Assembly (NCBI RefSeq): GCF_002221525.1
Contig: NZ_CP011028.1
Span: forward strand, 2,243,001 to 2,307,000
DNA: 64,000 nt
From: Pseudoalteromonas espejiana DSM 9414
Lineage (GTDB): Bacteria; Pseudomonadota; Gammaproteobacteria; Enterobacterales; Alteromonadaceae
Direction: 5' to 3'
The translations under genes and the position numbers were made by a program. This document shows positions 1-64,000 of the stretch, piece by piece (the stretch's first letter is position 1; the number at the start of each line of letters is the position of its first letter). The notes beneath the pieces were generated by a model. The model had not been told where the DNA came from. It made no database searches and saw only the letters and a list, made by a program, of their open reading frames with translations.

Positions 1-249
1 GAAGATAAAAAGTTTAATACATTACTCTTTAGATACCGTGCACGAAACTGGCCTGAAACACTAAACCAGCAAGAACTTGATCAATGGCGCCAGTATTGCC
101 AAAACAAGCTAATGCACGGGGAAGATCAACCCTCAATTAGCGCACAAGATTTTATGATCACCCTTGAAAACTTGGCCCATGAGCACGACGACAGCGAAAA
201 GAACCTGACCATTTTAAAGGCGCTTTATAACTACGCACAGAGCATGTAA
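1..249 (+). CDS. sbcB: Exonuclease I, C-terminal end (partial)
   Basis: This is the last 82 codons of a gene that begins before the window. The reading frame is open from base 1 to the TAA at 247-249. It contains the block LLFRYRARNWPETLN, followed by a helical tail ending in LKALYNYAQSM. That matches the extreme C-terminus of E. coli exonuclease I (LLFRYRARNFPETL, then LLKALWQYA). Exonuclease I degrades single-stranded DNA 3' to 5' and works in recombination and mismatch repair. The catalytic DEDD domain lies outside the window, so only the C-terminal region can be judged. An intrinsic terminator follows about 40 bases downstream. Confidence 0.85.
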   Translation, partial: EDKKFNTLLFRYRARNWPETLNQQELDQWRQYCQNKLMHGEDQPSISAQDFMITLENLAHEHDDSEKNLTILKALYNYAQSM

Positions 250-287
250 TTTGCTTTAGCCTTACTTGTAAAACGCATATAAAAACA

Positions 288-320
288 CGACGCTTTAGTG
301 ATAAAGCGTCGCGTTTTTTT
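288..320 (+). terminator. Rho-independent terminator of sbcB
   Basis: A perfect 10-bp stem (CGACGCTTTA / TAAAGCGTCG, 288-297 with 302-311) has a GTGA loop and is followed by a run of seven T's at 314-320. It sits just after the sbcB stop codon. Confidence 0.9.
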
Positions 321-330
321 GTTTGAATTA

Positions 331-1182
331 TTATGGGCTTCGCCCATCACGCAAGCAAGCTTAGCGTCTACGGGTAAAACCCATATCTTCACCTTAGTGG
401 TAGACGTTGAGCTTGCTCACGTGAAAAGCGCAGCTTTTAATTGCTTAGTAAAACACTACTCACAAAGAGGAGTGAATGAGGAGAAAATGAGAAAATATAA
501 GCCAAAAATAGCTTTGGCTATTCACTTCCTCTAAAAGCGCAGCGCCTCATAAACTCTTTGTGAATAAATCACTTTACGGGCTTTATCCGTCACGCAAGCA
601 AGCTTCGCGTCTACAGGTAAAACCCATATCTACACCTTGGTGGTAGACGTTGAGCTTGCTCACGTGAAAAGCGCAGCTTTTAATTGCTTAAATAAAACAC
701 TATTCACAAAGAGAAGTGAATGAGGAGTAAATGAGAAAACATAAAGACCAACAACAATCTTTTTAGAACTATTACTGCCTCTAGAGCGAAGCGCCTCTTA
801 CCCTCTTTGTGAATAAATCACTTTACGGGTTTTATCCGTCACGCAAGCAAGCTTCGCGTCTACAAGTAAAACCCATATCTACACCTTCGCGGTAGACGTT
901 GAGCTTGCTCACGTGAAAAGCGCAGCTTTTAATTGCTTAAGTAAAACACTACTCACAAAGAGGAGTGAATGAGGAGAAAATGAGAAAACATAAGCCAAAA
1001 ATAGCTTTGGCTATTCACTTCCTCTAAAAGCGCAGCGCCTTATAACCTCTTTGTGAATTAATCACTTTACGGGCTTTGCCCATCACGCAAGCAAGCTTGG
1101 CATCTGCATGTAAAACCACATCTACACCTTAGTGGTAGACGTAGAGCTTGCTCACGTGAAAAGCGAAGCTTTTAATCTTTTA
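331..1182. repeat. Tandem array of ~245-bp hairpin repeats (family 1)
   Basis: About 3.4 head-to-tail copies of a 243-249-bp unit fill the whole gap between sbcB and the dehydrogenase gene. Each unit holds two inverted-repeat structures. Stem A joins a CACGCAAGCAAGC...CGTCTAC arm to a GTAGACG..GAGCTTGCTCACGTG arm (348-371/400-423; 591-614/643-666; 840-863/892-915; 1084-1107/1135-1158). Stem B joins CACAAAGAGG to CCTCTTTGTG about 100 bases later and encloses AGTGAAT/ATTCACT. A small AAAAGC-GCA-GCTTTT hairpin follows stem A. The copies differ by scattered point changes, so the array is not recent. Short open frames inside it are repeat artefacts. A solo copy lies at 18.8-19.1 kb. Confidence 0.9.
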
Positions 1183-1194
1183 AAATGTGAAACG

Positions 1195-2076
1195 TTATTT
1201 TTTATGCAGCGCTTCTATTCGTGCAAGTAAGCTTGAGGTATCGTATCGGCCGCCGCCAAGGGCTTGTACATCGGCGTAGTATTGATCGACCGTTGCAGTC
1301 ATCGGTAAAGTAGCGCCGTTGTTTTTAGCTTCATCAAGCGCAATACCTAAATCTTTACGCATCCAATCTACCGCAAAGCCAAACTCGTATTCACCTGCCC
1401 ACATTGTTTTGTAGCGGTTTTCCATTTGCCACGAGCCAGCTGCACCTTTTGAAATGGTTTCAATTACTTTTTCGCCATCAAGGCCTGCTTGCTTTGCAAA
1501 ATGTAGACCTTCTCCTAAGCCTTGCACAACACCTGCTATACAAATTTGATTAACCATTTTACATAATTGGCCAGAACCAACTTCGCCTAGCAACTGGCTA
1601 AAACGGCTAAATGCCGCCATTACAGGCTGTGCTTTTGCAAATACAGCTTCATTGCCACCGGCCATTACCGTTAAAACACCATTTTCGGCGCCAGCTTGGC
1701 CGCCAGATACTGGCGCATCTATAAAGTCGATATTTTGCAGAGCTGCCTTTGCTGCTACTTCGCGGGCTACCTCAGCAGAAGTTGTTGTATGATCAACTAA
1801 TATTGTGTGTGGCAGCATGCCCGCTAAAACACCATCATCACCGTATACTACCGAGCGTAAATCGTCATCGTTACCAACACACATAAAAACGATATCTGCG
1901 TTGCTGGCAGCCTCACGTGGAGTAGGTGCAAAGCGCCCGCTAAATTCTTCAGCCCATTTTTGAGCTTTTGCCTGAGTACGGTTATATACGCATACGCTGT
2001 AGCCGGCTTTTGCCAAGTGCCCAGCCATTGGATAACCCATTACGCCTAAACCTATAAATGAAACATTGATTGACAT
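1195..2076 (-). CDS. NAD(P)-dependent beta-hydroxyacid dehydrogenase (3-hydroxyisobutyrate dehydrogenase family)
   Basis: A 293-aa oxidoreductase of the 3-hydroxyisobutyrate dehydrogenase / tartronate semialdehyde reductase family. The Rossmann motif GLGVMG is at residues 9-14. The substrate-binding signature DAPVSGG is at 120-126, and the family's catalytic lysine block (GSGQLCKMVNQ, K173, N176) is intact. The length is usual for the family. The likely reaction is reversible NAD(P)-linked oxidation of a small beta-hydroxyacid or reduction of a semialdehyde in the cytoplasm; the exact substrate cannot be read from sequence. It stands alone, transcribed toward the repeat array and divergent from the glutathione peroxidase gene. 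Confidence 0.85.
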   Translation of the reverse strand: MSINVSFIGLGVMGYPMAGHLAKAGYSVCVYNRTQAKAQKWAEEFSGRFAPTPREAASNADIVFMCVGNDDDLRSVVYGDDGVLAGMLPHTILVDHTTTSAEVAREVAAKAALQNIDFIDAPVSGGQAGAENGVLTVMAGGNEAVFAKAQPVMAAFSRFSQLLGEVGSGQLCKMVNQICIAGVVQGLGEGLHFAKQAGLDGEKVIETISKGAAGSWQMENRYKTMWAGEYEFGFAVDWMRKDLGIALDEAKNNGATLPMTATVDQYYADVQALGGGRYDTSSLLARIEALHKK

Positions 2077-2192
2077 AAAAGTGCCTTAATTACCTGATAA
2101 CTTAGAAACTATGCCGATTATGTCAATCGGCTGCTTAAAAAGCGAATTAAGTCTTTATAAATTTCCAGCGTAAGGAAATAAGCAGGTAACCC

Positions 2193-2744
2193 ATGGATAG
2201 TATTTATCAATTTAGTGCGCCACTGTACAACAGCGAAAGCTTTGCGCTTAGCCAGCTAAAAGGCAAAACCATACTTATTGTTAATACAGCAAGTAAATGT
2301 AATTTTTCAATGCAATTAACAGCCCTTGAAAAACTCTACCAAGAATATAAAAACCGTGGATTCACTATTTTAGCGTTTCCGTGCCATCAGTTTGGGCAAA
2401 ACGAGCCTCTTGATAATTTAGCTATTAAAGACTTTTATCAAGCGCAGTTTAATGTCTCGTTTGAAGTATTTGGTAAGGTAATGGTAAACGGCCCTGAAGC
2501 ACACCCGCTTTTTAATTATTTAAAAGCGCACACACGGGGTATTTCGCAAAACCGCGCCGTAAAGTGGAACTTCACTAAATTTTTGATTAATAGTGATGGG
2601 CAGCTAGTAGCACGTTACGCACCACGCACCAAGCCCGAAACGCTCAAACAAGTAATAGAGGCAAATTTACAAAGCTCGCCACAAAAAAGTAGCTATAGAA
2701 GCACTAAGTTAACCCCTAACTTTAATGCATTAAAAGGCGCTTAG
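2193..2744 (+). CDS. Glutathione peroxidase family protein
   Basis: A 183-aa thioredoxin-fold peroxidase. The peroxidatic cysteine is C36 in NTASKCNFS, where most relatives have ASKCGxT. The FPCHQFG block (FPCNQFG in the family) supplies Q66, and KWNFTKFLI supplies the conserved tryptophan and asparagine. These residues reduce hydrogen peroxide or lipid hydroperoxides using thioredoxin or glutathione. The protein has no signal peptide, so it should be cytosolic, like E. coli BtuE. The ~20-residue tail after the fold is poorly conserved. A GTAAGGAAA ribosome-binding site lies upstream. Confidence is high for family, lower for reductant. Confidence 0.88.
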   Translation: MDSIYQFSAPLYNSESFALSQLKGKTILIVNTASKCNFSMQLTALEKLYQEYKNRGFTILAFPCHQFGQNEPLDNLAIKDFYQAQFNVSFEVFGKVMVNGPEAHPLFNYLKAHTRGISQNRAVKWNFTKFLINSDGQLVARYAPRTKPETLKQVIEANLQSSPQKSSYRSTKLTPNFNALKGA

Positions 2745-2836
2745 TTATTTTAAATCAATAAAGTGGAGCTTATTAAAGCGCATTACCTAAAAGTAGTTTA
2801 ATGTTAAAGGTAAACCCATACTTTGGAGTTAATAAC

Positions 2837-3817
2837 ATGAACATTGCTTTTTTTAGTACTCAAAAATACGAACAACCATTTTTTGAATACTGTATTAAAA
2901 ACAATCCAAGCATACGTATAAATTATTTTGAGCAAACACTTAACGAGCAAACCGCCCTATTAGCAAAAGGCTTTGAAGCCGTATGCGTATTTGTAAACGA
3001 TACTGTGAATGCAGTCGTAATAGAGCAATTAGCAGAGCTTGGTGTGAACACTATTTTACTGCGCTGTGCGGGGTTTAATAACGTTGATTTAATTGCAGCT
3101 AAAGCACACAACATTAAAGTACTGCGCGTGCCTGCATACAGCCCTGAAGCGGTAGCAGAGCACTGTATTGCACTTATGCTTACGCTAAGTCGTAAAACAC
3201 ACAAGGCCTATAACCGTGTACGCGAAGACAACTTTGATTTAAACGGTTTATTAGGCTTTAACCTGCACAGCAAAACGGTTGGAATTATAGGTTGCGGTAA
3301 AATTGGTCTTGCGCTTTGTAATATACTAAATGGCTTTGGTGCCAACGTTTTAGTGTGCGACCCTTATGCGCAACCTGGTAATTACATCATTACCGATTTA
3401 GACTCGCTGCTAACTCAAAGCGATATAATTTCACTTCACTGCCCATTGAACGAGCAAACACACCATTTAATAAATGATGACGCATTCAATAAAATGAAAC
3501 CCGGCGTTATGCTTATTAATACCTCGCGTGGCGCGCTATTAAATAGTAAAGCGTGTATTAACGCACTTAAAACTAAAAAACTGGGGTATTTAGGGCTCGA
3601 CGTGTACGAGCAAGAATCAGAGCTGTTTTTTAAAAATCACAGCGACGAAATAAATCAAGACGATATATTTTCGCGCTTAGTGAGCTTTAAAAATGTATTA
3701 GTCACTGGCCATCAAGGATTTTTTACCCAAGAAGCACTTACCGAGATTGCTAATACAACCATACAAAATGCGCTGGAAATAAACCAAGGTAAACTTCTAA
3801 CTAATGAGGTTTTATAA
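2837..3817 (+). CDS. ldhA: D-lactate dehydrogenase (fermentative type)
   Basis: A D-isomer-specific 2-hydroxyacid dehydrogenase of 326 aa that tracks E. coli LdhA (329 aa) from end to end. It has LRCAGFNNVDL, VPAYSPEAVAEH, a GCGKIG NAD site (152-157), NTSRGALL with catalytic R231, DVYEQE with E260, and TGHQ with H292. It converts pyruvate and NADH to D-lactate. An in-frame ATG exists at 2801, but the start at 2837 has GGAG about ten bases upstream and gives the LdhA-like N-terminus (MNIAFFSTQKY), so I chose it. A strong palindromic terminator follows. Confidence 0.9.
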   Translation: MNIAFFSTQKYEQPFFEYCIKNNPSIRINYFEQTLNEQTALLAKGFEAVCVFVNDTVNAVVIEQLAELGVNTILLRCAGFNNVDLIAAKAHNIKVLRVPAYSPEAVAEHCIALMLTLSRKTHKAYNRVREDNFDLNGLLGFNLHSKTVGIIGCGKIGLALCNILNGFGANVLVCDPYAQPGNYIITDLDSLLTQSDIISLHCPLNEQTHHLINDDAFNKMKPGVMLINTSRGALLNSKACINALKTKKLGYLGLDVYEQESELFFKNHSDEINQDDIFSRLVSFKNVLVTGHQGFFTQEALTEIANTTIQNALEINQGKLLTNEVL

Positions 3818-3837
3818 GTTATTTAAAATAGGCACAA

Positions 3838-3875
3838 AAAAAGCGAAGTGAGTTTATAAACTCACTTCGCTTTAT
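3838..3875. terminator. Bidirectional terminator between ldhA and the NSS transporter
   Basis: A near-perfect palindrome pairs AAAGCGAAGTGAGTTT (3840-3855) with its complement (3858-3873). A-rich sequence lies on the left and T-rich on the right, so it can end both convergent transcripts. Confidence 0.85.
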
Positions 3876-3914
3876 TAATCTATTTTTAATGCTAGCTCTA
3901 TGGCTTAGCCATAA

Positions 3915-5237
3915 TCACCCAAAGGCTACATTTGCAAATACCAAGGTCATTAATATCGGGCACACAAAGCGAATATACTGTGCAAACCAGTAATGCGCTC
4001 CTGTGGTTGCTTGGCGCAATTTATTACCACGCTGCCACATCCATCCTGCGGTAACAAAGTAAAACAAGCCCATAAGCGGAAGTTGGTATTGGGTAAACAA
4101 CATAATTACCAAACCAAATAGCCACTCAAAATTTAATATAATGGCACTTGCACATACAAGCACAACTAAACTTACAGCCCACGTGGCTTTGGTACGATCC
4201 ACTTGGTGGTTTTCTACTAAAAAGGCAACGGGTATTTCGGTGGTTGAAATAGTTGATGTAACCGATGCAATCGACATAAGTACAAAAAACAACAAGCCTA
4301 TAAGTAAACCTATTTCGCCCATTGTGCTAAATAGCTCTGGCAAAATAGCAAATATAAGCTGCCCTTCGCCAATTAGTTTACCACCACTAAACACCTCAAC
4401 CCCATTATGCTGTGCAACGTAAATGGCAGGCACAATAAGTAAACCGGCTAAAAATGCCACGCTAGTATCGAGTAATGCAACGCTTGCGGTTAGTTTTGGC
4501 AGGTTTGCATCTGGCTGTAAGTACGAGCCATAAATCATCATACAACCTACACCTAACGAGAGCGAAAAAAACGCCTGCCCCATAGCTGCAATAATTAAAT
4601 TTGGGTCGAGCACTTGGCTAAAATCAGGTATTAAATACGCGGCAAAACCTTCGCTTGCGCCATCTAAGCTGGCTATATAAACAATTAAACCAACCAATAA
4701 AACTAATAGTAACGGCATTAAGCGGCGCGACCAGGTTTCAATACCCGATTTAACCCCCTTTAAAATAATGCTGGCGGTTAAAATAAGCATAAGCGGGGTA
4801 AACACAAAATTACGCAGCACCGAGTCGCTATGTAAAAACTCGCTTGCGGCATCAAAGCCAAAAAATGTAGTAATAGGCTCAATGGCGTACGAAAGCATCC
4901 AACCAGCTACAATAGAATAAAAGCTAAGCATAACCACAGCGCCCGCAAGGCCAATATAACCTGCCGCAGCACCTACTTTTTTATTGGTATTTTGCCATGC
5001 GTTGCCCAATGCTTTAACTGGGTTGGCTTGTGCGTGGTGGCCTAAATAAAGCTCGGTATAAAGCGCCGGTAGCGCTAATAAAAATATAACAACAAAATAA
5101 ACCAGTAAAAAAGCACCGCCACCATGGTTGGCCGCCTGCGTAGGAAAACCCCATATATTACCTAAACCCACTGCTGCGCCTGCAGCGGCTAAAACAAAAC
5201 CAAATCGGCTTTGAAATCCATCACGCACTTGTGCCAT
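3915..5237 (-). CDS. Sodium-dependent transporter, neurotransmitter:sodium symporter (NSS) family
   Basis: A 440-aa integral membrane protein with about eleven hydrophobic segments. The N-terminal block GAAVGLGNIWGFPTQAANHGGGAF is split here as GAAVGLGNIWGFP and NHGGGAF; it is the hallmark TM1 sodium- and substrate-binding region of the NSS (LeuT/MhsT/TnaT) fold. SIASVTSTISTTEIP matches the sodium-binding segment around TM8. Such proteins import amino acids with sodium; substrate specificity cannot be assigned. Like many bacterial members it has fewer helices than the eukaryotic 12. It is convergent with ldhA and shares its terminator. Confidence 0.88.
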   Translation of the reverse strand: MAQVRDGFQSRFGFVLAAAGAAVGLGNIWGFPTQAANHGGGAFLLVYFVVIFLLALPALYTELYLGHHAQANPVKALGNAWQNTNKKVGAAAGYIGLAGAVVMLSFYSIVAGWMLSYAIEPITTFFGFDAASEFLHSDSVLRNFVFTPLMLILTASIILKGVKSGIETWSRRLMPLLLVLLVGLIVYIASLDGASEGFAAYLIPDFSQVLDPNLIIAAMGQAFFSLSLGVGCMMIYGSYLQPDANLPKLTASVALLDTSVAFLAGLLIVPAIYVAQHNGVEVFSGGKLIGEGQLIFAILPELFSTMGEIGLLIGLLFFVLMSIASVTSTISTTEIPVAFLVENHQVDRTKATWAVSLVVLVCASAIILNFEWLFGLVIMLFTQYQLPLMGLFYFVTAGWMWQRGNKLRQATTGAHYWFAQYIRFVCPILMTLVFANVAFG

Positions 5238-5375
5238 ACATCTACAAATCTGTTATTCTTTGATTATTGTGAATTAAACCATATTTCATGCCAACTGAGT
5301 AATAAAATTGCTCGTTGCATAAATAAGCGCTGTTAACCGCTCATAATTACAGCGACTCACCCATTTAAAGCGTTT

Positions 5376-6131
5376 ATGACAGCAGATTATTTTAAAAACA
5401 CCTTACGTATTACTCCTGCTCAATTAGCAAACTTACCGTTAGCTAATAACCGCATTTTATTATTTGATGCGACAACGCTTGATGTAAGTAAATTTAACTT
5501 ACCTGATTACTTAAGCCCGTTTGAGCTAGGCGTTATAAACCGCCGTAAAAGAGCGCAAGCAAAACAAGAATACTTGGCTACTCGTATACTGCTAAAACAG
5601 TTGCTTAAAATAGCTAAGCCACAATACGCAAACACACCGCTAAATGGTATGAGCACCCAATTTGACGAGGCAAGCGCTAAATTACAGTTGCAAGCTAGTG
5701 GCGAAATTTTTAATACCTGTATTTCACACTCCCACGGTTTGGTTGGCGTAGCCCTTAACTTAGCTAATACCGAGTTTGGTTTTGATATTGAAAAAATAAG
5801 CTTAAAGCGCCCATTTGAAAAGCTCGCAAAGCATTTTTATCACGCAGACGAAATAGCCCTAATTACTGAGCCGAGTAATACGCAAACCCAAGCTAATATC
5901 TTTTTTAGAATTTGGACATTAAAAGAGTCGCTTGCTAAAGCCACCAGCCGCCCTATTGCTAAATTGCTTAGCCCGAATGTGTTTAATGAGTTAAATATTG
6001 CAACACTCGGTGCATCAAGTAACTGTGTTACCGTTGAAAGTAATAACCAACACACCCAATTTGATGTAACTGTAGCGCATAAAAAAAGCACCGACTGGCG
6101 ATGCTTTTTAATAACAGACTTTATACTTTAG
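5376..6131 (+). CDS. 4'-phosphopantetheinyl transferase, Sfp/AcpT superfamily
   Basis: A 251-aa protein with the two signatures of the Sfp-type transferases. FGFDIEKIS supplies D137 and E139 of the G-x-D-x-E magnesium site. FFRIWTLKESLAKA supplies W180, K183 and E184 of the W-x-x-K-E-S/A site. The enzyme moves phosphopantetheine from CoA to a serine on a carrier protein. No polyketide, peptide synthetase or fatty acid genes are nearby, so the partner carrier protein is not shown. It is convergent with lysC with only an eight-base gap. No strong ribosome-binding site is visible, so the exact start is less certain. Confidence 0.82.
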   Translation: MTADYFKNTLRITPAQLANLPLANNRILLFDATTLDVSKFNLPDYLSPFELGVINRRKRAQAKQEYLATRILLKQLLKIAKPQYANTPLNGMSTQFDEASAKLQLQASGEIFNTCISHSHGLVGVALNLANTEFGFDIEKISLKRPFEKLAKHFYHADEIALITEPSNTQTQANIFFRIWTLKESLAKATSRPIAKLLSPNVFNELNIATLGASSNCVTVESNNQHTQFDVTVAHKKSTDWRCFLITDFIL

Positions 6132-6139
6132 CTGCTTTT

Positions 6140-7519
6140 TTACGCCTCTAAAAGGCGGCTGTGTATAGCTTGTACCACAGTATCTGATTCGCCCTGCTCT
6201 ACTAAAAAGCAAAGATTGTGCTTACTTGCACCATGGCAAATTAAACGAATATTAAACTCTTTTAGTACATTCATTAGGTTCATTTCGTGCTGACGAAGCT
6301 GTATTTCTGAACCAATAAGCGCCACTAGCGTTAAGTTGTTTTCAACCGATACATGGCAAAATTCAGCAAGCTTATCTAAACACGCTTGCTCAAGCTCTGG
6401 GCGCGAGGCATTAGGCGCGTTATCGAGGGTAATGGCTACGCTTATTTCAGAGGTAGTCACTAAATCTACCGATATATTAAACTCACTTAAAATGGTAAAC
6501 ACGCGGGCTAAAAAGCCACTTGCCAATAGCATTTCAGGGCTTTTAAGTGTGAGCAATATTTGGTTTTTACGTTGCGTTACGGCGCGTATACCCGGCTGCT
6601 GCGATTTTTCGCGCTCAATCCACGTACCACCGCGCTCTGGCTCACGGCTTGAGCCTACAAATACATTAATGTGGCTACGGCTAGCTGGTAAAATAGTCGC
6701 TGGGTGCAATACTTTTGCGCCAAATGTGGCCATTTCTGCGGCTTCATCAAAACTTAAACGGGCAATAGGCGTTGCTTTGGCACATAAACGTGGGTCGGTG
6801 CTAAATATACCCACTACGTCGGTCCAAATGTGTACGCTTTTAGCGTTAATCGCCTCAGCAAGTAATGCTGCGCTGTAATCTGAACCACCACGGCCAAGTG
6901 TGGTTGTTTGGTCAAATTCGTCGCTACCAACAAAACCTTGAGTTACAATTACCTGCTCATCTAATAGCGGAATTAATACTTCTTTAGCCGCTTGCGCTGT
7001 GGCTTTAACATTGGGTGTTGCTTTACCAAACTGACTGTCGGTTTTAAGTACTTTTCGTACATCAAAACGATCTGCATTTAAGCCTTTTAAACGCAGCACT
7101 TGCGCAAATAAGTACGACGATAAGCGCTCACCAAAGCTAAGTAGCTCATCGTGCTGCTGATCAGTTGTTAGTGTTTCAATCGCTAATGTTTGGAATGCTT
7201 TTAATGTTTCGTTAAAGCCTACGGCTAAATCGGCATCAAGCGATAACTCATCTAAAATAGCTTGCTGAATGGCTAGCACGCCGTCTATGTGTTCTTGGCG
7301 CTGCTCTGGGGTAATGCTTGATTTACACAGTGCAACTAAGTGGTTAGTTACGCCGGCACTGGCGCTCACAGCTACAATACGTACGCTTTTATCTGCAACA
7401 ATAATTTCGCTGCAGCGACTCATCGCTTCAAAATTTGCAACACTGGTTCCGCCAAATTTGGCAACGATGTAATCTGATTTTGCGCCTAATACTGATTGTG
7501 GCACTGATTGGGTAGTCAT
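6140..7519 (-). CDS. lysC: Lysine-sensitive aspartokinase III
   Basis: A 459-aa monofunctional aspartate kinase matching E. coli LysC in length and layout. The amino-acid kinase domain begins with VAKFGGTSVANFEAM (residues 19-33) and includes TLGRGGSDYSAALLA. Two ACT domains fill the C-terminal third (LKSPEMLLASGFLARVF; LTLVALIGSEI), where lysine binds for feedback inhibition. It phosphorylates aspartate, the first step to lysine, threonine and methionine. The start is fixed by AAAGGAGA five bases upstream of ATG. Expression should be controlled by the lysine riboswitch upstream, so both RNA and protein carry lysine feedback. Confidence 0.95.
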   Translation of the reverse strand: MTTQSVPQSVLGAKSDYIVAKFGGTSVANFEAMSRCSEIIVADKSVRIVAVSASAGVTNHLVALCKSSITPEQRQEHIDGVLAIQQAILDELSLDADLAVGFNETLKAFQTLAIETLTTDQQHDELLSFGERLSSYLFAQVLRLKGLNADRFDVRKVLKTDSQFGKATPNVKATAQAAKEVLIPLLDEQVIVTQGFVGSDEFDQTTTLGRGGSDYSAALLAEAINAKSVHIWTDVVGIFSTDPRLCAKATPIARLSFDEAAEMATFGAKVLHPATILPASRSHINVFVGSSREPERGGTWIEREKSQQPGIRAVTQRKNQILLTLKSPEMLLASGFLARVFTILSEFNISVDLVTTSEISVAITLDNAPNASRPELEQACLDKLAEFCHVSVENNLTLVALIGSEIQLRQHEMNLMNVLKEFNIRLICHGASKHNLCFLVEQGESDTVVQAIHSRLLEA

Positions 7520-7598
7520 TTAGTCTCCTTTCGCGGTATTTTAACCGCTAAAAAACAAGAAGAACTTGGCAAAGGAATGCATTTGATGTGTCCGCTGC

Positions 7599-7761
7599 CA
7601 GAAGCTCTCCACCTATATTGGTGACAGTTTTGAGGATTCAGCCCCATAAACCGAAAAACAATAGCGACGTACTAGTATTTTTCTCGGCGAGTACTTCCCT
7701 CTTTAATGGTTACGGGCGTTCGTCACCTACCATTAAATACCTAAGTATCGCACCTCTTCTG
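7599..7761 (-). promoter_or_regulatory. Lysine riboswitch (L box) upstream of lysC
   Basis: Read on the minus strand, the leader shows the conserved L-box core in order: AGAGGTGCG, GAGGGAAGTACTCGCCGA, GGGGCTGAATCCTCA, CTGTCACCAATATAGGTGG and GAGCTTCTGG. Helix P1 pairs CAGAAG (7756-7761) with CTTCTG (7599-7604). The ~163-nt aptamer is the usual size and lies about 80 bases from the lysC start. No U-run terminator lies between the aptamer and the start codon. TTCCTTT (7571-7577) could pair with the AAAGGAG ribosome-binding site, so control is probably of translation initiation. The aptamer call rests on motif recognition; the switching mechanism is inference. Confidence 0.93.
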
Positions 7762-7783
7762 AATGCTTTATTAACCATTGGCT

Positions 7784-7818
7784 AATAAAACAAAGCCCCG
7801 CTAATTAGCGGGGCTTTG
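7784..7818 (-). terminator. Terminator of nhaD, directly before the lysine riboswitch
   Basis: A perfect 12-bp GC-rich stem (CAAAGCCCCGCT with AGCGGGGCTTTG, AATT loop) is followed on the minus strand by TTTTATT. It ends nhaD transcription only ~25 bases before the riboswitch begins, so the lysC promoter must sit in or over this terminator. Confidence 0.85.
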
Positions 7819-7864
7819 AAAGTTATCGTTTAGACGTCTAGGTGTCAAGCATTTATAGCAAAAA

Positions 7865-9112
7865 TTAAACAAAACCACCCATAAAGTAAGCGCCTGCATA
7901 ACCTACGGTATAACAAATTAATAATTGCAGCGATAATTTAAAGTAGCTCGTAAAAGTAAGTGCCTTTAGTTTGCTCATGGCAATAATACCCGCTGCCGAA
8001 CCAATTATAAGCATTGAGCCACCTACACCGGTTGCATAAGTAAACGACAACCAATGTTGCTGGCTCATTACTATATCTGCTTTTAATAGCGCAGCAGTAA
8101 GCGGTACGTTATCAACCCCTGCTGATAATATTCCCATTAAATAGTTAGCGTACTCAGGTGCCATTACTGTATATAAATCGGTAAATTTAGTTAAAATACC
8201 AATTTCTTTTAATGCGCCAACAAGTAAAAGCACACCCACAAAAAACAGTAGCGTGTCGTATTCTATGTCGCGTACAAAATCGATGATGTCTTTATTTATA
8301 TCTTTTTTGCGCATTAAAAATTGCGCCACTAAAAACATAACCGATAAACCAAATAAAAATGTGAGTAGCGGCGGTACGCTATAAATTACGCTAAGCGTTA
8401 ACGTACTTACCACGGTTGATAAAAATATGATGGCAATAGTAATGTCGGTTTTTTCTATGCGTTTTTTTTGCGAGCCCACAAACTCTATTTGCCCTTTCAT
8501 ACCAATAGAGAGCAAAAGCGCGAGTAGCATTACACTTATAAACGCAGGGGCTATGAGCAGTAATAAGTTTGCAATTGAAACCTTGCCGTCCAAAAATATC
8601 ATTAAGGTGGTTACATCACCGGTTATTAGCGATACACCGCCAGAGTTGACCCCAAACACAATAAGTGTGGCGTATTTAATGAGCTTTTTAGTTTCAAGAT
8701 TTAATGACATAACCACAGCAAGTGATATAAGCGTAGCGGTTACATTGTCAGAAATAGATGAAAACAAAAAAGCAAAGCCGCCCACTAAAAACATAAGTTG
8801 TCGTTCGCTAATGCTTTTAGGCATTACCCGGTGCACAATGTTTTCTATAAACCCTTTAGAGTTTAAATAGGCAACAAAGGTCATGGCGGCCATTAAAAAC
8901 AGCCACAGTGAGGCTATTTCTAATATGTTTTCGTTAAGAAGATGCTGAATAGTTGCAGGGCTTTGCCCATGAAGCGGGTTAACAAAAAGTATAATCCAAC
9001 AAAGCGTTCCAAAAAAGAGTGTAGTTTTAGCTTTATTTACGTGAATTATATCTTCTATAACGATCAGTAAAAAGGCAATCGCTATTAGGGTTAAAATTAT
9101 CGAGAGGACCAT
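7865..9112 (-). CDS. nhaD: Na+/H+ antiporter, NhaD type
   Basis: A 415-aa membrane protein with about eleven hydrophobic helices. The segment FSSISDNVTATLISLAVV, followed by VFGVNSGGVSLITGDVTTLM, matches the conserved core of the NhaD/IT-superfamily antiporters of marine and halophilic bacteria. These exchange cytoplasmic sodium (or lithium) for protons and help with salt and pH balance. The length fits the family. The gene is alone, divergent from the condensin operon and ended by the terminator before the lysC leader. The arsenite permease family is the main alternative, but the SDNVTAT and GDVTT motifs favour NhaD. Confidence 0.85.
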   Translation of the reverse strand: MVLSIILTLIAIAFLLIVIEDIIHVNKAKTTLFFGTLCWIILFVNPLHGQSPATIQHLLNENILEIASLWLFLMAAMTFVAYLNSKGFIENIVHRVMPKSISERQLMFLVGGFAFLFSSISDNVTATLISLAVVMSLNLETKKLIKYATLIVFGVNSGGVSLITGDVTTLMIFLDGKVSIANLLLLIAPAFISVMLLALLLSIGMKGQIEFVGSQKKRIEKTDITIAIIFLSTVVSTLTLSVIYSVPPLLTFLFGLSVMFLVAQFLMRKKDINKDIIDFVRDIEYDTLLFFVGVLLLVGALKEIGILTKFTDLYTVMAPEYANYLMGILSAGVDNVPLTAALLKADIVMSQQHWLSFTYATGVGGSMLIIGSAAGIIAMSKLKALTFTSYFKLSLQLLICYTVGYAGAYFMGGFV

Positions 9113-9324
9113 GGTAGTTAAATAACCTTTGATATAGTTTTAACAGAGCGCACAAACAACTTGCGTTTAAGCGTTCCTAATTTTGGTGCGAATTTTAGCA
9201 CCGCAGATGTGCAAAAACTATTATTAAATGGTCTTAAAAACGAATACTATATGCAGGTAAAATACGTAATAATGAGTCCTTTGTAAGAACTCAATAATAA
9301 AATACTAGGATGTTGTAACCTCTT

Positions 9325-10596
9325 ATGATCCCAGCTAAAAAGCTGCTTAATACCCTTAGCGAACATTGGGGTGTTTTAGAGCTATTATTTAAACGTTTTA
9401 AAATGGCCGACTTTAGTCTAAAAGACGTACAAAACGCCATTAAGCAAAAGCAGCCCACATGGACAAACGAGCGCATATACAAAGAAACAAATCGTTTGCT
9501 CAATCAAGATATACTCATTCCATTGGCTAAATCTTCTCAGCTTGAAATTAACCGTGCCATTGCAGATTTTGCGACCTTTTTATTACAAGAAGAACACCTA
9601 GGTTTAGCACAAGAAATTAGCGTTTTGGTTGATGACTTAGCCCGCCTAGGAAACCGACTAGATAACGCGGGCGAAATGGAAGACTTTGACGATTTACGCC
9701 GCTTTAGCCGCATTATGGATGATCGGGTGCGTAAAATAATGAAGCTCTACGCGCATAACGAAAACGCCATATTAAATATTGTTGAGCAAGCTAAGTCTGA
9801 TCACGCTGTGCAATCTTTGCAAAAGCGCTATAAAGCCGTAATAGAAGCCTTTGACGAATACATAGAGCCCATGCTTGAAATGGTCGATATTAGGGGCGAC
9901 TTTCATGCCTGCTTTACACTGATTGAACAACAAATAAGTAAGCAAATAGAGCACATTGAGCGCTCAGGTAAAGCCTACAACGACAAACGCATGCTTGAGC
10001 AATTACGTACCCGCATACTCGAAATGCACTTAGTTGGCAGAGAAAGCTTACGTAAAAGTGCCGATATGCTGATGCCACTGCGCGAAGAGCTGCGCCGTAA
10101 TAACTTAATTACCCGCCAAGCGGCAAAAGTGCTCGGCCTGGTGCGTAAAAATGGCGTAGACAACATGCTAAGTGCGGTACAGCCAAACTTTGTAAGCGAT
10201 GCGCAGCGCTATTCGCTTGGGCAGCAGCGCCATATAGTGGCTTACATGGCAAGCTTGGTTGAATTTGAACACGAAGAATACCAACTCCCAGAGCAACAAG
10301 ACGTACCGGCGTTTGTAACGCCTAACATTCCTGATTACCACGATGTTAAAAAAACCTTTGCAAAACGCTTTAATAAAAAACGCAAAAAGCCTCAACCATT
10401 GCTGCAATTTTTAGATGAAAGCTACCCTGAGCTAGACGCCGACGAAATGCTATTTTTATATCAAAAATTAGTCAGCGACAGCGACGTACACATTAGCCAA
10501 AGCGATGAAAAAGCGCGCGTAAAAATAGCCGGCCAACATTTTTCGTTATACCCATTTAATTCAGCGCCTCAGCCAGATACAAAGGCAGACGAGTAA
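9325..10596 (+). CDS. mksF: MksF-like condensin subunit (kleisin)
   Basis: A 423-aa mostly helical, charged protein, first gene of a three-gene operon. The N-terminus (residues 1-75) looks like a winged-helix region. The middle is rich in long amphipathic helices, and the C-terminus resembles another small winged helix. I identify it from the operon order kleisin - small KITE-like protein - SMC ATPase, the layout of MukFEB, MksFEB and JetABC, rather than from a diagnostic motif. In the complex the kleisin would bridge the SMC heads and recruit MksE. The stop is three bases before the next start codon, implying coupled translation. JetA of a Wadjet system is the alternative. Confidence 0.7.
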   Translation: MIPAKKLLNTLSEHWGVLELLFKRFKMADFSLKDVQNAIKQKQPTWTNERIYKETNRLLNQDILIPLAKSSQLEINRAIADFATFLLQEEHLGLAQEISVLVDDLARLGNRLDNAGEMEDFDDLRRFSRIMDDRVRKIMKLYAHNENAILNIVEQAKSDHAVQSLQKRYKAVIEAFDEYIEPMLEMVDIRGDFHACFTLIEQQISKQIEHIERSGKAYNDKRMLEQLRTRILEMHLVGRESLRKSADMLMPLREELRRNNLITRQAAKVLGLVRKNGVDNMLSAVQPNFVSDAQRYSLGQQRHIVAYMASLVEFEHEEYQLPEQQDVPAFVTPNIPDYHDVKKTFAKRFNKKRKKPQPLLQFLDESYPELDADEMLFLYQKLVSDSDVHISQSDEKARVKIAGQHFSLYPFNSAPQPDTKADE

Positions 10597-10599
10597 CAC

Positions 10600-11148
10600 A
10601 TGACACATATAAACCTAGACGAGCTAACACATCTGCAAGCCATTAATAAAAAATTAGGCGCAGGTTACCATATTTGCGAACAAGACAACGTAATGTGGCA
10701 AGAGCTTGACCAACACATAGACGCCTACAGTGCTTTATTTAACGCCCTTGGCCACGATTTAAAACACGACAGCCGCGGCTTTTACTACTTTGCCAGCGAC
10801 GAAAGCACGCCAAATATGGGTAAAATATCCCGTGCTATCGCACTTACTATTTACATTTTAATTGAGCATTTTGCCAATACCGGTAAAGACCCAATGCGCG
10901 CCTTGTTTGATGAAGTAAACGATTTAGAACTAATGCAAACCTTAGTGCAAATTAACAAACACTTGTTTGATCAGCTTGAGATATTTTCGGGCTCAGATTT
11001 ACGAAAAGACGTATACCTGCGCATGGTACGTTTAGGTTTAGCCCGCGAAGTAGAAGGCGGGTTCCTGCTACAAGCTCCTATTCACCGCTACATTGATGCG
11101 CTAATTGAAGTAAACGAAGAAACCTACATTACGGAGGACGAGGAATGA
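10600..11148 (+). CDS. mksE: MksE-like condensin subunit (KITE-type)
   Basis: A 182-aa acidic protein between the kleisin and SMC genes. Its length and helix-rich, winged-helix-like pattern suit the MukE/MksE/JetB class that binds the kleisin. I see residues such as GFYYFASDESTPNMGKISRAIALTIYIL, split here as GFYYFASDE and KISRAIALTIYIL; similar aromatic-plus-helix patterns occur in DUF4194-type JetB/MksE proteins. Its stop overlaps the next start (ATGA at 11145-11148), so the ATPase is translationally coupled. The assignment relies on position and fold-like features, not a catalytic motif. Confidence 0.68.
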   Translation: MTHINLDELTHLQAINKKLGAGYHICEQDNVMWQELDQHIDAYSALFNALGHDLKHDSRGFYYFASDESTPNMGKISRAIALTIYILIEHFANTGKDPMRALFDEVNDLELMQTLVQINKHLFDQLEIFSGSDLRKDVYLRMVRLGLAREVEGGFLLQAPIHRYIDALIEVNEETYITEDEE

Positions 11149-13922
11149 AAAACCTATACGGACTGAGCAAACTCGCCCTACTTAATACCGCAGGCTATGC
11201 AAAGTGTGTGATCCCGCTTGATAAAAGTAGCTCTATTTGTGCGCCTAACAATACCGGTAAAAGCTCGGTTATTAACGCCCTGCAATTTCCGCTTATAAAC
11301 GATTTACGCCTAACCGAATGGGATGGGCACGATTTAGATGAAACCCGTAAGTTTTATTTTTCATCGGATCAGTCGTACATTTTACTAGAAGCAAACTTGC
11401 CTCATGGCTCGGTCGTTATTGGTGTAGCGGGCCTTGGTAAAATAGCCGGTTACGCGCATCAGTATTTTTGTTATCAGGGCAAACTTGATTTAGCGCAGTA
11501 CACACAAGGTAATACCATAATTAAGTTTACCAAGCTGTTTAATCATTTGAAGTCGCTTAATTACAACCCTATAGAGCTAAAAGCACAAGAGCTAAACGCC
11601 CTACTTACCGGCGGCGCAACCCCGTTTGACGGCGACATTAACTTAAAAATGATCCCGCTTAATAATGTGCAAGACTCTGCCATTTATAAAGAAATTTTTA
11701 GGCGTATTCTTAACTTACACAAATTAGGCGCAAGCGATGTTAAACGCTTTATGCTGCGTGTATTTGAGCGCCATATGTCAAACTCAAAGGTCGACTTTTA
11801 CGAAGTATGGCGTCGCTCGTTTGATAAAGTAAACCGGGCTAAACGTGAATTAAAAGCGCTTGAATCAATGCAAGAGCCAATAAGTGCGCTTGAATCAATG
11901 CTTGAAAATCAAACAGTGCTTAAAGGTAAATTAGCAGCCTACGCACCTAAAATTGACCAAGCATTAATAGACTTTGATACCTATCAAGAAGAGCAGCTAA
12001 ATGAGCTAGGTGTTGCACTTGAAGACATAGAACACGAAAAACATGAGTTTGAACAAAAACAAAGCCTATACGTGCAGCAATCGCGCGATATAGAGCGCAG
12101 ACAAACCCAAATTGAGCAATGGTTTTTAGATTACAGCGCTCTAAAAAGCGAGTTTGAACTGGTAAATAAGGCCACGCTTAAAACCAGCCTTAGCCAGCTC
12201 AAGCATGATTACGAGTCGCTTTCGCACTCTATAACCAGTGCACAAGGTCAAAGCCTACACACGCTTGATTACCGCATTAGCGAAACTCAAAAACAAATAA
12301 AAAGCTTAAAACTGCAGCTTAAAAACCTTGAGTTTAATTTGTTTACTCGTATGCGCGAAGACCTATCGCTTAAAGAAGTTGAAGAAATATCGCGACTTTT
12401 AAACCCCGACCTACTCTCGTTTGCAACCACCACTAATGGCGATATAACCATTGATGATGAAGACGCCTTTGGGGACTTTTTATCGCTATTAAGTGAAAAC
12501 GTTAAAGGCGGCGTGCTAACGCTTCCGGGCGCAAGTATTAAACTTAAAAAGCTCTCGCCAGTACACATGCAAAGCGGCGAAAACAAAGAGCAATTAACGG
12601 CGCAGTTAAGTGCACTTGAGCACTCGTTAAAAGAGTTTAAACAGCAGCGCGAAGTGGCTGCTAATGTAGCCGACAAACAAAAAGAAAAAGACGCACTCTA
12701 CGATGAGCTAATGAGCGCAGAGAGCGCCCTAAAACGTTTAGAGCAATTTGAAGTAATGCAGCAATCAGTAGAAGCGCAAGCCATGCTAAAAGAGCAATTG
12801 TTAGCAGAGCGCGAACAAGTTGACGATTACCTGCAAGACATTCAAAAAAATAGCGGCTCAATTGCAGACAGACGCTCGTTAATTAAATCAAAGCAAGAGC
12901 AAATTAATCGCCAAACCGAGCGCCTACGCCAAGTTAAAAGCGAGCGAATTGACCATACTCTCGATTTATACAGCGGTAAAGTAACCCCGTACATGATTGA
13001 TATAACAGTCGACTTTGATAACTTAAGCGATTTAGTACATCACTTTAATAAAGACTGCCAAGAGCTGCGCAATTTTGACATAAACGTGCGTAATACCTAT
13101 TTGCATGTATATAACGCAGGCATTACTAAGTTCGATAACGAAAATGACGAATTTACTAAATACCAAAAACTAATTAGTGCATTTCACAACCTTGATAACG
13201 AACGCGATGCCGTTGAGCGCCAAGGACGCGTAGCACTGACCGAGGTGGCCGCCACTATTAAAGGCTTGCGAGAAGATTTAGACCGCCTTCGCCGCGAGAT
13301 GAATAGCTTTAATAAAGGCATAAGCCAGCACCGTATTTCTAACCTTCAAGCGTTTAAAATTAACGTAATACCGCGCAAAATGCTGGTTGATAGTATTGAT
13401 ACTATTATCAGCACGTCGCATCAGTTTGAGCAAGGCGACACCCTTGATTTATTAAGCCAAGAACCCTACAGCGAAAGCGCAGTAAACGAAGCAAAAGATC
13501 ACTTAATAAAACTTGCCTCGGATAAAGCAGGCCTTACCTTAACTGATTTATTTGATATTCGTTTTGAAGTGGTAAACCGCGCAGGTGAAACCGAACACTT
13601 TGAAAAAATAGACTCAGCCGGCTCAAACGGAACACGTATTACTATTAAGTTATTATGTGGCATGTTGTTTATTCGTTACTTATTAAGCGATCAAGAACAG
13701 AACCTTTACCGTATACCTATTTATATAGATGAAGCCGCCGATATCGACCCGCAAAACCAAAAAGCAATTATAGAAACTGCACTGAGCTTTGGCTTTGTGC
13801 CTATATTTGCTTCGGTTAAACCACAAATAAGTTGTGACTACATTGTGCCTATTCGTTCAGTAAAAGATGGCGCACAAAACTGGGTAGATGAAAAAGATTG
13901 GATAGAAGTTGAACACAGTTAA
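11145..13922 (+). CDS. mksB: MksB-like SMC ATPase
   Basis: A 925-aa SMC-type protein. An N-terminal Walker A (APNNTGKSS, residues 33-41) begins the head. Long coiled coils rich in Glu, Gln, Lys and Leu run from about 215 to 400 and 490 to 750, around a short central hinge-like region. The C-terminal head carries a degenerate signature loop (SAGSNGT, about 824-830) and Walker B with D-loop (IYIDEAADID, ending at 868). It is much shorter than MukB (~1,480 aa), as expected for MksB/JetC. It should entrap or extrude DNA with MksF and MksE. No MksG/JetD nuclease follows; the next gene is a lipoprotein. Confidence 0.82.
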   Translation: MKNLYGLSKLALLNTAGYAKCVIPLDKSSSICAPNNTGKSSVINALQFPLINDLRLTEWDGHDLDETRKFYFSSDQSYILLEANLPHGSVVIGVAGLGKIAGYAHQYFCYQGKLDLAQYTQGNTIIKFTKLFNHLKSLNYNPIELKAQELNALLTGGATPFDGDINLKMIPLNNVQDSAIYKEIFRRILNLHKLGASDVKRFMLRVFERHMSNSKVDFYEVWRRSFDKVNRAKRELKALESMQEPISALESMLENQTVLKGKLAAYAPKIDQALIDFDTYQEEQLNELGVALEDIEHEKHEFEQKQSLYVQQSRDIERRQTQIEQWFLDYSALKSEFELVNKATLKTSLSQLKHDYESLSHSITSAQGQSLHTLDYRISETQKQIKSLKLQLKNLEFNLFTRMREDLSLKEVEEISRLLNPDLLSFATTTNGDITIDDEDAFGDFLSLLSENVKGGVLTLPGASIKLKKLSPVHMQSGENKEQLTAQLSALEHSLKEFKQQREVAANVADKQKEKDALYDELMSAESALKRLEQFEVMQQSVEAQAMLKEQLLAEREQVDDYLQDIQKNSGSIADRRSLIKSKQEQINRQTERLRQVKSERIDHTLDLYSGKVTPYMIDITVDFDNLSDLVHHFNKDCQELRNFDINVRNTYLHVYNAGITKFDNENDEFTKYQKLISAFHNLDNERDAVERQGRVALTEVAATIKGLREDLDRLRREMNSFNKGISQHRISNLQAFKINVIPRKMLVDSIDTIISTSHQFEQGDTLDLLSQEPYSESAVNEAKDHLIKLASDKAGLTLTDLFDIRFEVVNRAGETEHFEKIDSAGSNGTRITIKLLCGMLFIRYLLSDQEQNLYRIPIYIDEAADIDPQNQKAIIETALSFGFVPIFASVKPQISCDYIVPIRSVKDGAQNWVDEKDWIEVEHS

Positions 13923-13961
13923 TTGGCCATTAAGGCTCAGCTATTAAACTAAAATATAGAG

Positions 13962-14004
13962 CGTTAAAATAATACACATTTAAATGATGTGTGTTATTTT
14001 AACG
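13962..14004. repeat. Long AT-rich inverted repeat after mksB
   Basis: An 18-bp arm, CGTTAAAATAATACACAT (13962-13979), pairs with 13987-14004 with a single T-G wobble around a 7-base loop. No T-run follows, so it is not a typical terminator. It lies 27 bases before the lipoprotein start and could be an operator, an mRNA 3' stabiliser for the mks transcript, or a processing site. Confidence 0.7.
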
Positions 14005-14030
14005 TAACGCATTTTATTGGAGCAAACGTA

Positions 14031-14582
14031 ATGAAAAATATACTTATTGTTGCAGCGATAGCACTACTTACAGCCTGTACACAGACCCCTGATTGGGATT
14101 ACGACAAATCAGCCAACTTTAGTAATTTTAAAACATTTGCTTGGGTAGAAAACGCGAGCTTAACTAAAGACACCACAAATTATCAAATTAATGGCTTAAT
14201 GGAAAAACGCGTTCGTACCGCTGTTAATAAAGAGCTTAGCCAAACGTTGGGAATGAGCTTAGTAGACGCAGCACAAGCGGATGTACTGGTTAACTACCAT
14301 GCATCGGTAGATAAAGAGCTTGAAGTTGATACCTTTAACGTAGGTTACGGCGCTCGTTGGGGATACTGGGGTAGCGGTTTTCAACGTGACATTAGCGCCC
14401 GTGAATACGAAGTGGGCACTTTAGTGATTGATATTATTGACCGTGAATCAAATCAACTAGTTTGGCGCGGTGCTAAAGAAGGCCGTTTAAAGAAAAAACA
14501 ATCGCCAGATCAACGCGAAGCGTCAATTAAAGAAACCGTCGCTAATATTTTAAGCAACTTTCCGCCGCACAAGCAGCTGTAA
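14031..14582 (+). CDS. DUF4136-type lipoprotein
   Basis: A 183-aa predicted outer-membrane or periplasmic lipoprotein. The signal peptide ends in the lipobox LLTAC with C16 as the lipidated residue. The body (WDYDKSANFSNFKTFAW ... ADVLVNYHASVDKELEV ... GTLVIDIIDRESNQLVWRGAKEG, quoted in pieces) fits the DUF4136 family, whose function is not known. The start at 14031 has GGAG ten bases upstream; an upstream in-frame ATG at 13989 would put extra residues before a clear signal peptide and was rejected. It follows mksB by 108 bases, across a long hairpin. Confidence 0.82.
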   Translation: MKNILIVAAIALLTACTQTPDWDYDKSANFSNFKTFAWVENASLTKDTTNYQINGLMEKRVRTAVNKELSQTLGMSLVDAAQADVLVNYHASVDKELEVDTFNVGYGARWGYWGSGFQRDISAREYEVGTLVIDIIDRESNQLVWRGAKEGRLKKKQSPDQREASIKETVANILSNFPPHKQL

Positions 14583-14608
14583 ATTAAAACTAGCTTTAAA
14601 TAAGTTTT

Positions 14609-14637
14609 AAAAAAGCTCACATTACGTGAGCTTTTTT
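14609..14637 (+). terminator. Terminator after the DUF4136 lipoprotein gene
   Basis: A perfect stem (AAAAAAGCTCAC with GTGAGCTTTTTT) around ATTAC ends in a T-run. Confidence 0.88.
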
Positions 14638-14672
14638 AATGCGTGTATATTTTTAGAGATTTCAAGCTTAAG

Positions 14673-14887
14673 TAAATACGAGCTACGCTCGTCACGTCAG
14701 CAAGCTGCACGTCTACAAAAACACCGTGTTAAACGTTATCGGTAGTCGCTAAGCTTGCTTGTGCGAGAAGCGTAGCTTCTAACTACTTATCTTTATGTAC
14801 TTACCTTCACTTTAAATTACGAGCTACGCTCGTCACGCCAGCAAGCTACACGTCTACGAAAAACACCGTGTTAAACGTTATCGGTAG
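14673..14887. repeat. Family 2 hairpin repeat array, left part
   Basis: One full 141-bp unit and the first half of a second, each beginning ACGAGCTACGCTCGT (14678 and 14819). Each unit has a left arm AGCAAGCT..ACGTCTAC and a right arm GTAG.CGCTAAGCTTGCT forming a stem-loop, then a GAAGCGTAGCTTC hairpin. The second unit is cut after CGGTAG at 14887 by the IS110 element and continues at 16094. The scaffold resembles family 1 (CAAGCAAGCTT with CGTCTAC/GTAG arms), so the two families are probably related. Confidence 0.85.
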
Positions 14888-14921
14888 ATACCATCTCTCA
14901 TTTTAAGCTTCAAGGTCGTAT

Positions 14922-15905
14922 TTAACTTTCTTGGAGCTTAAACGCTTCTTGGTTTTTTATTACACCAAAACATATATGAATAAGCTTTCGCATATTTGCA
15001 CACACAGCTTGCATCGGTGTTTTACCGTTATTTATTAATGTTAACTTGTGTCGTTTTATTCTTTTATTCCATTGCCCAGCGACAATGGCTGCCATGTAGA
15101 GTTTACAGCGAATTCTGGCTGGCCCAAGTTTACTGATTGATGTTCGCCCTTTTAATTTACCCGATTCATTGTGACGTGGGATTAATCCACAATAAGCTGC
15201 TGCTTCTTTGGCTTTATTAAATTTTTTAGCCGCAAACAAATATGTCAACTCTCTCGATAATACAGGCCCAATGCCAGGGATAGACTCAAGTAGTTTCCTG
15301 TTTCTTTTCAAACCAGGCTCATTATCTATGTGATCATCAATGTCAGATTTAAGCTGTTTAATTTCGTCATCTAAAAACGCGATAGTCACTTTTATCGATT
15401 GGCGAACACGTGCTGAAACGTTGCTGAATTCACTTGCTTCTAATCGGTTAGCTTCTCGTTGTCGGTTACTCTCAAGCGCATCTAAACGACGGACAAGGGC
15501 TTTAAGCTCTCTAACTTCTAACGCTTCAGGTTGCCAATAATCAACGACTGCGTGCTTTGCACTGCCGTAGTGGGCAAGCATCGTTGCATCAGATTTGTCT
15601 GTTTTATGAATTATGTTTAACGCGTCTGCATACTTTTTAGCTTTGCCTGTATTCGCTAAAATAATATTAAAGCCTTGCTCGTGTAAAAAATACATCAGTG
15701 CTTCATGATAAACACCCGTTGGTTCGAGGGTGATAACGAGCTCACTAGCAGCTCTTTTAGTTGTATTTAAAAGCCACTTTTCTATTGCTAAAAAGTCTTG
15801 GCGCTTGTTTTTAAATACTTTTGTTTTAATTTTGTTTGTAAGTTGGTCTCTCAACCACGATAAATCAATCTTCTCTTTACTAATATCAATGCCGATAAAC
15901 ATCAT
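14922..15905 (-). CDS. IS110-family bridge-RNA-guided transposase
   Basis: A 327-aa DEDD recombinase. The N-terminal RuvC-like domain has D7 (FIGIDIS), E61 (TLEPTGVYH), D103 and D106 (KTDKSDA). A coiled-coil linker spans about 130-195. The C-terminal transposase-20 domain runs from LLESIPGIGPVLSRELTYL (205-223) through AAAYCGLIPRHNESG to GRTSISKLGPARIR (253-266), which holds the serine block used for strand exchange in this family. Length and residue spacing match IS621 (326 aa). ATG at 15905 follows GAGGAG. The ribosome-binding site lies just after the predicted donor loop of the bridge RNA, so RNA folding and translation may affect each other. Confidence 0.93.
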   Translation of the reverse strand: MMFIGIDISKEKIDLSWLRDQLTNKIKTKVFKNKRQDFLAIEKWLLNTTKRAASELVITLEPTGVYHEALMYFLHEQGFNIILANTGKAKKYADALNIIHKTDKSDATMLAHYGSAKHAVVDYWQPEALEVRELKALVRRLDALESNRQREANRLEASEFSNVSARVRQSIKVTIAFLDDEIKQLKSDIDDHIDNEPGLKRNRKLLESIPGIGPVLSRELTYLFAAKKFNKAKEAAAYCGLIPRHNESGKLKGRTSISKLGPARIRCKLYMAAIVAGQWNKRIKRHKLTLINNGKTPMQAVCANMRKLIHICFGVIKNQEAFKLQES

Positions 15906-15914
15906 CTCTACTTA

Positions 15915-16078
15915 CTCCTCTTGTACATACAGCATCTACTTATATAAAAGTGTGCTTGGATACCATTCAGTTTGTGAGAATAGAAAGTCAGGGCTTTATC
16001 TACCGAGCAGTATAAAATACTAGGCGCTGAGGCAAGCTCACTGACTTCGATGTGATAAATGATAGCTAACCACTTATC
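15915..16078 (-). ncRNA. Predicted bridge RNA of the IS110 element
   Basis: The non-coding left end folds into two internal loops, in the order known for IS621. Target loop: AGCGCCTA (plus 16021-16028) equals the insertion-site half AGCGC plus core CT plus A. TCGGTAG (plus 16000-16006) is complementary to the other half, CTACCGA. They flank an AGTAT-AAA-ATACT hairpin (16009-16021) and are closed by GCTT/AAGC and GTCAG/CTGAC stems. Donor loop: ATGGTATC (plus 15959-15966) equals the element's right terminus plus core. TACAAG (plus 15920-15925) is complementary to the left terminus CTTGTA. An AGCA/TGCT plus ACTT/AAGT stem (15931-15956) lies between. RNA ends are approximate. Confidence 0.85.
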
Positions 16079-16093
16079 AATGAGAGATACAAG

Positions 16094-16216
16094 GCGCTAA
16101 GCTTGCTTGCGCGAGAAGCGCAGCTTCTAATTACTTATCTCTATGTACTTATTTTCACTTTAAATTACGAGCTTCGCTCGTCTCGTCAGCAGCTGTACGT
16201 CTACAAAAACACCGCG
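16094..16216. repeat. Family 2 hairpin repeat array, right part
   Basis: The second half of the interrupted unit (GCGCTAAGCTTGCTTGCGCG, GAAGCGCAGCTTC hairpin) is followed by the first half of a third unit starting near 16167 and ending by 16216, just before the msrA stop codon. It is the continuation of the array left of the insertion sequence. Confidence 0.82.
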
Positions 16217-16222
16217 TTAAAC

Positions 16223-16711
16223 TTACGATTTATACTTATACAATAACTCAAAAGGTATATGGCAATAGTCATCTGGGTGGTTAGTTAACCGGTCTTGGTG
16301 CTCTGCATCGCTTGGTACGTAATTAGTAAGCAGCTCTACCTGTACAACAATTTTTTCTGCATCACTGCGCTTATTTATATAATTGCTTGCTGCGTCTAAA
16401 TGGCTTTGATGTTTACTGTAAATAGCAGTGCGGTATTTAGGGCCTACGTCATCCCCTTGTTTATTAATACTGTATGGGTCAATAATTTCAAAAAAGTAGT
16501 CAAACAGCTTATTTAGGCTAACGGCGTTTAGGTCAAAAATTACCTTTACGCATTCGGCATAACCATCATAGTCGCCGTCTGTCGTTTTACTTGACCCATT
16601 AGCGCGCCCTGCCTGTGTACTAACAACGCCTGGTAAGTGTTTCATAAACTCTTGTACGCCCCACAGGCAGCCACCAGCAAAGTAAATAGTATGATGTTCT
16701 TTAGTATCCAT
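16223..16711 (-). CDS. msrA: Peptide-methionine (S)-S-oxide reductase
   Basis: A 162-aa MsrA. The catalytic cysteine lies in AGGCLWGVQEF (family GGCFWG), near residue 15; leucine replacing phenylalanine next to it is unusual. Other family blocks are GDYDGYAECVKVIFD, YFFEIIDPYSINKQGDDVGPKYRTAIY (given in two parts: FFEIIDPYSINKQGDD and GPKYRTAIY) and DDYCHIPFELL near the end. It repairs oxidised methionine in proteins using thioredoxin. The AGRANGS block replaces the usual Y-x-G-G motif, so this is a divergent member. It has no signal peptide. It is flanked by the repeat array and a divergent TonB receptor gene. Confidence 0.87.
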   Translation of the reverse strand: MDTKEHHTIYFAGGCLWGVQEFMKHLPGVVSTQAGRANGSSKTTDGDYDGYAECVKVIFDLNAVSLNKLFDYFFEIIDPYSINKQGDDVGPKYRTAIYSKHQSHLDAASNYINKRSDAEKIVVQVELLTNYVPSDAEHQDRLTNHPDDYCHIPFELLYKYKS

Positions 16712-16887
16712 TATAAATGTTACCTAATAAGTGAAGTGTAAATGGTTATCAAATGCAGTTATTAACAAATTAATGTACAATCGCGCACAAAATGACTGCT
16801 GTTATATTTAGCTATTTTATCATGCTCAAATGTGGGCTTTAAAATTAATTGTAACCGCAGCTACAAATAAAAAACGACGAGAAACAC

Positions 16888-18741
16888 ATGAATCGCACAC
16901 CACACATTATATTACCTGCCCTTTTATGTAGTGTTACCCCATTAACTTATGCTAATACGCTACCTGATGAGTCATCAATAGAGCAAATAACGGTTGAAGC
17001 CTCACCTACTGCGAATAAACTGCCTGTGGGTACATTTGACTCGCCTATTTCTAATTTAGAGTACGACCCACGTGTTGATCTTCAATCGCGTAATATGGCT
17101 GAGGCGCAAGCCGATGTAACTATTCGTGGTGGGATTTTTGAAAACACCGGTTTTAGAGTAGGAAGCGCTACCCTGCTTGACCCGCAATCTGGCCATTATT
17201 TTGCTGAAATACCTATTGCACCACAAATGCTAAGTGGCCCAGATATTTTAACCGGTGCTGATAACGCACTGTACGGTATGAACAGCTCTGTAGGTACGGT
17301 TTCGTTTGGTTGGAAACCAATTATTACTGGCGGTAGTGTATCGCTTGGTACTGGCACAAACGACTTTAACCTGCAAAGTATTCACGCTGCTAAAAACACA
17401 CAACTTGATAGCTTAGCTAACTATACCCTGGGCTTTGAAGGTGAGTATTCTCACTCGCAAAGTGATGGCACTATTGATAATGGCGATCATGACTTTTCGC
17501 GCGCCTCAGCACGCGTGCAATTAGCAAGCGAGCATAGCCAAACCGAATTATTTTATGGCTCGCAAGATAAGTTTTTTGGCTGGCCTAACTTATATACCCC
17601 TTTTGGCGTTAACGAAACTGAAGATCTAGAAACACGCCTTTGGATGCTTAATCACAAGCAAAACTACGCTGAAAACAGTCACTTTGAAGTATCGGCGTAT
17701 TACCGTACCCATGACGATCACTATATATACTCGCGCGAAAACCCTAGTGCATTTGAAGCTTTTCATAAAAGCGAGGTTAAATCGCTTGGACTTTCGGGTC
17801 GCCATGCACAAAGCAATGCACTGGCAATAAATTACTCAGCACAATTTATTGATGACTCGATTGAATCTACAACACTTGAAAACAACTTTACCTCACGAAA
17901 ATATTATAAGCTGAGCGTATTGCCCCAATACACTATGGCATTAAAAGCAAATCAACAGCTTACCTTTCGTTTAGGCGCTGCTTATGATGATACAAATCGC
18001 GATGATGCTGAAGTATCAGCTATTGGTGATATAACCTTAAACACCCAAAATAGTGACGGCACAGCGCAAAGTATTTATTTATCATACGCGCAGGCAAGCC
18101 AAGTTGCAGGCTACACAGCCATTGGCGGCAGCGATTCTGGCGGGTTATTTAGAAGTAACTACAACCTTGAGCGCGAAACTACTTCAAACTTAGAGCTAGG
18201 CTTATTACTAGAAGAGCAAAGCTGGCAGTTAAACTCGGCTATTTTTTATCGAAAAGATACTAACTTAACCGATTGGACCTTTAATTTTGACTCTACCTCT
18301 GCGCGCTTTGCAAACCCAGTTGATATTGATACTGCAGGGGTTGAATTTTTAGCGACTAAGCACTTTGATACAGCAAAACTTATTGCTAGCTACACCTATT
18401 TGCATAAATCAGAAAACTACGGCGCAGCCGATATTGATGCCAGTTTTTACGCGTTAAACTTTCCTGATCACCGTTTAACACTTGGCGCTGTGTACAACCC
18501 AACTGATATTTTAGAATTTAGAATTGATAACGAATGGCGTACACAACACAAAAACGCGCTTAGAAACGGCCACGACAATGCGTTATTTACCCAGCTAACA
18601 CTTAAAATAACCCCGCCTCAGTTAAGCAATTTATTTATTACTTTAGCGGCTGATAACTTATGGGATGAGTCGTTTGAAGAAATACCAGGTACACCAGGAC
18701 GCGGTGAGCAATATACGTTAAGCGCAACGTATAGCTGGTAA
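16888..18741 (+). CDS. TonB-dependent outer-membrane receptor
   Basis: A 617-aa outer-membrane receptor. The signal peptide ends LTYA (residue 22). A TonB-box-like stretch (EQITVEAS) lies near residues 32-40, followed by a plug domain with ADVTIRGG and GADNALYGMNSSVGTVSF. The remaining ~430 residues alternate polar and hydrophobic like beta strands and finish with a C-terminal aromatic, TLSATYSW, required for barrel assembly. Such receptors import siderophores, vitamin B12 or carbohydrates with energy from TonB-ExbBD; the ligand cannot be read. It is short for the class. No Fur-box-like palindrome is evident upstream. Confidence 0.87.
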   Translation: MNRTPHIILPALLCSVTPLTYANTLPDESSIEQITVEASPTANKLPVGTFDSPISNLEYDPRVDLQSRNMAEAQADVTIRGGIFENTGFRVGSATLLDPQSGHYFAEIPIAPQMLSGPDILTGADNALYGMNSSVGTVSFGWKPIITGGSVSLGTGTNDFNLQSIHAAKNTQLDSLANYTLGFEGEYSHSQSDGTIDNGDHDFSRASARVQLASEHSQTELFYGSQDKFFGWPNLYTPFGVNETEDLETRLWMLNHKQNYAENSHFEVSAYYRTHDDHYIYSRENPSAFEAFHKSEVKSLGLSGRHAQSNALAINYSAQFIDDSIESTTLENNFTSRKYYKLSVLPQYTMALKANQQLTFRLGAAYDDTNRDDAEVSAIGDITLNTQNSDGTAQSIYLSYAQASQVAGYTAIGGSDSGGLFRSNYNLERETTSNLELGLLLEEQSWQLNSAIFYRKDTNLTDWTFNFDSTSARFANPVDIDTAGVEFLATKHFDTAKLIASYTYLHKSENYGAADIDASFYALNFPDHRLTLGAVYNPTDILEFRIDNEWRTQHKNALRNGHDNALFTQLTLKITPPQLSNLFITLAADNLWDESFEEIPGTPGRGEQYTLSATYSW

Positions 18742-18749
18742 AATTAAAG

Positions 18750-18800
18750 CGGCGTTTACAAACTCAATTTATACTTTGATTTGTAAACGCTGTGTTTTTT
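18750..18800 (+). terminator. Terminator of the TonB receptor gene
   Basis: An 11-bp stem (GCGTTTACAAA, 18752-18762, with TTTGTAAACGC, 18780-18790) has a long AT-rich loop and is followed by TGTGTTTTTT. Confidence 0.75.
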
Positions 18801-18825
18801 ATAAAAGCGCTATTTTAGACAAAAA

Positions 18826-19062
18826 ATATTGTACAAAAAGAAGCGAATGAGGAGTAAATGAGAAAACACAAGCCAACTATTACTTAAAGTTAATCTCTTC
18901 CTCTAAAAGCACAGCGCCTCTTCCCCTCTTTGTGAATAAATCACTTTTACAGGCTTTGCCTGTCACGTAAACAAGCTTCACGTCTACAAAAACCGTATAT
19001 CTGCATATTTGCGGTAGACGCCGAGCTTGCTCGCGTGAAAAGCGCAGCTTTTAATTATTAAA
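18826..19062. repeat. Solo copy of family 1 hairpin repeat
   Basis: One ~240-bp unit of the family that forms the array at 331-1182. It contains the GAATGAGGAGTAAATGAG segment, CCTCTTTGTGAAT, stem A arms at 18964-18987 and 19014-19037, and the AAAAGCGCAGCTTTT hairpin. It is more diverged than the array copies (for example ACAAAAAGAAG in place of CACAAAGAGG). It fills most of the gap between the TonB receptor gene and the YkgJ-type gene. Confidence 0.85.
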
Positions 19063-19113
19063 AAATCACTAGGTAATAGATAAATGTAAATATATGTGTA
19101 TTAACCCCATAAG

Positions 19114-19377
19114 CTAAGTTAATTGCTCAAGCTCGGTTATAAGCGCTAAAGCCTCTGCATTAGTTGACCCACATATATCAAATGTGGCGCTAAAATCGCT
19201 ACATACTTTTGGGCGACTTTCATCGCCAAATAATTTACATAAATTACGCTCATCTAGCTGAATACAACGCTCTCCGGCTTTTTTGCCATTTGGCATCCCT
19301 GGGATTGGGGAGCTAATACTCGGTGCAATGCAACACGCACCGCAGCCTAAACGACACGTCATAGGCTCTGTTTTCAT
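19114..19377 (-). CDS. YkgJ-type cysteine-cluster protein
   Basis: An 87-aa protein with the N-terminal cluster C-RLG-C-GA-CC (residues 8-16) and later cysteines in GERCIQL, NLCKLFG, PKVCSDF and FDICGS. This layout matches the YkgJ/zinc-iron-chelating cysteine-cluster family, small proteins of unknown precise role thought to bind a metal through conserved cysteines. It is full length for the short subfamily. It is divergent from the efflux operon, with 169 bases between start codons. Metal identity and partner are unknown. Confidence 0.82.
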   Translation of the reverse strand: MKTEPMTCRLGCGACCIAPSISSPIPGMPNGKKAGERCIQLDERNLCKLFGDESRPKVCSDFSATFDICGSTNAEALALITELEQLT

Positions 19378-19546
19378 AATAACCTCAGTTAATAAAACTA
19401 TGCAATTTGCAGTGTATTTTCACCTATGCATAGTCAATTGTTTATTTGTAATACACACATGTAATGCTTTGTTACATCTTCAAACGCCTTGTAAACACTT
19501 TATTGCGTATTATTGCCTTGTCACCAAATATATGAAGGAATGCCTT

Positions 19547-20728
19547 GTGGCTACTAAAAAACAAATTTTACTACCAGTCGCGGTTTTAGCTGCCGGGATT
19601 GCACTCACAATTGGCCTTTCAGCAATGAAAACGCCACCAGAAGAAAAACCAGAGCAAGACACTCGCCCGCTGGTTGCGGCAAAAAGTGTAAACATTGATG
19701 CTATAACGCTTGATGTAAAATCGTACGGCGTTGTAAAACCTAAAGACCGTACCGAGCTGGTTGCTCAAGTAAGCGGGCAAGTTATTTCAGTAGCCGGGCA
19801 ATTTGTAGAAGGCGCGTTTGTTAAGCAAGGTGATATTTTAGCACGAATTGATCCAAATGATTACGAAGCCGATTTAATTGAGGCCCAAGCAGGCCTTGCA
19901 CAAGCAAGTTCAGCGCTCGAAATAGAACGCGCACAAGCCCACGTTGCTAAAGCCGAATGGGAACGTATTAAATCAGACTCAAGCGATTTTATCGCATCGG
20001 AGCTTTATTTACGCAAACCACAACTTGCTGAAAAAATGGCAAACTTTAAATCTGCTCAAGCCCGTGTAAAACGCACTAAACGTAATTTAGAACGTACTTA
20101 TATAAAAGCCCCATATGATGCAATTATAAATGAGCGCACTATTAGCTTAGGCTCGGTAGTAAGTGCAGGCAGTAAATTTGGTGAGCTTAGCGCGACCTCA
20201 GTTGCAGAGGTACGTTTACCAGTCGCAGATAAAGAGCTGCAGTATTTAAGCAATGGCGGTATTGGCGCACTGGTAACGCTTAACGCAGAATTTGCCGGCA
20301 AGCAAACTACGTGGCAAGCCAAAGTGGTACGTAGTGAAGGCGTTGTTGATCAAACCAGCCGTATGAGCTATTTAGTTGCGCAGTTACCTACCCCGTATGC
20401 TGATAACACTAAGCCACTTCGTTTTGGTTCGTACATTAACGCCACAATTGAAGGCCGAGCGCTCGATAACGCGATTATTGTTCCGCACCATTTAGTTAAA
20501 AATAACAAAATTGCTATTTTAAATGATAATCAAACCCTTAGCTTTAAAACGCTTAATATTGTACGTGAGCAAAATGGCATGGTAATAGCCGACCAAGGGT
20601 TAAATAATGGCGAGCAACTTATTACCTCTGCCCTTGAATACCCAACAGAAGGTATGGCGGTTAAGCTAGAAGGCATTGAGCCTAAAAGCGATGTAACGCA
20701 ATTAGCACTTAAAGAGGATACGCCATGA
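19547..20728 (+). CDS. RND efflux periplasmic adaptor (membrane fusion protein)
   Basis: A 393-aa membrane fusion protein. An N-terminal hydrophobic anchor (ILLPVAVLAAGIALTIGL) precedes a lipoyl half-motif (TELVAQVSGQVISVAGQFVEG..GDILARID, in pieces). A helical hairpin follows (about 100-155), then the second lipoyl half (RTYIKAPYDAIINERTISLGS) and a beta-barrel domain. It links the inner-membrane pump to an outer-membrane channel. I chose the GTG at 19547 because AAGGAA lies six bases upstream; an ATG at 19532 overlaps that site, and an in-frame start at 19283 runs through the divergent gene. Its stop overlaps the permease start (ATGA). Confidence 0.87.
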   Translation: MATKKQILLPVAVLAAGIALTIGLSAMKTPPEEKPEQDTRPLVAAKSVNIDAITLDVKSYGVVKPKDRTELVAQVSGQVISVAGQFVEGAFVKQGDILARIDPNDYEADLIEAQAGLAQASSALEIERAQAHVAKAEWERIKSDSSDFIASELYLRKPQLAEKMANFKSAQARVKRTKRNLERTYIKAPYDAIINERTISLGSVVSAGSKFGELSATSVAEVRLPVADKELQYLSNGGIGALVTLNAEFAGKQTTWQAKVVRSEGVVDQTSRMSYLVAQLPTPYADNTKPLRFGSYINATIEGRALDNAIIVPHHLVKNNKIAILNDNQTLSFKTLNIVREQNGMVIADQGLNNGEQLITSALEYPTEGMAVKLEGIEPKSDVTQLALKEDTP

Positions 20729-23700
20729 GTACCTCAGAAAAAGGCTTAATTGCTTGGTTTGCACGTAACCCTGTTGCGGCAAACCTAATTATGATTTTTA
20801 TACTTATTGGCGGGCTTTTAACGGCGCTGACAATTCGTAAACAGGCATTTCCGCAGTTTGAAAGTAACTGGGTGAGTATTGAAGCGGTATACCCAGGCGC
20901 AGCCCCGCAAGAGGTTGAAGAAGGCATAACTATAAAAATAGAAGAAAACCTTGAAGGTACCGAGGGTATAAAGCGTTTAATAACCTACTCTAACCGAGGT
21001 TATTCACAAGCATGGGTAGAAATAGAAGAAAAATACGACCTACAAGAAGCCCTAGACGAAATAAAAGCGCAAGTAGACTCTATTAATACCTTTCCGGCTG
21101 GGATGGAACGCCCCGTTATTCAACGTGAAAAATTTCAGCAAGAGGTAATGATCCTCGCGCTTTATGGCGACATGAGTTACTACCAGCTAAAAGAGCTAGG
21201 TAACGACATAAAAGATGAACTACTCGCCTTACCTGGCGTTAACTTAGTCGATTTTTACAGTGGCCTAGATTACGAAATAGGCATAGAAATAAGCCCCGAT
21301 AAATTACGTGAATACGGCCTTACATTTAGAGATGTATCAAGTGCGGTGCAAAACTTTTCTACCAATATGTCGGCAGGGCAAATTCGCTCTGACACAGGCT
21401 ATATTTCAATGCGTGTTGAAAAGCAGGCCTACCGTGGCGGCGAATTTGCAAAGCTTCCGCTTATAACGCTTGCCGATGGCGCACAAATTAATTTAGGCGA
21501 TGTAGCGACGATTAACGATGGCTTTGAAGAAGGCCTACTTTACTCTAAATATAATGGTAAAAATTCACTCTCGTTTGAAGTAGATGCCTCAAAAGATCAA
21601 GACATAACCGATGTAGCTAAAATTCTTAAAGGCTATATGGCAGAAAAACAGTCAAAACTTCCACAAGGCGTAAAGCTCTCACCTATTGTTGATTTAACTT
21701 ACTACCTTGAAGGTCGACTCGATATGATGATCGACAACATGGTATGGGGCGGTATTTTAGTAATGATAATACTGGCGCTGTTTTTACCGCTGCGTTTAGC
21801 ATTTTGGGTAATGATGGGCTTACCAGTGTCTTTTTTAGGTGCCTTTTTGTTTATGCCAATTGGCTTTTTAGACATCACCATAAACATGGTGTCGTTATTT
21901 GCCTTTATTATAGTACTCGGGATTGTGGTCGACGACGCCATCGTTGTGGGTGAATCGGCCAGTGCCGAAATTGAAAAACATGGCCATAGCCTTGATAACG
22001 TTATTCGTGGTGTTAAGCGCGTAGCGATGCCTGCAACCTTTGGGGTATTAACCACTATTGCAGCGTTTTTACCGCAAGCTATGGCATCAGGTCCTGGTGC
22101 TGCGTTTTCTAAGGCCATTGGTGTCGTTATTATTTTGTGTTTGATTTTCTCGTTAATCGAATCAAAGCTAATATTACCGGCGCATATTGCTGCTATGAAC
22201 CCGCGTAAACCAAACCCTAAAAACCCATTACATAAACTGCGTAATGTGGTTGATAGTGGCTTAAAACACTTTGTACAAAACTACTACACGCCTTTTATAG
22301 GCCATTGTATACATTATCGTTATACCGTAATTATAGGTTTTTTATGTATATTAATAGTGAGTGCAGGTATGTTTGCAGGCGGCTTAGTTAAGTTTGTGCC
22401 TAACCCTAAAATACCGCATGACTTTCCGCGTATTACACTTGAAATGAACCTTGCCTCTTCAGAGCAAGCAACGCTTGAAACCGCCCGTAAAATAGAAGAC
22501 GTTTTACTTAAAGTAGATAAAGAACTTGAAGAGCAATACGGCCAAAGCATGATACGCGATTTATCGGTAAGCTTACGTGGGCGTACTCAAGCAAACATTA
22601 TGGCTATTTTAGTAGAGCCACACTTGCGCCCTATTGACACTTTTGAATTAAGCGCGCTATGGCGTGAACAAATGCCACCGCTACCGGGTGTTAAAACGCT
22701 TAATATTCAAGATAATATTTTTAGTGGCGGACGTGATGACGGCGATGTAAGTTTTAGACTGCAAGGCAAAAATGCCGATGAGTTAAAAGAAGTAGCCGGT
22801 AAACTAAAAGCTAAATTGCAAAGCATGGAAGGTGTTGGCGATGTAAACGACTCACTACAAAGTGCTACCGACGAAGTACAGCTTGATTTAAAACCACTGG
22901 CCTACAGCATGGGGCTAACCCTTGCCGATGTTGCATCGCAAGTAAGCTTTAGTTACTACGGATTAGAAGCACAGCGTATTTTACGCGAAGGCGAAGAAAT
23001 TAAAGTAATGATTCGCTACCCAGAGAGCGAGCGCAACTCAATTAGTAATATTCAAAATGCGCGTATTATTACGCCAACCGGTGCAGAAGTGCCGTTAAGC
23101 GAAGTAGCCGAAGTTAGACTAGTAGATGGTGTAAACCGTATTCGCCGTGAAAACTCAAACCGTACCGTTAATGTATGGGCAGCGGTAAATACTGACCAAG
23201 TTGAACCGTTTGCTATTGCACAAGAGATTCGCGATACCTATTTACCTTCGCTGCTTAAAAGCTACCCAGGCGTTAAAAGTAATGTGGCAGGACGCGTACA
23301 AGAAGAAATGGACAGCGCCGATGAGCAGTTACGCGACTTTGCTATATCGCTGATGATAATATTTGCGTTATTAGCTATTCCGCTTCGCTCGTACTCGCAG
23401 CCGCTTATTATAATGTCGGTTATTCCATTTGGTGTAGTAGGTGCAATGTTTGGTCACGTAATATTAGGCATGACCATGAGCGGGCTGTCTATGTTTGGCA
23501 TTATTGCGGTAGCGGGCATTGTAGTAAACGACTCACTCGTAATGGTTGATTTTGTAAATAAAGCACGCGCAGAAGGTATGGCTGTAAAACAGGCCGTTAT
23601 GCAAGCAGGTGCTAAGCGCTTTAGAGCCATATTGCTTACCTCAATCACTACCTTTATTGGGGTAATGCCAATTATTTTGGAAACCAGCTTACAAGCTAAA

Positions 23701-23874
23701 ATAGTTATTCCAATGGCGGTATCGCTGGCCTTTGGTGTGCTATTTGCCACGGTAATTACCTTAATACTTATACCTTGCCAATACGTAGCACTAGAAGACG
23801 CTAAGCGCCTTACACGTAAACTACTTGGTAAATCGCAATCTGTAAGTGCTCAACCAACACCTACAAATAATTAA
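20725..23874 (+). CDS. RND family efflux permease (AcrB/HAE1-like)
   Basis: A 1,049-aa inner-membrane pump with the two-fold RND layout. TM1 lies near residues 15-33, then a large periplasmic loop, TM2-6 (about 335-480), a second TM and periplasmic loop, and TM8-12 at the C-terminus. The proton-relay region is FIIVLGIVVDDAIVVGESA, and its mirror in the second half is IIAVAGIVVNDSLVMVDFV. PGAAPQEVEEGITIKIEE is typical of this divergent branch. It exports drugs, detergents or metabolites by proton antiport with the upstream adaptor. No outer-membrane channel gene is adjacent, so a TolC-like protein encoded elsewhere is implied. Substrate unknown. Confidence 0.9.
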   Translation: MSTSEKGLIAWFARNPVAANLIMIFILIGGLLTALTIRKQAFPQFESNWVSIEAVYPGAAPQEVEEGITIKIEENLEGTEGIKRLITYSNRGYSQAWVEIEEKYDLQEALDEIKAQVDSINTFPAGMERPVIQREKFQQEVMILALYGDMSYYQLKELGNDIKDELLALPGVNLVDFYSGLDYEIGIEISPDKLREYGLTFRDVSSAVQNFSTNMSAGQIRSDTGYISMRVEKQAYRGGEFAKLPLITLADGAQINLGDVATINDGFEEGLLYSKYNGKNSLSFEVDASKDQDITDVAKILKGYMAEKQSKLPQGVKLSPIVDLTYYLEGRLDMMIDNMVWGGILVMIILALFLPLRLAFWVMMGLPVSFLGAFLFMPIGFLDITINMVSLFAFIIVLGIVVDDAIVVGESASAEIEKHGHSLDNVIRGVKRVAMPATFGVLTTIAAFLPQAMASGPGAAFSKAIGVVIILCLIFSLIESKLILPAHIAAMNPRKPNPKNPLHKLRNVVDSGLKHFVQNYYTPFIGHCIHYRYTVIIGFLCILIVSAGMFAGGLVKFVPNPKIPHDFPRITLEMNLASSEQATLETARKIEDVLLKVDKELEEQYGQSMIRDLSVSLRGRTQANIMAILVEPHLRPIDTFELSALWREQMPPLPGVKTLNIQDNIFSGGRDDGDVSFRLQGKNADELKEVAGKLKAKLQSMEGVGDVNDSLQSATDEVQLDLKPLAYSMGLTLADVASQVSFSYYGLEAQRILREGEEIKVMIRYPESERNSISNIQNARIITPTGAEVPLSEVAEVRLVDGVNRIRRENSNRTVNVWAAVNTDQVEPFAIAQEIRDTYLPSLLKSYPGVKSNVAGRVQEEMDSADEQLRDFAISLMIIFALLAIPLRSYSQPLIIMSVIPFGVVGAMFGHVILGMTMSGLSMFGIIAVAGIVVNDSLVMVDFVNKARAEGMAVKQAVMQAGAKRFRAILLTSITTFIGVMPIILETSLQAKIVIPMAVSLAFGVLFATVITLILIPCQYVALEDAKRLTRKLLGKSQSVSAQPTPTNN

Positions 23875-23891
23875 AAATTCTCTCCCAACCA

Positions 23892-23924
23892 AAAAAGCTC
23901 GGCCTAATACGCCGAGCTTTTATT
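23892..23924 (+). terminator. Terminator of the RND efflux operon
   Basis: The stem AAAGCTCGGC / GCCGAGCTTT with a 7-base loop is followed by TATTTG, shortly after the permease stop codon. Confidence 0.85.
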
Positions 23925-24132
23925 TGCCTGCATATTGCCCTGCATTATTAATAGTTTTTATAAAGTGTTTCAAATAAATTGTATGTAATTATTTTATGTT
24001 TATCAGCGTATTATGCGCCCTCAATTTAAAGCACCGCTAACGAGTAATAGCTTTATTGCTTAGCATTAGCTCACACCGCAATGGTTTTGAGCCGCTTAAT
24101 AGTTAAGTGCCCTCCACTTAGCTCTAATAATG

Positions 24133-24398
24133 AGGGCGTGTTGACCTTTGGCGTTTGAATTTGCAGCAGTATGTTTGGTTTTTAGGCAAGGCAGAGCCTA
24201 TGAAGTGTGGTTACTCCCCATAAATAGGCGATAACGTAGCATAAATGCCAAACATACGCTGCCCTTTGGGTTCTGCCTAGGGGCGATAAACTCTTTGTTG
24301 CTCGGTTTTTACTTAGCCCACTAGGTTACAAACCTCGCGCCGTGATTTGATCGCCCCTAGATTGAACAAATCTCAACCCGCAAAGATCAACACGCCCT
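24133..24398. mobile_element. MITE-like non-coding element with nested hairpins
   Basis: A 266-bp segment bounded by terminal inverted repeats AGGGCGTGTTGACCTTTG (left) and CAAAGATCAACACGCCCT (right), 17 of 18 paired. Inside, GCAGCAGTATGTTTGG (24163-24178) pairs with CCAAACATACGCTGC (24248-24262), and CTAGGGGCGAT (24277-24287) pairs perfectly with ATCGCCCCTAG (24350-24360). There is no coding frame of note. No target duplication is obvious. This is the shape of a miniature inverted-repeat element or a shortened insertion sequence. The remaining 23925-24132 is AT-rich, with no feature I can name. Confidence 0.7.
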
Positions 24399-24486
24399 AT
24401 ACACGTAAATTTTAAAACACCAAAATACACTGCTATTCGCTTAAAACGCCATGGCATGTAGTTTATTTATGCACCCGAGGAACTCT

Positions 24487-26283
24487 ATGTTTGATTTAAT
24501 AAGCAAACGCAGCGCTAATTTAAAAAATGACGTTTTAGCAGGCTTAACCGCCGTGCTAACACTCATCCCAGAAGCGGTCGCGTTTACCTTTGTAGCCGGT
24601 ATTGACCCAATGATGGGACTATATGGCTCTTTCTTTATTGGTTTTATTACCGCTGTTTTTGGCGGCCGCCCTGCTATGATTTCTGGCGCGGCGGGCTCTA
24701 TGGCCGTAGTAACTACCGCGTTTATTATTATGTTTGGGCTAGAGTATTTACTGGCTGCTGTGGTGTTAACCGGTGTGTTACAGGTTATATTTGGCGCGCT
24801 TAAAAAGGGCAAGTTTATAAGGCTATTACCTCACCCTGTAATGCTTGGCTTTGTAAACGGCTTAGCCATAGTAATTGGTATGGCGCAATTTGGGCAATTT
24901 AAAGAAAACGTTCGTGTGGTATACGATGAGCAACACGATATGTTTACTTACGCGGGCGATTGGATGCAGCTAACCAGCCCAGCCATGCTCACCATGATGG
25001 GGCTAATAGCGTTAACCATGGCCATTGTGTATTTTTTACCACGCTATACCAAAGCAATTCCTGCGCCCCTTGCCGCTATTGCCGTATGTACAGCCCTAGT
25101 TACATTTACGCCGCTTGAGTCAAAACTTGTTAGCGAAGTTGTGCACACGCAGCGTACTTCAATGATTGAAAAAGAAATCATTACTGAAAACTTTGATGCG
25201 GTAAAAAATCAAATTCCTCACGGGCAATATAGTGAAGCTGCGCAAAATATAGCATTAGAGCGCCCAACTGATGCGCAAATTATGGCTAAATGGCAAGCTA
25301 ACGAAGCGCAAAAAGTAGCCGAAGGATTAAAAGAGACTGCCGATCCACTTGATGGTAGCTTAAAAGGTGCATTACCAAGTTTTCACTTTCCACAAATTAG
25401 CTGGGATTTAACCAATAGCGACTCGCTCGATGCGCTAATTACCGTGTTAATGCTTGCGCTTATTTTGTCATCGGTTGGTTTAATTGAAACGCTTATGACC
25501 CTTTCGCTTATTGATGAAATAACACAAACCCGCGGGCAAGGTAATCGTGAGTCTGTGGCACAAGGCTCGGGCAATATTTTAAGCGGTTTATTTGGTGGCA
25601 TGTGCGGCTGCGCCATGATTGGCCAAAGTATGGTGTGTTTAAATTCAGGTGGCCGAGGCCGTGCAGCAGGTATTGCTACCGCTTTATTTATGCTGGTATT
25701 TATTTTGTTTTTTCCAAGCTTAATTGAAATGATCCCTGTTGCATCATTAATTGGCGTTATGTTTATGGTGGTTATTGCAACCTTTGAATGGTCATCTTTA
25801 CGCTTATTTGGCCGCGTTCCAAAGTCTGAAATATTTATCATTATTGTGGTATCAACCGTTACCGTATTGCTTGATTTAGCCGTTGCAGTAGGCATAGGTA
25901 TTGTTATTTCAGCCTTAGTTTATGCGTGGAATTCTGCAAAAGAAATCCGTATTAAATGCAGCGATGAATCGCAAAGCGAAAAAACCTATCAAGTAACGGG
26001 TAATCTATTTTTTGGCTCAATAACCTCGTTTAAAGAAGGGTTTAACCCACATAACGACCCACAAAAAGTGTGTATAGATTTTGCCAATGCCAGAGTGTGC
26101 GACCAATCAGGTATTGAAGCTATACATGGTTTAAGCGTACGTTATAAAGCATTAGGTAAAACGTTGTATTTACGCCACTTAAGCCCTGAGTCTGCCCAGT
26201 TATTACAAAAAGCAGGTGATTTAGTTGAGGTTAACATTGTTGAAGACCCTAAATACCCTGTAGCCAACGACGCTATGGCGTAA
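24487..26283 (+). CDS. SulP family anion transporter with STAS domain
   Basis: A 598-aa SLC26/SulP transporter. The signature LTAVLTLIPEAVAFTFVAGI is at residues 20-39, with GLYGSFFIGFITAVFGGRPAMISGAAGSMAVV, quoted as GLYGSFFIGF and GGRPAMISGAAGSMAVV, completing the first conserved block. About ten or more helices follow, and a C-terminal STAS domain begins near 500 (VCIDFANARVCDQSGIEAI). Such proteins move sulfate, bicarbonate or other anions. Residues about 210-300 form an unusually long hydrophilic insert between helices. Start at 24487 has GAGGA five bases upstream; an in-frame ATG at 24451 lacks one. Confidence 0.87.
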   Translation: MFDLISKRSANLKNDVLAGLTAVLTLIPEAVAFTFVAGIDPMMGLYGSFFIGFITAVFGGRPAMISGAAGSMAVVTTAFIIMFGLEYLLAAVVLTGVLQVIFGALKKGKFIRLLPHPVMLGFVNGLAIVIGMAQFGQFKENVRVVYDEQHDMFTYAGDWMQLTSPAMLTMMGLIALTMAIVYFLPRYTKAIPAPLAAIAVCTALVTFTPLESKLVSEVVHTQRTSMIEKEIITENFDAVKNQIPHGQYSEAAQNIALERPTDAQIMAKWQANEAQKVAEGLKETADPLDGSLKGALPSFHFPQISWDLTNSDSLDALITVLMLALILSSVGLIETLMTLSLIDEITQTRGQGNRESVAQGSGNILSGLFGGMCGCAMIGQSMVCLNSGGRGRAAGIATALFMLVFILFFPSLIEMIPVASLIGVMFMVVIATFEWSSLRLFGRVPKSEIFIIIVVSTVTVLLDLAVAVGIGIVISALVYAWNSAKEIRIKCSDESQSEKTYQVTGNLFFGSITSFKEGFNPHNDPQKVCIDFANARVCDQSGIEAIHGLSVRYKALGKTLYLRHLSPESAQLLQKAGDLVEVNIVEDPKYPVANDAMA

Positions 26284-26304
26284 TAAGGCACTTGGGTAAC
26301 TTAC

Positions 26305-26340
26305 TTAAAAAGCTCGGATTTTTCCGAGCTTTTTATTTTA
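26305..26340 (+). terminator. Terminator of the SulP gene
   Basis: The stem AAAAGCTCGGA / TCCGAGCTTTT with a TTTT-like loop is followed by TATTTTA. Confidence 0.87.
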
Positions 26341-26415
26341 AATCAATTGTTTAAATTATTTTCAGCTGATAAGTTAGGCACTTATATAGACTAGCGCACA
26401 TAAAAGGATGTAACT

Positions 26416-26583
26416 ATGCCACTCATACAAATTATTCTATTTATTGCTTTTGCCGTGTTAACTACAATAGGCTACAAAAAGAATAACCGTAACTTAATGC
26501 TATTAGGTGCCATTGCTATATCGTTCGCGTTTGTGGGGCTTGATTTTTTAATAGGCGTAGAAGAAGGATTATCAGGCAGGTAA
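26416..26583 (+). CDS. Small 55-aa membrane protein, unknown function
   Basis: A 56-codon frame runs from ATG at 26416 to TAA at 26581-26583, with AAAAGGA six or seven bases upstream. The product begins MPLIQIILFIAFAVLTTIGY, then has a basic turn KKNNRN, a second hydrophobic stretch LMLLGAIAISFAFVGLDFLI, and the tail GVEEGLSGR. Two helices joined by a positively charged turn suggest an inner-membrane hairpin with the turn in the cytoplasm. It sits alone between the SulP terminator and the dienelactone hydrolase gene. I do not recognise the family. The good ribosome-binding site and the hydrophobic pattern support a real gene. Confidence 0.65.
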   Translation: MPLIQIILFIAFAVLTTIGYKKNNRNLMLLGAIAISFAFVGLDFLIGVEEGLSGR

Positions 26584-26716
26584 GCTAAAACTCAATAACT
26601 AATTTTATACATTAAAAAGGTTCGATAAATAAAGAGATAAACTGCTCGTTTTTTATCCCTAATACGTTATGGTAATAAATAACAATTCATAACTAATAAT
26701 AATGGAAGGAGCAGCC

Positions 26717-27613
26717 ATGAATACCCCGCAATCAGACCATATCCCCCAAGAAGCCTTTGATTGGTACGACGAATACGCCCACGGCTTAATGGACAGACGT
26801 ACATTTATGAAAAAACTTGGCGGTTTAGCTGCACTTGGGTTTTCAATGAGCGTACTAACCAGTGCCCTGCTGCCCAATTATGCGTTTGCAGAGCAAGTAT
26901 CGTTTAACGATGACGATATTAAAGCCACTTACGAAGAATTTGATTCGCCAAACGGGCATGGTAAAGGCAAAGGCAAAGGTTACTTAGCAGTACCCAGCAC
27001 AATTGAAGGTAAACTGCCTGTTGTATTAGTTATTCACGAAAACCGAGGGTTAAACCCTTACGTAAAAGATGTAGCAAGGCGCTTAGCCAAAAAAGGCTTT
27101 ATTGCCTTTGCCCCCGATGCACTCTTTCCGCTTGGAGGCTACCCGGGTAATGACGATGAAGGCCGTGCAATGCAAAAAACCATGGACAGAGCTAAAATTC
27201 AAAACGACTTTGTAGCCGCTGCTCACTTTTTAAAGAACCATTCAAATAGTAACGGCAAACTAGGGGCTGTGGGCTTTTGTTTTGGGGGTTATATTGTTAA
27301 TTACTTAGCAGCCGTTGAGAGTGATTTGCTCAGCGCTGGCGTGCCCTTTTATGGCACTCCTGCCAGTGAGTCTCTTCACAAAAATATAAAAGCGCCTTTA
27401 ATGATTCAATTAGGTGAGCTTGATAAACGTGTTAACGCTACATGGCCTGATTATGAAAAGAGCTTAAAAGCTAACAATGTTGAGTACACTATGCACATGT
27501 ACGAAGGTGCCAACCATGGTTTTCATAACGACTCTACTGGACGTTATGATGAGCAAAAAGCAGAACTTGCTTGGCAGCGTACCTTAGCGTTTTTTAATGA
27601 AAAGCTAAGTTAA
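26717..27613 (+). CDS. Tat-exported dienelactone hydrolase family protein (YghX-like)
   Basis: A 298-aa alpha/beta hydrolase. After a short N-terminal extension, DRRTFMKKLGGLAALGF (26-42) is a twin-arginine signal, with likely cleavage after AFA near 58. The hydrolase has the nucleophile C188 in GFCFGG, a GELDKRV aspartate and an ANHGFH histidine, the Cys-Asp-His triad of dienelactone hydrolases. The natural substrate is unknown; the family opens lactones or cleaves esters. The glycine-lysine run HGKGKGKG is typical of YghX relatives. ATG at 26717 was chosen because GGAAGGAG lies five bases upstream; the ATG at 26702 overlaps it. Confidence 0.85.
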   Translation: MNTPQSDHIPQEAFDWYDEYAHGLMDRRTFMKKLGGLAALGFSMSVLTSALLPNYAFAEQVSFNDDDIKATYEEFDSPNGHGKGKGKGYLAVPSTIEGKLPVVLVIHENRGLNPYVKDVARRLAKKGFIAFAPDALFPLGGYPGNDDEGRAMQKTMDRAKIQNDFVAAAHFLKNHSNSNGKLGAVGFCFGGYIVNYLAAVESDLLSAGVPFYGTPASESLHKNIKAPLMIQLGELDKRVNATWPDYEKSLKANNVEYTMHMYEGANHGFHNDSTGRYDEQKAELAWQRTLAFFNEKLS

Positions 27614-27626
27614 TATAAGCTAATAA

Positions 27627-27664
27627 GTTAACGCCACCAGCTTTAAATGGGTGGCGTTATTTAA
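27627..27664. terminator. Bidirectional terminator, hydrolase / VOC gene
   Basis: The stem TAACGCCACC (27629-27638) with GGTGGCGTTA (27650-27659) is flanked by A/T tracts between convergent genes. Confidence 0.8.
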
Positions 27665-27665
27665 G

Positions 27666-28010
27666 TTAATTGAGCTCTGTAATATGTAAAAGCTCACCAG
27701 AGGGCCCCCATAAATAAATCACTTTACCCCACGGCTCTTGTTTTATCCCTTCAAAGCGAATATCAAAGTGAGTTAACTTACTAATAGTGTTAAAGGCTTC
27801 GTTTATGTTTAATACGCACACTTGCAGCATTAAGTTTTCAGCAAATTCTTTTTTATAGTATCGTTGTAAAAACAAACTGCATTCGCCTGATGTTGCAATA
27901 CTTAAATCACCTGACGCCGGCTCAACATTAAAGCCTAGCGCCTGATAAAAGTCACACGATTGTTGATAGTTTTTACACGGCACAAACACTCTAATATCAT
28001 CTACTTGCAT
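27666..28010 (-). CDS. VOC (glyoxalase/bleomycin-resistance fold) protein
   Basis: A 114-aa single-domain protein of the vicinal-oxygen-chelate superfamily. DDIRVFVPCKNYQQSCDFYQALGF (split: DDIRVFVPCKNYQQS, CDFYQALGF) is the typical first beta-alpha unit. The C-terminal block PWGKVIYLWGPSGELLHITE, with the glutamate at its end, is typical of the second. The family includes glyoxalases, dioxygenases and antibiotic-binding proteins, so no reaction can be assigned. The first canonical metal histidine is not obvious, so it may be non-enzymatic. It is encoded 13 bases downstream of the LysR gene on the same strand, probably cotranscribed with it. Confidence 0.78.
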   Translation of the reverse strand: MQVDDIRVFVPCKNYQQSCDFYQALGFNVEPASGDLSIATSGECSLFLQRYYKKEFAENLMLQVCVLNINEAFNTISKLTHFDIRFEGIKQEPWGKVIYLWGPSGELLHITELN

Positions 28011-28023
28011 AATTAGTTACCGG

Positions 28024-28959
28024 TTAATTTAATACGCTTTCGTCTATAATACCTTTTGCAATAAGAGCTTTTAAAATAGTGGTGCTTTTTTCTCTAAAGG
28101 CATCGCGAAGTAAGCGCACTGCAGGGGTGATTGACTGCCTGCTTGGGCATACTAGCCAAAGCTCTGTTGGTGTGGGTTTATAATCTTGCATAACGCTTAC
28201 AACATTACCAGCAAGTAGGTCGTTAGACATATCTAAGCACGACTTAACCGCAAGCCCTTTGCCCGATACACACCAGCGCCTTACTAAATCGCCATCATTT
28301 GTGGCATGGCAGCCATTCATTTTAACTTTAAACTCACCATTTTGGCCGCTAAATACCCATACGTCTTTTATTATATCTTGCAGTTGATAAAACAAGCCTT
28401 TGTGCGCGGCTAAGTCGTGTGGGTGTATTGGCGTGCCTTGCTCATCTAAATATGCTTGCGTAGCGCATAATACTCGCGGTACGTTACAAATTTTAAAACC
28501 ATACATACTGGCATCATTAGGTTTGCCGTAGCGCAGTGCTATATCAACCGAATCGCGATAAAAGTCGATATTACTGTCGCTAATATTGGCGCGCAGGCTT
28601 AACTGAGTGTGGGTTTGCATAAATTCGTCAAGCCACGGAATAACAATATTACGGCCTAAATCGGATGAGAGCGCAATGCGCAGCTCGCCGTCTATTGTGT
28701 CGTCATCGCTTTTCATGGTTTGTTTGGCTTGCTCTAGCATTGCTAAAGCTTGCTGGCACTGAGGTATGTAGCGCTCCCCTGCTGCCGATAAACGTAAATG
28801 CCGAGTGGTACGAATAAATAAGTCGAGCCCGAGTGCTTGCTCTACTCTTTTTACTGCAGCACTGGCTGTTGCGGTGCGCATATCTAAATTTGAAGCGGCG
28901 GCAGTAATGCTTCTAAATTCCGCCACTTTTAAAATTACCTGTAAGTCTTCTAAAAGCAT
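28024..28959 (-). CDS. LysR-family transcriptional regulator
   Basis: A 311-aa LysR regulator. The N-terminal winged helix-turn-helix is MLLEDLQVILKVAEFRSITAAA followed by ATASAAVKRVEQALGLDLFIRTTR (pieces: VAEFRSITAAASNLD, SAAVKRVEQALGLDLF). A linker helix and a two-lobe effector domain starting near GELRIALSSDLGRNIV come next. It is divergent from the dehydrogenase gene at 29185, the classic arrangement for a LysR protein controlling its neighbour, with a 225-bp shared control region. The likely inducer is a small electrophile or quinone-like compound, by analogy with neighbouring functions; this is inference. The VOC gene downstream likely shares its transcript. Confidence 0.9.
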   Translation of the reverse strand: MLLEDLQVILKVAEFRSITAAASNLDMRTATASAAVKRVEQALGLDLFIRTTRHLRLSAAGERYIPQCQQALAMLEQAKQTMKSDDDTIDGELRIALSSDLGRNIVIPWLDEFMQTHTQLSLRANISDSNIDFYRDSVDIALRYGKPNDASMYGFKICNVPRVLCATQAYLDEQGTPIHPHDLAAHKGLFYQLQDIIKDVWVFSGQNGEFKVKMNGCHATNDGDLVRRWCVSGKGLAVKSCLDMSNDLLAGNVVSVMQDYKPTPTELWLVCPSRQSITPAVRLLRDAFREKSTTILKALIAKGIIDESVLN

Positions 28960-29184
28960 TTTGTATTAATCCATTATCAACTTAATGATTTAATTATTAT
29001 TTTTGGCAAAATTTAGCGCTTTAGATTTGCCGACTTGGGTGTTGAGCAACCAATAAGCCATTTATTATCTATTTTTCTTTGATAATGTTTCAATGATTAC
29101 GTGGTTTATCAATATAAAAACAAATTTTACACTGTACCCATCTGCTAGTCACTAGCCACTATTTATTAAATTAGGACAATTATT

Positions 29185-30210
29185 ATGAAAGCCATTGGAT
29201 ACACGCAGTCTTTACCTGTTTCAAACCCTGAGTCATTAATTGATGTGGAGCTTGCTCAACCTATAGCAACAGGCCACGATTTACTTATCAAAGTAAAAGC
29301 AATTGCAGTAAATCCTGCCGATTATAAAGTGCGTTTATTTATGCCACCAACCGATGGCCAAGTAAAAGTAATAGGTTGGGATGCGGTAGGCGAAGTCGTT
29401 GCCACTGGCGATGCGGTAACCGGCTTTAAACCAGGTGACGCTGTATATTATGCTGGCGATATTACTCGCCCAGGTTCTAATGCTGAATTTCAATTAGTTG
29501 ATGAACGTATTGTTGGCTTTAAACCACAAAGCCTAAACGATGCAGAAGCCGCAGCTTTACCACTGACAGCTATTACAGCTTACGAATTATTATTTGAGCA
29601 TTTAAACATTGTTAAACAAAGCGCTGATTCAAAAACAAAATCAGACGAAGTCATTTTAGTAACGGGTGCAGCAGGTGGTGTTGGCTCTATTTTTATTCAA
29701 TTAGCAAAAGCAATTACAGGCGCAACCGTTATTGCCACTGCATCACGTGAGAGCTCACAAGCATGGGTTAAAAAATTAGGCGCTGATCATGTGGTTGATC
29801 ATACAAAACCACTTCCTGCTCAAATTGACGCATTAAATATTGGCCCAGTAACGCATGTTGCAAGCTTACACAGCACAGATACCTACTTTGAAGCTTACAC
29901 AGACGTGCTTGCACCCTTTGGTAAAATTGCCATGATTGACGACCCTGAATCGTTAGATGTAAGTAAATTAAAAATGAAAAGCTTATCGCTGCATTGGGAG
30001 TTTATGTTTGCTCGTTCTATGTTTAATGCCAAAGACTTAATTGAACAAAGCAAATTATTAAACCACGTAGCTGATTTAATTGACCAAGGCTACATTCAAA
30101 CCACAATTGGTAAAAACCTAGGCACAATTAACGCTGCTAATTTACGTGCTGCCCACGAAGAGTTAGAAGCGGGTAAGTCAATTGGTAAAATTGTGCTTGA
30201 AGGCTTTTAA
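29185..30210 (+). CDS. Medium-chain dehydrogenase/reductase, zinc-type alcohol dehydrogenase-like (quinone oxidoreductase group)
   Basis: A 341-aa MDR-superfamily oxidoreductase. The GroES-like N-terminal half has AVNPADYKVR and GWDAVGEVVATG. The NADPH-binding motif is VTGAAGGVGSIFIQLAK at about 159-175. The cysteines that bind structural zinc in true alcohol dehydrogenases are missing, so it belongs with quinone or enal reductases. It probably reduces quinones or alpha,beta-unsaturated carbonyls with NADPH. It is divergent from a LysR gene and probably under its control. GGAC precedes the ATG by about 9 bases. A clear terminator follows at 30241-30270. Confidence 0.85.
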   Translation: MKAIGYTQSLPVSNPESLIDVELAQPIATGHDLLIKVKAIAVNPADYKVRLFMPPTDGQVKVIGWDAVGEVVATGDAVTGFKPGDAVYYAGDITRPGSNAEFQLVDERIVGFKPQSLNDAEAAALPLTAITAYELLFEHLNIVKQSADSKTKSDEVILVTGAAGGVGSIFIQLAKAITGATVIATASRESSQAWVKKLGADHVVDHTKPLPAQIDALNIGPVTHVASLHSTDTYFEAYTDVLAPFGKIAMIDDPESLDVSKLKMKSLSLHWEFMFARSMFNAKDLIEQSKLLNHVADLIDQGYIQTTIGKNLGTINAANLRAAHEELEAGKSIGKIVLEGF

Positions 30211-30238
30211 ATAACACACATTAAACGCAATTTTTGCA

Positions 30239-30270
30239 ATAAAGCGCTAATAACAATTAGCGCTTTTTTA
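30239..30270 (+). terminator. Terminator after the MDR dehydrogenase gene
   Basis: The stem AAAGCGCTAA (30241-30250) / TTAGCGCTTT (30257-30266) is followed by TTTA. Confidence 0.85.
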
Positions 30271-30430
30271 TGGCCACCACTTATTAACTAATAATATTTG
30301 ATAAAGATTCAATTATTACACTGTTTATTGCAGATTATTATTTACCTATTATTCCTCTCAAGCAAAACGGTTTAACCATTTAGGTAATAGCCGCTTAATT
30401 ATAATTTACCAAACGCAATGAGTAGCAAAT

Positions 30431-31537
30431 ATGAATAGTTTAAAAACCACATTAGCCATAGCAACACTTTCACTAGCAGCAAGTGCTGTTACAAGCGTAA
30501 ATGCAGCACAGGTTGGCCCACTTGAAACGGTGACTACTTTTAACAAATACCGTGGTGCTGGCATCACTATTACGCCAGCAGGACGAATGATTGTAAGCAT
30601 GCACCCGCTTGACGCGCCAAAAACTCGCGTAGTTGAAATTATGGCAAATGGTGCTCAACAGCCTTTCCCTACCATCGATTGGGCTGATGGCCCTGAGTTT
30701 GGCAAGGTAGGCCTTGCAGCCGTAATTGGTGTACATAGCGACAGTAAAGGTGTGGTTTGGATTTTAGACATGGGCAGCGAGAAAGTCGCACCTAAACTTA
30801 TTGCATGGGATAGCGTAGCTAATACCTTAGTTAATACTATTGAACTAAATAAAGCAGCAGTACTTGCTAACTCATTTTTACAAGACTTTGTAATTGATGA
30901 GCGTAACGACAAAATTTACATTGCCGATATGTCATTTGGTAACTTTATGGGCGCAACTAAACCTGCATTTATAGTGGTTGACTTAAAAACTGGCGAATCA
31001 ACTCGCGTACTTGAAGGCAATGCTAAGCTAATGCCAGAGGACCGTGACATTGTTATTGAAGCCTCTCCCGTTGCGTCTAAATCAGCAGAAGGTGAAACAA
31101 CAAACCTTCGCTTTGGTTTAAACCCAATTACCATTGATGATAAAAATGAGTGGGTATACTTTGGCGCATTTACAGGCACAAGCGTTTACCGTATTCCGGC
31201 AAAAACGCTCGCTAATAGCACGTATTCAGATGCTAAAAAAGCAAAAAGCATTGAAGTATTTGGCCCTAAAAACCCAAGCGATGGTATGACCTACGCGCCA
31301 GGTGGCGGTATTTTAGTAACCGACCTAGAAAACAATGCAATTGGCTTAACGACTAAAGGCCACTACGAAATAATTGTACAAGACAAAAAGCTATCATGGC
31401 CTGACAGCCTAGCTGTAAGCAATGGCTGGATATATGTAACACAAGATCAGCTCCACCAACACCCAGCATTTAGCCAAGGGTTTGGTAATGCAAAACCGCC
31501 ATACGTATTAACGCGTTTTCGCTTTAATCAAAAATAA
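30431..31537 (+). CDS. Major royal jelly / yellow family protein, secreted
   Basis: A 368-aa protein with a Sec signal peptide ending near SVNAA (residue 26). Repeated beta-propeller-like strands follow. Blocks include GVVWILDMGS, LQDFVIDERNDKIYIADM, FGLNPITIDDKNEWVYFG and LSWPDSLAVSNGWIYVT, matching the royal jelly/yellow family. In insects these proteins are linked to melanin chemistry; the bacterial members are mostly uncharacterised, with a six-bladed propeller close to SMP-30 lactonases. It is probably periplasmic. A second, diverged copy is at 35347-36480. The ribosome-binding site is weak. A terminator stands between it and the next gene. Confidence 0.82.
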   Translation: MNSLKTTLAIATLSLAASAVTSVNAAQVGPLETVTTFNKYRGAGITITPAGRMIVSMHPLDAPKTRVVEIMANGAQQPFPTIDWADGPEFGKVGLAAVIGVHSDSKGVVWILDMGSEKVAPKLIAWDSVANTLVNTIELNKAAVLANSFLQDFVIDERNDKIYIADMSFGNFMGATKPAFIVVDLKTGESTRVLEGNAKLMPEDRDIVIEASPVASKSAEGETTNLRFGLNPITIDDKNEWVYFGAFTGTSVYRIPAKTLANSTYSDAKKAKSIEVFGPKNPSDGMTYAPGGGILVTDLENNAIGLTTKGHYEIIVQDKKLSWPDSLAVSNGWIYVTQDQLHQHPAFSQGFGNAKPPYVLTRFRFNQK

Positions 31538-31550
31538 TTAATTATTTTAT

Positions 31551-31576
31551 AAGCCAGCCATACCGGCTGGCTTTTT
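31551..31576 (+). terminator. Terminator between the royal-jelly-type gene and the thioredoxin-like gene
   Basis: The stem AAGCCAGCC (31551-31559) / GGCTGGCTT (31565-31573) is followed by TTT. The next gene's AGGAG ribosome-binding site starts immediately after it, at 31577. Confidence 0.8.
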
Positions 31577-31588
31577 AGGAGTTAAGTG

Positions 31589-32143
31589 ATGCTACTAGAT
31601 ACCCCAATTTGTGATTTTGGCTGGCAAGCGCCCAACTTTACATTAAAAAACCCGCAAGGTGAGTCTTTTAACTTAGCCGATAACCTTGGCGAAAACGCCT
31701 TGTTAATCATGTTTATTTGTAACCATTGCCCTTATGTTCAACGCATTGCAAAGCGCTTAAGCCAAGACACCGCATTATTAATAAACGAAGGTGTAAATGT
31801 ATTGGCTATTATGTCGAACGACTATAAAAGTGTGCCTGCCGACTCCCCTGCTAATATGGAAAAATTTGCGAAACACCATGGCTTTTTATTTCCCTACCTT
31901 GTTGATGAAAACCAACACATAGGCAAACAATTTGGCGCTGTTTGCACACCTGATTTTTTTGGTTTTAATAAACATGGTGAGCTGCAATACCGTGGTCGCT
32001 TAGACGATGCAAAAATGAATGACGCCATAAATCGCACTGCTGAGTTAGTTAATGCAATGCGCCAAATTGCCGCAACAAACAAAGGCCCTGAGCAGCAAAC
32101 ACCTAGCATGGGCTGCTCTATAAAATGGAGTGATACATTATGA
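31589..32143 (+). CDS. Thioredoxin-fold protein, AhpC/TSA peroxiredoxin-like
   Basis: A 184-aa cytosolic redoxin. The N-terminal block DFGWQAPNFTLKNPQGESF begins the thioredoxin fold. The active-site region is FICNHCPYVQRI with C44 and C47, a CxxC carrying an extra P-Y-V as in the PRX-like thioredoxin group. GVNVLAIMSNDY and FLFPYLVDENQHIGKQFGAVCTPDFF (as FLFPYLVDE and GAVCTPDFFGF) follow the expected order. It probably reduces disulfides or peroxides. ATG at 31589 is preferred over the GTG at 31586 because AGGAG is then seven bases upstream. Its stop overlaps the next start (ATGA), so the two genes are coupled. Confidence 0.82.
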   Translation: MLLDTPICDFGWQAPNFTLKNPQGESFNLADNLGENALLIMFICNHCPYVQRIAKRLSQDTALLINEGVNVLAIMSNDYKSVPADSPANMEKFAKHHGFLFPYLVDENQHIGKQFGAVCTPDFFGFNKHGELQYRGRLDDAKMNDAINRTAELVNAMRQIAATNKGPEQQTPSMGCSIKWSDTL

Positions 32144-32928
32144 GTTCAACACACTTAAAATTAGGCGTAACCGATTTATCGTTTCATCATGTAACGGCTT
32201 CTTTAGTGAGCCATGTTTTAACTGATATGGGCTTTAATGTTGAGCGTGTTTATGCGCCGCATCAAGATAACTTTAAAAACCTTAAATCTGGCGAAGTAGA
32301 TTTACTCGCATCAGCGTGGCTTCCTTCAAGTCACGGCATTTACAAAGCCGATGTAGAGCAAGTTATACCTCTCATTGAGCTTGGCTTGCATTATAAGCCC
32401 TATGCACATTGGGGCGTGCCAGATTACGTACCGCAAAGTGCAGTTAACGAAATTAGTGATTTGCTAAAACCTAACGTGCTTGCAAAAATGCAAAAAACGA
32501 TTCAGGGCATTAATGCCGGTGCTGGCATTACCCGTTTTTCTATCAATATGATGAAAGAATATGGTCTCTCAAGTGCAGGATATGAGTTTTTCACAGGCAC
32601 CGAAAATGACTGCTTTAGCGCTTTTGAAAACGCAGTAGCCACACAAACCTGGTGCGTAGTACCATTATGGAAGCCACAATTTTTGCATTACAGGCACTCC
32701 ATACGTGAGCTTGAAGATCCACAAGGTTTACTAGGCAGTGTTGATAGAGCTGTACTACTGCTTCGCGAAGATAAACAAGCGCTGTTTAACCAAGCACAGT
32801 TAAACACCCTTGATAAATTACGTTTTTCAAATGACATAATTGCCGAGCTTGACTATAAAGTATGCAAAGATTTACAACCTCTCGATGATGTAACGCGTAA
32901 TTGGCTTAACAACAATCCAATTAAATAA
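32140..32928 (+). CDS. OpuAC-like substrate-binding-domain protein without a signal peptide
   Basis: A 262-aa protein resembling the glycine betaine/choline substrate-binding domain of ABC transporters. It has LKLGVTDLSFHHVTASLVSHVL, shown as LKLGVTDLSFHH, then GEVDLLASAWLPSSHGIY, AHWGVPDYV and TWCVVPLWKPQFLHYRH, which correspond to the OpuAC ligand-pocket segments. There is no signal peptide or lipobox, so it should stay in the cytoplasm, and no permease or ATPase is adjacent. It may sense or bind a quaternary amine or a related ligand rather than import it. It is translationally coupled to the thioredoxin-like gene. A TTGAGC/GCTCAA hairpin enclosing T7/A7 follows at 32933-32963. Confidence 0.75.
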   Translation: MSSTHLKLGVTDLSFHHVTASLVSHVLTDMGFNVERVYAPHQDNFKNLKSGEVDLLASAWLPSSHGIYKADVEQVIPLIELGLHYKPYAHWGVPDYVPQSAVNEISDLLKPNVLAKMQKTIQGINAGAGITRFSINMMKEYGLSSAGYEFFTGTENDCFSAFENAVATQTWCVVPLWKPQFLHYRHSIRELEDPQGLLGSVDRAVLLLREDKQALFNQAQLNTLDKLRFSNDIIAELDYKVCKDLQPLDDVTRNWLNNNPIK

Positions 32929-33007
32929 TTATTTGAGCTTTGTTTTTTTAAAAAAAGGCTCAATATAAACATTATTCGGCTTAGGTAGCCACTTAACGGA
33001 GATAACC

Positions 33008-33661
33008 ATGACCCACCCAATTATTAGTGATTTAGAAAAACGTTACACAACTAAACGTTACACAACCAAGCGCATTCCTCAAGATGATCTAGACGTAGTA
33101 TATGAAGCTATGCGTCTTTCTCCTTCATCAATTAACTCGCAGCCTTGGAAATTTGTTGTAATTGAATCAGATGAAGCTAAAGAGCGTATGCACACCACGT
33201 TTGCTAACAATTTTCAATTTAACCAGCCTCATATTAAAACAGCCTCTCACGTTATTTTATTTGCTTACAACCCTAAATATACACGCGAAGATTACGCACA
33301 AGTAATTGATGCAGATATACAAAATGGCCGTACACAAAGTGAAAACCGCGAACAAGCATTTGGTGCTTTTGCCTTTGTTGATATGAATACCGATGAGCAA
33401 GGTAACAATGCAATGTGGACCAAAGCGCAAACTTACATTGCCCTTGGTAACACTATGCACGCTGCAGCCCGTTTAGGTATTGATTCAACGCCAATGGAAG
33501 GTGTAGATGCACAGCTTATTGGTGAAGTTTTTGAACAAGAGCTGGATGGCTATATTTGTGACGTAGCGCTGGTACTTGGCTACCACGATGACGCCGAAGA
33601 TTATAACGCTAAGTTACCTAAATCACGCTTAGCAAAAGAGCAAGTTATTCAGGTTTTATAA
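33008..33661 (+). CDS. NAD(P)H nitroreductase, NfsB-like
   Basis: A 217-aa FMN-dependent nitroreductase aligning with E. coli NfsB (217 aa). It has RLSPSSINSQPWKFVVIES, ASHVILFAYN, YIALGNTMHAAARLGIDSTPMEGVD (in pieces) and LPKSRLAKEQVI. It reduces nitroaromatics and quinones with two electrons and may serve in electrophile defence. An N-terminal tandem duplication, RYTTKRYTTK, comes from a 15-bp repeat at about 33042-33071, in the region that normally reads KR(Y/H)(S/T)TK once. A GGAG site lies upstream (32998-33001). It fits the redox theme of its neighbours. Confidence 0.87.
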   Translation: MTHPIISDLEKRYTTKRYTTKRIPQDDLDVVYEAMRLSPSSINSQPWKFVVIESDEAKERMHTTFANNFQFNQPHIKTASHVILFAYNPKYTREDYAQVIDADIQNGRTQSENREQAFGAFAFVDMNTDEQGNNAMWTKAQTYIALGNTMHAAARLGIDSTPMEGVDAQLIGEVFEQELDGYICDVALVLGYHDDAEDYNAKLPKSRLAKEQVIQVL

Positions 33662-33686
33662 AAACCTACCGAATTAAAAACCTATT

Positions 33687-33724
33687 AAAAAAGCTTAGCG
33701 CCAGTAAGTGCTAAGCTTTTATAT
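33687..33724. terminator. Bidirectional terminator, nitroreductase / methyltransferase
   Basis: The stem AAAAGCTTAGC / GCTAAGCTTTT between convergent genes has A's to the left and T-rich sequence to the right. Confidence 0.83.
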
Positions 33725-33729
33725 ACACG

Positions 33730-34314
33730 TTATTTTTTAGCAATAGCTTGCAAGACCGATGCTAAACCTGTGTGGTATGAGCCCTCAAACACTTCTCGCT
33801 TTAATTCTTCTAAATGTAAAAAGCTAAGCCCTGTTAAGTCATCTTCTAAATCGCTTTTTGAGGTCTTAGTATCTGCATCTGGGCCGCCTCCAGTATTATA
33901 ATTTACTTGCTCAGGCGTATAGGCCTCAAGTAAAAATACCCCACCTGGCTTTAAACCTTTTACAGCGCGTTTATATACCGCTGAACGTACTGCGCTCGGT
34001 AAAGGGCAATATATAGAGACCACCGCATCCCATTTTGCCTCGCCAAAATCAAACTCTGCTAAATCGGCATGTATAAGCTCAATGTTTACATTGTGCTCTT
34101 TGGCAAGCTTTGCCGCTTTTTCAAGCCCTACTTTAGAGCCATCAACGGCGGTAACGCTGTAACCCATTTTTGCTAAAAACACGGCATTTCGCCCTTCACC
34201 CTCGGCCAAGCTTATAACGTTGCCTTTAGGTAATTGTTGATATTGCTGGGCTAAAAAATCGTTTGGCTCTTTGCCATAAGCGTATTGCTGAGTGTTATAC
34301 CTTTCATCCCACAT
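33730..34314 (-). CDS. Class I SAM-dependent methyltransferase, TehB-like
   Basis: A 194-aa methyltransferase. The N-terminal MWDERYNTQQYAYGKEPNDFL is a recognisable TehB/thiopurine-like start (quoted as MWDERYNTQQYAYGKEPNDF). SAM motif I is ISLAEGEGRNAVFLA (34-48), followed by VTAVDGSKVGLEKA, IHADLAEFDF and GLKPGGVFLLEAYTPEQ. It transfers a methyl group from SAM; relatives act on tellurite, halides or other toxic oxyanions and thiols, so a detoxifying role is likely but the substrate is unproven. It is convergent with the nitroreductase gene and ends at the shared terminator. Confidence 0.83.
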   Translation of the reverse strand: MWDERYNTQQYAYGKEPNDFLAQQYQQLPKGNVISLAEGEGRNAVFLAKMGYSVTAVDGSKVGLEKAAKLAKEHNVNIELIHADLAEFDFGEAKWDAVVSIYCPLPSAVRSAVYKRAVKGLKPGGVFLLEAYTPEQVNYNTGGGPDADTKTSKSDLEDDLTGLSFLHLEELKREVFEGSYHTGLASVLQAIAKK

Positions 34315-34420
34315 AATTACTCCTGAGCTAAAATTGTTTACACAAACATGTATAAATTGCGCTTTAGTTACTTAATAATTCCACGAATAACGTGGGGAGT
34401 AAATACGTAATAAGGTTAAA

Positions 34421-34452
34421 TAAAAAAAGGCCAGTGACGGGATCACTGGCCT
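34421..34452 (-). terminator. Terminator of grxB
   Basis: On the minus strand the stem AGGCCAGTGA / TCACTGGCCT (34428-34437, 34443-34452) is followed by TTTTTTTA. Confidence 0.88.
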
Positions 34453-34498
34453 AAAAACACAATACGAAGGGAGTCGCACTGGCTGTAAAAACAGTTGT

Positions 34499-35131
34499 TT
34501 ACTTAACTAGTGGCACACCTGATTCAAGCGCCTGATAGTTCATCCACAGGTTTAATTGCTCTGGCCATGTAATGGTTGGCTCGCAATATAAGCCACGTAA
34601 AATAGAGTAATAAATTGCGCTATCAACCAAACTCAACGATGTTTTACCATTACTTATATTTAGCTGTTTTTCAGTACCAATTAAAAATTCGTTTACTTGT
34701 AATACTATGTTGGCCGTATCTTCAATTAATTGAACAAAGTTAAGATCAGTCGTTTGCTTTTTATCTTCCCACGCGATACGGCTAGATTCTGTTTTAAACT
34801 CTTTTAAACCCAGTAATGGCCAGCGTGGTAAACCAATTTGCAGTAAAGGCGCAAATGAGCCACCTTGCCATTCAATCGCCCCCTCTGTTGGCTTAATTGC
34901 CTCATTAGCGCCAGCGAGTTCAATAAACAGGCTAATTATATCGTTGCTCTCACTCATAACAGTGCCGTCGTCTTTTTCAAGAATAGGTACCATTTTTTTG
35001 CCAATTAGTTTTGTTGGCGTTTCAGTGTCGTCGTAATCAAGTACAACTTCTTCAAGCTTTATGCCTAATTTACCTGCCACATAGGTTACACGTGAGCAAA
35101 AAGGACAATGTGAGTAGGTATATAATTTCAT
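34499..35131 (-). CDS. grxB: Glutaredoxin 2
   Basis: A 210-aa protein colinear with E. coli GrxB (215 aa). The CPFC active site is at residues 9-12 in YSHCPFC. KKMVPILEKDDGTVMSES contains the cis-proline (VP) glutathione site and the S-E-S contact, and a GST-like all-helical C-terminal domain follows. It reduces protein disulfides and glutathione adducts with glutathione. E. coli has PYC, here PFC. It is alone on its transcript, with a strong terminator downstream, in a cluster of redox and detoxifying genes. Confidence 0.9.
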   Translation of the reverse strand: MKLYTYSHCPFCSRVTYVAGKLGIKLEEVVLDYDDTETPTKLIGKKMVPILEKDDGTVMSESNDIISLFIELAGANEAIKPTEGAIEWQGGSFAPLLQIGLPRWPLLGLKEFKTESSRIAWEDKKQTTDLNFVQLIEDTANIVLQVNEFLIGTEKQLNISNGKTSLSLVDSAIYYSILRGLYCEPTITWPEQLNLWMNYQALESGVPLVK

Positions 35132-35292
35132 AATTTAATTAAGCCTGAAGCTGTTTGTTAGTGTATGCATGTAAGATACAGAATTAATAAGCCCAGAAAA
35201 ACGGCCATTGGGTTGAAACTTTATCCTCTAAAAATTGATAATCCGTATTTTAAGTCGGTGACTTGCTCGATTAAGCAAGCCCTATAAAATGA

Positions 35293-35320
35293 AAAAACAC
35301 GCCCTAAAAGCGTGTTTAAA
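35293..35320 (-). terminator. Terminator of the cupin / royal-jelly-type operon
   Basis: The stem AAACACGC (35295-35302) / GCGTGTTT (35310-35317) is followed on the minus strand by TTTCATTTT. Confidence 0.8.
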
Positions 35321-35346
35321 TCAGTTTTTAATTTTAATAACCGTGT

Positions 35347-36480
35347 TTAGCGTCCTATTACGCCCTCGGCTAAGGGTTTAAACCTAAATATATAGTAAGG
35401 TGCTTTATTTTGAGCATTTCCGTTATTTAGTTGAGCCGAAAGCGGTAACTGCGCAGCGCCTGTGTACATGTAACCATCTGGGCCAATACTTACACCATCT
35501 GGCCAAATCATGTTTTCATCGTACGTGTAATCACGGTACTTTCGTGTTTTAGCATCAATAACGCCCACGGTACGCTCACCCACTATGGTTAAATACAAGT
35601 TGTCATCGGCATCTATACTCAAACCACCGTTTACTGGTTTTTGTGCATATTGCTCTACACGCTTGCCTATTTGCTTATCAGTTAATTGCTCGTTAGCAAT
35701 ATCAGCCATTTTAATACGGTAAACATATTTTTTATTAAGCGGTGCAAAGTAAAGCCATTGCTGTGCGTTATCAAGCACTATGCCATCGGCACCAATAAAG
35801 GCATTAAGCTGCTTTTCTTCACTTGTACCTTCATCAATTATGATTGGCATTGAGTAATCGGGCAAAGCGCTTTCGTGACCTTGCAGCACACGTCGGCTTT
35901 TACCTGTTTGAGTATTTACAACAATAAGTGCGGCTTGCTTGCCGTTACCGCCATCAGCAATACCTTCATCGGCAATCACTAATGTATTGTATTTGCTTGA
36001 TATAGCTAAATCGTTAAGTTGCGATTGAGCCTGCGAGATAGGGCTGGGTAAATAAATAATTTTATTGAGCTTATTGTTAGCAGCATCCCATGCTACTAAT
36101 TTAGGTGTAATACGCGGCTTTGCCTGACCTGAGTCGAGTATCCACACATTACCTCTATCATCAGCCCTTACACCTAAAACCCAGTTTAAATAGTTAGCCG
36201 GGTTTTTTAAGCTGCCATCGCTTTTATAAGGGTTTTGCATTTGCGCATTAGGAAATGGGACTACATCGCCATTTTTTAAAAGCTCCCCTACTTTTACTGC
36301 TGGGTTATAAAAGGGGTGATAGCTAAAAATAAAGCGCTTGTTTTGCGTATACGTTATACCGCCTATTGCGCCATCTGTTTGCGCGTAAACCTCAGCAGGT
36401 ACTGTGTTATTTGCAGACGCGGCAGCGCTTATTAATAAAGCAATAGCGCTTAGGCCTAATTTAGATTTATTTAAAAACAT
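35347..36480 (-). CDS. Major royal jelly / yellow family protein, secreted (second copy)
   Basis: A 377-aa protein with a Sec signal peptide ending ASA near residue 23. It shares the propeller blocks of the copy at 30431-31537: GNVWILDSGQ, LNDLAISSKYNTLVIADEG, GIVLDNAQQWLYFAPLN and NMIWPDGVSIGPDGYMYTG. The two are clearly homologous but well diverged, so this is an old duplication or separate acquisition. It lies eight bases after the cupin gene stop, in one operon. It is likely periplasmic. The reaction is unknown; lactonase-like hydrolysis or binding of an aromatic amine are possibilities suggested by the fold. Confidence 0.82.
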   Translation of the reverse strand: MFLNKSKLGLSAIALLISAAASANNTVPAEVYAQTDGAIGGITYTQNKRFIFSYHPFYNPAVKVGELLKNGDVVPFPNAQMQNPYKSDGSLKNPANYLNWVLGVRADDRGNVWILDSGQAKPRITPKLVAWDAANNKLNKIIYLPSPISQAQSQLNDLAISSKYNTLVIADEGIADGGNGKQAALIVVNTQTGKSRRVLQGHESALPDYSMPIIIDEGTSEEKQLNAFIGADGIVLDNAQQWLYFAPLNKKYVYRIKMADIANEQLTDKQIGKRVEQYAQKPVNGGLSIDADDNLYLTIVGERTVGVIDAKTRKYRDYTYDENMIWPDGVSIGPDGYMYTGAAQLPLSAQLNNGNAQNKAPYYIFRFKPLAEGVIGR

Positions 36481-36488
36481 AACGTACC

Positions 36489-36980
36489 TTACTTTTGTAC
36501 AATGTAATTTGCAGTGCCGTCTATCCAGTCTTGGCGAACTGGGGCAAAAAAGTCGATGTCTACGGTATCTTGTGTAAAGTGAAATTCGTGCGGTACATTG
36601 GCCGGAATGACCATCATGTCGCCTGCTTTCATAAGGTATTGTTTGCCGCCAGAAAACACCTTAGCCTCGCCAGAAATAATCCATGTTACCTGCTCATTAG
36701 GATGCTTATGCAATGGTACTTTTCCACCCTTTTTAGCCACCCATTTTACAAACGTAGATTGCGTTCCATGAAAATACTGGCGCGATAAATAAGGACCCAT
36801 TTGTTCTTTAGGCTGGCTATCAAGGTTAAGCAGAAACGGCGTGTTAGTGATATGTTCGTTGTAGTTTGCAAATACTCCCATGCCCGGCGCGGGTGTTATT
36901 TGGCTTTCAAGACTGGCTTTTGTCGCAAAAGAGCTGGCGCTTAAAACAGAACTTGCTAATAAGAGTGTGCTGATTTTCAT
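36489..36980 (-). CDS. Secreted cupin-domain protein
   Basis: A 163-aa protein with a signal peptide (MKISTLLLASSVLSASSFA) and one cupin domain. Motif 1 is PLHKHPNEQVTWIISGEAKV, with two histidines and a glutamate that can bind a metal. Motif 2 is AGDMMVIPANVPHEFHF. Small cupins of this kind are often dioxygenases, isomerases or sensors; export to the periplasm is less common. It is the first gene of a two-gene operon with the royal-jelly-type protein, so the two probably act on the same periplasmic substrate. No function beyond this can be stated. Confidence 0.83.
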   Translation of the reverse strand: MKISTLLLASSVLSASSFATKASLESQITPAPGMGVFANYNEHITNTPFLLNLDSQPKEQMGPYLSRQYFHGTQSTFVKWVAKKGGKVPLHKHPNEQVTWIISGEAKVFSGGKQYLMKAGDMMVIPANVPHEFHFTQDTVDIDFFAPVRQDWIDGTANYIVQK

Positions 36981-37117
36981 AATTCACCTAAATAATAAAT
37001 AATGTGCTGATGCACTAACTATTGAGGCAAAGTTTACAGGTTGGGGATTTTTGAAAAACCTGCACAGACAAGAAACATTATCAAATAAAAAAGAGTAATA
37101 AAGCAATTATTACTCAA

Positions 37118-37148
37118 TAAAAACCCAACTTTAACCGTTGGGTTTTAA
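37118..37148 (-). terminator. Terminator of ribB
   Basis: The stem AAAACCCAAC / GTTGGGTTTT (37120-37129, 37137-37146) is followed by T-rich sequence on the minus strand. A second hairpin, GAGTAATA/TATTACTC, sits just beyond at 37093-37115. Confidence 0.82.
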
Positions 37149-37173
37149 AATGAAATTACACTAACCAGTTGAA

Positions 37174-37827
37174 CTAGCTAACTTTTAGTTCGCGTGCTTG
37201 AATGTACTGTACTAGGTCTTCAATCGATACCACGGTCATACTGTGTTTATTAGCATAGTCACTTACCTGTGGTAAACGCGCCATGGTGCCATCAGAATTA
37301 GTGAGTTCGCAAATAACACCAAACGGTTTTAAACCTGCCAGCTGCATTAAATCAACAGATGCCTCGGTATGACCCCGGCGTACAAGTACACCACCGGTTT
37401 GCGCTTTTAAACCAAATACATGGCCTGGGCGTGATAAATCGCTCGGTTTTGCATTATCGGCGGTAGCCGCTTTAATCGTAGTTACTCTATCAGCTGCCGA
37501 TACACCGGTTGTTACACCGTGTTTGGCTTCAATGGTTACTGTGTAGGCTGTGTTATTTTGACTGGTGTTGTTAGTTACCATTTGCGGTAGGTCGAGCTGT
37601 TTAATGCGCTCATCGCCCATGCACAAGCACACAATACCGCTGCCTTCGCGGATCATTTCGGCCATTTGTTGGGTGGTTAAGTGCTCTGCAGAAAATACAA
37701 AGTCGCCTTCGTTTTCGCGGTTTTCGTCATCAACAACAAGCACGCCTTTGCCTTGCAGCAGTGCGGCAATGGCATTTTCTACACGGGTGTGGCTTTCGCC
37801 AAATTGAGTAAGTAAAGACTGAATCAT
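37174..37827 (-). CDS. ribB: 3,4-dihydroxy-2-butanone 4-phosphate synthase
   Basis: A 217-aa stand-alone RibB, the same length as E. coli RibB. Metal and substrate motifs are [39 protein letters not shown] and [16 protein letters not shown]. It converts ribulose 5-phosphate into the four-carbon precursor of riboflavin. No GTP cyclohydrolase II domain is fused. I chose ATG 37827 because it gives the RibB N-terminus and places GGAA seven bases upstream; the adjacent ATG (37830) is possible, and longer starts run into the leader RNA. An FMN riboswitch sits about 145 bases upstream. Confidence 0.93.
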
Positions 37828-37971
37828 CATTATATTCCAAATAAAAATAAATAGATTCAGGACACTGAAAGGCATGGTAATACAACACAAATGTACACTT
37901 GTGTTTTATTATCAATAAACAAGCTTAAAACACGCAGCCAAAAGACACGTATTTGCATACGCTAAAGCTAT

Positions 37972-38149
37972 ATTCTCTTTCATCCGGACTATAACCGTCG
38001 GCTCTGGCATCTCACCAGATCTGCTTGACCTTTATTTAGTGCTTTTAGGTAACCTAAATGGCATAAACAAAGCGCTCGCGGGCTCATTTTATTCAAACCT
38101 GTTGATTAAAACATACCGCCGGTGGGGAATTTCGCCCCGCCCTGAGAAT
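37972..38149 (-). promoter_or_regulatory. FMN riboswitch (RFN element) upstream of ribB
   Basis: On the minus strand the conserved RFN blocks appear in order: ATTCTCAGGGCGGGG, CCCCACCGGCGGTA, GCCCGCGAGCGC, GGTCAAGCAGATCTGGTG, GATGCCAGAGCCGACGG and TATAGTCCGGATG, closing with AAAGAGAAT. Helix P1 pairs ATTCTC (38144-38149) with GAGAAT (37972-37977). This is the aptamer that represses riboflavin genes when FMN is plentiful. In the 145-base spacer to ribB I see a small AACACAA/TTGTGTT hairpin but no convincing U-run terminator. Confidence 0.95.
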
Positions 38150-38151
38150 TT

Positions 38152-38195
38152 ATACCAATCCGCGTAATTAAGTGATCAATTTTGAGGATTGGTAT
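38152..38195. repeat. Short dispersed hairpin repeat (family 3), copy 1
   Basis: A 44-base element with ten-base arms ATACCAATCC / GGATTGGTAT around GTAATTAAGTGATCAATTTTG. A second copy, with the same spacer pattern, lies at 39440-39487. It abuts the 5' end of the FMN riboswitch. Confidence 0.8.
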
Positions 38196-38265
38196 TACCA
38201 TGAACAAAACTGCTCATGGCGTGCGTATTATACTCAGCAAGTAACTGGTTGTTCCAGCTAAACCT

Positions 38266-39324
38266 TTAACTAAGCTCAGTATTTAGTGATGCTTTTAGCA
38301 CCTTACCTTGGTCAATATCGGCGGTGAGTGAACACTTAGCACCATTAACTAAATTGAGATTAGGCTGAACATGACCAATATCAGCGTCTATTATTACCGG
38401 AAACAAGCATCCACCCAGCGCCACATCAAGTGCATGGCGATAATCAAACGCATCATGGTGGCTTTGTGTAATTTCGCTTCGCCCTAAAATAAGGCCGTTA
38501 ATATCATCAAATACGCCAGCAAGCTTAAGCGACAGTAAAAAGCGCGCCACGGTTGTGGGGGTCAGTTCTGAGTTTTCGAGGTATAAAATGAGCCCTTCGT
38601 TTGCACTGTGCTTTTTAAATTCGTGCAATGCTAAAAAAGGTGAGTCGAGCAATAAACCGACTGTGTCTAAGCAGCCACCAAATAAGCGCCCAGTCATTTC
38701 AATCGTACGCTCATCGGTGTAATTTAAACACTGCCATTGAGTAGGCTCGCTTGGCGCTAGCAACTCATCGGGGTTTTGTGCGTAATTGGGCTTATTTTTT
38801 TGATAATAAGCAGACGGCCCTTGCTCAAATTTACTCCCTGCTTCATAAGTTAACGTTTCAAAAATTTGTAAGCTATAGGGGTTTGTTTCATTAGGATGTA
38901 GCTGCATTAAATTGGCACTGTGTAGTGTTGCCCATTGGCACTTAGCTGTGAGTGCACAGGCAAGGGTACTTACATCAGAAAAGCCCACCAGCCATTTAGG
39001 CTTAACTTCTTGTATTGCTTTAAAATCAAGCAAAGGTAGTATTTCCATTGCAAGCTCTCCGCCCATTGGCGGCATAATAGCGGCAACATCGTCATCGAGT
39101 AAAAAGCCCATTAATTGCTTAGCATGGGCTTTTGCATCTAATTCATTGCGGGGTTTATTTTGGCGTAAAAACTCCCCTTCTACTACCTCGTAACCTCGGT
39201 GTTTTAATCCGTCTATCACTCTATCTAATCGTGCATGATACTTTTCTTTTAAGCCCGACGAAAGCGAGCAAATAGCAATTTTAGAGCCTACTTTTAAAGG
39301 CGCTGGGTAAAGTATATTAGCCAT
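38266..39324 (-). CDS. Serine LD-carboxypeptidase, peptidase S66 family (LdcA/MccF-like)
   Basis: A 352-aa S66 peptidase. The nucleophilic serine lies in the GFSDVS elbow (about 114-119). Glutamate and histidine of the catalytic triad are seen in LYLENSELTP and DADIGHVQPN. The first half has the flavodoxin-like N-domain with PPMGGELAMEILPLLDF. Family members trim the terminal D-alanine of murein tetrapeptides (LdcA) or cleave microcin C-like compounds (MccF). The long insert of about 40 residues before TIEMTGRLFGGCLD is more like MccF than LdcA, so a self-immunity or detoxifying role is possible. No signal peptide is seen. Confidence 0.83.
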   Translation of the reverse strand: MANILYPAPLKVGSKIAICSLSSGLKEKYHARLDRVIDGLKHRGYEVVEGEFLRQNKPRNELDAKAHAKQLMGFLLDDDVAAIMPPMGGELAMEILPLLDFKAIQEVKPKWLVGFSDVSTLACALTAKCQWATLHSANLMQLHPNETNPYSLQIFETLTYEAGSKFEQGPSAYYQKNKPNYAQNPDELLAPSEPTQWQCLNYTDERTIEMTGRLFGGCLDTVGLLLDSPFLALHEFKKHSANEGLILYLENSELTPTTVARFLLSLKLAGVFDDINGLILGRSEITQSHHDAFDYRHALDVALGGCLFPVIIDADIGHVQPNLNLVNGAKCSLTADIDQGKVLKASLNTELS

Positions 39325-39439
39325 GAGTGTTCCTTTTTAATAAAGTGATTCCAGTGCGCAACATTAATATTTTACGCGTAATTAAGAGTAATGTACCTAT
39401 ATCAACACGCTTAGTCTTTATGGGACATGAATACTTTTG

Positions 39440-39487
39440 TTATTCCAATCCGCATAATTATGTGATCTATTTTGAGGACTGGTATTA
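39440..39487. repeat. Short dispersed hairpin repeat (family 3), copy 2
   Basis: TTCCAATCCGCATAATTA followed by GTGATCTATTTTGAGGACTG is a degenerate copy of the element at 38152-38195. Two arm positions no longer pair. Confidence 0.75.
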
Positions 39488-39510
39488 GTATAGCGATTTA
39501 TTTAAGACAT

Positions 39511-39541
39511 AAAAAAACCGATGCAAATGCATCGGTTTTTA
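39511..39541. terminator. Terminator of the carA-carB-greA transcript
   Basis: The stem AAAACCGATGCA / TGCATCGGTTTT sits just after greA (minus strand) and has A and T runs on both sides. Confidence 0.87.
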
Positions 39542-39566
39542 TTTAAACATTACAGTGAGCTAAATA

Positions 39567-40043
39567 TTAAAGATACTCAACATCAATGATTTCGTACTCA
39601 ACGTCGCCCTTAGGCGTTTTAATGGTGACTGCATCATCTGTTTGCTTACCAATTAAACCGCGTGCAATAGGTGAATTAACTGAAATAAGATTGCTCTTAA
39701 TGTCGGCTTCATCATCACCTACAATACGGTAAGTTACTTCGGCATCGGTTTCTACATTTACAATAGTCACGGTAGTACCAAAAATAACTTTACCTGTATT
39801 AGGCATTTTAGTTACGTCAATAATTTGCACATTTGAAAGCTTAGCTTCAATTTCTTGAATACGGCCTTCACAAAAACCCTGTTGCTCACGCGCAGCGTGG
39901 TATTCAGCGTTTTCTTTTAAGTCACCATGTTCACGTGCAACCGCAATATCATTTACGATTTTAGGACGGGTAACTGTTTTTAATTCGTTAAGCTCTTCGC
40001 GCAGTAACTCTGCGCCACGAACTGTCATCGGAATTGATTGCAT
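39567..40043 (-). CDS. greA: Transcription elongation factor GreA
   Basis: A 158-aa GreA nearly colinear with E. coli GreA (158 aa). The N-terminal coiled coil begins [18 protein letters not shown] and continues through [20 protein letters not shown], the tip that reaches the RNA polymerase active centre. The C-terminal domain has [23 protein letters not shown] (in pieces) and [10 protein letters not shown]. It rescues backtracked polymerase by stimulating transcript cleavage. An in-frame ATG seven codons upstream (40064) was not used, because the internal ATG gives the family N-terminus exactly. It follows carB by 48 bases, across a GC-rich hairpin. Confidence 0.95.
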
Positions 40044-40059
40044 ACTTTTCTCACTTAAC

Positions 40060-40083
40060 ACCAAGGCCTCATTCGGCCTTGGT
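40060..40083 (-). other. GC-rich hairpin between carB and greA
   Basis: A 9-bp perfect stem ACCAAGGCC / GGCCTTGGT with a 6-base loop starts 8 bases after the carB stop. No T-run follows, so it is probably not an efficient terminator; it may be an RNase barrier or may tune greA expression. Confidence 0.7.
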
Positions 40084-40091
40084 ACATTTCC

Positions 40092-43000
40092 TTAGTTCAA
40101 TCGCTGGTGTAGCTCTTGAACTGACGTCACTTTACTACGGTCGTCCGCTTGGTTAGCAGTACAGTTAGCAAATGCCGCGTTCAAGGTTGTCGTGTAGTTG
40201 GTTTTGTTTTGCAATGCACCACGACGCAACACCTTCGAATCTTCGATCGCTTGGCGACCTTCGGTGGTATTTACGATATAGCTGTACTCTTTATTCTTGA
40301 TGTTATCAAGAATATGCGGGCGGCCTTCATATACTTTGTTTACACGGCGTACTTCAATACCGGCCTCTTTTAAAGCCTCTGCTGTGCCACCTGTTGCATC
40401 AATGTCAAAACCAAGATCTGCCATGGTTTTAGCAAGTTCTACAACACGAGACTTATCGCTGTTACGTACAGATAGTAACGCGCGACCACCGCGTGGTAAA
40501 GTGTTGCTTGCACCTAATTGTGCTTTTGCGAACGCTTCGGCGAAAGTATCGCCAACACCCATTACTTCACCTGTAGAGCGCATCTCTGGGCCACGGATAG
40601 GATCCACACCCTGGAACTTAGCAAATGGTAAAACCACTTCTTTAACGCTGTAATATGGTGGAATTACTTCTTTAGTAATGCCTTGGCTTGCTAAAGACTG
40701 ACCCGCCATACAACGCGCGGCTACTTTTGCAAGTGCAACACCCGTTGCTTTTGATACAAACGGTACAGTACGCGCAGCACGTGGGTTAACTTCAATTAAG
40801 TACACTTTGCTATCTTTTACAGCAAACTGTGTATTCATTAAGCCAACTACACCAAGCTCAAGTGCCATGTCGGTTACTTGCTTGCGCATTACATCTTGCA
40901 CTTCTTGAGATAAAGAATGTGCTGGTAATGAACAGGCTGAGTCACCTGAGTGAACACCCGCTTGCTCAATGTGCTCCATAATGCCGCCAATAATTACTTG
41001 CTCGCCGTCACAAATTGCATCAACGTCCACTTCGATTGCGTTATCTAAGAAGTGATCAAGTAGTACCGGTGCTTCGTTAGAGGCTTGAACGGCTTCGGTC
41101 ATGTAGCGACGTAAATCTTGCTCGTCGTATACAATTTCCATTGCGCGGCCGCCAAGTACATACGATGGGCGTACAACCAGTGGGAAACCAATTTCAACAG
41201 ATTTAAGTAGTGCTTCTTCAGTTGATGTTACTGTTGCGTTTTCAGGCTGAAGTAAATCAAGACGCTCTACTAATTGTTGGAAACGCTCACGGTCTTCTGC
41301 GCGGTCAATCGCATCAGGTGAAGTACCAATAACAGGCACGCCATTCGCTTCAAGCTCACGCGCTAGTTTAAGTGGTGTTTGACCACCGTACTGCACGATA
41401 ACGCCTTTTGGTTTTTCAACACGTACAATTTCTAGTACGTCTTCAAGCGTAATTGGCTCAAAGTATAAACGGTCAGATGTGTCGTAGTCGGTAGAAACTG
41501 TTTCAGGGTTACAGTTAACCATGATGGTCTCGTAGCCGTCTTCGCGAAGCGCAAGGGCTGCGTGTACACAACAATAGTCAAACTCAATGCCTTGGCCGAT
41601 ACGGTTAGGACCGCCACCAATAACCATTATTTTGTCTTTGTCTGATGGGTTTGCTTCACACTCTTCATCGTACGATGAATACATGTAAGCGGTATCTGAG
41701 CTAAATTCTGCAGCACACGTATCAACACGTTTGTAAACTGGTACAATATTTAGTTGATGACGTTTTTTACGAATTTCAGCTTCAGAAACACCGGCAATTT
41801 CAGCAATACGCGGGTCGGCAAAACCTTTACGCTTAAGTTTGCGTAAAAAGTCTGCATTTAAGCCAGCCATGCCAACTTCACTAATTTTAGCTTCGTCTTT
41901 TAAGATGTCTTCAATTTGCACTAAGAACCAGCGGTTAACTTTAGTCAGTTCGTAAACATCTTCAACGCTCATACCATGGCGCATTGCATCGGCAATGTAC
42001 CAAATACGCTCGGCGCCTGGCTCACGTAATTCACGAATTATTTTTTCGCGGGCTTTAGGGTCATCCAGTGCCACAATTGGGTTAAAACCCGATGCGCCCA
42101 CTTCTAGGCCACGTAAAGCTTTGTGTAATGACTCTTGTTGGTTACGACCAATTGCCATTACTTCGCCCACTGATTTCATTTGCGTTGTTAAACGGTCGTT
42201 AGCACCGGCAAATTTTTCAAAGTTAAAGCGAGGTATTTTAGTTACAACGTAATCAATTGAAGGCTCAAAAGATGCTGGTGTTTTACCGCCAGTGATATCG
42301 TTTTGAAGCTCATCAAGCGTGTAGCCTACTGCAAGTTTTGCTGCAATTTTAGCAATTGGGAAGCCCGTTGCTTTAGAGGCTAGTGCAGATGAGCGTGATA
42401 CACGTGGGTTCATCTCAATGATAACCATACGGCCATCTTCTGGATTAATACCAAACTGTACGTTTGAGCCACCGGTTTCAACACCAATCTCGCGTAATAC
42501 TGCCATAGAGGCGTTACGCATTAGCTGGTATTCTTTGTCGGTTAATGTTTGTGCTGGTGCAACGGTGATTGAATCGCCTGTGTGCACACCCATAGGGTCA
42601 AAGTTTTCAATAGTACACACAATGATACAGTTGTCTTTTTTGTCACGAACAACTTCTGTTTCGTACTCTTTCCAACCAATTAATGATTCATCAATTAATA
42701 ATTCGCTGGTTGGTGATAAATCTAAGCCGCGCTCACAAATTTCGTTAAACTCTTCCATGTTGTAAGCCACACCGCCACCGGTGCCGCCCATAGTGAAAGA
42801 AGGACGAATAATACATGGGAAGCCAATACGCGTAAGCGTGTCGTGCGCTTCATCCATTGAGTGAGCAATTTCAGCACGTGGACATTCAAGACCAATGTTT
42901 TTCATTGCTACGTCAAAGCGTTCACGGTTTTCTGCTTTGTCGATTGCATCAGCTGTAGCGCCAATTAGCTCAACGCCGTGCTTAGCCAGTACACCGTGCT

Positions 43001-43310
43001 TGTCTAAATCAAGGGCACAGTTTAATGCAGTTTGACCACCCATTGTAGGCAGGACTGCATCTGGCTTTTCTTTTTCAATAATTTTTTCTACCACTTCCCA
43101 GTGAATTGGTTCGATGTATGTTGCATCGGCCATTTCTGGGTCGGTCATGATAGTTGCTGGGTTTGAGTTAACTAATATAACTCTATAGCCTTCTTCTCTA
43201 AGTGCTTTACACGCTTGAGCACCAGAGTAATCAAATTCACAAGCTTGACCAATTACAATTGGGCCTGCGCCTAAGATAAGAATGCTTTTTATATCGGTAC
43301 GTTTTGGCAT
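40092..43310 (-). CDS. carB: Carbamoyl-phosphate synthase large subunit
   Basis: A 1,072-aa CarB, full length. Two homologous ATP-grasp halves are visible. The first starts [30 protein letters not shown] (as [19 protein letters not shown]) and has [15 protein letters not shown] and [21 protein letters not shown]. The second has [31 protein letters not shown] and [20 protein letters not shown]. The C-terminal allosteric domain (about 935-1072) ends [19 protein letters not shown]. It makes carbamoyl phosphate from bicarbonate, ammonia from CarA, and two ATP, for pyrimidines and arginine. It is 16 bases downstream of carA. Confidence 0.97.
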
Positions 43311-43326
43311 TATTACTCCAGTTAAA

Positions 43327-44463
43327 TTAGTTGTTACGCGCTTGCATCAGGTCGATGAAGTGGTCAAATAATGGGGCTGCATCGTGCGGGCCCGGGCTTG
43401 CTTCTGGGTGACCCTGAAAGCTAAACGCTGGCTTATCTGTACGATGAATACCTTGAAGCGTGCCGTCAAATAACGATTTGTGCGTAGCACGTAAGTTACT
43501 TGGTAGTGTTGCTTCATCTGCGGCAAAACCATGGTTTTGTGCGGTGATCATTACTACGTCGCGGTCTAAGTCTTTTACTGGGTGGTTACCACCGTGGTGG
43601 CCAAACTTCATTTTTGCGGTTTTAGCACCTGAGGCAAGGGCTAATAACTGATGACCTAAACAGATACCAAAAATAGGCGTGTCGGTTTCTAAAAAGGTTT
43701 TAATTGCATCAATGGCGTATGTACATGGCTCAGGATCGCCAGGGCCATTTGATAGGAAGATACCATCAGGGTTTAATGCAAGTACATCGGCTGCTGAGGT
43801 TTGTGCTGGTACTACGGTTAATTTACAACCGCGATCCACTAGCATACGTAAGATATTACGTTTAACACCGAAGTCGTAGGCAACTACATGAAACTTTTCA
43901 TCAGCAGCATCAAGGGTTTTAAAGCCTTGACCTAATATCCAGCTTGATTCGCGCCACTCAAAATTTTCCTTGGTTGAGACAACTTTTGCTAAATCCATAC
44001 CTTTTAAACCCGGGAAGGCTTGCGCGGCTTGTAACGCTTTGTTTTCGTCTAATTCGTCACCAGCAATAATACAGCCATTTTGTGCGCCTTTGTCGCGCAA
44101 AATACGGGTAAGCTTTCTGGTGTCGATGTCCGCAATACCTAAAATATTACGTTGTTTTAAGTAATCATCTAACGATTGCTCGTTACGAAAGTTACTTGCT
44201 AGCAGTGGCAAATCACGGATCACTAGGCCTTTAGCCCAAATTTGATTCGCTTCTTCGTCTTCGCTGTTGGTACCCGTATTGCCGATATGTGGGTACGTCA
44301 AAGTTACGATTTGTTCCGCGTATGATGGATCAGTCAAAATTTCTTGATAACCAGTCATAGACGTATTGAATACTACTTCACCGACTGACATGCCGTCAGC
44401 GCCGATTGCAGTACCGCGAAACACTGTGCCGTCTTCTAGGACTAACAGAGCGGATTTAGTCAA
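43327..44463 (-). CDS. carA: Carbamoyl-phosphate synthase small (glutaminase) subunit
   Basis: A 378-aa CarA. The N-terminal domain begins [16 protein letters not shown]. The class I glutaminase has the nucleophile cysteine in [13 protein letters not shown] and the His-Glu pair in [13 protein letters not shown]. It releases ammonia from glutamine and channels it to CarB. The start is TTG at 44463, with a perfect AGGAGG six bases upstream, and aligns with the E. coli start MIKSALL. The longer frame to 44538 would add 25 residues (MTIPLGIGG...) that overlap a terminator-like hairpin and have no family counterpart. See the attenuator upstream. Confidence 0.94.
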
Positions 44464-44481
44464 GTTAAACCTCCTAACAGT

Positions 44482-44515
44482 AAAAAACGGGAGTAAGCAT
44501 TTGCTTAACACCCCG
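44482..44515 (-). terminator. Candidate transcription attenuator in the carA leader
   Basis: On the minus strand, CGGGGTGTTAAGCA pairs with TGCTTACTCCCG (CGGG/CCCG and TAAGCA/TGCTTA with a small bulge). It is followed at once by six T's, and the AGGAGG of carA comes only ten bases later. An intrinsic terminator inside a leader, just before the first gene, is the hallmark of attenuation. Upstream lie two overlapping short frames: MIRVLGKKK (starts near 44643) and MIEGLAFYIGII (44579-44617). No dapB terminator lies nearer. The attenuation itself is inference; no alternative antiterminator fold was computed. Confidence 0.65.
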
Positions 44516-44828
44516 CCAATACCCAGAGGGATCGTCAAAACCAGATTTTTTGTGAGCTTATAATTGTTTTACGCAGTCTTAAATGATGCCGATATAAAAC
44601 GCTAAACCTTCAATCATTTTTTCTTGCCTAAAACTCTTATCATTCCCACTGAAACCCCTGGTTTTACTAGCCACTAGGGTATAATTGGAAACACGCATTT
44701 AGTAATTTTTGGCAAATTGGCTGCATTCTACATGAAGATACTATTTAGGTCTAACCTTATTTGGATAAATGCTACAAATAAGTCACTTTAGGTGAATTTA
44801 GACCCAAACAGCTAAAAAAGTAACTAAA
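44516..44828 (-). promoter_or_regulatory. carA control region and leader
   Basis: About 310 bases between dapB and the attenuator hairpin hold the carAB-greA promoter. TTGCCA and TTATACC sequences around 44665-44715 are possible promoter parts, but the spacing is poor, so no promoter is fixed. I looked for ARG-box-like palindromes and saw none that were convincing. Confidence 0.4.
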
Positions 44829-45626
44829 CTACTTCAAATCTAGCACATCTTGCATATCATAAAGTCCTGCTGGTTTATTTTGTAACCACTGCGCAGCCCT
44901 TATAGCTCCTAGTGCGAAGGTCATTCTCGAACTTGCTTTGTGAGTTAATTCGAGCCTTTCTCCCATAGTTGCGAAATAAGCGGTGTGTTCACCTACTATG
45001 TCACCACCTCTTAACACTGAATAGCCAATTTCATTTTGTGATTTTGCACTCTCTACTTGGCTACGGTCGTATACAGCCACTTCGTCATGATCCCACCCTT
45101 TAGCCTGTGCGATTGACTCACCAATAGCTAAAGCAGTACCCGATGGCGCATCTATTTTATGACGGTGGTGTGCTTCAAATATTTCTATATCGAGGTCATC
45201 ACCAAACTTTGTTGCCGCAGTTTGCACTAAATTAAGCAGTACATTTACTCCAACACTGTAGTTACGCGCAAAAACAATAGGAATATGTTTAGCAGCATTT
45301 TGTAATAATGCCATGTCATCGGTCGTTAAACCTGTAGTGCCTATAACCATAGGCAGTTTATTATCTACCGCTGTTTTAAGGTGATTACGCATACCAGCAG
45401 GAAGTGTAAAATCAATGAGTACGTCTACATCCGCTACATTATTTTCGTCGCTAAAGCTAATTGCTTTGTCGGCGGCACTATTTACTTGGTTTACATTAAT
45501 ACCCAATAACGATGAGCTGCTACGTACATACGCACCACCAAGTTGTGTTTGTTCTTTAATTGTCGCGGCTTCTAATAAGGCCAAACCCATTCTGCCGTTA
45601 GCACCAAAAACACCTATTCGATTCAT
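44829..45626 (-). CDS. dapB: 4-hydroxy-tetrahydrodipicolinate reductase
   Basis: A 265-aa DapB. The NAD(P)-binding loop GANGRMG is at residues 8-14. DVLIDFTLPAG, IGTTGLTTDD, ARNYSVGVNVLLNLV, the catalytic EAHHRHKIDAPSGTALAIGE and LTHKASSRMTFALGAIRAA all match E. coli DapB. It reduces the dihydrodipicolinate precursor in the lysine and diaminopimelate pathway. It is upstream of carA on the same strand but separated by 365 bases, so it is probably a separate transcript. The dapB-carA-carB-greA order is shared with pseudomonads. Confidence 0.95.
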   Translation of the reverse strand: MNRIGVFGANGRMGLALLEAATIKEQTQLGGAYVRSSSSLLGINVNQVNSAADKAISFSDENNVADVDVLIDFTLPAGMRNHLKTAVDNKLPMVIGTTGLTTDDMALLQNAAKHIPIVFARNYSVGVNVLLNLVQTAATKFGDDLDIEIFEAHHRHKIDAPSGTALAIGESIAQAKGWDHDEVAVYDRSQVESAKSQNEIGYSVLRGGDIVGEHTAYFATMGERLELTHKASSRMTFALGAIRAAQWLQNKPAGLYDMQDVLDLK

Positions 45627-45951
45627 TGTTATTGCCTTAATCTAATTTATTTGGATCTGTTGTTGCGTTAACTCATAAAGGCTTATTTATATATTGCATA
45701 AATAATAACCGCCGATAGTCGCACTGCGGTAGATATTATCTAAAAGTCATGCAATAGTCAGGTAAGCCCTTAATTAAATAATAATAACAATACTAGTTTA
45801 CTTTAGCCATCTATACATTTAAACTTCTCTTTCGCGTCGATTTGGTCTTTGGCTTGCGGGCGCTGTGGTCTTTACTTTATAAGTGTTGATCTACTAAATT
45901 CAGCTAAAAGAGGAGTTTTGGCTGTGGTTATACTAACTGGTTACGAGGAAT
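45627..45951. other. Divergent intergenic region dapB / nhaC-like
   Basis: 325 bases without a gene. A five-base-pair hairpin ACCGC...GCGGT lies at 45708-45730. The rest is AT-rich and should hold the two divergent promoters. The right end carries a GAGGAA ribosome-binding site for the transporter. I see no other feature. Confidence 0.5.
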
Positions 45952-47268
45952 ATGATGCAGCCATCATTTAACAAAAACAAAGCAATACTTTCTTTACTTC
46001 CCCTTCTTACCTTTGTAGCACTTTTTTTAGGCTCAGGTTTATACTTGCAATCGCAAGGGGTTGATTACGCTTTTTACCAACTACCCGCCCCTGTTGCTAT
46101 TTTGCCAGCCATTATGCTTGCGTTTATTTTAAATAAAGGCACGGTAAACCAATGTGTAGAAACCTTTATTAAAGGTGCTGGGCACAACAACATTATTACC
46201 ATGTGTTTAATATACTTACTTGCAGGTGCGTTTTCGGCCGTAGCAAGTGCAACAGGTGGTGTTGATGCGGTTGTTAATGCTGGTTTATCGCTTATTCCGC
46301 CATCACTATTATTACCAGGTTTGTTTTTAATTGCTGCGGTTGTCTCTACAGCGATGGGTACCTCGATGGGTACTATTGGTGCTATAGGCCCAATTGCTTA
46401 TGCGGTATCTATTAAAACAGGTATAGACCCTGCCTTAATGGCCGGTACTATTGTATCTGGCGCTATGTTTGGCGATAACTTATCTATTATTTCTGATACC
46501 ACTATTGCAGCTACACGTACGCAAGGCTGTGAAATGAAAGATAAATTTAAAGAAAACCTTAAAATTGCAGTGCCTGCCGCTATATTAACTATTGCCTTAC
46601 TATTATATTTAACACCTGCGCCACAAGCTGTAGAAACCAAAGATTTTGACCTTTTATTAGTACTCCCTTATGCCTTTATTTTAATACTCGCGGTTGCGGG
46701 TATGAACGTTTTTGTGGTGCTGTTTAGCGGCATTGTATTTGCTGCGCTAATGGGCTTTACCGGCAGCTACGAAGGCGCAAGCTTTGTAAAAGACATTTAC
46801 AAAGGCTTTACTGATATGCAGGAAATATTTTTACTTTCAATGTTTATTGGTGGCTTATCTGAGTTTATTCGTATTAACGGCGGCCTTGATTTTCTGGCCC
46901 AAAAAATTCAAGCCATTACTAAGGTAATTGCTAAATGGCACCGTAAGGTGGCTGACCAACTCGGTATTGCAGCTTTAGTTTTAACTAGCAATGTGTGTAT
47001 AGCTAATAATACTGTTTCTATTATTGTTGCAGGCCCTATTGCTAAAAAGCTTGCTGATGATGGCGAAATAAGTGGTAAGCGCTCTGCAAGCTTACTCGAT
47101 ATATTTGCTTGTGTTACTCAAGGTTCATTACCTTATGGCGCACAAGCATTACTACTGGGGGCCACATTTAAAATTAGCCCGTGGGAAGTATCAACGTCGT
47201 CTTACTACTGCTTTATTTTAGCCTTTACTGCCATTGCGGTTATTTGTCTGCGCCGTAATAAAGCATAA
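45952..47268 (+). CDS. NhaC-family Na+/H+ antiporter-like transporter
   Basis: A 438-aa membrane protein with about twelve hydrophobic segments. VVSTAMGTSMGTIGAIGPIAYAVS, followed by GAMFGDNLSIISDTTIAATRTQGC (quoted as STAMGTSMGTIGAIGPIA and GDNLSIISDTTIAATRTQG), is the conserved core of the NhaC / Na+:H+ antiporter branch of the ion-transporter superfamily. The second half repeats it in SNVCIANNTVSIIVAGPIA. It probably exchanges sodium for protons, or an organic acid pair in some relatives. GAGGAA precedes the tandem ATG ATG start. Direction is divergent from dapB. Confidence 0.82.
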   Translation: MMQPSFNKNKAILSLLPLLTFVALFLGSGLYLQSQGVDYAFYQLPAPVAILPAIMLAFILNKGTVNQCVETFIKGAGHNNIITMCLIYLLAGAFSAVASATGGVDAVVNAGLSLIPPSLLLPGLFLIAAVVSTAMGTSMGTIGAIGPIAYAVSIKTGIDPALMAGTIVSGAMFGDNLSIISDTTIAATRTQGCEMKDKFKENLKIAVPAAILTIALLLYLTPAPQAVETKDFDLLLVLPYAFILILAVAGMNVFVVLFSGIVFAALMGFTGSYEGASFVKDIYKGFTDMQEIFLLSMFIGGLSEFIRINGGLDFLAQKIQAITKVIAKWHRKVADQLGIAALVLTSNVCIANNTVSIIVAGPIAKKLADDGEISGKRSASLLDIFACVTQGSLPYGAQALLLGATFKISPWEVSTSSYYCFILAFTAIAVICLRRNKA

Positions 47269-47344
47269 TCTAATCACCGTTATTATGTTGCAGCTTAACA
47301 ATTAGGCTGCAACATATGTTAAAAATAATACTCTACTTATCAAT

Positions 47345-47359
47345 CACTTTTGCTATAAT
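47345..47359 (+). promoter_or_regulatory. Extended -10 promoter of the OmpK/Tsx gene
   Basis: TTTTGCTATAAT contains a perfect TATAAT (47354-47359) preceded by TG at -14/-15, an extended -10 element about 45 bases before the start codon. The -35 region is weak. Confidence 0.6.
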
Positions 47360-47402
47360 GCGCGCTTTCGCGTGTCACTAAAATTATAGTTAAAAATAGA
47401 TT

Positions 47403-48191
47403 ATGAAATTTAAAAAATTACTTCCCCTCGTTACCCTTACATCCATTGCTTTATCATCTTCTGCTTTCGCCTCTAATTGGAGCAGCACAGCATTACATAT
47501 TAATAATGGCGATCAAAAAAACCCATTCACTGAGCAAGAGTCAGATACCACTGTTTACTCTATTCAACATGCCTCGGGTTATGATTACGGCGATAACTTC
47601 TTTTTTATCGATTACAGTAAAGACGATACAACTGACGGCTATCAAGATAGCGATTTTTACGGCGAATGGTATTCTACGGTAAGCTTATCGGCCATTAGCG
47701 GTGAAAAAATTGGCGCAGGCGCGTTATTAGATGTTGGCCTTACCGGCGGTATTAACGTAGCTGGCGATGCAAAAATGATGAAGTATCTGCCTGGTGTAAA
47801 ATTAAGCTGGGATGTACCTGAATTTAACTTTTTTCAAACGCTAGTAACAGCTTACATTGATGACAGTGAAGGTGTTGCTAAAGGCGGCGCACCTATTGAA
47901 ACAAACAGCTGGATGTTTGATGTGGCCTTTGAATACCCATTTACTGTTGGCTCACAAAAATTTAGCTTTAAAGGCCACGCCGAATATATTGCTGAACGTG
48001 AAGACGAATTTGGTAACGATGTAGAAGCGTGGATACTTGCTCAGCCTATTTTAGTATGGGATATGGGCCATGCCCTAGAAATGAAAGAAAACACTCTGCT
48101 ACTTGGTATGGAGCTTCAATACTGGCACAACAAGCTAGGTACAGACGTTACTGAATCGGTACCACAAATACATGTAGAGTGGACATTTTAA
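47403..48191 (+). CDS. Outer-membrane channel, OmpK/Tsx family
   Basis: A 262-aa outer-membrane protein. The signal peptide ends SSAFA (residue 24). The N-terminus of the mature protein begins SNWSSTALHINNGDQKNPF; a beta-barrel follows, and the protein ends with a strand HVEWTF whose terminal phenylalanine is needed for barrel insertion. SWDVPEFNFFQTLVTAYIDD and WILAQPILVWDMGHALEMK fit the Tsx-like channel family, including vibrio OmpK (a vibriophage receptor). It probably passes nucleosides or similar small molecules. A strong extended -10 promoter and a terminator isolate it as a single gene. Confidence 0.85.
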   Translation: MKFKKLLPLVTLTSIALSSSAFASNWSSTALHINNGDQKNPFTEQESDTTVYSIQHASGYDYGDNFFFIDYSKDDTTDGYQDSDFYGEWYSTVSLSAISGEKIGAGALLDVGLTGGINVAGDAKMMKYLPGVKLSWDVPEFNFFQTLVTAYIDDSEGVAKGGAPIETNSWMFDVAFEYPFTVGSQKFSFKGHAEYIAEREDEFGNDVEAWILAQPILVWDMGHALEMKENTLLLGMELQYWHNKLGTDVTESVPQIHVEWTF

Positions 48192-48219
48192 GTAGCCGCT
48201 TACAGTTAAAAATAAATAG

Positions 48220-48251
48220 ACGGAGCCCTTTAAAGCGCTCCGTTTTTTTAT
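48220..48251 (+). terminator. Terminator of the OmpK/Tsx gene
   Basis: The stem ACGGAGC (48221-48227) / GCTCCGT (48238-48244) is followed by a run of T's. Confidence 0.85.
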
Positions 48252-48343
48252 GCCATGAAAAGTATTTAATTGAACCCCTTTCAATACTTAGTTATTGTCG
48301 TACTTCTTTTAAGCCTAGCGCTTGTCCTTTAAAGGAGTAAAAA

Positions 48344-49360
48344 ATGTCGCCAATTAAAGTTATGTGCTTTTCTGCATTGTTAGCATTAACGAATAATACG
48401 TTTGCAAGTAGTGAAGTAAACACAAAATCTCTATCTTACGATGCACTTTTAAGCAGTTACCAGTACGACTTTAAAGTAAATTACTTTAATATTGAGTCAC
48501 AAAAGCAGTCTCTTAAAATGGCGTATATTCATTTAAAGCCAACTAAAGAAAATATGCCCACAGTAACACTTATGCACGGCAAAAACTTTAATTCCGATTA
48601 TTGGACGACTACTGCTAAGTACCTACAATCACTTGGCTTTGGCGTGTTAATTCCTGATCAAATTGGCTTTGGTAAATCCTCTAAACCCACTAACTATCAG
48701 TATTCTTTTGCTGCGCTTGCCCATCATACACATGCGTTAATTGACTCTCTTAACTTAAAACAAACCATTGTAGTTGGCCACTCTATGGGCGGTATGCTGG
48801 CGAGTCGTTTTGCATTAATGTATCCAAATACAACCACTAAACTAATTTTGCTTAACCCTATAGGGCTTGAAAACTACCTACAATATGTAGATTACAAAGA
48901 CACCAACTTCTTTTATAAAAATGAGCTTGCTAAAACACCCGAAGGCGTAAAAAAATACCAGCAAAAAAACTATTATGATGGAAAGTGGAACGCCACATAT
49001 TCATCCCTTACAGACTTTATAACCGGGCAAATACAAGGCCCAGATAAAGAACAAATAGCATGGGTTAATGCTAAAACGTACGATATGATTTTTACCCAAC
49101 CGGTAATTACAGAATTTAAAGACTTTACCGTACCCGTTAAGTTAATTATTGGCACTCGCGATAGAACAGGACCAGGGCGAAATTGGAAAAAAGACGGTGT
49201 TGATTATGAGCTTGGCCGTTACGATAAGTTAGGCAAAAATGCCGCATCACTTATCCCTAATGCTAAATTATATGAGCTTGATAACTTAGGGCATTTACCT
49301 CAAGTAGAAGACTTTGAACGCTTTAAAACAGTATTTAAACAAGCACTTGCTGCTGAGTAA
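48344..49360 (+). CDS. Secreted alpha/beta hydrolase
   Basis: A 338-aa alpha/beta-fold hydrolase with a signal peptide ending TFA (residue 21). The oxyanion-hole block MHGKNFNSDYW, the nucleophile elbow VVGHSMGGMLA (serine), an acid in GTRDRTGPG and the histidine in NLGHLPQVED give a complete triad. It acts on an ester, lactone or peptide outside the cytoplasm; the substrate is unknown. GGAG lies 7-10 bases upstream of the ATG at 48344. It stands alone, bounded by terminators. Confidence 0.85.
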   Translation: MSPIKVMCFSALLALTNNTFASSEVNTKSLSYDALLSSYQYDFKVNYFNIESQKQSLKMAYIHLKPTKENMPTVTLMHGKNFNSDYWTTTAKYLQSLGFGVLIPDQIGFGKSSKPTNYQYSFAALAHHTHALIDSLNLKQTIVVGHSMGGMLASRFALMYPNTTTKLILLNPIGLENYLQYVDYKDTNFFYKNELAKTPEGVKKYQQKNYYDGKWNATYSSLTDFITGQIQGPDKEQIAWVNAKTYDMIFTQPVITEFKDFTVPVKLIIGTRDRTGPGRNWKKDGVDYELGRYDKLGKNAASLIPNAKLYELDNLGHLPQVEDFERFKTVFKQALAAE

Positions 49361-49379
49361 CCACGCTTAAAAAATAAAA

Positions 49380-49416
49380 CAAAACCCCTGTAGGTAAAAT
49401 ACTTACAGGGGTTTTA
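49380..49416. terminator. Bidirectional terminator, hydrolase / M48 protease
   Basis: The stem AAAACCCCTGTA / TACAGGGGTTTT sits between the convergent genes. Confidence 0.87.
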
Positions 49417-49471
49417 TATTAATTATGTATTAATACTAAACGTGTACAACTTTAACTAATAAAACACATAA

Positions 49472-50269
49472 CTACAGTGTGCACTGCGGGTTTTTGCCTT
49501 GAGATTTAGCCGTGCTTTGCTCACTAAGTGCTTTGCTCATTTGCGCTTGTAAATTTTTAATGCGGTTACTAGGTGCTGGGTGGGTAGATAAAAACTCAGG
49601 GGTTGCACCGCTGCCTGCCGCGCTCATATTTTGCCAAAGCGTTACCGACTCTTGTGGGTTAAAGCCTGCTTGCGCCATTAAATCTAAACCTATTTCATCG
49701 GCTTCAGATTCATGTGAGCGGCTAAAAGGTAACACCACACCATATTGCGCGCCTAACCCTAAGCCTTGCATTATTTCGTTACGGTACTGTACGTTACCCA
49801 TTTCAAGTGCGGCACTGCCTAATTGCATACCCGTACTTAAAATAGAGCTTTGCGAAACACGCTCATTTGAATGCTCTGCTATTACATGCCCTACTTCGTG
49901 ACCAAGTACCGTGGCTAATTGATCTTGATTCGTCGCTATTTTTAATAAGCCAGTGTGTACACCAATGTAACCACCAGGCAGCGCAAATGCATTAGCTGAC
50001 TCATCTTCAAATACTACCACTTCCCAATTTTGCGACGCATATTCTTGTGGTAATACCGCCACGACTTTTTCGGCAATACAATTTACATAAGAATTAGTTT
50101 TAGCATCTTTATTTATTGGCTGAGACTCTTTCATTTGTGCAAAACTCGCTGTGCCCATTTCACTCATTTGTTGGTCTGAGTAAAGTGCAATTTGTGTACG
50201 CCCTGTTGGCGATGTTTTACAGCCAGCTAAAACCGCGGTAGCTAATACAGCAAGTACTAGTTTTTTCAT
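49472..50269 (-). CDS. M48-family metalloprotease lipoprotein (LoiP/YcaL-like)
   Basis: A 265-aa lipoprotein with lipobox LAGC at C17. The zinc motif HEVGH (H124, E125, H128) and the third ligand block SRSHESEADEIGLDLMAQAG are both intact. ANAFALPGGYIGVHTGLL is the substrate-cleft strand of the family. It resembles E. coli LoiP (YggG) and YcaL, periplasmic/outer-membrane proteases that degrade misfolded outer-membrane proteins. An expected anchor in the outer membrane fits the lipoprotein sorting residues after C17 (KT). Single gene. Confidence 0.9.
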   Translation of the reverse strand: MKKLVLAVLATAVLAGCKTSPTGRTQIALYSDQQMSEMGTASFAQMKESQPINKDAKTNSYVNCIAEKVVAVLPQEYASQNWEVVVFEDESANAFALPGGYIGVHTGLLKIATNQDQLATVLGHEVGHVIAEHSNERVSQSSILSTGMQLGSAALEMGNVQYRNEIMQGLGLGAQYGVVLPFSRSHESEADEIGLDLMAQAGFNPQESVTLWQNMSAAGSGATPEFLSTHPAPSNRIKNLQAQMSKALSEQSTAKSQGKNPQCTL

Positions 50270-50462
50270 GGTGTTTCTCTCAAGTCATTATTTTTTATTG
50301 TTAGTAGAATAGCAAACACAGTGCCAGTTTAGAATCTTTGCTCTTTAATGCTGAGGGTTTTATTTTAAGATAAAAAATTAACTTAGCAGGCAAACTAAGT
50401 TTATACACACGCATTGCCCTGTTACACTATAAACCTTGATTTTGTGATTGTTGAGCTACTAC

Positions 50463-51665
50463 ATGGACGCCTCTGCCTCGTCTTTTAATACCCGAATATT
50501 ATTACCGTTATTAGCCAGTATTGTGGCAATTACGCCATTAGCAATAGACATGTATTTACCTGCCATGTTGGTAATTGCGAACGATTTACAAACGAATATG
50601 CCAAATGTACAAATTTCGTTAAGTATTTACTTAGCGGGTTACTCATTAGGCATGTTGTTTTTTGGCCCTATAGCTGACCAAATTGGCCGCAGAAAACTCG
50701 CCCGTATTGGCTTAACTTTGTTTGGTTTAAGTTCTGTGGCTTTGGCATTTACTACAGAAATACACACCTTTTGGGCCTTAAGAGCAGTGCAAGCATTTAC
50801 AGGTGCAGCTGCCACTGTGGTTGTGCCAGGCATAATAAGGCATATTTACCAGCAAAATACCGCTAAAGGTATGTCGTATGTGTCTATGATCATGATGGTT
50901 GCCCCATTGGTTGCGCCCTCTGTGGGCTCTTTTATTTTAGGGTTTTCTGTTTGGTCTACCATATTTTTAGTATTAGCAGCTTACAGCTTTTTAATTCTTG
51001 CGTTTGTACAAGTGTACTTAATTGATATCCCCATTCACACTAATGAGAAAAAAGGGCTCGCTCTGTTTTTTGATAGCTATAAAACCGTGCTCAGTAATAA
51101 AGATGCCCGTGCAGATATTTTAAGCTCTATGTTTGTATCGTTTGGCTTTTTTTGTTTTTTAACCTCAGTACCGTTTATATATTTAGATTTATATAATGTC
51201 TCTGAGCAGTTATTTGGTATTTTGTTTGCCTTTAATGTAATGGCACTTATGTTTGGTAATTTTTTAAATACTCGCATAGTACCAAAGCTTGGCTCGCGTA
51301 AAATGCTTTATATAGGGCTTACATGCGGGTTTATATCGGGGCTTTCGTTATTAACCTTTAGCTTATTACATCTCTCTTTATATTATATTGTGGCTGCTAT
51401 CGCGCCATTAATGATGAGCTTAGGGATCACTGCAAGTAATGCCGACTCGTTAATACTGATGAAGTTTGAAAAAAACACCGGCACAGCGACGGCTGTTATT
51501 GGCACGCTACGTTTTGGTAGTGGCGCATTAGTTGGGCCACTACTTGCGCTAATGCATGCTGAAAGCTCTGTTCCGTTTTCGAGCTTAATGTTTTCTGCGG
51601 TTTTACTTACTATGCTAGTGCAAGTAATTCACTATAAAAAAGACAAAAAAAATGCCTCATTGTGA
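50463..51665 (+). CDS. Bcr/CflA-type drug efflux MFS transporter
   Basis: A 400-aa major-facilitator protein with twelve predicted helices. PLAIDMYLPAMLVIANDL in TM1, LSIYLAGYSLGMLFFGPIADQIGRRK (as SIYLAGYSLGMLFFGP, then ADQIGRRK, motif A) and VQAFTGAAATVVVPGIIRHI identify the Bcr/CflA subfamily. It exports drugs such as bicyclomycin or chloramphenicol by proton antiport in known members. ATG at 50463 is preferred over a TTG at 50448, as neither has a good ribosome-binding site and the ATG gives the family-like N-terminus. The terminator stem overlaps the stop codon. Confidence 0.87.
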   Translation: MDASASSFNTRILLPLLASIVAITPLAIDMYLPAMLVIANDLQTNMPNVQISLSIYLAGYSLGMLFFGPIADQIGRRKLARIGLTLFGLSSVALAFTTEIHTFWALRAVQAFTGAAATVVVPGIIRHIYQQNTAKGMSYVSMIMMVAPLVAPSVGSFILGFSVWSTIFLVLAAYSFLILAFVQVYLIDIPIHTNEKKGLALFFDSYKTVLSNKDARADILSSMFVSFGFFCFLTSVPFIYLDLYNVSEQLFGILFAFNVMALMFGNFLNTRIVPKLGSRKMLYIGLTCGFISGLSLLTFSLLHLSLYYIVAAIAPLMMSLGITASNADSLILMKFEKNTGTATAVIGTLRFGSGALVGPLLALMHAESSVPFSSLMFSAVLLTMLVQVIHYKKDKKNASL

Positions 51666-51676
51666 GGCATTTTTTA
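51646..51676. terminator. Bidirectional terminator overlapping the bcr-type stop codon
   Basis: The stem AAAAAATGCCTCA / TGAGGCATTTTTT encloses the end of the transporter gene, so its TGA (51663-51665) lies in the right arm. It also serves grpE on the other strand. Confidence 0.87.
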
Positions 51677-51690
51677 AAATAAGCTGTTAA

Positions 51691-52305
51691 TTAAACATCT
51701 GCTGCTTTAGAAACCATTACCATTGCAGGGCGTAATAAACGACCATTCAATGTGTAACCTTTTTGCATAACAGCAAGTACTGTATTTGGTGATACATCGT
51801 TACTTGGCTGAATAGACATTGCTTGATGGAAATCAGGGTTAAATTGCTCACCTTGTGGGTTTACAATTTCAACGCCAAATTTAGCAACGGCATCGTTAAA
51901 GCTCTTAACCGTCATATCAATACCTTCAAGTAACGGCTTTAATGTTTCGTTTTCTTTATCAGAAAACTCAATAGCGCGCTCTAGGTTATCAATAACAGGT
52001 AGTAATTCGTTAGCAAATTTTTCAAGTGCAAACTTGTGTGCTTTTTCTACATCTTGTGCAGCACGACGACGAATGTTGTCTACATCTGCAGCGGCGCGTA
52101 CAACGCCATCTTTTTGATCAGCAATTGTTTGCTTAGCAGCTTCAAGCTCTGCGTAAAGCATCGCAATTTCAGCTTCAGGGCTTTGCTCTTGATCCGCTTC
52201 GTGTTGCTCTGCAGCTTCTACCGCTGCTTCAACGTCAGCTTCCATTTGAGCTACTTCTTCGTTTAGTTCTACTTCTTGCTCTGGGTTTTGTGTCTGCTCA
52301 GACAT
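51691..52305 (-). CDS. grpE: Nucleotide exchange factor GrpE
   Basis: A 204-aa GrpE. An acidic, Glu/Gln-rich N-terminal segment (1-45) leads into the long dimerisation helix, then [23 protein letters not shown], shown as [20 protein letters not shown], and the C-terminal beta domain with NPDFHQAMS and [21 protein letters not shown]. It swaps ADP for ATP on DnaK. The dnaK and dnaJ genes, usually next to grpE, are not in this window. Upstream is the HrcA-like gene on the same strand with a 58-base gap. No heat-shock promoter is evident. Confidence 0.95.
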
Positions 52306-52363
52306 AAAATACGTGCTCCAATTCTTTACAACTGCGGTAATTATGGGGATTGAATAAAAAGAT

Positions 52364-53329
52364 TCAAGAGTTAGATGGCTCTAATAATTTAAATTCTTGG
52401 ATTAATTGTTCAATTTGCGCTGATTTAGGGCAAATTATACAAAAGCGGCTTTGATATTCTTGGTTTTGAAAGTACGGCACGCTTATAACAATTAGCTCAT
52501 TACACTCTGTAAACGGCAGATTTTCGGTGTTAAGCACCGAGACTCCGTTTTTAAATGCGAGTTTATCTTCAACAAAATTTAAAAAAGAAACACCAATATT
52601 TAGGCTTTGCTCACAGTCTACTTTTTTATATAAGTAGTTTTCACCCACCACAATGCTGTTATCAGAGCCAAGCTTTTGGCTTAGCTGACGAGTCCATTGA
52701 GTGAGCGAGTCATGACAATTACGTGGTGCTGTATTTGCCATCGCCTGCATTCTGTATAGGCCTTCCATTAAGGTTTGCTGGCTAAACACCGTGTTTAACC
52801 ATGTAGCAAATTGATAGCGCACAGCATCTGATGAGTCATCGGGCTTATTAATGCAAATGTTGTGGCTTTGCCCTGCTCTGTCTATTAACAAAACAAGCCA
52901 ATCATTAGAGTCAAAATCAAGCACTTCTACTCTAAACACTTGCTGTGAGCTTGCTTGTGGCAACCCCACGCAGCAACACACTTGGTATTTTTGACTAAGT
53001 CCGTGGGCTAGTTCAACTAATTGCGCTTGCTCTGGTTGCCAATAATTAGCAATGTCGGCCAATGGAAAAAACTCGTCAAACCAATAATCAAACCCCTGGT
53101 TTGTGGGTACTCGTCCAGCCGATGTATGCGGCGAATATAATAAGCCTACTTTTTCAAGACGCGCCATCGCATTACGTACGGTCGCAGAACAAACCGCCAT
53201 GCCTTTTTGCTTGGCAATTTTTGTTGATGGAACCGGTAACCCTTCACCATTACAGTAAAGACTCATTACAGCTGAAAAAATTTGTTGATCTCGCGGGTTT
53301 ATATTCATGTTATCTACATCTTGTTGCAT
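52364..53329 (-). CDS. HrcA-like heat-shock repressor
   Basis: A 321-aa protein. Its N-terminal 75 residues match the HrcA DNA-binding domain: [22 protein letters not shown], then [22 protein letters not shown] and [20 protein letters not shown] (in pieces). The second half is strongly diverged from typical HrcA and has no clear GAF-like core motif I can name. HrcA represses chaperone genes through CIRCE operators; most gammaproteobacteria use sigma-32 instead. The operator may therefore be different. It precedes grpE, consistent with the ancestral hrcA-grpE order. The start at 53329 has no good ribosome-binding site; 53308 is an alternative. Confidence 0.78.
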
Positions 53330-53620
53330 GAAAGAGATATCGGGGCGGTTCGAGTAAATTCAAGACCAAAACATACTTTATGTCTCCTCGTTTAGTTGTA
53401 TTGTAAATAATAAAACCACCTTTGGTGGTATTCTATACAGGTGGGTATTTCGATAGAAAATCAAAGCTAAGTTAAAACTTGATTAGCGGGCATTAATCGC
53501 TGAGCTTATAACGCTATATAAGCGCTTTAATTGAATCATTATCATATTGCTAATTCTGTGTTTTCAAACACTTCTATTTTGAGTTACCCTACAAATATTA
53601 TTACTTTTATTGCAGCCCTT

Positions 53621-54505
53621 ATGCACTCTCCATTTAAAACGATAGGCCTTATAGGTAAACCTAACCACCCAAAAGCTGCGGCCACTTTAGAGCGCTTGCA
53701 TACGTTTTTGTCGGCACTTGGCTTTAGCGTTATTGTAGAAAAGCGCACCGGTGGGCAATTATCTGACGTACCTAAAAACAATAAAGTTGATTTAGTAACC
53801 TTAGGTGAGCAAGCGGATCTGGCTATTGTAGTTGGTGGCGATGGCAATATGTTAGGGGCAGCCCGTGTACTTGCACGCTTTGATGTAGCCGTTATTGGCG
53901 TAAACAGGGGTAACTTAGGCTTTTTAACTGACTTAAACCCCGAGGGTTTTGAAGGTAGCTTAGAGCAGGTGTTAAGTGGTGAATACCTAGAAGAACAACG
54001 CTTTTTATTAGAAGTAGAAGTGTACCGTCATAATGAGCTTAAAAGTGCTAATTCTGCTGTAAACGAAGCAGTGCTTCACGCCGATAAAGTAGCGCACATG
54101 ATAGAGTTTGAAGCATTTATAAATAATGACTTTGTATTTTCACAGCGCTCAGATGGAATTATTGTATCCACGCCCACTGGCTCTACAGCGTATTCTCTCT
54201 CTGGCGGTGGCCCTATTTTAACGCCTGAGCTAAATGCCATATCGTTAGTGCCTATGTTTCCTCATACATTGTCGAGCCGCCCTTTAGTGGTCGATGCCGA
54301 TAACGAGGTAAGACTAAAATTGAGCCTAGAAAATACCGACAGCCTACAAGTAAGTTGCGATAGCCACGTTGTTTTAGCTGTATTGCCAGGTGATGAAGTG
54401 GTTATTAAAAAAGCGGATAAAAAATTACGCTTAATACACCCTAAAAACTATTCTTACTACAACGTTTTACGTACTAAATTGAATTGGGGCAGTCGTTTAT
54501 ACTAA
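53621..54505 (+). CDS. nadK: NAD kinase
   Basis: A 294-aa ATP-NAD kinase, the size of E. coli NadK (292 aa). The diagnostic GGDGN loop is at residues 72-76 in [59 protein letters not shown] (in part) and [14 protein letters not shown] follow in order. It makes NADP from NAD. I chose ATG 53621 because it gives the NadK-like N-terminus ([17 protein letters not shown]); upstream in-frame codons to 53531 would add 30 residues without family support. Divergent from the HrcA-like gene. Confidence 0.94.
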
Positions 54506-54582
54506 TTTTATTGCCAAGCGTAGTGCTTTAGCGCAAAATACTAAGCGAAAAATAATTAACTATAAATTAGGAATATCTAGCA

Positions 54583-55149
54583 ATGACTTATGTTGTTATC
54601 TTTGCTTTGTTATTACTTATCACTCTATTAGGTGCTTATATTAGGGTTGAAAACAATAGAAAAAAAGCAATTGAAGCTAAAAAAAAGCAATTTAACGAGC
54701 GTGTTTCCCAAGTAAGCTCACGCCTTAAAGCTAAGTTAAATACACTATTAGAAGCCAAAATAATTAGACCTAAATATGTAGCTCAAATTCAGGCAATTGT
54801 GACTAATTTTTTTGTAGTGCAAGCCCACACCGACGATAACCTCCAACACCTTGAAGACTTAAGCGATGACTTAGTAAGTACCCTTTCGAGCGAACTTGCT
54901 AAAGCAGTTCAAACTGAGCAAAGCCAACCTTTACAGGATAATATACAGTACTTTGTTTCAGAATTACCGCAACAAGGCATACTTTATAACAAAGCATTTT
55001 ATAACGAAATATTGCCGTCGTTAATTGTACAAATTAAAACGCAAACACCACAAGACTCCACCACAGGCACTGAAAACACTGACGATAGCTTACAAACTAT
55101 CAGTGCAGATCAAAGCGCACAGTTTTCACGAGATGTAAGTGTTGCTTAA
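54583..55149 (+). CDS. Membrane-anchored protein of unknown function
   Basis: A 188-aa protein with one N-terminal transmembrane helix (VVIFALLLLITLLGAYI, residues 4-20). A basic, coiled-coil-like stretch follows (RKKAIEAKKKQFNERVSQVSS), then a helical body to about 155 and a low-complexity Thr/Ser/Asp tail. No motif links it to a known family. It lies between nadK and recN, 77 bases after nadK and 74 before recN, all on the same strand, so it could share their transcript. A good GGAAT site lies upstream of the ATG. Confidence 0.72.
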   Translation: MTYVVIFALLLLITLLGAYIRVENNRKKAIEAKKKQFNERVSQVSSRLKAKLNTLLEAKIIRPKYVAQIQAIVTNFFVVQAHTDDNLQHLEDLSDDLVSTLSSELAKAVQTEQSQPLQDNIQYFVSELPQQGILYNKAFYNEILPSLIVQIKTQTPQDSTTGTENTDDSLQTISADQSAQFSRDVSVA

Positions 55150-55223
55150 AAAATAAAAAATAATTTGCAAAAAACCAAAACACTGTATAAATTAACAGTT
55201 AATTCACTGGATGGATAAACAGT

Positions 55224-56897
55224 ATGTTAATTGGTTTAGAAATTAAAAATTTTGCAATTGTAAGTAACTTAAGCACCGAATGGCATGGCGGTATGACCGC
55301 TATTACTGGCGAAACAGGCGCTGGTAAATCAATTGCTATTGATGCCCTATCACTTTGTTTAGGCGAACGCGCAGAAGCCTCTGCGGTTCGCCCCGGCACA
55401 GACAAAGCTGAAGTATGCGCACAATTTGACTTAACTGCCCTTCCACTAGCGAAAGCTTTTTTAGATCAACACATGTTAAATAGCAACGATAACGAATGCT
55501 TACTAAGACGTGTGGTATGCAAAAATGGGCGTAGCAAAAGCTATATTAACGGAAGCTCCGTTACCGCTTCGCAGCTCAAAGAGCTTGGCCAGTATTTAAT
55601 TTCTATTCATGGGCAACACGCTCATCAACACCTTTTAAAAGCAGAGCATCAATTACAACTGCTTGATGCATACGCAGGACATAACCAACTTGTAAAAGCG
55701 GTTAGCCAAAGCTTTAAGCTATATGCAAACCTACAAAAAGAGTTTAAACAACTTGAGCAACAGCAACTACAACAAGCAGCTCAAAAACAACTACTCGAAT
55801 ACCAAGTTGCCGAATTAGACGAATTTGCCCTACAAGACGGTGAGTTTGAGCAAATTGAAGCTGAACATTATAAATTAAGTAACAGCCAAACTATTATTGA
55901 AGCCTGCCAACGCGAACTTCAGCACCTTTACGAGGGTGATGAACAAAACGCCTGTTCAATGCTTCAACACAGTGCTCAACAGTTTGCTGAACTTGCACAC
56001 TTTGATGAAAGCCTAGCAAGTGTTGCAGCATTACTTGATGAAGCAGCAGTACAAGTTGAAGAAGCAAGCCGTGAAGTACGAAACTATGCCGAACAAGCCG
56101 ATTTAGATCCTGCACGTTTAACCGAAGTAGAAACACGTCTAAGCGGTGCTATGGACTTAGCCCGTAAGCACCATATAAAACCGCAGCAGCTTGCTGAGTT
56201 TCACCAAGGCTTAACACAAGAGCTTGAGTCAATAAGTTATAACAGCTCTCGTTTAGAGCAGCTTGGTGATGAAATTGAAAATGCACTTGTTGCATACCAA
56301 CATGCCAGCGAACAGTTAAGTGAAAGCCGCCATAAATACGCTAATACACTTAATAACCTAATTAGTGACAGCATGGCTAATTTATCAATGGAAAATGGCG
56401 TATTTGAAATTGAGTTAAGCCAGGAGGTTGAACGTACTCCTAATGCCTTAGGCTTCGATAGCGTTTCATTTTTAGTGTCTACAAACCCAGGGCAACCATT
56501 ACAGCCTTTAGCCAAAGTAGCATCGGGCGGTGAGCTCTCGCGTATAAGCCTTGCCATACAGGTTATTATTGCTCAAAAGGTAACGACACCTACCCTTATT
56601 TTTGACGAAGTAGATGTGGGTATATCAGGCCCTACTGCATCGGCTGTGGGTAAATTATTACGCCAACTAGGTAAATCAACACAGGTAATTTGTGTGACCC
56701 ATTTACCTCAAGTTGCCAGCAGTGCACACCAGCAGTTTTTTGTAGCCAAAGAGATAGCGCAAGGCGAAACCTTTACACAAATGCTGAGCCTTAATAAAGA
56801 TGGCCGTATTAATGAAATTGCACGCTTATTAGGTGGCGATAACGTAAGTAAAACAGCAAAAGCGAATGCTAAAGAACTTATTATGGCGCATGCTTAG
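55224..56897 (+). CDS. recN: DNA repair protein RecN
   Basis: A 557-aa SMC-like repair ATPase. Walker A GETGAGKSIAID begins at residue 29. RVVCKNGRSKSYINGSSVT and YLISIHGQHAHQHLL follow, then a coiled-coil centre (about 165-345) shorter than in SMC proteins. The C-terminal head has the signature KVASGGELSRISLAIQVI and Walker B TLIFDEVDVGISGPTASAVGKLL, quoted as TLIFDEVDVGISG. RecN acts early in double-strand-break repair and is usually under SOS control; I do not see a clean LexA box in the 74 bases upstream, though AAACACTGTATAAATTAACAG has CTGT-like half sites (quoted in part: CTGTATAAATTAACAG). Confidence 0.95.
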   Translation: MLIGLEIKNFAIVSNLSTEWHGGMTAITGETGAGKSIAIDALSLCLGERAEASAVRPGTDKAEVCAQFDLTALPLAKAFLDQHMLNSNDNECLLRRVVCKNGRSKSYINGSSVTASQLKELGQYLISIHGQHAHQHLLKAEHQLQLLDAYAGHNQLVKAVSQSFKLYANLQKEFKQLEQQQLQQAAQKQLLEYQVAELDEFALQDGEFEQIEAEHYKLSNSQTIIEACQRELQHLYEGDEQNACSMLQHSAQQFAELAHFDESLASVAALLDEAAVQVEEASREVRNYAEQADLDPARLTEVETRLSGAMDLARKHHIKPQQLAEFHQGLTQELESISYNSSRLEQLGDEIENALVAYQHASEQLSESRHKYANTLNNLISDSMANLSMENGVFEIELSQEVERTPNALGFDSVSFLVSTNPGQPLQPLAKVASGGELSRISLAIQVIIAQKVTTPTLIFDEVDVGISGPTASAVGKLLRQLGKSTQVICVTHLPQVASSAHQQFFVAKEIAQGETFTQMLSLNKDGRINEIARLLGGDNVSKTAKANAKELIMAHA

Positions 56898-56930
56898 TGA
56901 TGGCCAAGGTATAGGTGTGGAGTATTATAA

Positions 56931-57242
56931 ATGCAAAATACGATGATGAATGTTTGCTATGTTGCCGGCTGGTTAGCCTTAACGATTAGCTTTTTACTTA
57001 TAGGATTTAGTAAATTTAAACACGCTAGATTTAAGTTAAAACTATTCACTTTTTTAAACTGTATATTGGCCTATCAAGTTATTTTTACTGTGTGGCAGTG
57101 GTTTTTAAATGGCAATGTAACAGTGAATAACCAATGGTTGCTGTTAGTGGCCCAGGCTTTGTGTAGCATCATTTGCTATTTAAGTGTTCAGCGACGCAAA
57201 AGTAAAGTACGTCCAAATCTTGATAGCTTTTCTATGGACTAG
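56931..57242 (+). CDS. Small membrane protein, unknown function
   Basis: A 103-aa protein with three hydrophobic segments (near 7-25, 36-55 and 68-86) and a basic C-terminal tail QRRKSKVRPNL. I do not recognise the family. It lies 33 bases after recN on the same strand, so cotranscription is plausible. It starts MQNTMMNVCYVAGWLAL, with GGAG about 11 bases upstream. Its length and topology resemble small inner-membrane proteins of unknown role. Confidence 0.62.
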   Translation: MQNTMMNVCYVAGWLALTISFLLIGFSKFKHARFKLKLFTFLNCILAYQVIFTVWQWFLNGNVTVNNQWLLLVAQALCSIICYLSVQRRKSKVRPNLDSFSMD

Positions 57243-57361
57243 TTTCCCTATGGACTAGGTTTTTTGTGGATTAATTGCAAAGCTAAATTTTAATAATAAG
57301 TGTAAATACCTAAATGCTTTAAATTTTAATAAGCTAACTAAATTTGGGCTAACGACTTAAG

Positions 57362-58381
57362 TTAAGAGCAAGTACGGTTTTTTCCTTGCTCTTTAGCTTT
57401 ATACAAAAGCTCATCAGCCAGTTTAATATCTTGTGCTATAGATGTCTCAACCTGGCTTTCTACAAGCCCTATACTTAGCGTTAACGCAATTGATTTACCA
57501 TACATACGAACATGGTTTTTTTGTAGTTGTTGATGAATTTTTTCAGCAATAGTTTGCCCTTGTTCTTTTGTGCAACTAGGTAAAGCAATTAAAAACTCTT
57601 CCCCACCCCATCGCGAAGCCACGCCCTGCTCTGGAATACTTTTTTTAAGCGCAGTAGCTAATTGCGTTAATGCTTCATCGCCAAAGTCGTGGCCATAATT
57701 ATCATTAATACGTTTAAAATTATCGACATCTGCTAATAAAATAACATACGGTTGCTTGGTTTTTTTATGCACATGCTTTAGCTCAGCAAGCTCTTTCATC
57801 ATAAAACGGCGGTTAGGTAAATCAGTTAGGTGATCAATTGTGGCAAGACGCTCATTTTTTTGGCTAAGCGCCATTATTTTTTCGTTATATTTTTCTCGCG
57901 AGCGCTCATAGAACCCACTTAATAGCGCAACAATAATAAACGAGATCACTACCCTTAATGGCAGTTGTTCTGGCTGGTAATCATAAATATTAAATTTGTC
58001 GGTAATAATAAACCCTGCAATTACAGCCAATAAAAAAAGGATGATATCAACAGTCCCTTTTTTTAAACCTCTTACAGAATAAGTAACTGGGGATACAATA
58101 AATATCCAAATTGGCCCAGTTCCCTCGGCGCCACCAGAGACCACCAAATAAAGCATTAAGCAATAAAGGTTATATAAAATGGTGGTTGCTGATTTTTCTA
58201 CAGCGCGATATAAGCTAAAAGCCCACGCATACACACCAGCTGACACTAATAACATAATACCTAGGATTGGATCAGCATGAGAAAACGCATTACATGCCAT
58301 CGCAAAGGTTGCGATAAATCCAATAGATGAAAAAAAGCGAACTATCAGCTTTCTTTCTTTGTTATCTGAGTATGCATTCAT
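57362..58381 (-). CDS. Membrane-bound diguanylate cyclase (GGDEF domain)
   Basis: A 339-aa protein with five or six transmembrane helices in its first half, then a short coiled coil (KYNEKIMALSQKNERLATIDHLTDLPNRRFMM, as NERLATIDHLTDLPNRRF). A GGDEF domain follows with the active site RWGGEEFLIAL and the metal aspartate in LLADVDNFKRINDNYGHDFGDEAL (as LLADVDNFKRIND). It should make cyclic-di-GMP. The RxxD inhibitory site normally five residues before GGEEF is absent (KSIPEQGVASRWGGEEF). The start is uncertain: ATG 58381 is used, while a TTG at 58480 would add 33 residues with an extra hydrophobic helix. Confidence 0.85.
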   Translation of the reverse strand: MNAYSDNKERKLIVRFFSSIGFIATFAMACNAFSHADPILGIMLLVSAGVYAWAFSLYRAVEKSATTILYNLYCLMLYLVVSGGAEGTGPIWIFIVSPVTYSVRGLKKGTVDIILFLLAVIAGFIITDKFNIYDYQPEQLPLRVVISFIIVALLSGFYERSREKYNEKIMALSQKNERLATIDHLTDLPNRRFMMKELAELKHVHKKTKQPYVILLADVDNFKRINDNYGHDFGDEALTQLATALKKSIPEQGVASRWGGEEFLIALPSCTKEQGQTIAEKIHQQLQKNHVRMYGKSIALTLSIGLVESQVETSIAQDIKLADELLYKAKEQGKNRTCS

Positions 58382-58943
58382 ATTATTATTTTTTATTTGC
58401 GTGCTTGCTGTTAACCCTGCCAATAGGTTAACAAAGAGTAAGTTAGCTGCAAGTTTGTACTTAAATAGTGCGTTTAGCAAGATTTGGTCGTTATTTATTG
58501 GTTAAAAAGGACTTTTTAATACTTTTTCATTTGATAATAGCTAATACAAAGCAAGTATTTTGCTCAATATATTAAAATGATATCAGAGCAATTATCTAGG
58601 CTATTAGATTAAATAGTGTCTTGTTCCCCCTTTCCTTAACTTGCACAAGCTTTAATCTTTCAAGCTTTTGAACAGTACAAACTTTAATATAGCCCTTAAA
58701 TTTATGTTCAAATATCACTCATAGAACAAAAAATAAATGTATTTTTTATGTCTGATGAAACAATTTTGAAATTAAATTAACTTTAAGTTTAACTATTTAG
58801 GCTTGATAAAATAAGATTTTTTGGTCATTATTTACCTTAATCAGGGATGAGTACGGTTATTGTATTGTAGGATTCCACGGTAATTACACGCTTCATTGAA
58901 AATAATGAAACATAGGATAGTACAATAAATTTAAGGATTAAAA
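58382..58943. other. AT-rich intergenic region
   Basis: About 560 bases (460 if the longer GGDEF frame is used), very AT-rich, between divergent genes. TTCATT...AATGAA near 58891-58908 is a short hairpin; AAGGAT lies upstream of the lipoprotein start. No open frame, repeat copy or RNA gene is evident. Confidence 0.5.
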
Positions 58944-59480
58944 ATGAATAAATTTGCTCTTATTATTCCTGCACTAATAGTGCTAACAGGATGCAAAAGT
59001 AATGATATTACCCGGGCTGTAAAAGACGGTATTAACGGCGCTGTTAATGGTGTATCAAGTTCTACAAATCAATCAATAACATCATCGAATCAAAGCTCTT
59101 ATACCACTACCCAAACAAAAGTTTACCCCCATAAAGCAACTAAAGAGCCTAGAGACTATGGCCAAATCCAAGTTATAAAAACGGCAGCTAATCCAAAAAA
59201 ACAAACTAGAGTCGCAATCAATAAATGTTTACACCCACGCGTGGGACAAGTGAAATGTTCAGCATACATGCATGAAATAAGCCCTGAAGGCTGGGTAGTT
59301 GACGCTCAAAGCAACCGTATTTGGCTCGAAACAAGATCAAATAATTACGACAAAGTAGTTCCTTCTGGTACTTACTACATGAAGGTAAAGACCAAAGGCG
59401 TTGCTAAAGAAAGTTACGCAACTGGTGATATTAATATAGTACCGTTCGTTACTAATTACGTTGACATAACATTCGAATAG
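58944..59480 (+). CDS. Lipoprotein of unknown function
   Basis: A 178-aa lipoprotein. The signal peptide MNKFALIIPALIVLTGC ends in the lipobox LTGC with C17. A Ser/Thr/Gln-rich linker (about 38-60) follows, then a compact domain with CLHPRVGQVKCSAYMHE (two cysteines that could form a disulfide) and RIWLETRSNNYDKVVPSGTYYMKVKT (as SGTYYMKVKT). No known domain is recognised. KSND after the cysteine, with aspartate not at +2, suggests outer-membrane sorting. It is a single gene with its own terminator. Confidence 0.8.
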   Translation: MNKFALIIPALIVLTGCKSNDITRAVKDGINGAVNGVSSSTNQSITSSNQSSYTTTQTKVYPHKATKEPRDYGQIQVIKTAANPKKQTRVAINKCLHPRVGQVKCSAYMHEISPEGWVVDAQSNRIWLETRSNNYDKVVPSGTYYMKVKTKGVAKESYATGDINIVPFVTNYVDITFE

Positions 59481-59486
59481 TACAAA

Positions 59487-59516
59487 CGAAAAAGCAAGCC
59501 TCTTGGCTTGCTTTTG
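59487..59516. terminator. Bidirectional terminator, lipoprotein gene / gltD
   Basis: The stem AAAAGCAAGCC / GGCTTGCTTTT (59489-59500, 59504-59515) has a TCTT-like loop between convergent genes. Confidence 0.87.
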
Positions 59517-59539
59517 AAATTATTTAGAAGAACAAATAA

Positions 59540-60964
<1,425 letters not shown>

Positions 60965-63900
60965 TTATTGCGCTTGAACACGAAGTTCTGCGCTACTGCG
61001 AGCGCGATGCCCGAGTAAACTTTTTACATCACTTGATTTTGGCTTAACTAGCTTGAACATAGGTAAATACAATTCAAAGTTAGCTAAAATGGTTTCTGCA
61101 CGGCACGAGCCAGTAAGCTCTAAATGCTCGGCAATTAAGCCGCGTAAATGCTCTTGGTGCGAACTTAAATCATCAAGTGTTACTACTTCAACTAGCTCTG
61201 GGTTGATGCGTTTTTCAAAGTCATTTCGCTCATCTAAAATATAAGCAAAACCACCTGTCATACCCGCGCCAAAGTTAACCCCAACATTTCCAAGCACACA
61301 AACAACACCGCCGGTCATGTATTCACAACCATTGTCGCCTACGCCTTCTACTACCGCTTGTACACCTGAGTTACGAACAGCAAAACGCTCGCCTGCACAG
61401 CCTGCAGCAAATAATTTACCGCCCGTAGCGCCGTACAAACATGTGTTGCCTGCAATAGTCGCTTTATGGCTTTCAAACGATGAGCCCAGTGGTGGGCGAA
61501 TAACGAGCTTACCGCCAGCCATACCTTTACCCACGTAGTCGTTTGCATCGCCTATTAACGTCATTTCTAGGCCACCGGCATTCCAAACACCAAATGATTG
61601 CCCTGCAGTACCATGTAGTTCAATTGCAACAGGGTCAGCAGCCATACCTTGGTTACCGTGTTTAGACGCAATATAGCCAGATAACATAGCCCCTACTGAG
61701 CGATCTGTATTACATATACGACTCACAAGCGAAATACCTGATGATGTATCAATTGCTTGTTGTGCTTTACCTAATAACGTTTCGTTTAACTCACCTAAAT
61801 AATGAGAGCTATTTGGTGCGCTACAAAATAATGTTTCGCCCGTTGGGTTATTAGGCTGAGCAATCACAGATGATAAATCTATTTTCTTTTGCTTAGCTGT
61901 TTTACCTTCAATCGCTTCAAGTAAATCTAAACGACCAATTAAATCAGTTAAGTTTGCAACACCTAAGCTTGCCATGATCTCGCGTGCTTCTTGCGCTATA
62001 AACTTAAAGTAGTTCATCGCCATTTCTGGTAAGCCATGGTAGTGCTTTTGACGAAGTGTTTCGTCTTGTGTTGCAACACCGGTTGCACAGTTATTTAAGT
62101 GACAAATTCTAAGGTATTTACACCCTAACGCCACCATAGGGCCGGTACCAAAGCCAAAGCTTTCTGCACCTAAAATAGCCGCTTTAATAATGTCTAAACC
62201 TGTTTTTAAACCGCCATCTGTTTGCAGACGAATACGATGACGAAGGCCATTTTCAACAAGGGCTTGTTGCGTTTCAGCAAGGCCAAGCTCCCAAGGGCTA
62301 CCTGCATATTTTACAGACGTCAGCGGGCTTGCGCCGGTGCCACCGTCGTAACCCGAAATTGTAATTAAATCAGCGTATGCTTTAGCTACACCCGTAGCAA
62401 TTGTGCCCACACCTGGCTCTGACACTAACTTAACCGAGATCATCGCTTCAGGATTTACTTGTTTTAAATCGAATATTAGCTGAGCTAAATCTTCAATCGA
62501 GTAAATATCGTGGTGCGGCGGTGGTGATATAAGTGTTACACCCGGAACTGAATAACGAAGTTTAGCAATATAAGGCGTTACTTTTTCACCCGGTAGTTGT
62601 CCACCTTCACCAGGCTTAGCACCCTGCGCCACTTTGATTTGAATTACATCAGCATTACGAAGGTAATGCGGTGTTACACCAAATCGACCAGAGGCAACTT
62701 GTTTGATTCGTGAGTTTTTCTCTGTGTTGTAACGTAGTTTATCTTCGCCACCTTCACCAGAGTTTGAACAGCCACCTAAGCGGTTCATCGCTATAGCTAA
62801 CGCTTCATGCGCTTCTGGCGAGAGTGCGCCAATACTCATTGCCGCTGAGTCAAAACGCTTATATAGGTTTTCAGCAGGTTCTACATCGTCGACGCTAATG
62901 CCTTTTTCAGGTAATTTAAGCGCTAACATATCACGTAAAGTAGCAATTGGACGATTATTAACTAAATCAGCGTAAGCGCCGTAGTCTTTGTAATCTCCAG
63001 AGCGTACCGCTTTTTGCAGCGTTTGAATAACATCTGGGTTGTAAGCATGGTACTCACCACCGTGCACGTATTTTAATAAGCCGCCATGGCTTAGTAGCTT
63101 ACGCTTACTAAAAGCAAGTTTATGCAGCTTTTGCTGATCAATATCAAAATCACTAAAACACGCGCCCTTAATACGACTTGCAACACCTTTAAAGCACATC
63201 TCTACCATTGCATCAGATAGACCAACCGCTTCAAACAACATTGAACAACGGTACGATGCAACCGTACTTATGCCCATTTTAGACATTATTTTGTATAAGC
63301 CTTTATTAATGGCTTTACGGTACGAAAGTGTTACTTCGCAGTACGATTTTTCAATCACTTTACTGTCGCTCATCGCAACCAGTGACTCGTATGCAAGATA
63401 TGGGTAAATCGCTGTTGCGCCAAAACCAAGTAGTACAGCAAATTGGTGCGCATCGCGTACGCTACCGGTTTCAATAATAATGTTCGATTCACAACGTAAG
63501 TTGTTATCTACAAGGCGCTTTTGCACTGCCCCTACCGCCATAGCAGCAGGAATAGGTAGTTGGCTTTCGCTAAAGTTGCGGTCTGACAAAATAAGCATGA
63601 CACAACCCGCTGCCGCTTTTTCTTGTGCAGAATCACAAATTCGCGCCACTGCGTTTTCTAAGCCTTCTTCAGCTGTGTAAGTAATATCGATTTTACAGTA
63701 GCTGTAATGCTCGTCATCAGCGTTAAGTAGCTGCTGCATGTCTGCATACATTAATATAGGCGTATCGAACTGTAAGCGCTTAGCGTGGCCTGTTGTTTCG
63801 TTAAATACATTTTGCTCACTACCAATACAAGTAGCGAGCGACATTACATGGTTTTCACGTAGCGGATCGATTGGCGGATTAGTTACTTGCGCAAACTTTT

Positions 63901-64000
63901 GACGGAAGTAATCGTAGAGTGAACGATGCCCTTCGCTTAGCACAGCAAATGGCGTGTCATCGCCCATTGAGCCTGTCGCTTCTTGGCCGTTTTCACCCAT
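60965..64000 (-). CDS. gltB: Glutamate synthase large subunit (5' end beyond the window)
   Basis: The last 1,011 codons of gltB; the gene (about 1,480 aa in E. coli) begins beyond base 64000, and the Met codon at the edge is a coincidence. The part seen covers the central domain, then the FMN synthase domain with [19 protein letters not shown], the 3Fe-4S ligands in [19 protein letters not shown] (three cysteines) and the C-terminal GXGXG beta-helix ([12 protein letters not shown]). The N-terminal glutaminase domain lies outside. It makes two glutamates from glutamine and 2-oxoglutarate. Confidence 0.95.

Follow-up and report, generated by a model that had tools for sequence, protein, structure and literature searches.

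An IS110-group element in a REP-like repeat of Pseudoalteromonas espejiana with a natural A at a handshake position of its bridge RNA

Insertion sequences of the IS110 group carry a long non-coding left end and a short right one, an arrangement that is reversed in the IS1111 group (PMC11208160). In IS621 of Escherichia coli (PMC11208160, PMC11208158), the left end holds a bridge RNA made up, in this order, of a 5′ stem-loop, a target-binding loop and a donor-binding loop, strands are exchanged at a CT core, and a promoter is rebuilt across the joined ends of the element (PMC11208160). As reported for the same system, four bases pair in the right target guide and, after strand exchange, the two bases that follow the right donor guide, 166 and 167, take target bases 7 and 6, respectively, as partners (PMC11208158). 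Covariation at these handshake positions across hundreds of orthologues was reported in that work, to which we therefore credit the handshake rule. A second solved recombinase is that of ISCro4 (PDB 9t56), an element likened here by its recombinase alone. Specific insertion into REP sequences has also been described for ISPpu9, ISPpu10 and ISPa11 (PMC1525189; PMC11187229), the last of which belongs to the IS1111 group (PMC11187229). These sources had already described bridge RNAs, insertion into REP sequences and the handshake rule (PMC11208160, PMC11208158, PMC11187229, PMC1525189); what is new here is an individual element, its REP target and a natural A at position 166. Among the literature matches listed, no title or abstract opening mentions natural handshake variants of single elements.

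The element lies in a stretch of 64,000 nucleotides of the marine bacterium P. espejiana DSM 9414, hereafter the window, whose coordinates are used throughout. It resembles IS621 (PMC11208160, PMC11208158) in the domains and catalytic residues of its recombinase, in the location of the bridge RNA and the order of its parts, in the CT core, in a REP foot ending in CTAC as target, in the A and U at handshake positions 81-82, in a discontiguous right donor guide and, putatively, in a promoter across the joined ends. The target guide encodes AGCGCCT, whereas that of IS621 encodes ATCGGGCCT (PMC11208160); the right-guide match is longer than in IS621, and the handshake bases differ, with A instead of G at 166 and G instead of U at 167.

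The element, its recombinase and its insertion site

14888..16093, minus strand: IS110-group element, 1206 bp with one CT core (16092-16093) counted
14886-14887: second copy of the CT core, beside the right end
14922..15905, minus strand: recombinase of 327 aa, with the DEDD residues D7, E61, D103 and D106, and Ser248 in NESG
16094..16128, no strand assigned: REP-like hairpin with the target at its foot; 14876-14887 holds the second half of the split site

The recombinase, which is of full length, combines the DEDD RuvC-like and Transposase_20 domains (Pfam PF01548, DEDD_Tnp_IS110, and PF02371) with a catalytic serine, as expected for the IS110 group, and exceeds the cut-off of NF033542, the NCBIfam model of IS110 RNA-guided transposases. 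It matches the solved chains of IS621 (E 1.7e-42) and ISCro4 (E 9.8e-42), and D7, E61, D103, D106 and Ser248 align with D11, E60, D102, D105 and S241 of IS621, whose catalytic roles are taken from PMC11208158. Residues 134-246 also show a sub-threshold match to the TIGR-Tas endonuclease model (30.3 bits, cut-off 100). Comparison with the recombinase of the near sister L050 gave a dN of 0.016 and a dS of 0.237 (dN/dS about 0.07), values by which the protein is under purifying selection since its split from the sisters, so that this line of elements was probably functional until recently.

The non-coding ends measure 188 nt upstream of the gene (15906-16093) and 34 nt downstream of the stop codon (14888-14921), which is the long left and short right arrangement of the IS110 group. 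Membership in the IS1111 group, whose elements have their bridge or seek RNA at the right and carry inverted repeats of 7-17 bp in a subterminal position, was considered and rejected, the RNA being upstream of the gene and only 5 bp (GAGAT/ATCTC) being repeated around the joined ends.

The element sits between the two CT copies inside a REP-like repeat. Its left junction reads TTAGCGC-CT at 16092-16100 and continues inside with TGTATCTC, and its right end runs as GAGATGGTAT down to 14888, followed by the core CT and then ACCGA. As target, the element occupies the foot of the REP-like hairpin, CTAC. The repeat is a Pseudoalteromonas one with the tail AGCAAGCTNNNCGNCTAC, in contrast to those of ISPpu9, ISPpu10 and ISPa11; this pattern has 143 matches in the genome with at most two mismatches (66 forward, 77 reverse) against 2 for the reversed control, and 46 of the tails are exact. 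Seven exact tails cluster at 354-1152 (genome 2243354-2244152), mostly in alternating orientation, as a BIME-like array. Two Y1_Tnp genes were found in the same genome, and a pattern scan of their two 3.3 kb loci gave no such REP tail; a link between REP-associated transposases and the targeted repeats was dropped. An exact empty site in another species was not found: in the related genomes L064-L067, with both flanking anchors, the element is absent between the anchors and the intergenic stretches differ from that of the window, and in L068 the left anchor is missing. An uninterrupted paralogous copy of the repeat at about 14739-14779, some 140 bp from the element and with A instead of C at target base 7, was used in place of the cross-species empty site. 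Elsewhere in the window, Rfam models detect a lysine riboswitch (7594-7766, minus strand, RF00168, 90.4 bits) and an FMN riboswitch (37968-38153, minus strand, RF00050, 110.7 bits).

Guides and structure of the bridge RNA

15906..16093, minus strand: left end (LE), with the bridge RNA
16053..16080, minus strand: 5′ stem-loop (helix 2)
15984..16048, minus strand: target-binding loop, with outer stem, left guide, inner hairpin and right guide (helices 3 and 4)
16022..16030, minus strand: left target guide TCAGCGCCT
16000..16006, minus strand: right target guide TCGGTAG
15959..15966, minus strand: left donor guide ATGGTATC
15930..15957, minus strand: inner hairpin of the donor-binding loop (helix 5)
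15920..15928, minus strand: right donor guide ATGTACAAG, equivalent to IS621 157-165 (numbering from PMC11208158)

A preliminary description of this DNA had read an IS110-group element with a bispecific bridge RNA from four guide words in a given order and polarity, and all four are indeed exact on the minus strand, starting at 16028 (AGCGCCT), 16006 (TCGGTAG), 15966 (the left donor guide) and 15925 (TACAAG). The left target guide agrees with the flank TTAGCGC plus the core CT at 8 of 9 bases, 7 of them contiguous, and the right one with CTACCGA at 7 of 7, followed by AT at 15998-15999 as in IS621 81-82. On the donor side, the left guide is identical to the right terminus as far as the core C and the right guide pairs discontiguously with CTTGTAT. 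As in IS621, the guides of the two loops can base-pair with either strand of target and donor, the core being part of the match, and the claim that they agree with the site now occupied and with the termini of the element stands; the weak part is the right-guide match beyond CTAC, where close relatives often match little.

Dinucleotide shuffling of the left end (20,000 times) produced two of the four words in 16 cases and three in none. These words had been picked after the fact, which makes the swapping of guides and flanks among relatives the stronger test. With a single copy in its own genome (4.5 Mb, two contigs), which the recombinase protein matches once, the element was compared instead with relatives from other genomes, gathered by protein first and then by a covariance model from 14 left ends; this model was built because an Rfam scan at gathering thresholds gave no family at the left-end locus. 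The model matches the window at 15911-16049 with 141 bits, the window being itself one of the 14 rows. At E 1e-4, matches were obtained in 9 of 108 genomes of the genus, 14 of 369 of the class and 13 of 394 of the order, with the window's own genome counted each time.

Taking for own and swapped flanks alike the best of five registers, the left guides of 29 elements gave 239 matches with their own flanks, against a permuted mean of 144.9 and a maximum of 179, and none of 100,000 permutations reached the observed value; the own flank was best or tied in 26 of the 29 rows. The 15 elements that had been found by the RNA model, without using flanks, behaved likewise (129 matches; permuted mean 79.1, maximum 108; 0/100,000). 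For the right guide, the 21 elements with a usable right flank gave a score that no permutation out of 100,000 reached, with 593 (first set, n=12) and 98 (model-found, n=9) doing so in the subsets. An earlier test of right-guide covariation on the first set had been reached by 1,274 of 200,000 permutations, and by 13,812 of 200,000 without L061. This right-guide signal comes mostly from distant elements such as L175 (CTATTCA), L172 (CTGATT) and L179 (CTGACCC); the right flanks of close relatives share little past CTAC, in line with the four-base pairing of IS621.

The samples were defined as follows. The swap test omits L181, whose boundary is unclear, and L185, a near copy of L180, which leaves 15 of the 17 class matches other than the window's own. 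Rows were dropped from the genus search (L160, L161 and L168, decayed or of unclear boundary; L164, at a contig end) and from the order search (L193 and L194, decayed or lacking a left boundary), as was L057, whose RNA is cut. In the first right-guide test only, use was made of the right flanks of L011, with CC as its right core, and of L013, whose right end lies on a different contig; eight more elements with an unusable or unlocated right end or flank, L170, L177, L180, L182, L183 and L184 included, are omitted from the right-guide swap test. Copies with the same RNA were counted once (L043, L045, L047, L049, L010, L062, L155, L199, L200, L202, L203, L204).

Guides and targets can also be followed between close relatives. 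Of the 188 left-end positions, 8 to 12 differ between the window and each of four near sisters, among them left-guide positions 65-67 in three sisters and 65-66 in the fourth. The guide of the window has a score of 8 against its own site and of 6 against those of L050 and L013. In one single genome, L180 and L183 have near-identical bridge RNAs in which left guide and target have changed in step (AGCCAAC and AACCGAC). Other relatives show peculiarities of their own: the Gayadomonas element (L011/L062) has a right core CC instead of CT, and L168 and L194, together with L160 and L193, form a clade of decayed-looking bridge RNAs whose left guides are of a CCAC-GU or CCAC-AU type and in which the core or the boundary may differ from CT; L168 and L194 combine a U at the handshake position with a left guide ending in CCAC-GU.

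With regard to structure, five helices covary over the 14 sequences, with changes on both sides in 24 of 35 pairs and 94.8% of the cells paired. Both-side changes affect 8 of 10 pairs in the 5′ stem-loop, 7 of 13 and 3 of 4 in helices 3 and 4 of the target-binding loop, and 5 of 7 in the donor-loop inner hairpin, where 99% of the cells are paired. None of 500 shuffles reached any of the five measures used, and slid versions paired 31-55% of the cells, a control that leans towards the structure, which was derived from the same alignment. A conserved 5′ stem-loop and loop stems emerge in this way from covariation, with the donor-loop outer stem left out of the count. Folded on its own, the left end of the window was equalled by 24 of 200 shuffles (z -1.17) and, in a second run, by 84 of 200 (z -0.17), and its minimum-energy fold in the latter is without the donor-loop outer stem, which is found in the fold of L050. 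A stable two-loop fold, asked for in the preliminary description, is supported by covariation over 14 relatives; single-sequence folding, not clearly better than that of shuffles, does not bear it out. This folding result and the lack of an Rfam family at the locus are what could be said for chance word matches without any bridge RNA, an explanation that the swap tests speak strongly against, as do covariation and the independent matches of the model, and to which we give hardly any credence.

The handshake base

15919 (LE position 175), minus strand: handshake-guide base equivalent to IS621 166, A in the window

At this position the seven near sisters tabulated (L050, L051, L052, L013, L205, L206, L207) carry G. 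The A of the window forms a mismatch with the C at target base 7 and a pair with the T at donor base 7. It thereby departs from what is known of IS621, where efficient exchange calls for a base 166 that is complementary to target base 7 but not to its donor counterpart (PMC11208158), a requirement that does not decide membership. Among 40 tabulated elements, base 166 and target base 7 form a Watson-Crick pair in 37, mostly G:C, L061 and L173 having a compensated C:G pair and L172 an A:T one; 59 of 100,000 permutations reached 37, a figure that ignores the relatedness of the elements. In this table, the modelled RNA of L205, which sits at a different insertion site, is identical to that of L050, and L198 and L201 are one base apart. 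Besides the A:C of the window, the exceptions are a G:T wobble in L192a and a G:G in L196, whose left guide also mispairs at target base 7, and these two indicate that the rule is not absolute. Donor base 7 is known for 27 elements, and among these only the window and L172 show an A:T pair between base 166 and that base; L172 has T at both target and donor base 7, and keeps the same A:T pair before and after exchange.

Handshake letters were checked against the DNA, and the A of the window rests on one assembly, without reads. An assembly error at 15919 in an element of the ordinary G type would fit such a single base and the G of the seven sisters, but the assembly consists of 2 contigs with a completeness of 100, and six other left-end positions likewise differ from all four sisters compared, so that we regard such an error as very improbable.

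Proposed mechanism and its meaning

14908..14913, minus strand: -35-like box TTGAAG in the right end, at a spacing of 17 from TATCTT across the joined ends

Once the element is excised as a circle, a promoter for the bridge RNA would arise at its joined ends, as suggested by the presence of TATCTT at the joined ends and a -35-like box at a spacing of 17 in the 7 elements scored. The target-binding loop would then pair with AGCGC-CT-ACCGA at the foot of the REP-like hairpin and the donor-binding loop with the joined ends of the element itself, and the DEDD/Ser recombinase would exchange strands at the CT core, as it is known to do in IS621. The handshake A would find no partner in target C7 after the exchange and a possible one in donor T7 before it. 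With such unfavourable pairing, strand exchange is probably hampered and the element held at its present site. On balance, we favour as likely an IS621-like element whose guides fit and whose handshake A probably impairs strand exchange, so that it stays put; comparison of sequences shows its family, guides, structure and base change, and we infer transcription, activity and the block.

The preliminary description had expected the element to be active, an expectation that is not supported in view of the handshake A, the single copy and the guide-matched REP tails left unoccupied. Ten of the 46 exact tails fit the guide of the window at 8 or 9 of 9 bases, one of them perfectly, and all ten are unoccupied, as follows from a search that retrieves intact tails. 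Taken together, the single copy, the free sites that match the guide and the altered handshake base, each weak alone, suggest an element that no longer spreads, and the single copy may have other causes than the handshake block. A fully active element, with a recombinase that tolerates the handshake A and a single copy due to recent arrival or tight regulation, would agree with the intact frame, the low dN/dS, the fully matched right target guide and the natural A166 with donor T7 of L172. Against it, the seven near sisters keep G, the window mispairs its own target base 7, unlike L172, and the change G166A in IS621 "dramatically reduced" recombination in E. coli, an effect ascribed to pairing with donor T7, whereas G166C and G166U still recombined (PMC11208158). 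We consider full activity rather unlikely, if clearly the most serious of the alternatives.

The same base can be looked at from the side of the repeats, since T is the commoner target base 7 in this genome (26 of the 46 exact tails, CGTCTAC, versus 19 with C and 1 with A). A handshake A on its way to retargeting to such T7 tails would find parallels in L172, which pairs A166 with target T7, and in the sister left ends whose guide reads T there (L013, L161 and L164). The left ends of L161 and L164 have T at target base 7 in both guide and flank (ACGTCT and GCGTCT), and lack the 3′ parts of the donor loop. The left guide of the window, however, still has C at base 7, matching its C7 site, and A166 pairs also with the window's own donor T7, which makes a step of this kind on its own highly doubtful. 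The bolder idea that one handshake base locks a guide-matched bridge RNA and turns a REP-targeting element into a settled one, whether through decay once inserted or on the way to T7-type REP targets, is put forward as a speculation with a small chance of being right. Were this general, IS110 elements would possess in their handshake bases a natural switch for activity (on/off) and for retargeting.

The bridge-RNA mechanism being known, the locus provides a test in the wild of the handshake bases, its least explored part. Nature has apparently made the engineered change of IS621, with guides and protein looking intact and with near sisters as controls. The 40-element table adds natural support for the handshake rule through its compensated C:G and A:T pairs, and guides and targets change in concert, L180 and L183 doing so inside a single genome.
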